Positions 1-64,000 of a stretch of 64,000 nt of DNA are shown here, piece by piece. The translations under genes were made by a program, and so were the position numbers. The notes below the pieces were generated by a model that did no database searches, was not told the DNA's origin, and was given only the letters and a program-made list of their open reading frames with translations. How positions within the stretch are numbered: position 1 is the stretch's first letter; the number at the start of each line of letters is the position of its first letter. The stretch is from Liolophura sinensis (Eukaryota; Mollusca; Polyplacophora; Chitonida; Chitonidae). Location: NCBI RefSeq assembly GCF_032854445.1, contig NC_088302.1:29543979-29607978 (forward strand). The letters are read 5' to 3'.

Positions 1-2855
1 AGCATCTTTTAGGTTGGATAGTTCTAATCCCAGTTCCCTATATGCGCTCAACGCAGGGATTGCCCGAGACAAGGCGAGCGAGTGCAATTTGTTTATATAA
101 CGCGTCTAGAATTAGCGATTAGATAAAATATAAGCGGTAGACCTTACTGAAGTGCATGATTTGATATGATTGGGCCCGATGTAAGCCAGTATTATCACGG
201 TTGTTGGCTGTAGCATGCATACCAAAGAGTTCGTATCCATTTCCCGAGCAGTCTTGATGGATAAGTCTCCCAGGTCGCGGGTCGGCCAGATAGCGATGAA
301 TAATGCACTACGGAGAAATTAAAGAAGGCGAGGTCTTGTGCGGACATGGCAGCTGTGGCGAGCAGCATGACTGATCGGCGTGCTGAGAGGAAGACAGCCC
401 GAGCTGTAACCGACTCCGTGTTGCGCTGATTGCCCAACAAAAGCCGGCAGCCTTGTCATCGGACAAAAGTGTGCAAGAAGAGTTTTTCTGCGTGAAAATG
501 ATGGAAAAGCCGAGTGGATTCGTGACTTGTACCGCCTCCCTCCCCCCTCCCCAAATAGTCAACTCTAAAACTCAGGACGCAAACAGCGAAAAGCACAACT
601 GTTTCATTTTTCACCACCTGTAACTAGAATTGATAGCACGTAATGTATCAATAATGTTAACTGCAGCTCGATTGCTCACTGGGGAGTCAGTGAGTCTGTC
701 TAAGTGGTCAACGTCACACTTCTTGGCATCCCGGTGTCAGTGATGTGCGCTCCACCGTGAATAAACAGACCCGTTCGCTAAGAATACAGGTAAAGCTTTT
801 TATGTATCACCAATACTGAACCATGTTTGTCCATTCATCACGTTTTGTTCATCATTTGATCTTTCGCCGTTTTACATGTGTGCTAGGTATGTATAAGCAG
901 TGAACTATGTACAGGGTTTTCGGACATGTGTATAAAGATGTTTGGTTTGGGAATTAGGAAGTCCTGGGGTTAAGCGTGGTAATAATAAACTGAATCATGT
1001 CAAAAACGATCGGTTATGTCAGTGCTGGATTCTTCGGGTTACTTTGTCATGTATTTGAATTTATTTGACAAAATTTTTATTTGTGTGAGGTTTAACGTCG
1101 TTTACAACATTTAATCAGTCATATCACGATGGCGGCTCCTTGTAGCAGGCCAGATCCTGTGACAATAATATTTATAATGCTGTCTCATTGGAATGCCATG
1201 CCGAAGACAAGTACTATATACGACACCCCATCTCGATACATTATACTAAAACTGGGCCGACAAGTACGATTCATCTGTTTTGGAGCTCAGCAAGGTAGTA
1301 CCAGGATTACCGATGTTAAGGTAGAACATGATTCGGGACTGATCCTCGGATCTGCTGTTCACAAGACCTACGCGCCATATATTACTCAATCCAGTACATG
1401 CATGTATATGAAATATTTATAATTGAGAAACCTGTAGGGTAAAGTGTTTGTAGTCGTTTATGTTGGCAGCAAGGGTTTCTGTTTGTTTCCCATGGAATTT
1501 GATAGCTTTGACTGTTTCTGGTGTGGTCAGCTATAATAGATTCCCCATTTGTTCTTTGCTCTCAACCTACAGGTCATAACAACATCAAAGACAACCCAAC
1601 ACACCAGATGGAATTGGAAAAACCGAAACCTGTATATATACGTGTATCTGGTTTGTTGGTTAAATATTATTGACCGGTTACTGAATGGATTTGGAAACTA
1701 TTTCTGTTACAAAATAAACCAATGTTTAGTCTTGTTCATTGCTACATAATTAATTAAAGGACTTCGATTGCAGCATGTAATACTTGGTTCGAGACAGCAG
1801 ACACAGAGAAAGTTATGAAATAACAAATTATTGCTACCTTGACAGTTTGGACAGAGCGAGCAGCGTCCGCAAAAACACTTCAAATTGTTACCTTTCGCAC
1901 TGTAACGCAACAAAGATGAATTCTGTGAGTTTATTCTCGATTCGGTTTTTCGATGGTTCGCAAAACTATGTATTGGACGAACCAAAGGACTACAACTTCA
2001 TTATACATGTATTAAGTAACAATGCTTTTGGAACATCGTTAACCGTTTGATACAATTGATTTATGTCAAGACGGGATCGGCGGACGACAGTGTCATTTAA
2101 CATGACGTCATTTGTGATAGATTACCGTTTAGCTTGCGTTATCTGGTCTATTTTGGACCGCTGTGAAGTCAGTTTATAGTCTACTCAAAGGTTAAGATAT
2201 AGCCTAAATCATCTATGTGTAGAATAATAGCGAACCATAAAGACATTTTAATTGGTTGGGAGCTGGTGATATAAATATGAATGTGTCGTTGCAAAGGTAT
2301 TATACATATAGAAAATGCCACTGAGCATATCTAACGGATTAGAGAACAGTGAACTGGAAATTAACATTAATGCAATATAGTACTGGTGAACGCAACCTTA
2401 CTGAGAATATCGGGTGCGTGGGATGCGTTGGAAAATAGCACTCCCCTCCGCCCCTGGGCGATATACCTGATCCAAACGCAGCCTAGAGCTAGTTGAACTC
2501 TCAGACTGCCCACTCCACAAGTCCATTGTTTTCCGTTAACCCGACTTCCACGTTGCCTTGAGGTGCAACCGCATTAATGGCTTTTCTCACCAAGTCATCC
2601 CCAAAACATTAGCTTGAACTGCTAAGTAGCCCACCTCCAGGGCATTTTTCGGACTACATTCATTATCCCAATTATAGATTATTGTTTTCTGATTAGCTGA
2701 ATATACCGATTGCCCGTTTATTAGTGCGTAGTTGTGAAATACAGCCACAATTGCAAAAATATGGAATTTTGTTCGAGCGGGAAAGTACAAGTAAGGTGCT
2801 TTACTCTGCGCAGATGTGGTGTGGGGCGGATGATGTATCACATGGATATCTCGCG
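1..2855. other. No gene recognised
   Basis: AT-rich sequence with only short uninformative open frames (under 100 codons) on both strands. None has a recognisable domain, membrane segment pattern or convincing splice context. No tRNA, rRNA or tandem array seen. Confidence 0.6.
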
Positions 2856-2864
2856 CATGGTGTC

Positions 2865-3295
2865 ATGCATACGAGGCGAATGAATCTGGCTTGCTGTGGA
2901 TGGTGTGCTGATATGGTGGTGTGCGGATGAATTGGATTAAATTGGAGTGCTGTGGATGAGGTGCGCAGACATATGGTATCGTGCCGACGTAGTGAATGGA
3001 TTTGGGATTGCTGCAGATGAGGTGTGCGGATATGATGTGCGGATGAGGTGAATGGATTTGGGTTGCTGTTGATGGGAGTTGTAAGGATATGGTGTTCTGC
3101 GCACGAGGTGAATGAGCCTTTGTTGCTGTGGACGAGGTGCTCACATATCGTGTGGAGTGGATAAGATGAATGGATTTGGTGTGTGCGGATATTTTGAGCT
3201 GATGAGGTGAATGGATTTGGGGTGGGCGGATATTTTGAGTGGGTGAGGTGAATGGATTTGGGCTGATGATGAAGAGGTGTGGGGATAGTGTCGTG
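2865..3295. repeat. Degenerate tandem repeat, ~55-60 bp units
   Basis: About seven diverged units built from GATGAGGTGAATGGATTTGG and TGTGCGGATAT modules. Unit lengths vary through internal loss. The 155-codon open frame on the minus strand (Ser/His/Thr/Pro-rich) is a by-product of the repeat. Confidence 0.8.
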
Positions 3296-4359
3296 TCATT
3301 AGCATTCTCTCTAGAGCTGCCCCCTAACAAGATCTTGACATTTTGCGCGTGAATCTTTGCTACTAAACCTGAGCATAATTTCTGAAAGCCGGCAATAAAG
3401 TATTTATAATGCTGGCTTCAGAGTACTCTTAAAATTGAGCGTGGAACAAAACAGAATAAACTGAGAGCGAAAGAAACTGACTCATAAAAATAAATATATA
3501 TAGATCTATGATGGCGGCGTTCACCATGATATTAGCCTGACAGATGTTACTCTCTATTCCAGCCTATAGCATTTAATATACTTCGTTTGCAAAAGACCGT
3601 TCTCCGTTTTAATAACATGTTTCCGCCTACAAAGCCATTATCTCCGATACCACTCTAAGGTTTGTCACAAATTTTGCAGACAAACCGTATTCTGATAGCC
3701 TGGTTTGAAATAATGTTACTTGGTTGGCTCTGCATGATGGTATCACGTGGTGACCTCTGCGACATGACGAGTATAGTTTGTTACAACTAGGGGAAGGTTG
3801 TGAGAAGATAAATGGCTCACTCATGGTTTAGAGCTGATAGTAGTATCTCGACGTAGGCGCGAGCAAGGAAATAGAATAAGCAGTTGCTGAGTATGAGGTG
3901 CGCGTGTATAGTGTGGTCTTGATAAGGTTTCTGTTGATTGGTTATTGTTTGATAAGCCTCTTTTAAATGGTATCTTGCGATTACGTGTCTCGTTGTTGAA
4001 GTGCTTTGTGGATGACGTTTCGCGATGCGCCAAGCATGCGTTATTTTGTGAAGAGAAGGCGACGTATCATAGACTTTTTATGTTTTATGTGAAAACTGTG
4101 CATCTGGCATTGTTTCAAATAATATGTAGCGGCGAATGGGTGATATATAATGATTAATGAATAAATGATTCAGACTGACAGCATTTTCGCTATGATGGCG
4201 ACATATAGATTGTGGACTGTGGCCCCTAAAGGTGGCGAAGATGTCGTGTTGGTGACACGTTCTTTCCTTTGCAAAGCCTTTTTGTATCGTTCGCACCTGT
4301 ACAGATAAAAAGTCCCCGTTGACTTTTCTACCTAAAGCGGCGCTCCCCGTAAAGTTCAC
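3296..4359. other. No gene recognised
   Basis: Unique-looking AT-rich sequence with short uninformative open frames. Nothing else seen. Confidence 0.5.
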
Positions 4360-4450
4360 CAGCCTTTGACTAATCGAGGTCGCGTGTTCGAATCCAGCTT
4401 TCGCTCCTGTTTCTCAGATACCTGGCGAAATCTGTAAACTCTGTGTTGGA
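4360..4450 (+). repeat. tRNA-related SINE fragment
   Basis: Contains a pol III box-B-like GTGTTCGAATCCAGC at ~4386, followed by ACCTGGCGAAATCTGTAAA. A related ACCTGGCGAAA segment lies near 17036 beside another SINE. No intact tRNA cloverleaf is evident. Confidence 0.5.
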
Positions 4451-4631
4451 AGTGGAAATTTATTTGAATAAGGCGTTTTTATTCTAATCAGCTATACTAG
4501 CCAAAAAATAAATAAACGTGCAAAATTCTGTTCACCTTTCGTTACGTATATAAGAATCAATAATACATGACCACATATGAGAACGCATATCGGCTATGCT
4601 GTGCATTAAAGGTTGATTGGAACAAGATTCA

Positions 4632-6205
4632 GTAGACTTTCATATAGCATTGGTGCTGTACATAATGACCATCGTATACCCTTGGCGCTGCAAATAGTCA
4701 CTTTCATAAAAATGAGTGAATGAATGCTTGGCGTTTAACGTCGCAACTTTTCAGTCATAAGACGAAGCATTAGGTGTGTGAACATATAATGAACAAGGCA
4801 TGCCAACCCACCCAGTTACATTATACTGACACCGGGTCAACCAGTCATGTTTCCTTGCTCTAACCTTTCAATGCTTGCAAGTCAGGCAGTAGTAAGTGTC
4901 AGTTTTTAAGTCTTTGGTATGACCCGGGTTTAATTCCGGTGTCCCCCGACCCGGACGAGGCGGACGCTCTAACCATTAGGCCACTGAAGCCGTGGACTTT
5001 CATAGAGCATTGGTACTGCAGTCATTGACTTTCACATAACAATGATGCTGCACACAATGATTTTGACATAACATTGGTGTTACACACAATGACTTTCACA
5101 TAACATTGGTGTTACACACAATGACTTTCACATAACATTGGTGTTACACACAATGACTTTCATGTAACATTGGTGCTGCACACAATGACTTTCATATAAC
5201 ATTGGTGCCTCAAAGAATGACTTTCATATAACAATATAACATTGGTGCTACACACAATGGCTTTCATATAGCACTGGTGTCTCACAGAATGACTTTCATA
5301 TAACATTGGTGCTGCACATAATGTATTTCATACTGCACTGGTGCTGTACATGATGACTTTCATATAACATGCTGCACATACTGACTTTCATATAACATTG
5401 GTGCCTCACAGAATGACTTTCATATAGCATTGGTGCTGCACATAATGACTTTCACATAACATTGATGTTGCACACAATGACTTTCAAATAACATTGGTGC
5501 TGCACATAACGACTTTCATATAGAATTGGTGCTGCACATAATGACTTTCACATAACATTGATGCTGCACACAATGACTTTCATATAACATTGGTGCTACA
5601 CATAATGACTTTTATATAGCATTGATGCTGCACATGATGACTTTCATATAACCTTGATGCTACACATAATGGCTTTCATATAGCATTGATGCTGCATATA
5701 ATGACTTTCATATAATGTTGGTGCTACACATAATGACTTTCATATAGCACTTGTGTTACACATAATGACTTTTATATAGTATTGGTGCTGCATATAATGA
5801 CTTTCATATAGCATTGATGCTGCACACAATGACTTTCATATAATATTGGTGCTACACACAATGACTTTCATAAAGCATTGATACTGCACATGATGACTTT
5901 CATATAACCTTGATGCTACACATAATGGCTTTCATATAGCATTAATGCTGCACATAATGACTTTCATATAATATTGGTGCTACACATAATGACTTTCATA
6001 TAGCACTTGTGTTACACATAATGACTTTTATATAGTATTGATGCTGCACATAATGACTTTCATATAATATTGGTGCTACTCATAATGACTTTCATATAGC
6101 ACTTGTGTTACACATAATGACTTTTATATAGTATTGGCGCTACACATAATGACTTTCATATAGCATTGATGCTGCACACAATGACTTTCATATAACAATC
6201 AACAA
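4632..6205. repeat. 32-bp minisatellite array, interrupted by a SINE
   Basis: The unit is approximately ATGACTTTCATATAACATTG plus GTGCTACACATA. Roughly 37 copies stand between 4995 and 6205, with a few degenerate copies at 4632-4708 left of the inserted SINE. Units vary at a few fixed positions (ATAG/ATAAC, TGCTG/TGCTA, CACA/CATA). Alternating sub-runs around 5600-6180 repeat as longer blocks. Confidence 0.93.
4709..4994 (-). repeat. tRNA-derived SINE (second family) inserted in the 32-bp array
   Basis: Read on the minus strand it starts with a tRNA-like head (TGGCCTAATGGTTAGAGCG, box A-like, then a GTCCGCCTCG segment) and ends in a GACGTTAAACGCCAAGCATT tail with ATTCATTCACTCAT. It is flanked by ACTTTCATA on both sides (4700-4708 and 4996-5004), a target-site duplication that is itself part of the satellite unit. 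This family's tail recurs at ~15150 and ~42170. Confidence 0.75.
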
Positions 6206-6764
6206 AAGTTGGTAATGCATTCATTTAGCATTGGCTCCACATAATGATGTAGCAGAATTTGAGCAGGCCTTCTGTCTTGAGGATAAACTAATACAAGCGT
6301 AAGACCTTGAGGTTGCCTGTAATAATCTAAGATGCATTTCTAGAAGGAATTATTTAAAGACCATAAAGCATTTACTCCACCCCCACCCCACCCCCCAGAA
6401 TTGGGATTGATCTTTTCTATTTAAAATAGTAAAATACACAATGACTTAAGGTCTGTTACAGATATGCGCTATTTGCAATAAAATAAAATAAAAGGTCGGC
6501 TTCACAAAATATATTACAATTCGCAATTTCGCCGCAGGAAGTAATAATGTAAATCTTGGCAGGAAAGCTATATATTAAGACATCGCTGAAGTAGATATAA
6601 GTAATTGGTCTCAGAGAAGAAAAGATTTGTCACAAGTCTGAGTCGACGAGGTCAACGCGGAAATATCCATTACATGGTCCACAATGATGAATAACGGTGC
6701 GACTACCCCGACGTAAAATGGCGAGTGCATAAGGCATAAAAGTAAATACATTATAGATCACATT
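6206..6764. other. No gene recognised
   Basis: AT-rich spacer between two tandem arrays, with a C-rich tract at ~6377-6397. Nothing else seen. Confidence 0.5.
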
Positions 6765-6985
6765 GTAACGTGGCAACTGATAACATCACTCAGTATTGTG
6801 GCAAATGACAACATTACTCAGTATTGTGGCAACTGATAACATCACTCAGTATTGAGGCAAATGACAAAATCACTCAGTATTGTGGCAACTGACAACATCA
6901 CTCAGTATTGTGGCAACTGATAACATCACTCAGTATTGTGGCAACTGATAACATCACACTGTAATATGGCATATGATAACATAAG
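6765..6985. repeat. 28-bp tandem array
   Basis: Seven to eight copies of TATTGTGGCAACTGATAACA plus TCACTCAG. Most units differ by one or two bases and the flanking units decay. Confidence 0.9.
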
Positions 6986-8559
6986 TCTACCAAGTGTATA
7001 GTGTTCTTGTTCAGCAGTTTTCTGGCACATTTCTCTTTGGCCGCTTTTTTGTTATTCAGGTAGGTTAGCACTTTCTATTATTTGTTCAGCATGCATCACT
7101 TCTGGTATTCACCTGGCTTTAGTGCCCCACCCCTCATCGATTAAAAGCGCTAGTCACCTGCATGTCGTGTTCACCCTCCTCTCCACAACCACGTGTCTTT
7201 ATACCCATCACACAGTGTGGCTCTGGGCTTATTGTCTGTTACTACTAACAAAACGAAATCAATGGTTTAACATTGATAAAGTAAATGGCCGACGAGTGGC
7301 CCTTTTTTATTGGAACAATACCGAAGCTATGATCACGTGACGCCAATCCGCATGCAGGCATGAATCGCATAGGAAGCCTGGAGTTATGGTATAGATTTTC
7401 TCCGGGTAAAACTGGTTTCTTATGTACACAGGGATAATACTATTGGTATACACTGTCCTTAGACCTTTTCTTGCCCATCCATACTGCCATTAATTCCAAT
7501 GTCACCAGAAATTGCACGAAGCAACTGAATATACACAAACAGCATGTTACGCTATTAACAATTACCAATATCTTGTTCAAAAGGCGCTAAAATGATTAAG
7601 TAAATCCAGGTTTTAGTTTTCAAGTGATTGCTCAACATTTGGGGCAAATTTATGACATATTGACTCATGCCGCTGACAGAACATAAGCATTGTCAGAAGT
7701 CGTATGTCAACGTTGGCAGAAGCCGTGGCTTCATTGAAGTAAGTATAGTCGTTGGATGGCCCAAATAGTGCAACTGAACGACTGATGTTTATGTTACAGA
7801 CACTGCATTTAAAATGTAACAATGAGTGTATATCATTAGTCTCACTGTTCCAGACAAATTCGAATGCAATGGGGGCAAGTGAGTCTGAGAATTGTTTTCT
7901 TGTAATACTACAGCACTGTAAGTTATCAGTTTGCCACTGGCGAGACAGGGATGCCCAACAGACATATACAGCTTAGGCCCAAAATATCTTAAATGAGAAC
8001 GGTACCCACAACTCACCCCTCTTCCTCCGAGGCAAATTGTTTAACTATATATCTTCAATGAAAAAAAGAAGATTACGATCGACATGATACTATACAGACT
8101 TGAAGGCAGCAATTTCGAAATGTTCATTATGCTTTTGCATCGTGGAAAGAGCCATCAAAATTACTCCGTGAAAGCACTTTACAAGTTTCAAAACGCAGTA
8201 ACATTCCAGATGTATCATAAGTGTATCACAAAGGAATAGAATGGTACGGGTTTGATCGTTACAACGAAGACATGATTTAATAGGGAAATATTTCTGACGG
8301 ACATTCACCTGACATTCACAAAATTCTATTTGAACGTCTGTGTGCGGTGTTTGCGTTATCTTGCCACACAAAAAGAATTCAACTGTATCAAGGAAGTTCA
8401 GCTGTATTTTAGATTCTTACACACTATCAACAGTGTGGAATAAAACGAGTATTAAACATGTTTACAAACTAATAAGTCCTTTTTTGCCATGGAATCAGGA
8501 CGAACACCCTTCCCGTATATCGTGACAATTGGCTTGTTTGTTTCAGTCAGGCATTATAG
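6986..8559. other. No gene recognised
   Basis: Short open frames only, none with a recognisable motif. No repeat structure obvious at this scale. Confidence 0.5.
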
Positions 8560-9350
8560 TACAGTATCACGTAGTAATGATAACCATCAACTTGTAGGTG
8601 TGAAAACCGTCGCCATTTACTTCCTGACACATGCAGAAGCCACTAGTGATCAACATGCACTCTGACCTATAGACATGACAATCTTCGCTATTTGCTTTAG
8701 TGGTACAGTAGTCACGTGGTAAATGAGCGATACGCACGCTCACTTGTAGACATGACAACCTTCGCTATTTGCTTTAGTGGTATAGTAGTCGCGTACCGTA
8801 ATGATCGATAGGCACGCTCAATTATAGACATGACAACCTTCGCTATTTGCTTTAGTGGCACAGTAGTCATGTAATAATGATCGATACGCACGCTCACTTG
8901 TAGACACGACAACCTTCCCTATTTGCTTTAGTGGCACAGTAGTCAGGAAGTAATGATCGATACGCACGCTCACTTGTAGACATGACAACCTTTGTTATTT
9001 GCTTATTTTCAGTAGTCCCATAATAGAATCAACACGTTCTCACCTGTAGACATTTCGGTATTTCTTCAGTGGTACAGTAGACACGTAGCAGTAACCAACG
9101 CGCATTCTCACTTGTAGGCATGGCAAACTTGGATATTTGTTTTATAACGGTACAGTAGCCACATAATAATGATCGACCTGCTCTTTCACTTGCAAACACG
9201 ACTGTCTTTACTACTTGGTCTATAGTAACAGAGGAGCCAAGTAGTAAACACGCACTTTCACTTGTAGGTACGATCATCTTCCCTATTTGGTTTATATTGG
9301 TGGGGCAGGCACGCAGTAGTGATCAAACTCATTTTCACTAGTAGACATAT
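8560..9350. repeat. ~77-bp tandem array
   Basis: About ten units. TAGACATGACAACCTTCGCT recurs near 8671, 8747, 8825, 8901 and 8978 at ~77-bp spacing, followed by ATTTGCTTTAGTGG and AATGATCGATACGCACGCTC. Units after 9000 are increasingly diverged. The overlapping open frames are repeat shadows. Confidence 0.9.
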
Positions 9351-11865
9351 GATCACCACCATCTTTCATTTGGTTTCAAAATTTAAAGAATCTGAGTCGT
9401 AATTCTTTCTAGGGTTTCTGGACACAGAAGAAAATGTTCTACCATCAATGTTCTGCGCATCACATACACTAAGATGCCCCATGCGGCCTACGCCCCACAT
9501 CATATCGGTGGCCGAGACCTAGTATCCCTGGGGTTACATTGTTTAATCCATGATATCATGTCAGACACCCTTTCTCAGTAAGTACATAGCCGTAGCCTCC
9601 AGGTACCCATACTGTAAGTTTCATCAGCAGCGCATGCTTTCACAATATGGTTATTACTGGGGTAGAAATTGGCACGCAAGAAACTCATAACCTCCTCGCA
9701 CAAACTGTCTGGTGTTACAATAAAGGCAACCTGGGGGCAAACCTTGAACTAGCCAGACTCCTTCATTATACAGATTCATAAACGACAGACGGAGCTTAGG
9801 CAATATGGCGGCAACTTAAGTCTCCAAATAATCAAACAATGTCCACCGCGAGATATACAGATTGGTGCTTTAGGTAAAGCCTATAGATATAAACTGCTTT
9901 GTAATGATAAAAAATATAAACATAAAATGGTCAAAAGGGACATCCACTCATCGAATAGTACATACTGATACACAACATAAAACATTTATGTCCCCAATTG
10001 TCGTGTTTATTGCGGAAGATAGATCCATTGTCTCCAAATAAAAGTGGTTCGATTTTGTGTCCAGTCCAGTGGGGGAAATCGAAGGTATCGGTAAATATAT
10101 ACATATTGTAGATTGGTGGTGTTCTTTTCTAAAATGACGCAAGAGCACACGGGTTATTACCGTAAAGATTGCTTTTCACACTGCCGTATACATACATGTA
10201 GCTGTACATTGACTTCAGCACCACTGGGGCATGAAGTAGCCTATGCCTGTTTGCTGTGTGGCACGTGTGCCTGAACGGTTGCCATTTAGGTTTTCATGTA
10301 ATCTATACACGAGATTAGCTGTCAAGCGGAAACACAAAATGACATATTATGTCTTTGTCATGTTGATATTTCATTTTTGATCCATACTTTTCTTTGTGGC
10401 AGAACACTGGCGTGTTCGTGTGTTTGTCCAGTGCTTTCGTTGTAGGTCTGGCTATACCTTTCAGGTATTTCTAGATTTAACTCATTGTTCGCTGTTCACA
10501 CAGGGTTGTTGTGTTTTTGCATTACCTGGCCCGGCTGCTTTTCATCCACGTTTGTGGTAGTCATCGATCATGCTTTGTGACGATTCTATTGATACCGTAC
10601 ATCTGCGGGATAGTCAACAGGCGGGATTCTCTCGCGCAAACCAATCCGTCCATATTGGATGACGCGTCAGAAATGAGACAAATACAAAACCTTGTATGAT
10701 GTTATCTAAACCGCACGGTATACACCTGGTATAAATCAAGTACTTGTTAACTTGTAACCATTAGAGCTTCGCATTAACTTCTTCTGTCTTTTTTTGATAG
10801 GTCTTTTTTGATTCTGTCTTTGTTTTGATGAAGAATCAGACTGTTTTTCCAGGATACAGTTGTCATTTTAGCAGCTTTTTTTGGTGAAGAACTCATACGT
10901 TTCCTGTCAACCAGTGAATATACTTGTCCATGTTGGATAAATATGTCGAGGACCATTTGTATATGACGAACTTAATTCAAGCGGGAGTTTGTATAAGTTT
11001 TCAGAATTTACTGAAATAACTGCAGAAATAGAAGAGGTGAAATAGTTTTCAGACCTATACAGTTTTATAAAAGCGTGCGTATGAAGGCTGGGGTTATCGT
11101 GCATAAATCCCAGCGGTCAGTCTGAGATGCTGAGGTCGTAATGCAGACTTTCCCTTTGTGGATGACGCAGAAAGAACAACAGAAACCACAGGTTTTAACC
11201 ATCAATGCTATCATTTTATACGCCTACATGTGGTTTTTATTAAGGCTATGTATCTCACACCATATCTCTGATAATGGTTATCTTCTTCAGAGAAGGTCTT
11301 GTCGGCTTGATAATATAAAGATAAATGCTCTCTTAAAAATTATCGATAAATTCGCGATTACACCATCTGTTCTATCCCAGTTTGAGGACCCAAGGTAAGT
11401 TATTTTGGTATGGCAAATGAGCTACACTCTCAGAACCAATCTGTTGACTTTTTCATATATATAATATTGTGTTGTTAGTATGTAGAATAATTTTCTGTTA
11501 CTGCAACATAATATGCACTATATTATACCCCATCAACCTGAACACAGGACGTTAGAGTGATGGGCTACGTGTAATATGCGTCATTCATGGCCATCGCTAC
11601 TTCATCTCTGCAAGACTCGCATGAACAAACTAAATTTGAAACTTCCGTATGCGCAGTTACGACCTACAAGGTGCTCCATGGTGATTGAGGTGAGTTTCGG
11701 TCTCGGTTCCCAATTGTTCTCTTCAAACTGTCTAATCGAGGATAGTAAAGATTTACGAAATGAAATCCAGAACTTTTTCAAAGAATTAAGCTTCTTCTGA
11801 AAAGCAAATACAGAGAAGTGCTGGTATCGGATCACCTCGTTCAACGAACTATACTCATACAAGAC
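9351..11865. other. No gene recognised
   Basis: Several short open frames. One at 11141-11398 (plus strand, 85 codons) runs into a strong donor-like CAAG|GTAAGTT at 11394, but its sequence shows no family signature. I do not call it. Confidence 0.45.
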
Positions 11866-12050
11866 AACTCGTCCAAGATCTCAGGACAACTGGTACAAGA
11901 CAACTCGTATAACTCTTCCCAAATATCGGGACAACTCGTTCAAGACAACTCTATCAGGCTACTGGCATAAAGTAGCCGCTATGTTTTTTTGGTGTTGTAC
12001 GGGTTGACTCGTGATTTTGGATGCATTGTCTTGTACGAGTCTTTCGTTAA
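11866..12050. repeat. Local degenerate repeat of ACAACTCGT(A/C)CAAGA
   Basis: Five or so copies of a GGACAACTCG / AAGACAACTC word at 11866-11960. Inverted counterparts (GGGTTGACTCG, TTGTCTTGTACGAGTC) follow at 12000-12045, so this stretch could fold back on itself. Confidence 0.55.
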
Positions 12051-12339
12051 ACCTTTATCTGTATTCGCTGGAAATCCCGGTATAGAGTTTTCCACGGATT
12101 TCTGTCCGTCATTTTCTATTTGCATTCTCTTAGATGCGTGACTTTTCAGAAACTAGATTGTGATCTCTCATGAAAACAAATGTCGGTCACTTTACCCTCG
12201 AACCAATCGAGCTCCATGTCACAGTGTTAAGTGTCGGGGAAAGAAGAGATGAAACTAACCATGTTGATACTAATGTGATTGCCAGGACATTTCCGTATTC
12301 GCTTTGAATACCCACTTGCGCTGACAATGGCATTCTGTT

Positions 12340-12461
12340 GGAATAACAGAGCAAGTCTGCAATATTTAACAGAATATTCTGTAGCAATAACATAATATAT
12401 TCTGTTATCACTCAGACAGTAAAGTGGTCTATAAATTTAAAAGATTATTTTTAGAGTGTAT
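12340..12461. mobile_element. Partial foldback MITE-like element, family M1
   Basis: Contains TTTAACAGAATATTCTGT and ends with ATCACTCAGACAG followed by a T-rich end (TTATTTTTAGAGTGTA). The same terminal module is found at 14.77, 18.39 and 54.63 kb. The left end is missing. Confidence 0.55.
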
Positions 12462-14565
12462 ATAAATGTAACACCAATCGTCAGCAACCCATCGATTGAA
12501 ACAGTAACGATTAATTGATAAACAATATGGAAATCACGCAAAAATGTGAATAAGGTATAAATAACTGGAAAAGATGACCCCGAGGAAATTTCCACAGATG
12601 TCAGTGGATTCGCTGTTAGCAGTTTAATAACAATTGATGGACATATGAAAAAGGATACCAACGATGATCAGAGAACATTTCCCAGTGCATATAGTTTCAT
12701 TCCAAATATTAAGCTGAACGCCTTTTCACAACAATACAAATAATAATTTGTAATTGTAATTATACAAAATAATAGTTTGCTTTCACATTATGTACAGTCC
12801 GTTGTCTCTTACATACTCATTACGTCCAAAGCCTAATGGAAACAGCAACAATGATGCAACCAGGTACTGTTTTTTTTTCAATCGTGACAAATCGTCCATG
12901 AAAATTGCGGTCAGATCAGGACGTTAGAAACGCGAAAAAAATATCAGTCCACACAACGGACAAAATCAACCCTGAAAATGTCGAACTGAGATACATTCGT
13001 AGCTGCGATTTACTGATCAATTGCAACTGGACATTTTTTTCCATTACATCCAAGTCATTATGCCGTCGGTCCGCTATACTGCCATGTTTACAATGCATCC
13101 ATTTATCGTTTAACAGACTTAGCTCCTTATTGATAATGTAAGATGAAAGACAATTTACTCTTATACAATCTATATTTACACTGTCAACTGCTCAATCTCT
13201 AACAGACGGTTTGGAGACGAAGTCTCAAGGAAGCTCACATAACATCAGATCTATCTGAAATAAATCATAACTTTTTTTACAGTAACTCCAAATTCACATA
13301 TACATGTAAACAAGGTTGTTTCGTTCAACCCACATGTACATTAACCCATACAGAATAGGTTTATGTATTGTTGATCTCAAGCCATATGTGACCTTGGCTG
13401 TGGAAACCGAATCACAGGTGACTGACATCTGCGAGTCATTTTGTCACATAGGCCTATTTATACATAACTCACGATACATGAAATGTTTTACAAGGACAAA
13501 ACTTACGAGGTAGGCCTATAAAAACGGCCTTGATAACGCCTTTAACGAGCAGAGTCAAGAGAAATATGACATACGAAATATTGTGAAAGTAGCCTCTGAA
13601 CTATTACTGCGGCACAAGTTTTGGTTAGTACACAAACCAGTAGTAAGGAAAGGATTTACACACTCTGCAGTCCTTTATGGAACTAGGCACTTAACATGTT
13701 CACATGGTTTGATGGACAGCTTTGAGTTAATCTGAGAAATCATTCGAAGTTTTATTTTGGCAAATGTATGTTATACATCAGCTGTATATTCAGGTGTCTT
13801 TCTATGAATGGTTGTCGAAATACGGGAGACAGTAAAAAAAAAAAAAAAAAATAACATCGAATACCTGTGTTGTGTGCCTGCTTACGTGATTCGCCATTAA
13901 TCGATTAACAGTGGAAAAAAGAAACAGGCAATGAAAAGCTGATCTCCATGATAAAAGTTTGACAGCAAACTTGTTCGAATTGGCTCGAGAATTCCATACA
14001 ATGAGTGTTCTTTAATTAGCGCCGGTATAACGCCTATTAGATCAGTGACAGTATTGACTGGTCCGAGACGACCATTCAACGACTGGCAGCCAGACAATGG
14101 TTTCAGTGCGGTCTCTGCCAGGTGAACTGCCAGCACGGGGCCCCTTATGGTGCGTAGATCGAACAAACTGGAAAGGTAATGCATTTATCGAAAACTTATC
14201 CATCAAGAACACCATGTATAGCATTGGCTAAGAAGAACATCGATACGCCAGAGCGTTTGTGTATCGTGTTTCGAGGTAACCGTAGTGCGAAGGACGTGAG
14301 GTAAGATAAGAAATCACCTATCGCATGAAGATCAAAATCCATCCTGTCACGCACCTTTAATTTCAAGCAAATAATTTTTTTCACTTCATTTTTGTTGTTG
14401 TCTTGTAGGTCTTTGACAAAAATAACTTTATCCACCCCATTGTGGAAGGTAATCAACTTTACTAATTATAGAACACTTTACAGTTGATAGAACATAAATT
14501 CTTGGTATGTTAACTGGATGAAAACGCTTATATGGTTTTGGACCAGTGACCTCAAAATCAATAGT
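12462..14565. other. No gene recognised
   Basis: AT-rich, with an 18-nt poly(A) at 13834-13851. Short open frames only. Confidence 0.5.
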
Positions 14566-14570
14566 CTACC

Positions 14571-14771
14571 TTTACTCTGATAAGAAACATAACACTTTTT
14601 CTGTAAGATAATACTGTGTCACATTCAACATAATATCTGTAAATCTAATACAATCTCTATTTTATAGTGTTTTAATCAACAGGATAATCTGCTGCAATAA
14701 GATAATACGTTCCTGCATCAATCAGACAACATAGTTTCTGTTATGTCTAACAGATTTTGTTTTCAGTGTAT
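14571..14771. mobile_element. Foldback MITE-like element, family M1
   Basis: Interior words AACATAATATCTGTAAA and CAACAGGATAATCTGCTG match the other family copies. The right end carries CATCAATCAGACAACATAG and closes with TTTGTTTTCAGTGTA. The left end (ACTCTGATAAGAAACATAAC) is diverged. Confidence 0.6.
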
Positions 14772-14999
14772 TCATAATAATGACAAAGCTTCATAAGCCG
14801 TTACAATGAAGCAATACTTCAAATGGACGATGATATCACCATGGATTTTGTTCGTTCCGTGCAAATACTTATTTCTGCTGTTTGGGTTAATCTCCACTAC
14901 AATCGTTCAGATTCCAGACGAAAACGCCATCGGTTCGTAATATACTATAGGGTTCTCAAATTTTTTGTCTGATGAAAAGGTTTGTCCACAAACTGCAGA

Positions 15000-15095
15000 T
15001 AATCGTGGGTTTCCCTGGGGCTCTACCCGGTTTCCTCCCACCATAATGCTGACCGCCGTCGTATAAGTGACATGTTGTTGAGTACGGTGTAAGGT
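15000..15095 (+). repeat. SINE family S1, 3' fragment
   Basis: Matches the S1 tail half: GTGGGTTTCCCTGGGGCTCT ... CCACCATAATGCTGACCGCC ... GTATAAGTGA. Head and mid region are absent. Confidence 0.8.
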
Positions 15096-15149
15096 GGAAT
15101 ATAATCAGTTAACCACTTAGTGTAAGGTTGGAAACCATGGTTATAAGGT

Positions 15150-15218
15150 TATAACTGAATGAATGAATGATTATGGCTTAACGCCACATAGGCAATATCT
15201 CAGCCATATCGTGGCGAT
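15150..15218 (+). repeat. SINE tail fragment, family S2
   Basis: TGAATGAATGAATGATTATG followed by GCTTAACGCCACATAGGCAA and CAGCCATATCGTGGCGATGG. A related fragment sits at 42170-42227 and the S2 SINE at 4.7 kb ends in similar sequence. Confidence 0.6.
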
Positions 15219-15490
15219 GGTTATAACTCTGTGACAACGTAGTAACATTATGTAGCTACATGAAGGGCGGGATCCCATGGGTATAATTCTGTGAATACCT
15301 AGGAACATTGTGGAGATACATGTAGGGCGGGATTCCCATGGGTATAATATTGTGAATACCTACTAACACTTTGGAGTTACACGTAGGGCGGGACTCCCAT
15401 GGGTATAATTCTCTGAATACCTAGTAACATTGTGGAGCTACATGTAGGGCGGGGCTCCCATGGGTATAATTCTGTGACATAGTAGCATTC
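15219..15490. repeat. ~61-bp tandem array
   Basis: About 4.5 units with CCCATGGGTATAATTCTGTG and TACATGTAGGGCGGG modules. The array begins directly after the S2 tail fragment, and the first unit starts with GGTTATAACTCTGTGA. Confidence 0.88.
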
Positions 15491-15694
15491 TCATTCAAAC
15501 ACACCAATATGTATAGTTATAACCGGGTACCGGGTAATATTATGTAGCTTGATTTAGACCGCAACTGTTATGGTCAATCATAACTGTGAAGGTTTCAATA
15601 TATGATCACTTGTAATATCATCGAAGTCCATCATGATAACAATCAGTTACGTCTGCTTTATCATTTATCGAGCCCAGTTTGCGCAAACTGTCAT

Positions 15695-15893
15695 CGGCTT
15701 CAGTGGGAGTGTCAAGTCCAGCTTATGCTGGCTTTCTCTCCGGCCGTACATGGGAATGTCTGTCAGCAACCTGCGGATGGTCGTGAGTTTCCCCCGGACT
15801 CTGCGCGGTTTCCACCCATCATAATGATGGCCGCCGTCGTATAAGTGTAATATTCTTGATTACGGCGTAAAACACCAATCAAATCAAATAAAT
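15695..15893 (+). repeat. SINE family S1, 5'-truncated
   Basis: Begins in the region after box B (GTCAAGTCCAGCTTATGCTG) and continues through CAGCAACCTGCGGATGGTCG to the tail GGCGTAAAACACCAATCAAA followed by TCAAATAAAT. The tRNA head is largely lost. Confidence 0.88.
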
Positions 15894-16764
15894 CAGTGGG
15901 GGTGTGGCTGGTTACTAAGTGAATCACTCTGACTGAGTATAAAACCAACAGTCAATTGCATGCTCTCTGGTTGTCCGAGAAATTTCATTCACGGCGGACA
16001 ATGCGATTGCGGTCGGGGCAGGAACGATATCTCCTGATAAAACGCCAAAGGCGGCCACATTCGTCATCTTCACTTGGTTACCCTCCCGGACAGACACGAG
16101 AATCGGCCGACTCGCTCCGATCGTTACAGTCTCCCCCGTCAAATACTGCCCCACAGCCCTCAGGAGTAAGTTCGACACGAATTGATGGAGTAATGGGTCG
16201 ATTGGAAGCAGCCAAATGGTATCAGGGAAGCAAAAATAGATTTAAGGAAGGCCTATGCTTGTTTTCCAATCCCTTGAGCCCCTATTTACAATCGATGACG
16301 TACAAGAAGCCAAGGCGGGTGGATTACAGCTGTTGATGTGAAACATGCCCGGATACCTAAACGTTATAGGGTTACTACATGGCTTAGCAATCCAACATAC
16401 CCTATATGAGATAAAATAGAACGTGCTTTAACATGTAGCAAAATAATTACTTGACTGTGTAGTTTGTTACAACACAAGTTCAGCAGTGCTTTTCTCACAA
16501 TACAGCAGTCCAGATAGCGCTGAGTTCATTTATAAAGTGTAGAAAAAGTACCAAGAGAAGGTCTACTGGCCATGTCATGTTAAATGGACCTGGTCTCCAT
16601 GTATGAAAGTTGCTATAAGGTATAAAGAAAAGGAGTCAATTTATACGCATAATCTAATACTTGTAGGTGATATCATTTATTTCAATGTTACTAAGGAGTT
16701 GTCGCTGGCTCATCAATCTAAGGCGTCGTTCCCACCGCAACATGAACACAGCTGCGGCCCGCGG
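15894..16764. other. No gene recognised; 126-codon open frame noted
   Basis: A plus-strand open frame at 15956-16336 (MHALWLSEKFHSRRTMRLRS...) is basic and Ser/Pro-rich, with a TATA-like GAGTATAAAACC at ~15935. An overlapping minus-strand frame at 15924-16178 has more hydrophobic content. No domain is recognised in either. Confidence 0.35.
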
Positions 16765-17015
16765 TTTGGATTTATTTATTTGATTGGAGTTTTACACTGC
16801 ACTTAACAATACTTCATTCTTACAACGGCGGCAAGCATTATGGTGGGAGGAATTTGGGCAGAACAATCTGCAGGCTGCTGGCAGACCTTTGTACGGACGA
16901 CGGGAACGGAAGCCAGCTTGATCTGGACTTAAGTTTACAGCGATCGCTTTGGTCAGAGGTACCTGGGCCACTGTGCTGCGCTAGCACGCTAACCACTTGG
17001 CCGTTGCATATTTGA
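16765..17015 (-). repeat. SINE family S1, near full length, diverged
   Basis: The plus strand reads tail first: TTATTTATTTGATTGGAGTT, AAGCATTATGGTGGGAGGAA, GCAGGCTGCTGGCAGACCTT, and a tRNA-like end TGCGCTAGCACGCTAACCAC. Clearly older than the copies with intact target duplications. Confidence 0.82.
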
Positions 17016-17427
17016 GTCAGGAGGTTTATCAAGTACCTGGCGAAAGGAAGGCACTTTACTCTAGGAGCTCCGTTATCCTCCAGCATTATGTATTAAAGTG
17101 GAAAAGTTTCACGTTAAACGTTTAAAATTATTCTAACAAGGAAACACGTCTGTTCAAATGTACTTTGCTTAAATACTAAACATAAATTTGCCTCTCCGCT
17201 GATTGTGACATCTCTCTGAGACGAGGCGTTGCTAAGCAAATGCACTACCATGAAGGCCGATGTTGGGCTGTTTGTCATGATTTTGTTCCATCCTCTTTTT
17301 TCTGGATTGCTACATCCTGTTTGTACATGCGAGAAAAGAACCATTAATCACCATAACTGTTAGGAAATCCCTATCAACGCTCGCAACCAGTTTTCGTTAT
17401 GACAGGTGTGCGGGAATCAGCTAATAT

Positions 17428-17598
17428 ATGCCTGTCATTGTCGCCACATTATTGGACATGGCTTTTACAAATGTGTCTAGATTCGGATTTCAATATCACC
17501 CCTTTGCAGACTGGCTAAAGTACGGAGTTATGCTAGGCACCGTGCTGACAATTATAACGGATGTTCGTCAACAGATCCGAAGAAGCGGCAAAGTTTAA
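17428..17598 (+). CDS. Possible small ORF or terminal exon, duplicate copy 1 (56 aa)
   Basis: Not recognised. It encodes MPVIVATLLDMAFTNVSRFG, a middle part FQYHPFADWLKYGVML with a moderately hydrophobic GVMLGTVLTIITDV segment, and a basic end RQQIRRSGKV before TAA. An in-frame stop lies just upstream of the ATG. Alternatively a splice acceptor (TGTCTAG at 17471-17477) could make the last 40 codons a terminal exon. Three of the four differences from copy 2 are synonymous, which is suggestive only. It may equally be chance in a repeat. Confidence 0.25.
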   Translation: MPVIVATLLDMAFTNVSRFGFQYHPFADWLKYGVMLGTVLTIITDVRQQIRRSGKV

Positions 17599-17793
17599 TA
17601 TTCGCTTCACATCACGTGCTGTCTATACAGGTTTAGCTGTTAGAATGCAGACTTGTATACCATTACTTTAACTGAGGAATGGCTGCCCGACTGATAAAAA
17701 GCCCTACGCTTGGGGCCACTGTATCTCCCGTTGACAATGATTGCATATTCGAATCCAGCTAGCAATGGCAGGTGTGCGGGAATCAGCTAATAT

Positions 17794-17964
17794 ATGCCTG
17801 TCATTGTCGCCACATTATTGGACATGGCTTTTACAAATGTGTCTAGATTCGGGTTTCAATACCACCCTTTTGCAGGCTGGCTAAAGTACGGAGTTATGCT
17901 AGGCACCGTGCTGACAATTATAACGGATGTTCGTCAACAGATCCGAAGAAGCGGCAAAGTTTAA
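17794..17964 (+). CDS. Possible small ORF or terminal exon, duplicate copy 2 (56 aa)
   Basis: Same frame and length as the copy at 17428-17598. The only amino-acid change is Asp to Gly (FADWLKY to FAGWLKY). The other three substitutions fall in third positions of Gly, Tyr and Pro codons. Function unknown. Confidence 0.25.
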   Translation: MPVIVATLLDMAFTNVSRFGFQYHPFAGWLKYGVMLGTVLTIITDVRQQIRRSGKV

Positions 17965-18142
17965 TATTCGCATCACATCACCTGCTGCCTATACAAGTAG
18001 CTGTTAGAATGCAGACTTGTATACCATTACTTTAACTGAGGAATGGCTGCCCGACTGATAAAAAGCCCTACGCTTGGGGCCATTGTATCTCCCGTTGACA
18101 ATGATTGCATATTCGAATCCAGCTAGCAATGGCACAGCTCTG

Positions 18143-18390
18143 GATTACACTAAAAAACATAATCTGCTCATTTTAACGGAAAGTATGTGATGGTAGAATG
18201 TATTCTGCTATTGTAACAGATTATTCTGTTATAACACATATATTCTATTAATTCAACATAAAGATTCTATTAAACAGGATATTATGCTAAATACACCATA
18301 ATACGAAATAACGGTCTGACAATACATTGTACCATCACTCAGACAACAGACTTTCTGTTTAAATTAACAGATCAATTTTTTTGACTGTAA
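18143..18390. mobile_element. Foldback MITE-like element, family M1, both ends present
   Basis: The left end is TTACACTAAAAAACATAATC. The reverse complement of the right end is TTACAGTCAAAAAAATTGAT. Both run into TAAC(A/G)GAAAG and GTGATGG modules, giving imperfect terminal inverted repeats of ~55 bp. The interior is AT-rich and non-coding (CAACATAAAGATTCTATTAA, CAGGATATTATGCTAAAT). Confidence 0.75.
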
Positions 18391-21237
18391 ATTATCAGGT
18401 GTATAAAACTGTAATGGTTTGCACGGGCCATTGTCCACTTTCTTAACCTGTTAAATAACCTGCCTATGTACGATGCCATTTATAAACTGGCTTAATTTAC
18501 CATGACTCGAACGTTCCATTGACGTGCCCATGAGCAATATGTAGCTAAATGACTTAGCAATGGATATGCTTAATATTTCTGTTATGTTAGACAAAGGCAA
18601 GCGTATTTTAGGCGTTTTTTCCATATTTCTATAATGTCTAAAAATACTTTTGATCCGTTTATTACAAAATATGTAACATGATACTCTATGGAATCGCCAA
18701 TTTTGGTAGTCTAACCTACGTTGAAATTTTTTCAAGGTACATGTTTTCACCGCAGCTGTATCATTGATGGATCTTACTTCTTACTTCCTTATTTATACTA
18801 CGTTTCATCACATAGGAGTAAAAACTATTCAAGGATTTAAGGAAAGAATTGTTATATACGAACCTGTTTACGAAGACTGTATATAGTTACACCGGTGTTT
18901 TCACAAGGCCCTCGTCTTCGTTGTTTTGCACACAGGTGAAATGTCCAAACTGATTAGAAAGGTTCTCACTTACTCACTCTACTATAAACCAAATGAAATA
19001 TTGATTTGTTTCGCTAAAGGCCATTTTGTCACATTACTGAGGTAATATTATCACTGTTTCAATCACTTCCTCTAGCAGAGCCCCTGAACTGCGAGACACT
19101 CTACTGCAGTGATATAGATTAGAGATAGACTGATGGAGTTCTATTTTGTCGACTGTCTCGGTACACGGCTTCAAAGCCAAACAGACAATCAGTGTATACA
19201 GCTGGATTGAAGGCTGTTAGTACGCAACGTAACTTTATTGTTGACCGCTTTTGTCCCGGACATTTGAAAAATCCACAGATTTGAGTTCCCTTTTCTGTTG
19301 TGGTTTTAAAATCTGCATCGTACACGTCAAAACAACACTGACAAAACTATAAACCCTGCAGACGTTTTCAAAAACATCCGACATTAGCTTTTAACAGCCC
19401 ATTTAGGCGGGTCAATCTGTTACTGAACATTCAGGAAAGCAATACTGTTCTCCGGATAAGAACATCTGTGACTGTTATATTACCTTCGTCCATAAACAGT
19501 CATATACAGCCACCTATATCATAGCTTTATGTCCCCAACGATGCATTTTTCTCATATCTGAGTTCGGTACCTTGCCGAGGCCAGGTGTTTAAAAAGCTTG
19601 TTTTTCAATCGCTAGGACATAAAAAATGGCAGTTCGACCTCCACGTTGGATATAGAGAAGTTATGGATTACCGCGCTCTCAATGATTGTGAGGTCGTGTT
19701 GATATCGACCAGGCTCGTGATCCGTTTGCGCAGTCTAACGTTCGAGGAATTTGTCTCATCCAGGTAAACTGATTGACACACCATACATGTAATCTAGAAT
19801 CCGCATGCAGCTGTGTACACAGCAATGCAGAGCGAAGATTGTCATATCTTTGATATGAATTCATACTGAATGACTAGCTAATAAAAAATGCGTTTTCTAC
19901 AACTTTCTTGCAACATTTAAGAATATAGTTTCACACATCCCAAGAACATATAGTAAGTTGTTAACGTTCACTGCTCTAAATTATTGGCCCATTTCACCGG
20001 GTGCTCTGTGCAGTGCCCAAAACTGAGCATTTATCGCAGCACTACACTGGGCAAATCTTTTGAACATTCGGTTCCCAGGGTACTGCAATTTCCTGACCGT
20101 TTATTCAGAGTTTTATGTCCAGAGCAAACCCCAATACTCCCACATCGCTTCCGTTTAGACGAACATGGTGAGAAGCATTAAAAGTCGAGTATACCAGTTA
20201 TGCCTCGGCAGATGACTTCAAACGGCCATTTCCATCAGCAAAGGGAGGCCATTATCACGTAGGTTAACGGTAAATTCTCAAATCTGCTGTTCGGAGGCTT
20301 CAAATTAAAATAGTCGACTACCGCAAGCAAATTATAGGGTATCTGTTGTCCAATCGAGATCTAGTATATGTGTTGACAATCGTCTTTTTCAACGGCCTCT
20401 TCAGGGTATGTCGTCGTGCAAAGGACTGAAGCTAGAATGTACACCTGTGTATATATGGGGAAAGCATGAATTATGAAATGTTTGGAGTTTTGGAACTGGT
20501 GCGCTCTAACTGATCTGCTCTTATAATTGTTCCATATGAGTCATTTAAAAGTAAACAGAGTAACACAACCGGGTTTGCATAGGGATAACAACGTTTGATT
20601 TATTAGTTTGCAAAAGTTTCTAACAACGCAGTCAAGCAAGTGAAGGTTCAGCCAAAATGTTAACTTGTATACACGCAGTATTAGAAATACAGAGAAAATA
20701 CTGATATGATATGTTCATACTGTCATCCAAATTATACATGTGAATATAATCTTCTGAATGTTTTCAAGTCCTCCAGACTGTCAGCTTGGATTTTCCAGGT
20801 TATGTTTTACTTAGCTCAGTTCCTGAGTTGGTTTCTATAACATTTGCATTGTGCTCAGGATCGATGAGAGTTTCCCACAAGGGTTCAAGGGTTCTGTGAC
20901 AGTGACGACTCTATTGCAGATCCCAATCTAGTCTGTCAACAGGCCCTAGCAATATATCCGCACTCCATGATTTTGTCATCACGTAAAACTCTTTGATGTG
21001 CCGCCAGCCTGGATGAAACGCTGGCGATCATGTCAACAGGATTTCAGGGCGGTAAATCAATTCATCGTAACCATGTCTGTCTCAAAAGAAGACCGTACAA
21101 GCTTCAAGTTTATAACCACCCCATTTATATACATAACTTTCACTACGATATGTAATTCCCTCTTACCTGCAAAAACATCAATTTCAGTGATGATTTATTC
21201 TTTTAATTGGTGTTTTGTTCTTTTGGATGGCGTTTTA
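18391..21237. other. No gene recognised
   Basis: Short open frames on both strands, none with a family signature. No tandem or inverted structure found by eye. Confidence 0.45.
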
Positions 21238-21392
21238 TTCTTTTGATTGGTGTTTCACGCCGTTCTCAAGAATATTTCACGTATATGACGGCGGTCAACA
21301 TTATGGTCGAAGGAAACTGCGCAGAGCCCGCGGAAAACCCACGAGTCATCGGCAGATTGCTGTCAGACCATTCAACGTACGTGTAAGTGATG
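21238..21392 (-). repeat. SINE family S1, head-truncated
   Basis: The plus strand reads TTTGATTGGTGTTTCACGCC, GTTCTCAAGAATATTTCACG, GACGGCGGTCAACATTATGG, ending near ATTCAACGTACG. The tRNA-derived head is absent. Confidence 0.85.
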
Positions 21393-23385
21393 AGAACCTG
21401 CCTTAAGTCTAACAACCATCAAGGGTAACATTTATTATATGCAGCTGTTTCCATTGCTCTATATTTTTTCTATATTTGTTACATTTGTTATGTTTTGACT
21501 TAGTTATATCTTCGTTTTGTATATTTCATTAATATTGCAAAGACATTTTTTATAGTCTTGTTACATTCCTATAACACTCGATATTAACAGAGCAATCGTC
21601 GTCCGTAGACAAAACGCTACAGTATACGCACATGGCTGTCTTGGATATATACACTAGCAGATGTTGTCCCCGTAGGCGTACTAGAATGTAGCATATCGAT
21701 GGACTCCCAGAATATTTGTCCTTTCGCAGACATAAATCGGAATTTTCAGTTGATGTTATAAGGAATGTGTGTTCGTCAAGCCTTTTCTGAAATATAGATT
21801 AAATATTGTCTTAAGAATGAACACATGAAACGCATTAACTGTTGATTCCAGCACACTCAGAAACACGCGGTTAAAGCTATTGGTAGAGGTGGCGTGTGTC
21901 GTACAACGTGTCCAGACAGGTCGTGGTCGTTGTTGTTTACAGTTGTACAGCGTTGGGCATCGTTCAAGCGTGAACAATTCGCTTCTTAAGCTTCGCCAGT
22001 GTAATAAACTGTCTAGACACGATCATCGCTGAACCCAGGACAACGTTCTCAATACATTATGCCACAAGCGTTACTAAACACACATGCAGTTAGCGGCGTC
22101 ATGTCATAACAGGGAAATTCTGTCTGAAAATTTAATACCGCATGATTGACTATATATAGGTGCATTTACACCCGTTTCGACCGTTGTACTATGCCAGCCT
22201 TACAGCTACCTGGCTTGACGTAGCACATATCTTAAAAACATATATATTTGAACCTAACGTTCAAGATGTCATTGATCAACATCCACCAACCTTACGAAGG
22301 GTGAGCCATGCAATATCATTTATGTGCAATGTTAAGCTTATGCCAAATAAAAAATAATATTCAGTTTAAAATTACATAGTCAACTAGTGGCTGAAACTAA
22401 AAAGTAAAACGGTATCCGGTTAGAGTTTGCAGAAAAACTCACCGTCTTCTCAAAGGTATCACCGCAGACCCAGGTGGCGCTAATCAATGTAAGGGAGAAT
22501 ACTCTGTAAATTTGTCCATACCTTGGTATGATTCAACGACAGCATTCTAGAAAACAGTCTCATTCGTTATGGTTCTTTGCTTGTTTCAAACGTTCCGATT
22601 TTTTAGCTTTGCTTCGTCATGTTCGTCATTTCATCGTTACAGTTAGCGTGACTGTTTAACTGTTAGCACGATTTTCCAGTTTTGGACATGGTATTTAGAC
22701 AAAAGACTTAGACTCATGCATAAAAGAAAAAACACAACCGACACTGAAATCGTTAAACTCGGTGGAGTCTTGGCGTCAAAACAGACATTCGACAGTCTTA
22801 AATTGTATGCGATGCTGGAAAGACGCAGGCAATGTTCTGGGTAAATGAGTGAAATCAGTACCCAAATCACTTTAGTTTACACTAGCAGTTTTAGATGACC
22901 AAACGATGGTATTTTTTGCCTCTGATTGCAACTGTTCGTTTATCCAACGTAGCGATCTAAATTCACACGACGAATATATGGTCCCTAGCCCCTGGATAAG
23001 CGGAATTTAACACAGTTATGAAGCATAGTGTCAGAGATCTTAACGCCCGAATTGGTGAGTGCTATATGTATGCTACTTAGACAATATGGTTTGTGTCATC
23101 TAATAAAACTAGTGGCATCCAAGCATAAAACACGAGGTTTGTCGGGTGTAATCTTCTGCATGGCAACGGCAAAGTCAGAAACTGGTTGCAGTAGAAAAAC
23201 TATCGTAAAGCAGTCAGAAACAGAAGAACAGAGTAACCCAATATCATTTCATCTCATTACATTGGTAATAGAATCTTAAATAATAACGCAATAACTTTCA
23301 TTAATTAGATTCGGTCAGAAAAAGAAATAACAAAAGAGTGTAACTTAATCCAACGAGGTATGCCTTGGAGTTTATTAACTGACAA
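21393..23385. other. No gene recognised
   Basis: AT-rich; short uninformative open frames only. Confidence 0.45.
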
Positions 23386-23855
23386 CCTAACAAATATATG
23401 GATCCCAGCCTTCTTTTTATTCAGTGAGCGACGTTTCGGTATAGGCACTAATACCGTTCTTAAGCATAATGATCAACTGGTGACAGCAATGGGTATTTAA
23501 AGAGAGGCTAGGTTGTTGATTTCAACGTATGAACAATAGACGACAACAGATTGACAAGACTGATAAGAGAGGGTACATTGCTGATTAAGTAAATGAACAA
23601 CAGATGAAACGTACAATAGACGAAACATACATCAGATAAACAATGGACATTAACAACTATGGGCAAAGGTGTGAGCCATGTTGGCTGGTAGTCTAGTGTT
23701 TATCTGCTGAGATGAGATCACTGTAGGCTGGGGTTGGGGTGGGGGGGGGGGGTGTTGGAATTAGAATCATCATGCTTGATAACAGTATTAGTGTCTATAC
23801 CGAAACGTCGATCACTAAATGAAAAGAAGCTGTGATCCATATATTTGTTATGTAT
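23386..23855. mobile_element. ~470-bp inverted-repeat element with Penelope-like ends
   Basis: The left arm (23386-23472) and right arm (23766-23855) are imperfect inverted repeats of ~87 bp around a ~293-bp centre. Each arm, read outward, contains ATACCGAAACGTCG followed by CACT(A/G)AAT(A/G)AAAAGAAG and ATCCATATATTTGTTA. A GGTAT...ATACC hairpin next to GAAACG resembles the degenerate hammerhead-type motifs known in Penelope-like element terminal repeats. There is no coding sequence in the centre, which holds a G-rich run at 23730-23753. Confidence 0.6.
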
Positions 23856-24007
23856 ACCATCTCAACTTCTAAATGCCATTGAAAGAAGTTATTAGTTGAC
23901 GTATGGGTTTCATTCGCCTTTGATCAACCAGTAGTACTATTACAAAACAGCCTTGATGCCATTATACAACGAGTGTATCTGCTAGGTGGTTCGATACAAT
24001 TAGAGAC

Positions 24008-24045
24008 AAACAGCATAGAGAGTAAAACCAGAGTTAGCCAGGTCA
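24008..24045 (-). repeat. Fragment of dispersed repeat D1
   Basis: CAGCATAGAGAGTAAAACCA is the reverse complement of the D1 end module (CTGGTTTTACTCTCTATGC). Confidence 0.45.
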
Positions 24046-25946
24046 GTGTTACCTAGCAAATGCTTACATTTTACGGGTCTCTTGTCAGTTAACCTCACTC
24101 AGGATTTATTCAAATTCTTCACTTAAATAGTAACAAATTACACGTCACCTTGCATCATGGCTGAAGCAGTTAGGTGAAAAAATGCTGTGATGCTAATTCC
24201 AATAAATATGACATCAGTGGTCTAGAATTACTCAAAACCTTTAGGTGAATACACGAGACACTATCTGTCTTAAAATCACAAGCATAGACTCAACTCTATG
24301 ATCTATTGGGAAACGAATATGGAAGTCGTGTACTGCCAGCATTGCAGTATCGCTACATCGGAGTTCCCGCTTTCACTGCCTAGATCCAATACTCGTAGCG
24401 TCAGAGATTACTATTTCAACAACGCTTTTCATAGCAACATCGCCTCGTAACATAGTCCGTATTGCCATTATTTATTTATAGTGCCATTCGAAAGTGTTAG
24501 CATTTTCTATGGGTTTACATTGATTCATAGAGTCTAAGGAATGTAAAGTATGTCCAAAAGCAAAATAACAGACACAAAAACAAATTAGGCAAAACTGATG
24601 AATACAGCTGCATGTATAAATTTCGAAAACCTATGAAAAACTTTTCCCCGCGGTGTAAAGCTATTCCCCTGGTATACATTTATCACAGCACGGTATGAGC
24701 CAAGCTCACCTTTTCTTTTGAACCCATTTGTGACCCCAAACGCGGCGTTGTCTCCTTTTTGTGTGTGTGTGTTTTGATGTACAATAAAACATAAGTTGTT
24801 TTGACTGCACAGAGCTTTGAACCTCATATCAAATCATTTTAACTGTCAACTAGACGTAAAACAGGAAACAGGAAACTGGAAACAGCTCTCCAATGGTTAT
24901 TTTGCTCTCCAGTGGAAATAAAACAGTGAATGGTTTCAGGCAGTACCTGACAGACACTCCAGTTGGACTCTCTGATAGAAACCATGTCTTGATCATGCGC
25001 GGAAACGCTTCAGAGAGTGATAAAAAGTGTCATGAAACTGTCGAAATTTTCTCGCAGGTGGTGAAAAACTTTTATGTTAGATTTCTGCGATCTTATCGAT
25101 ATGTTCAGTCAGCGCATTTTTCTTGACATTTCCAGGCATAAACTGCAAACCACATCCTGGAAAGCAGCCGATGGCAAGTCATCCAGCAGAAATCCTTAAG
25201 ACTTTGCGGAAATGACTGACAGTTGAAAATCATGTATCTTCAAGTTGACAATTAACAGATTAACAGAGTTCTATTCTTGACAAAGTATTGCTGATTCTCT
25301 AAGAGCTTAATACATTCACGTTGTACATATTTTACTGGAGCTGACGTGGTAAACTATTTAACAGTGATCACGTGTGCCACTGTGTAACCGGCATTTATTA
25401 TTAGTCTAGAATGCTTGCGAGATTCGAAGCGATTAAGAAAGACTTGCCTATGAAATTCATACCAACCGACCGTGAATGAAACTGTTTATTCCTCGCAATA
25501 GTAGATAAATCTGCAGAATTTCTATTGCCATTACACATTTATCTTCCTTTGACTTTCTTCCTCTGGGAGACATTAGGTACGAGTCTAAATGGCGATCTGG
25601 TCTATGTTCTACTTTAGTAGAGCCATTTTCATCTTCTTGGTAGTAAATAGAGCAAACTTGTCAAAGTAGTCCTCTAGTTAAGCACTGACAAAGAGAACAA
25701 TCCGCATCCATATATTTCTATTTCCAAGACATATATTTCTGTTAGCCAAGGGTCGTGGTGTTGTACAAAGAGAGAACTGACTGAAAAACTTGTTATTAAA
25801 AATCACGCTTTTAATGTCAAAAGTGGTCCAACCCTGCTTATATGATTGCTTATTGTTTGTGGTTTTGTTAAGCCATTGTTCTACGGGGTTGTTTAAGTTG
25901 CTACTATTCAAGCATTTGTCTAAACAGTTAGAATAAGACTCCAAAC
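24046..25946. other. No gene recognised
   Basis: Short open frames only. A (GT)n-like run lies at ~24762-24772. Confidence 0.45.
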
Positions 25947-26053
25947 TGAGGTAAACTGACAAGAGGCCGCATTTCATCGGTTACAAGTGAACATTTACCA
26001 ACAATCACATTGTCGTTACTGCTCCATCTCTATTCTACATGCTGTAATCTTTG
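25947..26053 (+). repeat. Dispersed ~105-bp repeat D1, diverged copy
   Basis: Starts TGAGGTAAACTGACAAGAGG, continues ATCACATTGTCGTTACTGCT, ends CATGCTGTAATCTTTG. It aligns along its full length with the copies at 32.37 and 48.29 kb. Confidence 0.65.
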
Positions 26054-26369
26054 TATTTTATTGTCGAGTAAATAGCTAACTTTCCCGGCCTTTGTTTTTT
26101 TCCTTACCGGGCCAGTAGAGTCACCAACAAGGTGCTAATACGTAAGTTTTGAAATCTCCGACCGCGGGGGAAGCCAGCATGACCTTAATTTTATCTCACA
26201 GTGGACAACTTGGTGTTTCCCTATAATGCCGACAAGATATTATATTTACATATACCACATCCCATCCTGGGAAAATGGCTGTATAAGTGTCGTTTATTCC
26301 ATTAAATTAGACACATTGGCAGTTAGTTGAGTGAGTATAAATATTACAACATAATATTACAAAATACTT

Positions 26370-26460
26370 ACAGCATAGAGAGTAAAGCCAAAGCGGAGAC
26401 AACAGCGTGAAAATTGGCAAATGGTCAAACGTGAAATACGGTCTCGTTGATTTACCTCAG
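26370..26460 (-). repeat. Dispersed ~105-bp repeat D1, minus-strand copy
   Basis: The plus strand reads ACAGCATAGAGAGTAAAGCC ... TTGGCAAATGGTCAAACGTG ... GATTTACCTCAG, the reverse complement of the D1 consensus. It lies only ~320 bp from the copy at 25.95 kb and in opposite orientation. Confidence 0.6.
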
Positions 26461-27229
26461 TTATGGTTTGATTCTAACTGTTCATGTAAATGTTTGAATA
26501 GTAGCACATCGCATGCCCCCTAACTGATCATGTTCACAGAATCCTGTCGAATCTGCCTTGGAATAATACCCCAAACAATGGAACTTATGATGCGAATACA
26601 GTAATGCATGCAAATGATACGTGCAAAACCGTGTAAAATTGTTAAATAAGGGAGACTACTCTGAGCATTAAATTAGGGTCAGTTGTTCGAACAGTCTCCC
26701 CTTGCCCAACACCCGCTCTGTCCTCGTCCAAGCTTTTCGTTATGTATCATGACATGTATCCTACGCTTGATGAGATATTCACAATGCATGAGTATTGACA
26801 GCCATCTACATTTACCATTATTAACGCAATGATCCATTCCCCTGATCGATTTCCCCCAAGACCTCTACGGCTTATCTGTTGTAAGTCAAAGGTCATTTGT
26901 GAACCGTTTATGACTTTAACCATTTTCTACTGTCGTTGATCATCGGCTCTGATGACCTTTGCAACGTGCAGTATTTCGACTGTTGCCTGTGCTAAAGGTC
27001 ATACCAGGTGACTGCTTTATTGCATACATTCACTCTCATCAGACAGCTGACAAATAAGATAAAAAAAAAACTAACTGACAAAAAATGAAAGAAAAAAAAA
27101 TCCTCAGCAACCTAGCATAATTTATTTTCGCAAAAGTTATGGTGCATCTGATTAAAAACAGTGCAACACTGATTTCATCCTGACTGGTGGTTTTAATGTA
27201 AACATTAAAAGTTCAACATTCGTATACCT
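26461..27229. other. No gene recognised
   Basis: AT-rich, with poly(A) runs near 27060 and 27095. No open frame of note. Confidence 0.5.
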
Positions 27230-27239
27230 CTCTGGTTTA

Positions 27240-27499
27240 TTTATTTGATTGGTGTTTTACGCCGTACTCAAAAATATTTCACTTGTGCGACGGCGGTCAG
27301 CATTATGGTGGGTGGAAACCGGGCAGAGCCCGGGGGAAACCCACGACCATCCGCAGGTTGCTGGCAGACCTTCCAACGTACTGCCGGAGAGGAAGCCAGC
27401 ATGAGCTGGACTTGAACTCACAGCGACCGCACTGGTGAGAGACTCCTGGGTCATTACGCTGCGTTAGCGCGCTGACCAGCTGAAACACGGAGGCCCCCG
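27240..27499 (-). repeat. SINE family S1, full length with target-site duplication
   Basis: Runs from the A/T-rich tail (TTTATTTGATTGGTGTTTTA on plus) to the tRNA-like head ending CGGAGGCCCCCG. It is flanked by CTCTGGTTTA at 27230-27239 and 27500-27509, a 10-bp target-site duplication. Overlapping short open frames are repeat shadows. Confidence 0.93.
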
Positions 27500-27933
27500 C
27501 TCTGGTTTAAGCCATCAACTTAAGGGATGCTCCAAGTATAATCGTGAGGCCAAATTCCAAAAGCAACATAAAACAGAAGTTCCCAAAACGATATGTAAGA
27601 AACAATATATAAATAGTAAAACAGGAAACAGGGCTGAACATCGCTTCATTCAACCGGTATGATTTAATGTAGCCTAACTGTTACATCTAGCTGTAATACT
27701 ACTTGTCAGCTGTTTTGCACTGTCTGTCATTCATTGAAAACTGATGACCGCTTCTCTCTTGGGTGTTACAGGCTTTATTTCCTATTTGTATAATTTCTTA
27801 CATACGTTTGTCAAACGTTGTTTTGGAAATGGATCTTGCGATTATCGACTTGGAACGCCCTTTACGGACTACAAATGGAATACGAATGTCGGACATGACG
27901 CTTATACGGTTATATTCGGTCGTTTATACAGTG

Positions 27934-31896
<3,963 letters not shown>

Positions 31897-33711
31897 TACA
31901 TTGTTGAAAATTGCCGACTATTTCTTTTCTCACGTATAATGACTATATTAGTTTCCCTATGCTAAATATTTCCCTGTGCTAAATGGTTTTCAGTAAGTTG
32001 GTCTGCTTTTATACTGTGAAGTTCACCATGAGACAGTTCATTGTTATATTTATCGCTTTACATCATGTCTTAGTGCACAATGAAGATGTGTCGCAGATAT
32101 GTAAATAAGGCGCATGCACGTATGTATACACGTTACGAATCTAGCTGACACGCCGATCTATGGCATCTAACATCTTGTCAGGTGGGCCTTCATTAATATG
32201 TGACACGACGTCAAAGCTATAGCTGGTACCGCCTAGCAGTGTCACATCCAGATAAGTATAAAGATGAAAAGTGTAAGTCAGATATCAAAGTCAGATATTA
32301 AAATAAAGATTTATATTGTGACATCTAGATTCATATTGCGACTGATTCATTCGCGCCCTCGGTCTTTGAGGTAAATTGACAAGAATCCGTGTTTCACCTA
32401 TTACGTCTGACCATTTGTCAGCTATCACACTGTCGTCGCTCCTCTGGTTTTGCTCTCTATGCCGTACGTCTTTAATCATAATCTTCAGTCATTCAGCACC
32501 ATAGCAAAAAGAAAGCAGCCATACCTCGTGGATTTAACCATAGCTATATCGAGAGAGCATTAATGTCAACCTGAAGTATAGTCTGGTGCCACAGAAAATG
32601 CCTCACATGCCAACTTAAAGCTGCATTGATTTCGGGAACTTCAAAGGGTTAAAATGACAGGAATTTGTTTCAATGAGAACCGGACATCTGGAGCCTTTGC
32701 TGTGCTCATTCTGTGTAAATGGATCTAGGAAACAAATCAAACAACTAGCATGTTTGACGACCATTTAGAGGAGCAATGCCAGGGTTGAGCGAGCAGCATG
32801 GGCTGTTCTTGTGCATAATCCACGTGACAAACGGCACTTCTGCCTTATTCATTTACTTTATATGTACTCTACTCATCTGTTTTTATGTTTAATATCCACG
32901 GAGAAAGGCTATTAATTTGTAGCAATATGTAGGGAATACGGATATCGTAAACAATTCGTCGTTGGCTACGGAAGGAATGACAAGAAAATCAAGTTTGTAA
33001 AGTGAATATGATTCAGCAAACTACGCAATTAACGATTGGATCTAATAATAATAATAATAATGAAAAATAATATGAAACATGTAGGCTTATTTTACATTTC
33101 AGAATTTTTACCTTTCTCAGACTGATGCTGTTCAAGGTATTTTTTTTGTTTCAGTAAATATTACAGAAAATGACCAGCATAAAATTTAAATTCGATATTC
33201 AAAATTTTCCTGGGTCTCGTTAAATTCCGCTATAAAAAGATTTTATTTTCTTCTGTAAAGGATAGACAGAATATGAGAGAGGAGTTACGCTTGTTAATAC
33301 GCCAAATGTGAATATTAGTTTAACTATTTATATTTGTGCTAGCATTTTCCAAATGTGACAGATGAAATATTATACTAGTACGTACTGTTTCATACTGAAG
33401 GAATCATGAAGATTCCTTAGATCTAATAAACTATTACGTTCACATCAAAACATCGATAAAAAACAAGTGCTTTTCTAAAAGGATAACTTTTAATACATGC
33501 AAGTAAGTGAAAAGTAAATACCCTGTTTCCATCTCCATCCATCCGTAAAGTAGTGACAAGGCTGGCTATTTCTCATGCCTGGATGTCTCTAAATTTGTGG
33601 GGAAAAAACATATGATATTTGCCTACAGGTTTTTGTGTTATATGCGCAAAGACCTTCGTTGGCTGTTGGTGGCCGTTCGTAAAGGTAACCGTTGTTCCTG
33701 GTATTTAGGAC
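31897..33711. other. No gene recognised (contains a D1 repeat and an (AAT)n tract)
   Basis: AT-rich flank of the minisatellite. (AAT)n at ~33043-33062. Short open frames only. Confidence 0.5.
32366..32476 (+). repeat. Dispersed ~105-bp repeat D1
   Basis: Begins TTGAGGTAAATTGACAAGAA and contains the best-conserved core CAGCTATCACACTGTCGTCG, then GGTTTTGCTCTCTATGCCGT ACGTC. The core is identical to the copies at 48.3 kb and, inverted, 57.9 kb. Confidence 0.8.
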
Positions 33712-33757
33712 TTATTTGATTGGTGTTTTAGGCCGCACTTACGGATATTTCACTTAC
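33712..33757 (-). repeat. SINE family S1 tail fragment
   Basis: CTTATTTGATTGGTGTTTTA followed by GGCCGCACTTACGGATATTT. Only the 3' tail is present. Confidence 0.7.
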
Positions 33758-34344
33758 ACGCTGGTTACTGTCAAGTCTTAAGCAAACGGAACAACCACAT
33801 TCCATCAATTTGCGCAATCACATTACAGTGTTATAGAAGGCATGCAGTACATTACTTAACCGATAGAATGTTGTCCAACAACAGTATTAATGGTTTAAAA
33901 AATGCATATAGTTTTCAGGATAGATGGGATTTTGTAAAGAAAATAGAGATTTGTAATTCAAACTACCGAAATACAAATATAGTCAAGAAACTATCACTAT
34001 CATAAATAGTATTTATGCCTGAATGCTAAAGTGGGCTCTAAGGACCCTACTGCCATGCAGTGGCAGGGTGCTATGTCACATCACCTTTGTCTCTTTATAT
34101 TCAACTACAAGCGAAATTGTGTGAACGTTATGTATTTTGTATTTTACTCGTGTTTATTAGAGTGAAAAAGCCCCTCCTGTTAAGAAAGAGTAGAAAACAC
34201 CAGCTATTGGGTGCATGAAGTCAATGATATGATTCAACCATTTGGCTGCATTCAATTCTGTTAAGAGTTTTAACACTCCATGAATGAAAATATGTCAGTT
34301 TGTCCATCTCATGAAACTTACTTCATTACGTACCTTTACTTTAC

Positions 34345-34585
34345 TTTTTTTTTGTTTTACGCGGTACTCAAGAATATTTCACTTATACGACGGCGGTCAG
34401 CATTATGGAGGGTGGAAACCGGGCCGACCCCGGGGGAAACCCACGACCATCCGCAGGTTGCTGTCTGACCTTCCCACTTAAGGCCGGAGGGGAAGCCAGC
34501 ATGAGCTGGACTTGAACTCACAGCGACCACATTGGTGAGATGCTCCTGGATCATTACGATGCGCTAGCGCGCTAACCAACTGAGA
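34345..34585 (-). repeat. SINE family S1, nearly full length
   Basis: From TTTGTTTTACGCGGTACTCA through ATCCGCAGGTTGCTGTCTGA to GCGCTAGCGCGCTAACCAAC. The last ~15 bp of the head are missing or altered (TGAGAGAAATAAC). Confidence 0.9.
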
Positions 34586-35314
34586 GAAATAACCAGATGT
34601 AAAAGTGTATGTTTTTATTCACTTAAAGCACCATTTTATCAGAAATGGTAAACATCCACACGCTGTGTTTATTCTGACGAAAACATTAGGCTCATAAAGA
34701 CTTTCTAATGTCTGTAGCCGTCGGAAAAATATTTATACAATTTTAAAAATTAATTTTAGATAATATCTACATACTTAGGAAATATATATTACAGTGATAA
34801 AATCAAGCATACCGACTAACTGTACAATTGTTTATTTCTGGCTTCTGGTTCATGAAAGAAAATTAAACCCCAGATGCTAACTGCCATCGCATTGCTATAC
34901 AAGACACCAGTCGCCATTGAATTAATTTCTGTCTGAAGATCACTAGATAAGAATTAGAAATAATGTTCTTTCACAAGACATATACATTCAAAATTATATA
35001 AATAAAATCTGAAAACGCCACGGATTCATTGCGAAAACACTTTTGTGTCAGTTCTTTTGGATAAGTACGGGATTATAAGAAATAGGTAAAACGCAAGAAC
35101 ACAAAACGACTATGAAGACTGAATTCAGAACAAATTTCAGCCAAGCAATGGAGATTTGTGATCAATAATTGTTGAGGATATAAAATGTTATACTTCCACC
35201 AGCATATGGCAATATATACAGATTAAAATATCAAAACCAATCCATGGCATATAAAGAATATTCTTTGGATGAACCAGCCCTTCCCTTGAAGCAGCAATAT
35301 ATATTTTGCAGATT
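34586..35314. other. No gene recognised
   Basis: Very AT-rich spacer between two SINEs of the same family and orientation. No open frame of note. Confidence 0.5.
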
Positions 35315-35325
35315 TGATTAAAATC

Positions 35326-35594
35326 CTCTTTGATTTCATTTGATTGGTGTTTTTACGCCGTACTCAAGAATATTTCACTTATACGACGGCAGCCAGCGTT
35401 ATGTTGGGTGGAAACAGGGCAGCGCCCGTGGGAAAAACCATAACCATCCGCAGGTTGCTGGCAGACCTTCCCACGTACAGCCGGAGAGGAAGCCAGCATG
35501 AGCTGGACTTGAACTCACCGCCACCGCATTGGTGAGAGACTGCTGGGTGATCACGCTGCGCTAGCGCGCCAACCAATTGAGCCAAGGAGGCCCC
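35326..35594 (-). repeat. SINE family S1, full length with target-site duplication
   Basis: Runs from the tail (CATTTGATTGGTGTTTTTAC) to the head (AATTGAGCCAAGGAGGCCCC). Flanked by TGATTAAAATC at 35315-35325 and 35595-35605, an 11-bp target-site duplication. Confidence 0.93.
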
Positions 35595-35605
35595 TGATTA
35601 AAATC

Positions 35606-36919
35606 ATGAACCAAATGTACACTAGTGAATTGCTGTAGTTGTAACACAAATGACACTTTGTGATAAACAATGATGGTAAATAACCAAGTAGAATGGGGCA
35701 ATATGTTTCGGTTTAAAAAACAAGCAATAATTTGTAGATTTACATTTTTCACTGAATGGTGTATGATAGCCTGCTGTTAGTCCAGCATTTTAACATTGTT
35801 GACAGGCTGAAATGTTACGCTCAAATTTATGAGTCATTTGAATGAGAAATGTCTATTTTCGCACAATAGATCCTTCATTAACAGCAGTATATGTACACCA
35901 TATATGTAATCGTACGATGTAATCCATGAAGGGACTGTCATGATAATGCTCAGCACATTACATGTCATTGTAATGCAATAAAGAGAGCATAATGTGTACC
36001 AATATACAACTGTACGAATCCGTCGGCTAAATCCGCAAAATGTGAATCTGTCACTAGTCCTCTCTAACGTTCCAAAGAGAAATGGCACGACTTTATTTCG
36101 ATAGTGTTAGATAATATTGTAGACTCTGGCCGCTGTATCTGTGTACCATGACATGTTGCTGCGCAATTCCATCCCGAGGCGGTTAAACAGGAGAGTCTCT
36201 CCCCTCGCTTGAATCAGCCGTCAGTTCACTTCACGCGTCCCTACCCGAGAGCACAGCATGGGGTGATCAAGCACGAGATTTTCCGCGAGATTTCAATTAA
36301 TCCTGGTTTTTCCCGGTGACGTTTTTGGTTGCCCTGAGGCCACGTGCTCTGGAAGAGCAGCTGAGGTGTCAGGTGTTTGATGTGCTGTATTGCCACGCCT
36401 GTTCACGTCAACATCAATCAGAAACCAAGCTGAGCGTTCCCCACCGTTCTCAGACACCAGATACAAGAAAGCAGGAAACTCCATTCATCCAACAGTTTTA
36501 GGGCAACTGAACAACCTTTCTTTCCTGAAGGTCATCCCGGCCCACAAATACTGTTCAGAACAGTTATAGCACTTTTGTTTCTATCCTTATGTTTGTTCTT
36601 TCTCCACAAACAATTCATCAACATGGAGTGAATAAGTATGAAAAAAGCTTGTTTGTGATATGAAAACTCCATGGCCACAAGAAGTCAAGTAAAGCCTCTT
36701 GATTGCTTCCTCTGTCAATGTTGTAATATTGGAGCCATACAATCAGTCTCCAGTCTCCATCTAAAACCCTACAGTTTAAAACAGAACATCATGCGCACAA
36801 TCAACCTATTATCATACAGAACAGCACCGACACGGGCTTCATCATCCCACAGGGGTTAACGCGAGATCTCGTTCAGCCATGTCCACGTAAACGTTCATAG
36901 CTGGCGTCACTTCCTCTAG
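35606..36919. other. 3' flank or 3'UTR of the channel gene; no other gene recognised
   Basis: Sequence downstream (on the minus strand) of the stop codon at 36920. A minus-strand AATAAA is present at 36092-36097, and the 3'UTR end cannot be fixed. Open frames here lack any recognised family. Confidence 0.4.
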
Positions 36920-37068
36920 TCAGCACGTCGACTCTCCAGGCTGTTCGAACCTCTTTAACTTCCCTTTGAAGAACACGATATTAATTAATTGACCAGCAAA
37001 ATCCAGAGCCTCGAAGAAAGCAATAACGCTGATGCCTAGGTAGAGAGCCAAAGATCCACCAATGTCAC
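36920..37068 (-). CDS. DEG/ENaC exon 10: TM2, GIS selectivity filter, short C-terminus and stop
   Basis: 149 bp: 2 nt finishing Cys, 48 codons and TGA at 36922-36920. The acceptor is GTGTTTATATTTCACAG. It encodes C-DIGGSLALYLGISVIAFFEA, where GIS is the GxS selectivity filter and DIGGS the conserved TM2 entry. The cytoplasmic tail is short (about 30 residues, basic KGKLKRF, ending GESTC) and lacks an ENaC-type PPxY motif. The residue at the degenerin position, just before DIGG, is Cys where relatives mostly carry Gly, Ala or Ser. Its codon is split by the intron. No confident poly(A) signal lies close by. AATAAA on this strand occurs near 36097-36092, about 820 bp downstream. Confidence 0.95.
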
Positions 37069-40000
37069 CTGTGAAATATAAACACAAGCTTGTATCAAAC
37101 AGTCACAGGATGAAAACGGAATGGTTGTCTGAAATCTTTTGTAATTTCCCAGAGAAATACAGCAAGTGAAATATAATGCTTGAAGTAAAAAGTGACCCAA
37201 TCTGCGGTAAAGTATTTAGATTAAATACTTACAGGCTAAGTCAAATAGTCCGTATGAAGTCTGCTGTGTTATCGTAGTCTCTGTCAGCTCGGCGAAGTAT
37301 ATATCCAGTTGTAAAAAGTTGTTTCTACAACAGAAAATTTATTGTATAAGTCATTCGTTTAGGAACATCGTGTTGTCAAGATACCAAAAGAAACAAATCC
37401 AAGCGGCAAACCGTGTAAAATAAATTAGACTTTATAAATAAAAGAATAATAATAAGAATAATAATAAAAAGAATAATAAAAGAGAGGTAATAACCCTGGT
37501 TGTATTGTATCTAAAGATCAATGTCTCATTTCCTCGGCCTGTTGTGTGCATGTGCCTGCCACATTGTTTTTGAATTTGGCTGAATTTGGCCTATGCAAAT
37601 AAACAGTCACTACATATTTCCAGATTCCATGTTCTACCTTTTAGTATTACAGGTAAAGCCTGTACACAATCATCATTGTCTGTCCTTCACAATTACGATT
37701 ACATGAAACCAATCTATGTTGAGCACATGTCTGGGCCTACTGACATGCACTGAAATTCTTATATTGGCAATATTTCAGTTCCGCATTTCACAACAGTCAC
37801 TGTCTAAAAGTTTTAAGGGTTATCATAACGTCAGCAAAATATCTACCATATTGTGTCGAGAGTTAGTGCTGATCAACAAAAACTTACAGATAAAATTTTC
37901 CGTTAATCTTTGTACTTTCAACATAATCCTCCAGTTCCGTCTCGTACTCGGCCACGTGATTGAGAGACTTCCGAATATCATTTGTCACTGCGTCCGTGTC
38001 CTGAGCTAAAGATGGCGTCTCAAGCGATTTAAGGATCTTTTGTGACAACCGGAAATCGCTAAATCGAAATTTAATTGGTTCAATGAGATTCCACATGGCA
38101 GTTCCGGCGCGAGCAATATCGTCCATGAGCTGCTTGACTTTCATGGTAAGGTCCTGTCAACAACAAAATACGACAACTGGTTAAAAGCAGGAAACTACGT
38201 AAGAGGTACACAGACAGTCATCATCACCGAATATTACCGACATAGCTTAGACTTTATTTAAACTCAGGATGGGAGAAATTCGTGTAAAGAAATGAATTTA
38301 AAAGTCACGCTTTATTCCTTATATGTATATATCTAGTAAAGGAGCGTTTTGTGCCTTTGCAAAATGTTTGGAAAATAAATAATTCTGAATAACCCTAATC
38401 CTCATTATGTACATTACTCAGCGAGGTGACACATCGAAACAAACTACTGGATATTTATGATCGCTTCATCATTGTTAACTTATTTAATGTGATTCCCTGC
38501 CATCACAATGCTGGCTCCCTCCCCGGCCGTACGTGGGAAGGTCTGACAGCAACCTGCTGATTGTCGTGGGTTTCCCCCGGGCCCTGCTCGGTTTTCTCCC
38601 ACCATAATGCTGGCGACCGTTGTATAAGTGAAATATTCTTGAGTATGACATAAAACACCAATGAAATAAATATTCAGTGTGACAGAATTTACACCCAACA
38701 GGCTTTTTATACGAAACATCATCTAGCATGTGTGACACATAAAAAACTAAGCAGGTATATTTCATTTAGTATATATTCATGAGAGTTCAAATATAAATCA
38801 TTAGTAAGAAAAGTCATCATTACTACCATACAACAAACATTAAGTTGGTTAGGCCATTATAGCAATCTGATAGGAAATTCGAAAATAAGCTTAATTGTTT
38901 CATTCTCTTTTAACAATGCTTGTATCGGGAAGAAAACAGAGCAGGAATTATTAATCCATTGCTATTAAATAATTCCGGGGTTCCGTGGAGTCTTTCAAAG
39001 GAGTAAAATTCAGTTCTGAATACGATTGTCTTGAAATACATGAGAGTGATTATATTGGACACAATAGCAGTCGGAGCTCACACAATGCTACGGAGACGAA
39101 CACTGCGAGAATACATGATTTTTACTTTTCATACGGCCCGCTCAAAGAACCGAGCTTGATTCGTTTTTCCCAATTAATTACCCTCAATATGAATGGCCAT
39201 GCATTGTTGATACCGGCAGCTGTCAACTCTCTGTTCGATGGCTAAGAAAACCCATATGTTGAGCCTGATAACGCAGACTTTCTTCTCCATTTACACCCCG
39301 TAATGCTGGTATGCCGCTTGTTACCGTCTATACATTATTAACCAGTTGGACATATGGAACAAGTAGCTTTGAGCCCAAAGAAAATAATGCAATCTGTATG
39401 ATGAAATGCAAACATGAATCCACTATGGACATTACTCAAAACAGCTTCTGTCCTTGCATTTAAGCTGACCCGGATTTCAATGTCAGCTTGCCGGATAATG
39501 GAACTCTTCACAGGGAACAAAAGAAAAATATGACCAATACTGTCCAAGTAAAATACGAAATAAAACTAGAATTTATTGTTTATTTATTATTATTTACTTT
39601 CTTTTGTCTTTCAGGGACAATTGCAGTTTTACACTTTGAGGCAAAACTGCTTTCTCTATACAATGGGCCTTCCAGCAACCTGCGGATGGTTGTGGATTTT
39701 CCTCGGTTTTGCTTCCACCATAAAGCTGATTGTATAGGTGAAATATTTTCGAGAACGGCGTTTAACCCCAGTCAAATAAATAAGTAATAGATCTATTCAG
39801 TGAGGTTTAATATAGTTTTAAAGATAGTTTTTAAACAGTGAACAGGATATCAACGGCCGAAATGCGATACGAAATCGAAAATTATCCATATCATCTGAAA
39901 AACAGTATACCATGTTAAATCAGGCTCTCCTAAACTGCTTTCATTGGTAACAAAAATTAGTATCTATTTAACTCGAATGAAAGCCTGTGTTGATAAGGAA

Positions 40001-43000
40001 TAAGCAGTTATACCCATATTATTTATTTTACCAAATAATTTGTTGGATAGCCCAGTATTAACTGAGCGTCACATGTACCATCAATTCAACCATCTGTTTC
40101 ACTGATCAGAACGCACTGTCATTTATTATTTTTCAGATGTTTAATCTGGCGAAAACCCTAAATTGGCTAATTTAACTATTTACATAGAGTGACAGTCAAA
40201 ATAATGCCATAACTGATGTTTACTGTGGTATAACTTGTCTTCCTGCCACACGTTTGGTTCTTCAAAAACTCTGTTAGCTGCATAATCAGCATGCCTTTCA
40301 TCGTTACTGACACATAATGGAGAAGACACCTTTGACTTTACCCAAAGAACAGAAGCTTGTCCGATTCCGCCCCGCTTTGCCGATCGAGCGTTTCGACTAT
40401 AACTAAATTAACCAAGTCCCGGTAGAGTGTTTTTTCAACACAAATCAAGCAATAAGACACGCTAATCTGAACGTAGGCTTCTGACCGCAACCAAAATATA
40501 ACCTAATATAGAGAGAGCGCGTAGAGAGTTGAAAAGAGCAAATAGAACTAATCTGAAAATCGATTCTCATGCAGTGGCAAGCAGAGATTTGATAAGTGGT
40601 CAAGCAAATAATCGCGTGCACGGCGTCTCGGACGGGATGAGATGGCGTGGTTGCCCGGTAAAGTATGGTAGCCAATCGGAGCCGGTCATTTCGGCGTCAC
40701 TGAGGAAACAGCGCGTCTTCAGGAAGCCGGATCCCCGGGCCACATCACACAGTTTCTCGCGGGATGTTTCCATAGCTCTCGAAGACACGGACTGTCTCAT
40801 ACAACTCGTCTTGTGTAAATGGGGAATGACACGACCTGCCGCTTCCCGCCTTCAAATAAGGGCGCATATTACACTGTATCAATATCGCCAAGGGTTTTAA
40901 AAGTGGCTTAGATTGTCGTGTTTGCCTCCATGATTTACTACCGGGGGATTTATGCCAGATCGTGATTATCACAAAAAATACTAACCATGTTCTTCAATAG
41001 TCAGACTTGGGTTTTATGGCTGACACATGTGTTTTATACGTTACTACAATCACAGGTTCAAAGATGGCGTATTCTACCTCAATAGACTTGTTGACCTGCT
41101 GTACTGGGTACTCATAGCCCTCTAAAGTAAGAATCCAAATTAGCCCCCCTTCCATTTCCGGAATCGCGAAATCTTTAAACCAACATTTCACACATGTACC
41201 TGCACAACTCAGATGATCTTACAATGATTAGTGTGATTTTATCAAAAAATTGCACGATGATAATTTCATCCTATTATACGATGGATGCATCCATTTGTCC
41301 CCAAATAAAACCCAGCAATTTTCAATACCTACGAATTTAAACTTCTGTTTTTGGCACAATGGAAAACCTTTCTTTGTCGGGCGAGTGACATGCGTGAGAA
41401 TGTCAAGCAAGGTATTTAGATTGCACATGATATTGCAGACGGTTACTACAACGATAGTCTGACACACTGTATATGAAGCCTCTTTTTTGGGATACAGTCA
41501 GCCAGGTATACGTTGTAATCGTTTTGTCTTCACCTAGGCACACACATATATAGATGACGATGTCGAATTACCAATCAAGAACAAAACCCTTGCCCATCAA
41601 ATTTTCCACTTTGTCCAATGGAAGGGAAATCGAAGAGCTTCAGGTCTAGGAATAGATTTGCGAGCCTAGATACGGTGGTCTTTGTGTCATGAATACAACT
41701 ACACCTGGTCCACTCTCAGGTAATATAAATACCTGGGTGATCCCTTGTATTTGCATGTGTCGAAGAAATCGGTCATTTTTGTTCGGGATAAGTGCCCTAG
41801 GTCTTTCTCGAGTGATCAGAAAACCTGTCTGTGTCACATTGAGTTTGCATGAGGCAAAGAAAGCTGGAACCTGTCGTTTGTCCCTAAATCACAACTTACT
41901 GACACTTAATCAGATGGGACGTCAATTAACAGCTGCTCCCGGACTTGAAGTCCCACAGAATAGCGCTACAACACGCGGAGATTTACGCTGGAACATTGCA
42001 TGGTGCCGTAAACCAAGCTGCTCACTCACTGCCCATGTGTTCCATTTTTCGTGAAAACCTTCGTCGTGAATAAAACATAGTTCCATTATACATCCACTTA
42101 AAGAATAATTGCAGACAAAACTGCGCGAATACACAAACTAAGCCATGCTCTGCAACGTTTTTGGCTCTTCGTGAATGAATGAATATAGCTTAACTCTACT
42201 TATATTGCAGCCATATTGTGGCGATGAGTGTTCGTTACTCTCGCTATACAATATGGCACAATTATAACCAGGCCTATAAATTGCTGTTCTACAGTAAAAT
42301 CGCAAAAGCGGATATGTGATGGTGAAGGACGTGCTTTAATTAGGAGACATGCCATTCCTTCCTGATTCTTTCCTCCTTTCATAAGAAAAAAAAACATATG
42401 GCATCCAAGAACATCCTTGTGCACTTTCTTTTCTATCATCTGTGTGGAATGTTCAGTTTGAATGTGATGGAATTTATCGTTTGTTGTGTGTATATATGTG
42501 TGCTTGGGATTTTATGTCGTACTTAACAATTTTTCCTTTACAAGTCGACGAGGAGCCATTAGGTGTGTGTTCATATGCTGTGTCTCCTTGTGGAATAACA
42601 TGTTGCTACAGCAAATGTATTTATTATTAGTGCTTAATGGCAGTTGTGCCTGCGCACTGCTAATATTATAATTAATAATGTTACTTAAAGGTTTACACCT
42701 ACCACTCAGTTTACAACCTCTATAACCCAAGAGAGTTCACACGTTAAAATAGAAGCTGTATGGTATCAGGCTCAATAATCTTGAGCAGCAGTTCCGCACT
42801 CTGGGAAATATACTTAACCACAAGATAACTATTCCCACATTCATCTCACACACTACGTTAACGTCATCTGTTCTGAACCGGAGGTGTGTTTGTAGGCTTG
42901 AAACATTAGCCAATACTCTTATCTAATCTCCCACACAACGTACTTGCAATTTTTTAAAAACGAAGATGGCCTTGCCTTTTTTGTCCCAGAGAGTTTCTGC

Positions 43001-46000
43001 ATAAATTTTGAATAGCACTGTTATTCAGTGTTCATATTCACATGACAAATTTGTAAGACATCGCACTGGAAATATGCCAGTTGTCAAAACTTAAGGAACA
43101 CACATCCAAACGTTTAATTCAATTCGAATTATCTGCATTTGAAAATAATATTCCAAGATTCTTTATAAGGACGTTAATATGGTCATTATTTCGCATGTAC
43201 GTATATCTGCTTGTTTCTACAACACTGTAGTCAAACATACCAGATAGAATAATTAAACATTCTTTGAAAGGCCACGCCTTTCCAGTCTTGATATTGTTTT
43301 CAGTAAATATGTTTTGTCTTCATGAAAAAAAAATGGAAAATACATGAAGGCTTTAATCAAAGTTTCTAATTTAAGCGTCTAACCAAACGTTTTGTGTATC
43401 ACCCGGTACCAAAGGATTAAATTAGACATTACTCCTGTCTACACTACTTTTACCTTCCTTGTTGTCTCTGTTTCAATGGAGATTTTCTACAAAACAGTAC
43501 CTTACAAATTTGCATATTTCATTCACCATTCAGTAGTTGCATTACTCACCTCAGCAGCTCTCCGTGAATCCACCAGTATGGGCAACCCAAGCCTTTGGGC
43601 TAATTTACTCTTGTTTAACTTCCCTTCCGTGTATTCTTTTTTAACTTTAGAAAACTCCCCCTGAAGAGTATTCAGTTCAATCTGGAGAGATTCCAGTGAG
43701 TTCCAAAGCTGTTTCGAAGACGTTTCGATTGTTCTGGCCTCGGTTTGAAACTGTTCATCAACAGTCACAAGTGTTCTGGCAAATGCCAAAACCTTTTGTC
43801 TATCTTTTGTGTAAGCTTCTTGAAGTTCGGTCAGTTCTCTGTCCATTTCTTGCATGACATCCCCTTCCACCAACTGAATAGTGCGGTAAAACTGTGCCAG
43901 TGCTTCAGAATATCTTTCAGTACCAGTATGTCTGCCGTGGGTGACATTTTTCAGGGCCTTATACTCCTGTGTAAGTATGCCTTTCAAATGTGCGGAAATC
44001 TTCAGTATGGATTCTGTGGTTTTATTGTACTTGTCACGTGACTCACGAAATTCCTTATATTTCTGACCATAACCACTAACAATCTGCTCTCGGAAAATCT
44101 GAATGCCCTTGGTAATTTCGGGGATGAGTGGGGTGGACGTATGAGTTGAGTAATGCTTGGTTACTATCAGCGTTTCCAGTTTCTCGATGATGTTGTTCAA
44201 GGTGCTGTTTGCCTCAGCCACAGAAGACGACGCACTGATTGTATCGTAGGAGTAGCTTTCAGAAATATCCTTTATTGTAGCTTTGATACTTCTGTCAAAA
44301 TGATAGAAGGACAGATGACTGAACTGATTGAAAAGCTGGGCTGTAAACATGACAGAGTCGTTCAGGTCTCTAAGAGAGGCATTCATGCTACTTATATCGG
44401 CCGTTAACAGTTCTCTATACTTGGATGCATTGTCGGATAATATTCGCACTTTATTTACACTTCGGTTAAAATTGCCCGCCAGTTTGATGAGGGTGGTTTT
44501 GTCGTGTTTAATCACGTCCTTATCCATCCGGTGGTAGGTGTCTCTGGCATTCTGGAACTCCTGCTGCAGTTTGCGCTTGTCTCTCAGCGTTCTGATTTCA
44601 GACTCGGCGGCGTAGGACGACATGGCCGAATGGGAGATTCCCACGTCGTACTCCACACGCTCACAGTCCGGGGAGCACGAACAGTTCAGGAAATCTGAAA
44701 CACCGAACTAATATGTTAAGGAGACAGGATGTATGTAGGAAACAGTATCAAACATGTAACTTTTGGTGAATAAAATATTAGCTTATATACGTTATAATTT
44801 TCATGATTAAATACCAGCCTAATATATATAATTCGCTCTTTCAGTCATGACTTACATTTAGCTTTGTGTTACTGTTGCTTTAAGATTTTAATAGGAAGCA
44901 TGATACATAATAGTTGATGTTAAAACGTGCCGGAAAAGAGCTGAAATGCAAGGACAATGGATCGTTTGAAGGCAGTGTTTGAATACCACAAATCAAACAG
45001 AATGGGCTGTGATAAGAGTTTGATGTCAGCAACGTTCTTGTTGGGGAAAAAGGTGGCTAATCTTTGCAGGAGACAAAACCAATACGGCGTATCGAGGAGA
45101 GTCTCTGCAGGAGACTGAAAAGTCACACAAAACGATATCAAAGTAGTATGTTCTGAACATGGTGGTCATGTCGTCTTTTGCTTGCAAGGAAAGAGACATG
45201 ACTGTAGCTTATCCCTGAGGCTCATTTCTATCAGTTAAGAAAACGTGTCAACATAATCAGCCTTTATGTTTTGCTTCTCGAAAAGTTTGCACCCAGGATT
45301 CAATACCATTAAGCATCACAGGGAGTCATTACGTTGATTGGCCACAGCGCCGAGGAGCACGACTTTCTGGAGAGAACACGACTGCTTTGTATCTGTTCGC
45401 TGACCAAACGCCGCTGGGGTCTTTAAAAGGGCGGAGTGTAATTTCCGGAAATCTTAAGTAAGGATGGAGAAACGTGAGAGTTTGGTCGAACTTCATACGC
45501 GATAACAGACAACCATGCGCCATGTCTTAACTAGGATAACCTCCTCCGCGGATGTTGGCAAAATAAGATGCCATCTTGGATGGAATGTCATTCTGTTTTT
45601 CACGGAGCAAAAGAATAAACACAATTTTCCATTGACATACGCGAGGACTATTAATTAAGGTTTAAAATATGTAATCCATCCTCAACAAACACCGAAATAT
45701 TGATGCCCACGCATGCGAATGAGGCATGTGTACGTGCTAGTGTGTAAAATCAGGTAAAACTAAGAACTAAGATAGTAAAGCCCTGTTGATATAATCGTAC
45801 AGTGTAATATCGATAAGATATTCTTATTTATCTTCAGCTTAATACAATCTCTGTGTCCATTATTTTGGCTGCATTTATGTTTTATCATCATGGTATACAT
45901 GTCATTTATTGGACAGATTTCCGGGGGCCTCCTTGGCTCAGTTGGTTAGCGCGCTAACGCAGCGTAATGACCAAGGAGTCTCTCACCAATGTTGTCGCTG

Positions 46001-49000
46001 TGAGTTCAAGTCCAGCTCATGCTGGCTTCCTCTCCGGCCTTAAGTGGGAAGGTCTGACAGCAACCTGCGGATGGTCGTGGATTTCCCCCGGGCTGGGCCC
46101 GGTTTCCACCCACCATAATGCTGACCGCCGTCATATAAGTGAAATATTCTTGAGTACGGCGTAAAACACCAATCAAATAAATAAATAAATAATTGGACAG
46201 ATTTCATATACCGTAGCTCAAAAGAGTTTAGCTGGCGAATTTACTGCGAGTGGACATTGTGCAAACTGATATACTAATAACAATCCGGCATGGACTTCTG
46301 TGTAAATTCAATATTAGAGTGTCGTGACAAGTTGCAACACGTGTCACAGGATGGTTTTATAGCCTGTAGCAAAATCAGTGTATAGAATGTAAAAATGATT
46401 TGAAATGTCGTACCTGTGGTAAGCTCAATACAACGGAAGTACTCGTTAGCTGAACACTCTGTCAGGTTACCTGCAAAACAAATGTGACAATGGACTGTAT
46501 AATAAAAGCATACAGAACGATAAGGTTATCCCATTTTTGGCCTGTAGGCCTACTATGCTTTTGACTTTTAACATAGGCTTGTAGCCCAAAATGGTCACAT
46601 CTTTTCTTAGAAAAACAATTAATACAGCAAATTTTAAATGTAACAGATCAAAAAAAGGCCATCGGGTTTCAAGTCACTGTGGCCAGTGCTGATGAATGTG
46701 AACATAATCTGTGTTAAAGCAAAACGAACATAGCCTTAATCATCCAAAATTTTTGAAACATCTATTAGAATTTTTCTGAAGTTAAACTTCGAGAATTTTG
46801 AAAGTGAAAGAATAATGTAAAACTGAAACTCGATGTATAACTCGTCGTGATTTAGATAGGCATCAATTCTCAGTCCGCGGCAATAAACTACGAAATATGG
46901 AATCCCAGCTATGACGGAACCCGTACCGTGGCTAACAAATCAGTCAAGCAAGGACTACAGTACCTCCGCCGTATCGGATCATCCAGGGCATCCCACATTT
47001 GCAGCGTTTTCCCCAGTGTTGGGCCTCACAGCGATGAAGACAGCCTTTGGCGTATCGAGCCTCAGGGTGAGGGTTGTGGAACTGTGACAATCCCCATCTG
47101 TCACCGTCCGTGGATTTATCAAAGTGCTGGAATCAGACCGAACAAAATACACACGTACTAAAATATACTTTATTTATTTTATTTTATTTGTGTTTAACAC
47201 CCTTCTCAATTTTTCACTTATATGACGTCATGGGTGGCGGAAGTCGCAGTGCCCATCACCTTCCATCACCAGGTACAATACGACATACTAACATGACATG
47301 TTGTTGTCTACACATTCGAATTCCACCAATAAAGGAATTTGAAAGTCGACTATGGAAACAAATATCGACTTTCATAGATTTTCGGATAATGTGACAAAAT
47401 GTTCGCTCATCCATTTACAACAAGCACGTGCCTTATATTTCACAAATGACTCGACTATGGATGTTGTCATTCATCAAAATGTTCGGCAATATAAAGATAA
47501 TGAACAGTTTTGGATTTTTTTCTTCTCTACCAGTATTACACTATATGAGCTGTTCACTATAAATAGGAAACTTCCGTCCTTCACCAAGTATATCTGACAA
47601 ACCTCTTGACTTAACGTCATTGCCGAAACAACTGGACCTCATTTGTTGACAGCCGATCAATGGTATGGAGGCCAACGCTTTATGGCAACGAGCCATCGAG
47701 GGCCTCTTTTATATGCTTTTAGAAATTGCCATCTTGTAATGTCATCGACTTATAACTGCCGGTCAAACATAGCAGGGCGATGTAATTGGATCGCACTTCT
47801 GCTTCCATCTCCTGTAAGTGGCTTTACCTGAACTTTAGTAATGGACACCGATGAGTGCGAACCAACTGGCGCGAAATAGCCAGTGGTGGAGAGTTGAGGG
47901 TGATCAGACGGATCGTGGATGGCAAACTTCACGCCAACGGCAGACCGGGGGCCCAACAAGTATTCATACTGCTCTACATTCAACACAACGGATAGCCCAC
48001 TAGCGGTGCCTGTGAACATAGCATGGTGATGCTGGCTTTACAAGAATACCATTAATACCCGTAGAAAGTAATAATAACATGAACATAGGCCAGTTAGTTG
48101 GCTGAATAAGCACAAAAAACATCTAAAAAAATCTTTCAATATATCCCATACAGTATCAGAAATGTTCAAAATGATCCCGAAAAAACATCGTAACACTTTA
48201 ATCTTTAAAAAAAAATATATATATTATAGTTTGTTTCGAAGGTTGTTTTGGAAACTGATTTTCATGAACAGCTGGAATGAAACCATAACTGGGGTAAATT
48301 GACAAGAGGCCGTATTTTACCGGTTACGTGTAATCATTTGCCAGCTATCACACTGTCGTCGCTGCTCTAGTTTTACGCTCTATGTCGTACGTCTTAAATT
48401 GTATACCAAATATTGACCTGGGACGTCCACTATGGCTGATGGGCGATATAGGAATGTTTTTAGATTTACAAGAAATATATATGTTGTAAAACGCCTTACA
48501 TAATACCTTGGCTCAAACGCCAATAATCAAGAATTCATACAAGTTAATAAAACTATAAAAATCAAATTAGAGATCATACCAAAGTAAGATGGAAATTGCC
48601 TTCGGGTCAGTTGTGTTTGAAAAACGCATAAGGCAAAACGGCTTTGATTGCTTCTTTCCTAGAATTGATAATAACACGTTTCATTCGATATCAAATGAAC
48701 ATAGGATGATATATTACGATGAGATCAAATGAATCGTCCTATAGAGGCGGAATAAATTAAAACAGGCAGGCATAACTTTCAGGAAAACAAATGTATGAGC
48801 GCTGTTCCGATAGCTGCGTCTTTAGATTTCGCGTTACAAACAGCTTATTGGGCCACAGATTGAACACCAGGCCAAGAATAATGCAGTATTCCATACCCAG
48901 TCTAAATCACATTATTTCTCGGCTATATTATGATCTCCGGATTTGCCAATAGATAATTGCTATTAGTTTGCCGATTAGCAAGAAAATGGAAAGAGGAAAT

Positions 49001-52000
49001 AAAGAATTTATAACCTCTTCGCGGGATTGTGAAAGGGATGAGAAGCCTAGTAATGAGACGACGCTCGTCAAAACTGAGAATTTCTCCTGTAGTGGGCGCT
49101 GATGCATTGAACGTTTGTGCCGAGAAACATCGGAGTTTGATCCCATCGATTTATGTACCCTCTACAAATGCTCGCGTGTCACTGGGGGGGGGGGGGGGGA
49201 CAAGACAAACTGCTTGAGCCTAAGATCGTCGATCTCCCAGAGATTTTCCCTGATTCAATTTTAAGAACATTTCGCTAAAAGGCAAACTGGCAATTGCTAT
49301 TAGATTAGATGTGTTCTACAATGACTAGTGATACTTTAAGCTGGTCTCAGTACTTGCCCACTAATCCGATTAGCAAAGCCATTATTCGCCAGCAGGGTCA
49401 TGTAATAGGGGATTGTTTAACTCTGCTTATGGCATTGTTCTAATCAAATAACTTGTGGTGAAAAAACTAGTGTCGAGTTGCTCCAGACAGAACAAGAAGG
49501 CAGTTCCTAAGGACCGCTAACAAGATCAGAACGTCCCTGGTGGCGACTGGGAATAAAATGTCCGAGTATCATATCCCCATACGAAGGATAACTATACAAA
49601 TGCGTTAAATGTAAAAATAAGAAAAAGAATGGTAGATTACTTGATCGTGTGATGAAGGTTCTAACGGCAAAAAAACCTTCATCACGGTGTATTGAGAGAA
49701 CATCGATGTCATGTGGGCAAATTAATAAGGCAATTCTCAAAATGACAACTGTGTCAGCATATCAGTGGGAATATTTTTCTATGCAAAGGCAAGGTGAGCA
49801 CCTCTAGGTACACATGGGGCATTCGTTGCTCCCCTAATACAAATATCGACACGAGCAAAGCAGCCACTTGTAATTGCTTGACGTCTGCCCTTGGTCCCAG
49901 CTCTCACTCTCCAAGACTGGCGTTCTGTCTTGTTTGCTCCATGACGGGATTTGCTATTGTGCGGGATGCTGGACAAGTTAATGATCACAGAACTAGATTC
50001 TCTCCAAATCGAAACAGCCCCGCATTGTTGACGAGCCTGCTCACTGATTGGTCGATAGGGGGCTCAATTAGAGTTTTCGTGTTGGGCGGGAGAGCAGGTC
50101 TGCTTTCAACGATAGCTGACGACTAGAGGAAAAGTGGCATGATAAAAAAAATCGACTGTTTGGGGAGAAAATGAGACTATGATTCGGAAGAATAATTATT
50201 TGCATAACTTGATAATGTGAGAGCTGCTCTCCATACACGCGGCGCAATTGATTACAGAGAAACAGATCTCATCCACACCAGTAGATTCCAATTTGCTCTG
50301 CAAGCTTTCTGTGAAAGATACGATTTCTGACATATTGTTGGCTCAACCAATAACTGGAGAAAAGGGCTAATTTTCTAACGTTCTGTATGGTGCCATGAAA
50401 ACAAATTCCTAGCAAAGCCATGTCCGATAAATAATGTTGAATTGAGCAAACTACAATGGTAGAAATTGTGACATTTTCTGTCGGCTTATTAATGTTTTAT
50501 GGCATGAAGTATTTCAGTATTCACAATAATTGCCTATCCTTCATTTTAAACCAATAAGTGAGTTTGATCCGAGGTTTTAACTCGCGCGCTGATTATAACG
50601 AAATAAAATGCAATGCCTTGTATGTAGTGGACCTATGATTCTATCGCGGACCTAGACGTGTGCAGTGTTTGTAAACGGGTACAGGGCTTTTTTAATCAGA
50701 ACAGAGAACTGAAGCAGTGTATGCCATTCATCTAAGGAATAACGTGTAATAAAGTTTACCGATATTCTACTGATAACAGCAAATGCCACAGCATGAAGCC
50801 ACAACTTTGTAACCATTCTACTTTATATTCTGTCTAATGCAACTGTCTTTATTTTTTATTTTCCCTTTTTTTCTTCTTGGAAGACAATATTATCCTACGG
50901 CACAAGCGTGTCGAAATGGAAATCGCACGTAATGACCAAAGGGCTAAATATTTCTCTCGGAAAGTCCGCCATGACAGTTGTTCCAATCCAATTGACATAA
51001 ACAAACTGGAAGAGGAGAACAAAAAGCCTTTATTCCTGGTCCTCAATTCCTGGCCTGGGGCCAACTGTGCCAGATTCCAGAGAAATAAAGAGGAGTTGAG
51101 AAAATAGCAGGTGCCATTGCTTGTCTCTACGTCAGTGAGTCCCTTGGGGACGAGGCAGTAGAGAAAGTGGAGAAATTAGGAAAGAAAGAACTGTCAATTA
51201 GCTTCGTTAAATGATGTGTTAATGGTGACAGTTACCACTTCAGGCTATACTTTACTACAGCGTGTATCAAAAACGATGACGAACTGGTGCTGAGTGATAG
51301 ATTCTGATCCGATACCCCAACCTCGAGGATTGTCTCCTTGCGGGGCGAAATGTCCCCGATGTTCGTCAAGATAGCCGTCAAAGGAAGCGGGCTACATAAC
51401 GAAGCTTATTACCTCTGATTTCATCGGCCCATCAAAGTCTCATAGATCGACGATAGTGCCTGGGCGTCGATATGACAGCCTCAGTGCTGACTATCCGCCA
51501 ATCACTGGCGTCTGGCACGTCACGTGCTTTGGTAATCGATTCCCACAGGTCAGTCTGAGGGCACATCTTGGATTTGCAAACGTCACGTTCAAATCCAAAT
51601 GCACTAGATTGCATCTGACTGCCCCCGTTGCAAAAATTTTTTCTGTTCTACTGCTTTTAACAACTTCCGAGAAACCACTTCCTGGTTTGTTACTAAGATT
51701 ATATTATCTTTGCGTTCGGTTAAAAATTGTTTAATGTAAATAAAACTAATCTACAGTTATGTAGTTCTACTAACGTAATGATTATACGAAGTGGTAAATC
51801 TAAGAATTACACAAGCTGATGTCATTAAGAATTGTTCATGGGTCAGACCTGTTTTCATACTATATTATTAAATGTAGAATATTATCGTGGATATCAATGT
51901 TGCTATTGACAAAGACGAACATAAACAAAAAAAATCTTTTCACCCGATTCCTGATCAAGTCAACAAGAAATCTCCGTGGTCGGGATTCCCAGGCAGTGAC

Positions 52001-55000
52001 ACACATACTGAACACCGATTTCACGTGATATGATAACATTATATGCATTGCAGTGAAAATCGCTCATATATAACTTTTCAAAGTTTATGGGAAAGCTTAT
52101 TTTATGTGTTCATCGAACTAAGTTTACATGAATTATATGTCTGACATGTACCGCCACGCTAAGTACCTACGAAATCTTTATTAGTGATTATTCTCCACGT
52201 CAACAGGCGACAAGCCACCTTGATTAGGTCTGTGTGTTTGCAATAAATTCCGGGCTCACGATACCCGAATATTTACATGAGAACAGAGAGCAATGTTCCT
52301 GATCCATTTGGGTGTGCGTGGCGGGTATGTTAATTTAGCTTCAGCCAGGAATATCTGACACAGACCGGTGATAACGTGTTCGTCTCTAATTCCAACTGAC
52401 GGAGTGCAATTCGTTTGTCCTGTTTAAAATCACCTTACTAGAGATTTAGACAACAGATGCAAGGGTCATTAAAACAAAGTTACACACAGGGTTCAAGTAG
52501 CGCCCTCCCTGAGGTCGCATTGAGCTCGGGTTTCCCCCCTGGCCTTCTTGTTGATTGGAACGATCCAACGTCTTTTGCAATCTCCAGCCTTTGACGGCGG
52601 GTTGCCGACTTTGCCCAGGTTTAATATGTGAGAGTGCGTGTTGGCCAACCATTGGATCACAGCATTTGGCTTCCTGGGAGCTTTACGACCGTTATCAGCT
52701 AATTTACGGCTGTTTCTTGGTAAGTTATGGCACTCCACTGTTAGCAGGGAAGCCGGCGTAGAAAGTTCATTAGCCAAAGTGGCAGTCAGTAGTCCCCTCT
52801 GGGAATGACAACTACGACTATGACGTTATGTGAAAACACCTTAAATTTGTCCAAATTGAGGTGTTTATGCGTGCGTTGACATGCCGCATCTTTGAAGCAC
52901 CTGGCTTTGTAAAATATGGAGCCTATTAGTCGAGCACGAATCAAAACTAAAAAACCCTGTAATATTGCGAACTCGCATCAGCCATTTAAAATATGAATAT
53001 GTCCCGTATAAAAAGTGAAAACTGCGATTAGCATAAACATAATTTACAAAGGAGGTCTAAAGAGGTTTTCTATAAAACTTATTGCAAATACAGAGACAGT
53101 CACATATGTATGCAACTTACCGCCTGATTTTATTTTTCTTGAACTTGGTGAAAATTTGTAACACAATCCATAGTCTGTAAAAATTTCTGTAAAATTTTGT
53201 ATTCCACAAGGTCTGCCAGCCCACGTGCAACTGAAAAAAGAAGTAAACACTAGAACGATAACCATGGTAAATGTGCGCACTAATATATAATCCAATATAA
53301 GACCTCTTCAAACTCATACACGTTCTGTATCAAGTGTATGTATATATACAAAACATTCGTTTCCGTACTAGATATTCTTCAGAAGATTTCTGTCCACATA
53401 TTCTGGGCCAAACTGACTTAGCTATGTATAAGGCACTCTCTTTTGCGAGACTTTTTCAAAATAGTTCCCTCCACATATTTAGGCCCAAAATCACACTTAC
53501 CTATGTACAAAGCACTCCTTTCTGTGAGACATCTGCCTCATAAAGTCACTGTATGATTTGTTTAAAGGGGATGTTTTTGTGAGAGCTTGTGTAAAACTTA
53601 ATCCTCGCCTGTCTTTCTTCCCGTGCACAACATCATGTAAAAAACTATACAGTTCGGTTTTATTGGCCTCTGTAATTCTGCAAAGAAAAATAATTCCCAT
53701 ATTTGTTTATAGGAAATTTTACAAACGTAGATATTCTGCAAATCCTGATCGCCTCATTCGGAAGGAGTAAAACATGCATGATATATAACTGTATAATTTA
53801 TTATACATATTTGGGCATAACGATCAACCAGTACAACTACATGAAGCCATTTGACAGCTGTAATAAATCATTTATCTCGAATATAAACATAAAATTCATT
53901 CATACATTTTGAATAAAGCATTAAAGATGTATTCCTGGCCAATCGCTGAGATTAATTGTCCCAGTAAGTATTGATTCACTTTCCACTTTACTTTTTAAGT
54001 TAGCCACTTGGTAAACACCAATGTTAATCAACATTATACACAAGAAATTTTCCTCTGTTTCTTATGCAGTAAGGTAACTGCCAAGCGTAGAACTCTACAT
54101 GGATGTATATTACAGCTCTACAGAAAACAGAACAGGCTGAAAAATAAGCGAACACTTGGGAAATTCTGTTATGGGCGTGTTGCGTCCATGCCATCGCCTA
54201 CGTTGCATCAGTCAAGACCCAACCATTAAACACGCTGTATTCAGACAAGCAATTTCCACAACGGTGCTAAAATGATTTACATTTCCATAAAGAGAGCAGA
54301 CTTGCTGTATATTTTATTCATATACGCAAGTTTTATTGTGGTCCGAGCAAACTACAAAAAAAAATTTAATCTGTTTAATTTAACAGAAAGTCTGTTATCT
54401 GAGTGATAATAAAATATATGCTGTTATTTGCAGCATATTATTCTGTTAAATATAATACAAATATTTTATTATTTCAACATAGCCATTCAATTAGGCTAGC
54501 AGGATATTATGTTAAATGCGACACATTATTTTGTTATTATGACAGAACATATTCCAGCATCACTCAGACAACTTAGACTCTCAGCATTTCTGTTAAATCG
54601 AATAAATTAATTTTAGTATTTGAGTGTATGAAGACAGCCTATCCTTTTCTGTTTCAAAACAAAAATAGAAAGCAGACGCGACAATAACAACCATACAACT
54701 GTGTGTTTGGTTGATAATTTAAGATTTTAAATTTAGATCAGACAAAACTCAGAGGTGTTATGAAGCTCCTTATCTTAACCTACATGTATGTTTGGCCTAC
54801 AGAATCTATAGATATATCATCAGATATGAGGAATCAGTGTAGAGTAGTCTGCATGGACAAAGTAGGTCTATTGTCTCTCACTTATTGTCAAGTATAGAAT
54901 TCCGGTAAAACTAAGTTAAGAACTACTTTTTTTTACTCCCAATGCTATGAATGTGAAGACTAAACTTTAAAGCGGTCGCACAATTTTCAATTTATTTCTA

Positions 55001-58000
55001 TTTAATAAGGTGTTATATAACTGAAAATATATATTATTTCTTGGATGAAAATACCCAGGAGCATTTGTTTACACGATACGATTTGCATTGTGCTATATTT
55101 AACAAACAAAAGTGGTCAGCAGTTATGGCCACCACCAACAGCAACTTTGTTTGGACAACTGCTAGTCGTGAAAACAGCAATTGAGTTTACATATGTTGAA
55201 GCGGTTGAATAGGTTGAATAGAGCCTCTGTGGCCTATAAGATCGCCCTATTCTTGGGGCTTATTTGTCCAGTTTCCATGGCAACTTGAGGTGTTCGTGTA
55301 AACCTTACTTCCCTTGATGACCGTTCAAAGAAAGGTGCACATTAAAAATACCTGAGCAACAGCCCTGCAAAAATAGCGCTACCATCTATCCAAGAAAAGA
55401 CAAGAGACGGGCACTGGAGTAAAATGGCTTCTTGTCGTTTTAAGATTCTATACTGTTCACACGGGGAGGGGCCAACATGGCAAGCACTGTTCATCTTTTC
55501 TGTTTTATAGTCACCAAAGACCCTCAGCTGTGTAGAATTTCTAAAGCTAAAGGTTGGATGTAGATTTTCAGTTCCTGAGCACAATACAAAACGTGAAGAG
55601 AGGCCATATACAGTGAGACATGCAGACCTACGGGCACTTCAGTGCAAGATAATGCTTTTACTAGGGCGTGTTGATTCTGAAGTCCCTGTCCTAGCTGTAA
55701 GCTGTCCACTGGAGCATCCCTCTGGCTACTATTGACTTCCCAATCGCTCATATAATCCGAAACTTGATAAAATGTTCTATTGTCTATGATGACAATGTGT
55801 TGTGCCGAGTCGATCTCCGCGCGCGCCCACATCCCTTTATTCACTTGTCGTGTTCTAAGTGAGAATCCGACATTCCCGTTATCATGGGATCACCTTAAAT
55901 AGCTAATTGCCAACATGTCGTATTTCAAAGACGGTTTTATTGCCATATATTGATTTCCTTCTCAAACGCAGAATTACTTGTACCACAGCCAAACAATTCC
56001 GTCAGCTTCAAACTATCACACCATTCTAGATTGGAAGTTAAATCTGAAGCACAGCTGACAACCGGATCGTGAATGTTTTATAAGGGCATCTTTTATCTCT
56101 GTGGGTAGAAATAGTGTCCTGCTAAAGCATTTTGTCTTCACCTTTAGCTGGAGCGTTAGAAGGGCACGGCGCACAGATATAATTGTAATGGAATATAATG
56201 GTGAGAACAACAAGAAAAAACCCTCAGTAAGTGAATATCTTCAAGTATCTTGTGAACATATTGGCATTCCTCGTTATCCATTAGCTAAACATCCCGTTGC
56301 ATTCTGGGATATTCAGTGAGACATCCGGTCGGTGAATTCGTTCCTTCCCTCTACATATACTGGGACTAAGTGCCCATCAACTAAATATGGAGGCCACTCA
56401 ATAGAGAAAAGAAGCGATGACTAAGTTCCAAAGCCATTCGTCAAATCCAAAGACAAACGCAAAGTCGCTTTCTGTCTTCAGGCTCATCACAAACGAGGCA
56501 ATTACCGTCTCAAACTGGGGACATAAGGGGAAGTCTACGCCATCATTAGGCCCATGGTTGAAGCTCTTTAACTCGTCAAGTTAGAATAGATGATATCAGG
56601 AAAAAAATAGCCGCACCAGTACGTTAGCGAGAGATTTCGGGAGCGAGTTAGGCGCAATCGAGGCAAGTGGAAGCATACTTGCAGAGATAGGCTGATAAGG
56701 GATAATCGGCCTCGGCAGTTCTTTAGGTGGTGGGACACTCTCCCCGGGTCGACAATCTCGGCTGATTGCGTCCACTGTTTTCACCCAAAGATACTCTAAA
56801 AGCTTTGTGATGGCGCACAATAGAGGACAATTAGAGAGGGGTTTCCCACTCCACTGGGATACATCCAGGGCAATTCTGACGGGAAGCTAAATTGTGGGTC
56901 AGTGAGATTTCGTTGACTGACAATACCATGTACTCATCGCTGCCGTAATGCGCTGTGCTTTGTATCGAATCAGCTGATGAACGATTCGTCACTTTTTACA
57001 ATGTTTTTGGCCTCATTCCTGTTGGATTAGGCATCGCATTTTTAAAAACATGCCGAGAGATGTTGAGCAAATGTCTTTGTACATGGAGTATTGCTAACGA
57101 TAAAATTGGAAAATGGGCGACCGAAAGGTTACGCGGTTGTACTGCCGAAGTTTTGTCTTCAACGGATCGACAAACAATCTGATTCCAATGAGGTTAGGAT
57201 TTTATGACAGCTTTCATTGAAATCAATAAGTTGGTGGCTATAATTATAAATCATTATTAGGTACTGTCTCAATGATAACAAGAAACTAGACCGTACCCTC
57301 ACAAGCTACATATAGGCTGTGGCAAACGTCACGTTCCAAGAGTTTTATTATAATAATGACTATAGTTAGTCCGGTTTGCAGCTTGATTAAGAAACGCAGT
57401 TTTAAAGGATATAAGGAATTGCGTTTTGATGTTCAACAGATTGCAAATATGCAAGATGGTGTTATGTAATGCATATTTCTGTTAGATTTTGTTTAAAAAA
57501 GTTTTGGAAATAGAAAAAAAAGTCCATTAAATGATTAAGGGCATTTTATAGACAAATAGAACAAACCACTACGCATGGGCGCGTCGTAGATATATGTGCT
57601 TACAATAATGCTGATTGACAGGGCATGTCACAATTTAGATTCCTTCCCTGCTTTTTAAATCGGGGTTTGATGTGGTGGACACCGGTATTGTTGATCAATA
57701 TAAACCCACTGGTGTAGAACGGTGTGTGTATCCCGACAAATTAAAAAGCCGAGATGAGAATTTTATCCTTTTCTCCTTGGACCAGTTTACGTTTCTTTAA
57801 AACCAGTATGATTTTTAAGGGAACAGGGTAGACATCCTAAAATGGCATCGACCCTATCGCCTTCGTTGAAACCATAATCGTATAATTTTACATTATAATT
57901 AAAGACGTACAGCGTAGAGAGAAGCGACGACAGTGTGATAGCTGACAAATAGATGTGGACAGCACCGGTAATTTATCGAATAAAATAAAAGTTTTATTGT

Positions 58001-61000
58001 TTCTATTATCGAAGGTTTCTCGTCCTCAAGCAAAGTTTCTATGAGTTTGTGGTCTGTGATAACAATCTACTTTCAGAAGTTTAAGGGTTTGAACGTTTAG
58101 GTCACCAAAATCTCCAGGAAAATCTCACAAAGACTGTGACTAACCCAGCACAAGTCTAGCGATGCCTCAATCAAAGCCATGTTCAGTGATGAAAAATGCA
58201 GGACAGATTTGTTCTCCGTAGGTCATCAATAGGCCTACCATACTCCTTACAGCGCATGTGGCGCTCTCTACCCTCTCTTTACATCACTGCAACCAGTAGA
58301 CACATTTGACCTTGGGAGTCTGTGTGACGCACGAAGACTTGTCTACACTTTGTCCCATCACTGGCGTTCTTGTGCTAAACTATTTTATCAACATTCATCA
58401 ATAAAATTGTCTCAGCTGTTGGTTAGAGTCATGTTGTACATACTTTAGATAAAGAGAATGCCTGTGTATAAAGTAATATTAGAAACAAAGGTTGAGGCAG
58501 AGTTTTTGTCTTTTCTGACATCACTTCCCTGCCTCATCACCGTAACCCCAGTGACCTCGGCGTTGTTCAAGATTTCTGTACAAGTTTTGCTAGTGGTGAG
58601 TGTGATGTAAAGCGAAAGTAGAGAGCGACGCATGCACTGTAAGGAGTATACTTCAATACATGATTTAGCTGAGTTCCATGGCAGGCCTAGCTTAGATGAA
58701 ATGGAATATGCTCGTTTTGAATGAGGTTTGGAAGTGTGTTGTTATTATAGACTTAAAATACCTCTTCACGGTCAGTTTACGAGTCATACGATAGGGTCAA
58801 ACTTGAGGTTTAGATTCTACTACTGAACACACAGTCGGGCGCATAGTCTATCCTGTGCAATGTATAATCTATACTTTACACCCTTCGTGTACGGAAGTAC
58901 CATCGGCCGTAGGGTAGGTGCCACTTACACAGGGTTATGTTTATAATCACGATGCAAAAGGTAATACGGATCATGGGTGATCAATTAATATCACCTCTGT
59001 GCGTAATTATATGAATGGACTGAATCAAACACTTCCTGCAGACATATACTCGGTTAAGTGTCGTTTTGCATGCTTGTAAATCTTACTCAGCGATATTTGT
59101 GCAAGTGATAATTCAGAGTGCAGATTATGGTTGCCTCTCATAATTGTTTGCGCTCTCCATCACTGTAATATGATTATTAGCTTATGTTATTGTGTTTTTT
59201 ATTTTTTCTATAACATACTTTTGTGACTTTTCTCAGAGATTAACTGAAGAATTTAACCAGCTAAGTTTTGAGTTCAAAGTTAGAAATCTATCCAATCTTG
59301 GCGCATATCAGTCGTTCGAATACCACTCGTCAACCATAATGATGTATGTTCCACGCCAGTAATTACGTTTTAAAGCAATGTTCAACGCAAACTACTAAAC
59401 AACGAAGAAAATATACAAAATAAGAAATTAGGAGTCATGTGAAAAAATGCAGAGAACAGTTTTCAATGGCGCTGCATGAGAAGGAGTGCTGTAGGCACTT
59501 AAATTTCGTGTTCCATACTAAGTTATGTATTTCTTTATCGCTTGTATCGGCCTGCAATATTTGCAACGTGGCGATACTATTCAACCCGCTACAGACACTA
59601 CCACTAAACCGGGGCTAATGTACATGGTCAAGGACAGTTACGGTGCAAGTTCTTGAAATGGCGGCCTTGAAATGGCGTGAAGCTATTAGTATGCTAGATG
59701 AGTGACTTACTTAGCACTTGATACAGAAAAATCTGCTTCTCTTTTTTCAAGCATGAGTATAAATCAGTTTTAATGGCAGACAGAATTGTTTGTTTTATGT
59801 CTCATAAATAATTCAGTGTTAATCGTGTAGGTTGTGACATTTACTTTGTGTTTAAATATTTATACTTTTCAAGTTTAATTTAATTGATTAAAGAGCTGTG
59901 ATTTAAAACGCGACATTGAACAAACAGGACAGGCCTGAATCAAGCAATAGTTTAACGTAAGTAGCCCTGTTAAACTGTAAGCGTTATCTTATAAACTAGC
60001 AATTGTTTATTGGATAATTCATTTGTCTGTCTTTTGCGGAAATGACATTGACAACTACAGAAAGGTGTGCTCTACGTGATAAAAATGAAAGAAGCACAAC
60101 AACTATACACATACACACCAATTTCATGAAAACCTTCATATACAAGAGGCGACTTTAGCCTAAGTTAAAGGGTATGCATATATATTATGATATTGTGCGT
60201 TTCAGAATCAGCTGTACAATTTTAGAGTGCACGCCATCGTCATATAAAGTCACATAGATTGCTAGTTCTCTTGTGCCCTGCAGAGGACAAGGTGTCCCGA
60301 GGCGGGTACTTAATTATGCCGTTAATAAACACGGTTTAGACTGGCTGACATGAACTCTGGGCGGATAATGAACAAGGGTTACCTCTGTATGCTGGGGTGA
60401 GATCATTTCGGTATCTAGAGAATACCGCCAGGTTTATCTGTACAGAGAAATGCAGAGCAATATCAATATTGGCGGTTCTTATAACGTATCCGATCGGAAT
60501 TGGAATCTGGGTAATGGACAGTCTTTATGGCATGTCGCTACCGATCGCTTTGGGCCTAGGGGAGACCGACCAGATCTTTCATGTGCGTCAAAATTAAACC
60601 GGGGGTCCGACAGAGCGCGTGCTGTCCAGATTGCAAGCGAAAAGCCTAGAGAATCCTTCACGTATGCCAGAGACAAACGATGCTGTGGCAAACTGCGGCG
60701 AGGCTTCGGTCTGCAGGCTTTGAAGGGAACTGCCGATCGATGAACCTGCATACTGGGGAAGGGAGGGGGAACAAGACTAAGGCCTTGTAAGTTACAGTAA
60801 AGCCTGATAAGTGTTCTAGTGAGGGCGGACAGCGACGACCCCACCGGCAAAGATTGGTGATGAACTTCGTTTACTGGGACACTACACCCCGTATCTCGGC
60901 TGAGGACATCTGGCAGACTGGTTTGGTTAAAGGATCCTCATCTCAAGACCGTTCAGTGGCATAGCGGGCGAAGGTGGCTGCACTAGTTTTCATGTCATTC

Positions 61001-63588
61001 CGATCTGTTTGATGTCCGCGGATAATGACTTTTGTGACGCAGGAAGCTTTTAGAACAATCAAGTAGACGGGGCGAATTACCAACATTGGTCCATCAACAG
61101 AAAGTCTATAGAAGCTGGGGCTATCCTTAGAAAACGGCACTTCTTTCAAAACGGTCGGTCTGTTTGACGACCAAACCGAACTAATTAGCGCGACGTCGCT
61201 GATCACTATCATTAGGAATTCGCTTTATCTGGTGTCACTGAGAGTAAAACTGCACCCAAAGAAGAAAATATGGGAATTCTCTCTTGAGAAACGATACAGA
61301 TGATAGCTAGCAATTTTGACGGAAAGAGAAGCGAAAATAGCCAAATTTTAAAAAGCAGCTTGTAGTGATTTTAAATGAATTATTTACTGTTTTACTAACA
61401 CTGGGGCAATTCTCCATTTTGGTATGAATTTGCATGGGGCACCGAATAAAACAAATAACATGAATCATGAGACATACGTTCTAAGGTCACGCATGTTAAG
61501 AACAGCGACTTTAAATGACTAATAATATATGATAACATGAATATGGATGGACCCACTCTCTGAGTCAGATCGAGTTTTCGTTTTCTATCTGACCAGTTGC
61601 GTATTAGATTGCTAGGCGAAAGGCCTATAGCTTACTATTTATACACTCACATTCTTACTTCCCTGTTTTAAAAAGTGAAGTCGACTTCATTTATGCGTAT
61701 TTTGAAACGACAACTTTATCTTGATCTAGCAGCCATAGGATTGGCCTGATACAACTGTTATTTCCAGTCGATACAAAGAGCGGCTAATGGTTCTGAGTGC
61801 TATAGTTGCAAGTGAAGGCCAGGTGGATGTGATATTTTTGTGATATTTTTATCAACATTGTGAATGAAGCGCCCCATTACAAGTGCACTAGGGTGATTGG
61901 TGGATCAGTCATACATGAATATATCAGGGGTTTCCCAGGCCCCTTGCCATGGTCGGGGTCGAGGAATCACCGCTGGGGTCTTTCACCCATCAAGCTACCC
62001 CTCCTCGAATATTTTGATATTTTTGACGGTTTTTCTCGAAAATAAAATTAATTCTAACCCAATGAAAGTTCATTTATAATGTCAACAAGTTTTGAATGTT
62101 TGGACATATTGTAAGGCAATAATTGTTACGTCATATTATTAAGACTCTTGCCTATCAACCAATGAAAACATAGAATTCCGTCTGCTCACTACGCAACTGG
62201 TTTGAGCGTACGCACACAGATTGCATAGGACCCTGTGATACCTTACCTCATGTTAATACAGGTTATAACACATTACTTCCAGAAAATGAAGAACCTATGT
62301 AGTTTATTTGATTGGTATTTTCAGCCGTAGTCAAGAATATTTCATTTATACGACGGCGGCCAGCATGATGGTGGGAAGTCTGTATGTGTATCTGTAGACA
62401 CGATTTTGTCCAAGCATATCTCCCAAAATACTGTGCCGATTTTGATGAAACATGCCATTCATATTATTTACTGGAATCCCCCTGTCTGTCTGTCTGTTTG
62501 TAGACACGATTTTGCATCTCTCCCAAACTACTGCGCAGATTTCGGTGAAACTTATCATACATCTTATCAATCATCTGAACTTGCACATGCTTACAATTAA
62601 TGGCAATCGGGTAATTATTTTCAGAATTATCCCCATTTAGGACTGGGAAATAGTGTTTTTCAATACATTCAGGTTTTGTGCATGCAATTCTTCTTACAAT
62701 ACTGAACCTGTCTCTGTGAAACTTAGCATACCTATCATCTGAATTTGCGCATACTTGAGTTCAACTACCAAGGTACTTAGTACAATAATGGATTTCCATA
62801 TAGACTGTATTCTCTTCTGATTGTTACATTTCTCCATTCAAACTTGATGTATCAGTAGTGCAATCCGTGCAAACCACGAATGGTCCATGGAACAAGCTAT
62901 ATGAAGCCAAACTAAGAAACATGACGTTCTGTCATTTCCTTTAAAGTTTTCCTAGTTTTATTTTTGGAATTGTTGGGGATATAAGGAGGTATTTCGGACA
63001 TCCTGATTGTAGTTTATATTAGAAATTCTACATTTGTCCGCTGAGTCCACTATACGCAAATTTCAGAACATAAAACACAGATTAGCTGCTTCCATATAAA
63101 GGACCTGCATTAAATGCTCCTTGCAATGCAAACCCTGTTTGTACTGGACAAAAACAGTACTCCATCTTACAGCGAAACTTCCCATCATGATATGTGCCAA
63201 AAGATTTTCAAATATATTTTAACTGCACTGATGTAAGATCCACAATGCCATGTCATCATATAGCTCATTTCAACACCATTTCATTTCGACTTCATACCAC
63301 ATGAGTAAACAGGATTTTATCTGGACACTTCTTGAAATAAGGAGGTGTGTCTTGTGATTTTCTTCTGTATGGTGGTATTTTGCGTAACTCCTCATAGACT
63401 ACATCCATACCTCAACTTACCTGTATTTGTTTAAGTTGCATATTGTTATTGTCGGGTACTCCATGCTCTCCACGTAATGTAAATCCATATTAGTGTGTGT
63501 GGCATCGGAGAGGAATTTCATAACTCTATCTGTTATCTGATAACTAACCAAGGCCAGGCACACAATTAACACGAGGAACCACGTCAGT
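36920..63588 (-). CDS. DEG/ENaC-family sodium channel subunit with giant extracellular coiled-coil insertion (10 exons, 5'-partial)
   Basis: Ten exons, in transcription order: 63588-63421, 53677-53501, 53230-53121, 48009-47828, 47126-46964, 46470-46414, 44694-43550, 38153-37888, 37324-37233, 37068-36920. The splice phases chain without a break and yield 835 residues ending in a TGA stop. Family members are trimeric, amiloride-sensitive, Na+-selective plasma-membrane channels with two TM segments, cytoplasmic termini and a large cysteine-rich ectodomain. Seen here: TM1, ICNLN after TM1, CTWAGRPCG, TDYGLCY, the CLHRC and CKC cluster, CSCSPDC, LQLDIYF before TM2, DIGGS and the GIS filter. There are 14 extracellular cysteines, the same number as in ASICs. 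The unusual part is ~440 residues of coiled-coil-like sequence where ASICs have a short knuckle helix. The N-terminal HG-motif exon is missing from the window. Introns reach 9.7 kb. Which ligand or stimulus gates it (proton, peptide, mechanical) cannot be told from sequence. Confidence 0.93.
37233..37324 (-). CDS. DEG/ENaC exon 9: pre-TM2 beta strand
   Basis: 92 bp with 1 nt finishing Leu, 30 codons and 1 nt carried over. The acceptor is TTTTCTGTTGTAG and the donor GCCT|GTAAGTATT. It encodes NNFLQLDIYFAELTETTITQ and QTSYGLFDLA, matching the family block N-x-L-x-L-x-I-Y-F-x-x-L ... Q ... Y-x-x-x-x-L that enters TM2. The carried-over T begins the codon for the residue just before DIGG. Confidence 0.94.
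37437..37485. repeat. (AAT/AAG)n simple repeat in the intron
   Basis: Interrupted AATAATAAGAATAATAATAA-type run between exons 8 and 9. Confidence 0.85.
37888..38153 (-). CDS. DEG/ENaC exon 8: end of the insertion and approach to the pre-TM2 strand
   Basis: 266 bp: 88 codons plus CT, phase 0 in and phase 2 out. The acceptor is TTTTGTTGTTGACAG and the donor TATCT|GTAAGTTTTT. It encodes DLTMKVKQLMDDIARAGTAM, then a mixed helical region and NHVAEYETELEDYVE, ending in INGKFY, which runs into the conserved L-NNFLQLDIYF of the next exon. Again there are no cysteines. The last ~25 residues may correspond to the normal alpha6-to-beta12 knuckle segment of ASICs, which would place the inserted block upstream of them. 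Confidence 0.9.
38508..38671 (+). repeat. SINE family S1, 5'-truncated, intronic
   Basis: ATGCTGGCTCCCTCCCCGGC through CAGCAACCTGCTGATTGTCG to AAAACACCAATGAAATAAAT. Antisense to the host gene. Confidence 0.88.
39660..39785 (+). repeat. SINE family S1, degenerate fragment, intronic
   Basis: CCAGCAACCTGCGGATGGTT, then CTTCCACCATAAAGCTGATT, then CGGCGTTTAACCCCAGTCAA ATAAATAA. Several internal deletions indicate an old copy. Confidence 0.8.
42170..42227 (+). repeat. SINE family S2 tail fragment, intronic
   Basis: TTCGTGAATGAATGAATATA followed by GCTTAACTCTACTTATATTG and CAGCCATATTGTGGCGATGA. Confidence 0.55.
43550..44694 (-). CDS. DEG/ENaC exon 7: last cysteine cluster fused to ~350-residue coiled-coil-like insertion
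   Basis: 1145 bp: 2 nt finishing Asp, 381 codons, phase 0 out. The acceptor is GGTGTTTCAG and the donor GAG|GTGAGT. The first ~30 residues are canonical: FLNCSCSPDCERVEYDVGIS, equivalent to the CxCxxPCxxxxY block that leads into beta10 of ASICs. From residue ~31 the sequence departs from the family. It becomes a long run rich in E, K, Q, L, S and T with no cysteine, no hydrophobic membrane segment and few prolines, in heptad-like stretches such as QEMDRELTELQEAYTKDRQK and LESLQIELNTLQGEFSKVKK. Eight N-x-S/T sequons (NRS, NAS, NAS, NDS, NST, NKT, NVT, NKS) are consistent with an extracellular, glycosylated stalk. Inference: a multi-helix spike projecting from the knuckle. Long open frames on the opposite strand are shadows. 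Confidence 0.93.
45922..46191 (+). repeat. SINE family S1, complete, perfect 14-bp target-site duplication
   Basis: The tRNA-like head has box A (TGGCTCAGTTGG) at ~45935 and box B (GTGAGTTCAAGTCC) at ~46000. Then come AGCTCATGCTGGCTTCCTCT, CAACCTGCGGATGGTCG, ACCATAATGCTGACCGCCG and the tail ACGGCGTAAAACACCAATCA with (AAAT)n. It is flanked by ATTGGACAGATTTC at 45908-45921 and 46192-46205. It lies in the 1.7-kb intron between exons 6 and 7, antisense to the gene. This is the reference copy for the family in this window. Resemblance to molluscan MetaSINE-type elements is from memory. Confidence 0.96.
46414..46470 (-). CDS. DEG/ENaC exon 6: micro-exon of the thumb
   Basis: A 57-bp exon, too short for ordinary ORF calling. 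The acceptor is CACATTTGTTTTGCAG and the donor ACCACAG|GTACGA. With borrowed nucleotides it reads G-NLTECSANEYFRCIELTT-D. It supplies the two cysteines that normally lie between the CxC and CxCxPxC clusters, plus an NLT sequon. Phase 1 in and phase 1 out both match its neighbours. Confidence 0.87.
46964..47126 (-). CDS. DEG/ENaC exon 5: thumb cysteine cluster
   Basis: 163 bp, phase 0 in and phase 1 out. The acceptor is GGTCTGATTCCAG and the donor GGAG|GTACTG, a modest match. It encodes HFDKSTDGDRWGL, then YAKGCLHRCEAQHWG and KRCKCGMPWMIRYGG. The pattern Y-x-x-x-C-L-x-x-C ... C-x-C ... P is the family thumb (YxxxxCLxxCxxxxxxxxCxC). Its reading frame opens on the minus strand across this stretch and then hits stops, so the exon was identified by homology pattern and phase. 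Confidence 0.88.
47165..47240 (-). repeat. SINE family S1 tail fragment, intronic
   Basis: TTTATTTTATTTGTGTTTAA, CACCCTTCTCAATTTTTCAC, TATATGACGTCATGGGTGG: diverged S1 tail just upstream of exon 5. Confidence 0.55.
47828..48009 (-). CDS. DEG/ENaC exon 4: palm/beta-ball GLSVVLNVEQ block
   Basis: 182 bp: 2 nt finishing Gly, then 60 codons, leaving phase 0. The donor is CAG|GTAAAG. The acceptor (GCTATGTTCACAG) has a weak pyrimidine tract, but the phase fits exactly. It encodes GLSVVLNVEQYEY, VGVKFAIHDPSDHP and a hydrophobic GYFAPVGSHSSVSI stretch. These match the family pattern GLxLxLNxxxxEY ... AGxxVxIHxxxxxP ... PG, which forms the palm and beta-ball core. Confidence 0.93.
48010..53120 (-). 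other. Intron 3 of the channel gene (5.1 kb)
   Basis: Bounded by a GTAAGTTG donor at 53120 downward and a TTCACAG acceptor at ~48012. Contains a D1 repeat (48291-48400) and a 16-nt G tract (49184-49199). Open frames at 49794-50126 and 52493-52777 have no recognised family. Confidence 0.75.
48291..48400 (+). repeat. Dispersed ~105-bp repeat D1, intronic
   Basis: GGGGTAAATTGACAAGAGGC, CAGCTATCACACTGTCGTCG, TTACGCTCTATGTCGTACGT. It shares the 20-bp core exactly with the 32.4-kb copy. Confidence 0.8.
53121..53230 (-). CDS. DEG/ENaC exon 3: CTWAGRPCG / TDYGLCY cysteine motif
   Basis: 110 bp with 1 nt finishing Ser, 36 codons, and 1 nt carried over. The acceptor is CTTCTTTTTTCAG and the donor GGCG|GTAAGTTG. 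It encodes CTWAGRPCG, NFTEIFTDYGLCYKF and a basic tail, SSRKIKSG. This is the best-conserved stretch of the family ectodomain (CxWxGxxC ... F ... TxxGxCYxF), so the family assignment is secure from this exon alone. The NFT sequon falls within it. The following intron is 5.1 kb. Confidence 0.95.
53501..53677 (-). CDS. DEG/ENaC exon 2: start of the finger region
   Basis: 177 bp, phase 2 in and phase 2 out. The acceptor is TTATTTTTCTTTGCAG and the donor CATAG|GTAAGTGTGA. It continues NKY-R into ITEANKTELYSFLHDVV. Residues are charged and variable, as in the finger domain of the family, which differs most between paralogues. N-glycosylation sequons are NKT and NKS. It ends in RKECFVH, whose Cys begins the conserved EF-x-x-C element found before the CxWxGxxC motif in relatives. 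It follows a 9.7-kb intron (53678-63420), the longest in the gene. Confidence 0.9.
54340..54636. mobile_element. Foldback MITE-like element, family M1, intronic, longest copy
   Basis: The left end ACTACAAAAAAAAATTTAAT runs into TTTAACAGAAAGTCTGTTAT and CTGAGTGAT. The right end is its imperfect inverse, CATCACTCAGACAACTTAGA ... TTTCTGTTAAATCG ... TTTGAGTGTA. The centre carries CAGGATATTATGTTAAATGC, as at 18.3 kb. No coding capacity. Confidence 0.75.
57901..57980 (-). repeat. Dispersed ~105-bp repeat D1, intronic, inverted
   Basis: The plus strand reads AAAGACGTACAGCGTAGAGA, CGACGACAGTGTGATAGCTG, ACAAATAG: reverse complement of the D1 core. Confidence 0.75.
62300..62378 (-). repeat. SINE family S1 tail fragment, intronic
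   Basis: AGTTTATTTGATTGGTATTT, GCCGTAGTCAAGAATATTTC, ATACGACGGCGGCCAGCATG, then ATGGTGGG. Truncated at the mid region. Confidence 0.8.
62379..62770. repeat. Degenerate ~100-150 bp tandem repeat, three units
   Basis: Units share (G)TAGACACGATTTTG, TCTCCCAAA(A)TACTG, CCGATTTTGATGAAAC and ATC(A)TCTGAA(C/T)TTGC. The third unit (62670-62770) is the most diverged. Contains short CTGT simple repeats. The GATTTTGATGAAAC word recurs in many animal interspersed repeats. Confidence 0.6.
63421..63588 (-). CDS. DEG/ENaC exon 1 of 10 in window: TM1 and ICNLN motif
   Basis: The acceptor is a pyrimidine-rich tract ending TTCTGTTTCAG and the donor reads CAG|GTAAGT. The exon is 168 bp: 1 nt to finish a codon, 55 codons, and 2 nt carried over. 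It encodes LTWFLVLIVCLALVSY, the first membrane helix with the W typical of family TM1, then a short extracellular linker and the signature YPTITICNLNKY (family pattern FPAVTICNxN). The final AG joins the first A of the next exon to give Arg. The open frame runs on upstream of 63588 to an apparent Met at 63689, but those residues (polar, Lys/Asn-rich) show no family N-terminus, and the acceptor at 63589-63591 is better. I therefore treat that stretch as intron. Confidence 0.92.
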
Positions 63589-64000
63589 CTGAAACAGAAC
63601 AAAAGGTCAGTCATTTGATTGTTTTTAATTGATTTTTGGGGGTTTAGCCTTGTTCTTTTCATTATCTTATTTGTGGCAAGCTGGTCCATATTGTAAGTGC
63701 TGCCTCACTGGAACATCATTATAAAGACTTCAGATAAGACACTCTACCCAGTGATAAGATAATTTACTGACACCGTGTCAGCCTGTAAGTGGCCTATAGT
63801 ATAATGACGAGCAGAACATGTTAATTTTGACATAAATTGGGATTGAACCTGGATCATGGTGATACATGTTAACTTACATGACTTAACTTTTTCTATGAAC
63901 CGTATGGACTACTTTGAGGTCGGTAGAACCGGGATCGAAACCCGGGTCGGGTCATACCAATTATTTTACAAATGGTACTTTTTGCTGCACGGCTTGGCGC
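63589..64000 (-). other. 5' intron of the channel gene and SINE-like sequence at the window edge
   Basis: No N-terminal channel exon (HG motif followed by R-x-x-W) could be found here. From ~63740 the sequence is SINE-like. A piece near 63757 (ACTGACACCGTGTCA) resembles 4825-4840. The last 120 bp, read on the minus strand, contain TTGGTATGACCCGGGTTTCG, as in the SINE at 4.7-5.0 kb. The two pieces lie in opposite relative orientation, so this is a rearranged or nested insertion. Confidence 0.5.

Follow-up and report, generated by a model that had tools for sequence, protein, structure and literature searches.

What occupies the interval that runs from the CxCxxxC cluster to the strand before the second transmembrane segment (TM2) in a chiton DEG/ENaC channel gene, and what might it do for the channel? 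This interval spans about 40 residues in aligned ASIC rows, whereas it spans about 460 in a gene of Liolophura sinensis that lies in a 64,000-nucleotide stretch of contig NC_088302.1 (hereafter the window, in whose positions all coordinates below are given). The minus strand of the window carries a DEG/ENaC gene (Pfam ASC PF00858, 1.1e-48, 166.9 bits against a cut-off of 23.6), as a sequence-only reading of the window had proposed. Exons for TM1 and TM2 are present in frame with a large cysteine-rich ectodomain between them, the segments of which were recognised by homology, and the full model is predicted to encode about 930 residues. The exon with TM1 and the first ectodomain strand (LTWFLVLIVCL...ITICNLNKY; 63421..63588) matches Pfam ASC on its own (1.7e-13), and its residues also occur in P0001, the NCBI protein for the locus. 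The finger exon (ITEANKTELYSF...HRKECFVH; 53501..53677) was located via P0001, and its AG/GT ends and frame were checked. Exon 3 (CTWAGRPC...YGLCYKF; 53121..53230) and exon 4, of the palm and beta-ball (GLSVVLNVEQYEYL; 47828..48009), match Pfam ASC, the latter being recovered by an ASC search as well, and are followed by exon 5 with the thumb cysteine cluster (46964..47126) and exon 6 (GNLTECSANEYFRCIELTT; 46414..46470). Exon 7 (43550..44694), which starts FLNCSCSPDCERVEYDVGISHSAMS, encodes CxCxPxC, beta10 and most of a helical insert, the first part of which begins at SYAAESE (43550..44617). Exon 8 (37888..38153) supplies the last part (37899..38153), then KFY ahead of the pre-TM2 strand, and runs on into LNNFLQLDIYF of exon 9 (NNFLQLDIYFAELTETTITQQTSYGLFDLA; 37233..37324), which by homology encodes beta11, the beta11-beta12 linker and beta12. 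The model closes with exon 10 (36920..37068, stop included), which encodes TM2, with a GIS motif of the GxS type (DIGGSLALYLGISVIAFFE), and the C-terminus. All modelled junctions are AG/GT and their phases are consistent, so that the earlier claim of an unbroken frame holds.

Counted from SYAAESE up to but not including KFYLNN, the insert comprises 441 residues encoded in frame by exons 7 and 8, with no cysteines and eight sequons. It makes up 441 of the 770 ectodomain residues, more than doubling the ectodomain, and each of the 14 ectodomain cysteines lies outside it; the earlier description of a cysteine-free, sequon-rich block of about 440 residues, helix-like in sequence and set in the knuckle position, is thus borne out. 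Cut as 436 residues, the insert would be expected from its composition to hold 3.4 sequons rather than the eight observed, and its hydrophobic periodicity is helix-like (z 11.0 at 3.6 residues and 9.3 at 3.5). In all 14 rows scored, z was higher at 3.6 than at 3.5; the set counts one gene twice (L016 is P0002), and the 42-residue windows used cannot resolve the two periods. For the insert statistics, L011 was dropped after a failed cut, the L012 and L017 inserts were truncated and L020 was represented by exon 7 only. When the window was shuffled 100 times with dinucleotides preserved, the longest frame averaged 157 residues and never exceeded 227, short of the 394-residue open frame; the second-longest real frame in the window reaches 184 residues. 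No Pfam family covered the insert in our scans.

Sequence comparison places the insert where the knuckle helix alpha6 would otherwise stand, between palm strands beta10 and beta11. Among solved structures the closest are of the ASIC/BASIC type: the window gene scores highest with ASIC5 (99 bits), and the branch B genes described below with ASIC2 (208 bits). The peptide-gated FaNaC/WaNaC channels of molluscs and annelids, likewise DEG/ENaCs and, in the accounts consulted, carriers of a GIS motif in TM2, are also molluscan, but FaNaC chains rank below ASIC chains among solved structures for both branches, and FaNaC 7yvb gives just 53 bits with the window gene and 114 bits with the branch B protein P0002. 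In the published description of the FaNaC structure, alpha6 is the knuckle helix that helps to form the neuropeptide pocket (PMC11026163); in the window gene it is replaced by a domain. The C. elegans degenerins MEC-4 and MEC-10 belong to the same family and may have a mechanical role; neither is known to have a large insert between beta10 and beta11.

The window gene is one of a set. Thirteen insert-bearing places were found in the chiton genome, and ASC exons lie nearby in the same orientation at all of them. Branch A consists of nine genes on a single contig (C8), the window gene included, and branch B of four genes on three other contigs, with an insert of about 473 residues. The block encoded at the eight further places on C8 is homologous, with 25-31% identity (45% over one short piece), and in six of the eight the matched span is a single open frame of 389-430 residues. 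In three copies the gene may be split or broken: the block is split in L013 (19.28 Mb), holds stops in L014 (19.17 Mb), and in L010 (29.73 Mb) is accompanied by no phase-0 exon-7 donor in the coding frame; all three were excluded from the branch A alignment (A2). Splice phases at the exon-7 acceptor, before exon 9 and before exon 10 are identical among the copies wherever they can be read. Profile alignment of the two branches extended over 520 columns (99.8% probability, E 3.7e-28), a score to which flanking channel residues contribute. The insert has changed faster than the channel around it: among the four branch A genes in which exons 7-10 are all present, identity is 24-29% in the insert and 39-48% in the flanks, and in branch B it is 24-45% and 43-62%, respectively, although in pairs with L019 or L020, where the flank is just 25-33 residues long, flank identity (25-36%) is barely above that of the insert. 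L001 appears to be a family member without the insert, in which SCECFQPC is followed, in another frame, by a short stretch that leads up to the pre-TM2 strand; at L021 the exon for the span from CxCxxxC to the pre-TM2 strand was not found. On whether the insert arose once, a tree of 13 rows was built from P0001, five branch B proteins, five chiton genes that lack the insert and two ASICs. In this tree, which is weak and has long branches, the six insert proteins fell on one side of a branch with support of 65/95, present in 62% of bootstrap trees.

The annotation of the locus itself raises the question of whether exons 7 and 8 belong to the mature message. P0001 is 427 residues long, lacks TM2 and ends in an alternative terminal exon upstream of exon 7 (DFRKLHSALL...NDSL, stop; 45316..45452), and a search with the branch A alignment found no NCBI protein with the insert (one hit among 7998 scored candidates), so that branch A is without annotation support. 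The sequence-only reading had made its case depend on transcripts that keep exons 7 and 8 with the channel exons, and P0001 touches this point in part. The true product could be the 427-residue truncated form, or the copy could be decaying, in line with the split or broken appearance of some sister copies and with the absence from exon 5 of the PxPxGxC cysteine, which is kept in L012 and L014. We regard this as very improbable, since the reading frame is uninterrupted through exons 7-10, whose splice sites are good and whose phases recur in the paralogs, a 373-residue frame 97% identical to exon 7 occurs on another assembled contig, and the annotation of two branch B genes in this genome includes TM1, insert and TM2.

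Branch B also has counterparts in bivalves and octopus, branch A being the expanded one. A homologue search among candidates sharing exact words recovered B-type proteins in Mercenaria, Argopecten, Mizuhopecten and Octopus, and TM1, insert and TM2 are all present in the database entries P0002, P0003, P0006 and P0008; the inserted block measures about 440-510 residues across several molluscs. These proteins carry names such as 'acid-sensing ion channel 4-B-like', 'Acid-sensing ion channel 1', 'degenerin del-10' and 'uncharacterized', and our literature searches found no paper that names or describes the architecture. The earlier reading knew of no described family member of this design; the architecture is not unique to this gene. 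One published DEG/ENaC tree is described as dropping poorly aligning segments and sequences of more than 1000 or fewer than 300 residues, and another as using trimAl gappyout; such column trimming and length filters would probably hide the insert. A published tree has ASIC missing from a chiton and an oyster (PMC9949801), and a derived, ASIC-like insert group may account for some of the absence of ASIC-type channels reported for molluscs.

Structure prediction, which the sequence-only reading had recommended, gives a confident answer for one branch B insert: the AlphaFold model is all-helical, with pLDDT of 80-96 over about residues 431-850 and a weaker stretch (66-71) at 571-590. The window insert is also predicted to be helical, at low confidence (mean pLDDT 48.9). 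The helix-like character noted earlier is supported, and the shape is refined, in the one well-predicted relative, to a modelled multi-helix domain, which may include true coiled coil. Comparison with TTYH (tweety homologue) structures gave a high rmsd and fell below the level trusted for helical bundles, and the Pfam scans gave no match to a TTYH-type family; TTYH proteins cross the membrane several times. We infer that the insert is a folded, mostly helical extracellular domain that is probably N-glycosylated.

How such a domain might serve the channel can be considered from its position. The reading that we favour, with somewhat better than even confidence, is that the insert of this DEG/ENaC subunit is a recognition module in place of alpha6 that binds a partner and drives the gate. 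The helical domain would bind an extracellular partner, whether soluble, on the matrix or on another cell, and its movement would reach the beta11-beta12 linker, for which a role as gating clutch has been proposed (PMC9975279; PMC3743763), and TM2, because the ends of the insert continue into beta10 and beta11; the pore would then open or close. The faster change of the insert than of the channel core fits recognition; faster divergence can also mean weak constraint. Observations that count against recognition are the relatively static behaviour of FaNaC alpha6 during gating, as described for that structure (PMC11026163), the three branch A copies that may be split or broken, and the low pLDDT of the window insert.

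Long helices also suggest a mechanical lever or tether, as the sequence-only reading had proposed for a putative spike borne three times by the trimer, anchoring the channel to matrix or to a neighbouring cell and conveying force to beta11 and TM2. In the branch B relative, predicted helices run to 79 and 93 residues, roughly 120-140 angstrom if each residue adds 1.5 angstrom, the insert leads straight into the strand before the gating linker, and mechanical gating is reported for certain DEG/ENaCs (PMC11026163); we hold this to be possible, yet the less probable account. An insert that serves assembly, trafficking or shielding, as a glycan-rich cap or intersubunit clasp without a direct part in gating, would suit a sequon count about twice expectation, but a block of this size conserved in several molluscs is a costly route to glycans, and we think such a role unlikely.

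It is a tentative proposal, to which we give rather less than even credence, that molluscs carry unrecognised chimeric receptor-channels, in which the input to a DEG/ENaC pore has moved into an unclassified helical ectodomain, and that the chiton holds a cluster of such sensors on one contig. The insert takes the place of a helix described as helping to form the FaNaC peptide pocket, and a single strand separates it from the proposed gating clutch. Were the insert to sense something, nature would supply as many as 13 variants of it within one animal, besides the octopus and bivalve counterparts, for studying the control of a DEG/ENaC gate by an added domain. There is a caution here too, in that 'acid-sensing ion channel' labels can mask a different architecture and column trimming in family trees can erase it. 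The recurrence of the insert in chiton genes, clam, scallop and octopus hints that a class of sensor channels in molluscs has been overlooked.

The insert of the window gene is a stretch of 441 residues between HSAMS and KFYLNN that contains no cysteines and carries eight sequons, where 3.4 would be expected from its composition; all 14 cysteines of the 770-residue ectodomain lie outside it. The 394-aa open frame exceeds the longest frame in each of 100 shuffles (shuffle maximum 227). The sequence-only reading had described the block as a coiled coil, and its hydrophobic periodicity (insert cut as 436 aa) is of the amphipathic-helix type, with z values of 11.0 at 3.6, 9.3 at 3.5 and -0.6 at 2.0, a measure by which plain helix and coiled coil are inseparable. 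In the strand and helix nomenclature of ASIC1, the insert comes after beta10 and stops just ahead of the strand aligning with ASIC YIGENILVLDIFF, and because it lies between these two elements, alpha6 is replaced and the turn before beta11 is kept.

The gene, part of a 609-Mb assembly (G000:C8:29543979-29607978), runs on the minus strand through the TM1 exon (63588-63421), the finger exon (53677-53501) and exons 3 (53230-53121), 4 (48009-47828), 5 (47126-46964), 6 (46470-46414), 7 (44694-43550), 8 (38153-37888), 9 (37324-37233) and 10 (37068-36920), and exon modelling with a subsequent check found AG/GT and phase kept at the junctions. It is akin to DEG/ENaC channels and may be of ASIC type, as in comparison with solved structures the scores favour ASIC5 for the window gene and ASIC2 for branch B (described below). 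Its exons through exon 6 exactly match the NCBI model 'acid-sensing ion channel 5-like' [Liolophura sinensis] (P0001), and addition of the N-terminal residues of P0001, which are encoded outside the window, gives a conceptual protein of 932 aa. P0001 itself takes an alternative last exon (45452-45316, minus strand), yielding a 427-aa protein with TM1 and without TM2; this exon is either a misprediction or the mark of a genuine truncated isoform. Exon 5 is missing the PxPxGxC ectodomain cysteine that is present in the paralogs L012 and L014; if the cysteines pair as they do in ASIC1, the partner of one conserved cysteine is presumably lost.

A genome search with window exons 7-10 gave 24 matches, and those of exon-7 type, in the window and eight other places, are all on contig C8; the same nine places were recovered with a second query taken from one of them. 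In six of the eight other places the matched span is one open frame (389-430 aa, 26-31% identity), while the copy at 19.28 Mb is split and that at 19.17 Mb has stops within the matched span, reflecting either an intron or decay. One of the six, L010 at 29.73 Mb, has an exon-7 frame that never reaches an in-phase donor near L010 5870-5980, and may be a broken copy or an assembly error. A second branch, B, comprises four genes, a pair on C9 and one each on C5 and C11, in which the insert lies wholly within one exon (473 residues in L017), compared with the one extra intron inside the insert of the C8 genes (branch A). ASC exons occur nearby, in the same orientation, at all 13 insert-bearing places, and wherever exons are readable the phases agree at three junctions: the acceptor of exon 7 and those preceding the pre-TM2 strand and TM2. 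Profile comparison of A with B gives 99.8% probability (E 3.7e-28), a figure that includes flanking channel residues. The insert-bearing channels are a family.

Repetitive and degenerate sequences were also seen. A branch B insert fragment with stops (C9:10416096-10416514) sits close to the open gene at C9:10.397 Mb, and an open frame resembling reverse transcriptase, from a non-LTR element and recognised by eye, is intronic in the C11 gene (L018 5422-5923). The window holds a 47-bp tandem repeat (28080-31890, about 82 copies, 94% matches) adjoined by a (TA)61 run (27935-28057), and a 32-bp tandem repeat (4995-6197, about 37 copies). The dispersed repeat TAAGTGAAATATTCTTGAGTACGGCGTAAAACACC occurs at 46136-46170 and in six other places (seven copies at no more than three mismatches, 0 expected); by eye, the copy near 45930-46190 opens with tRNA-like letters, from which the repeat may be a SINE, and ARAGORN (bacterial code) and Rfam (gathering level) gave no match.

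Branch B extends to other molluscs. Searching proteins with the B alignment (E up to 0.001, 7957 candidates) returned ten, six of which carry PF00858: two from Liolophura (943 and 906 aa, the L016 and L018 genes), and one each from Mercenaria (954 aa), Argopecten (759 aa, without TM1), Mizuhopecten (960 aa) and Octopus vulgaris ('degenerin del-10', P0010, 887 aa). The remaining four are 503-532 aa frames from contigs. The P0010 model stops before the pre-TM2 exon, at the position of the chiton-gene exon junction ahead of that strand, and thus has no TM2. The A alignment returned one protein, P0012, 97% identical to window exon 7, and no NCBI protein with the branch A insert was found among the 7998 scored candidates; branch A is therefore known here, within limited search reach, only from the Liolophura genome and this near-identical sequence. 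Since P0001 lacks TM2, no NCBI protein in this search has the A insert and the published chiton transcriptomes cover five tissues (PMC11068029), expression of exons 7-10 is only putative for the window gene, and the architecture as such is more secure. According to one published tree, neither the chiton Acanthopleura granulata nor Crassostrea gigas has a putative ASIC (PMC9949801). No description of the insert was found in a search of mostly open-access literature or in the accessible text of the main family trees.

AlphaFold2 modelling of P0002, the L016 protein, from an alignment of 10 sequences gave a mean pLDDT of 65.5 and a pTM of 0.48, and the channel part was poorly modelled. For the insert, at about residues 390-862, the prediction is all helical, including helices at 421-499 and 638-730. 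Its block pLDDT is 80-96 over about 431-850, apart from a dip to 66-71 at 571-590, and the first 40 residues of the insert score 56-77. Among solved folds, those nearest to the insert are generic helical bundles. Window exon 7, modelled with 12 sequences, is likewise predicted to form long helices, at a low mean pLDDT of 48.9, and from the A-B profile match we infer that the window insert may have a fold similar to that of the P0002 insert.

In published studies, alpha6 partly builds the FMRFamide pocket and stays static in gating (PMC11026163), and the five-residue beta11-beta12 linker is proposed to act as a clutch (PMC9975279; PMC3743763). Among the four A genes with complete exons 7-10, identity is 24-29% in the insert versus 39-48% in the flanks, and in branch B 24-45% versus 43-62%; in pairs with L019 or L020 the flank, of only 25-33 residues, is hardly higher (25-36% versus 23-29%). 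The main rival reading is that the insert would serve as a force lever. The steadier core and faster outer domain, together with the sequons and the one-contig expansion, would fit partner recognition, in which the insert would recognise varied partners and its motion would be transmitted to beta11.
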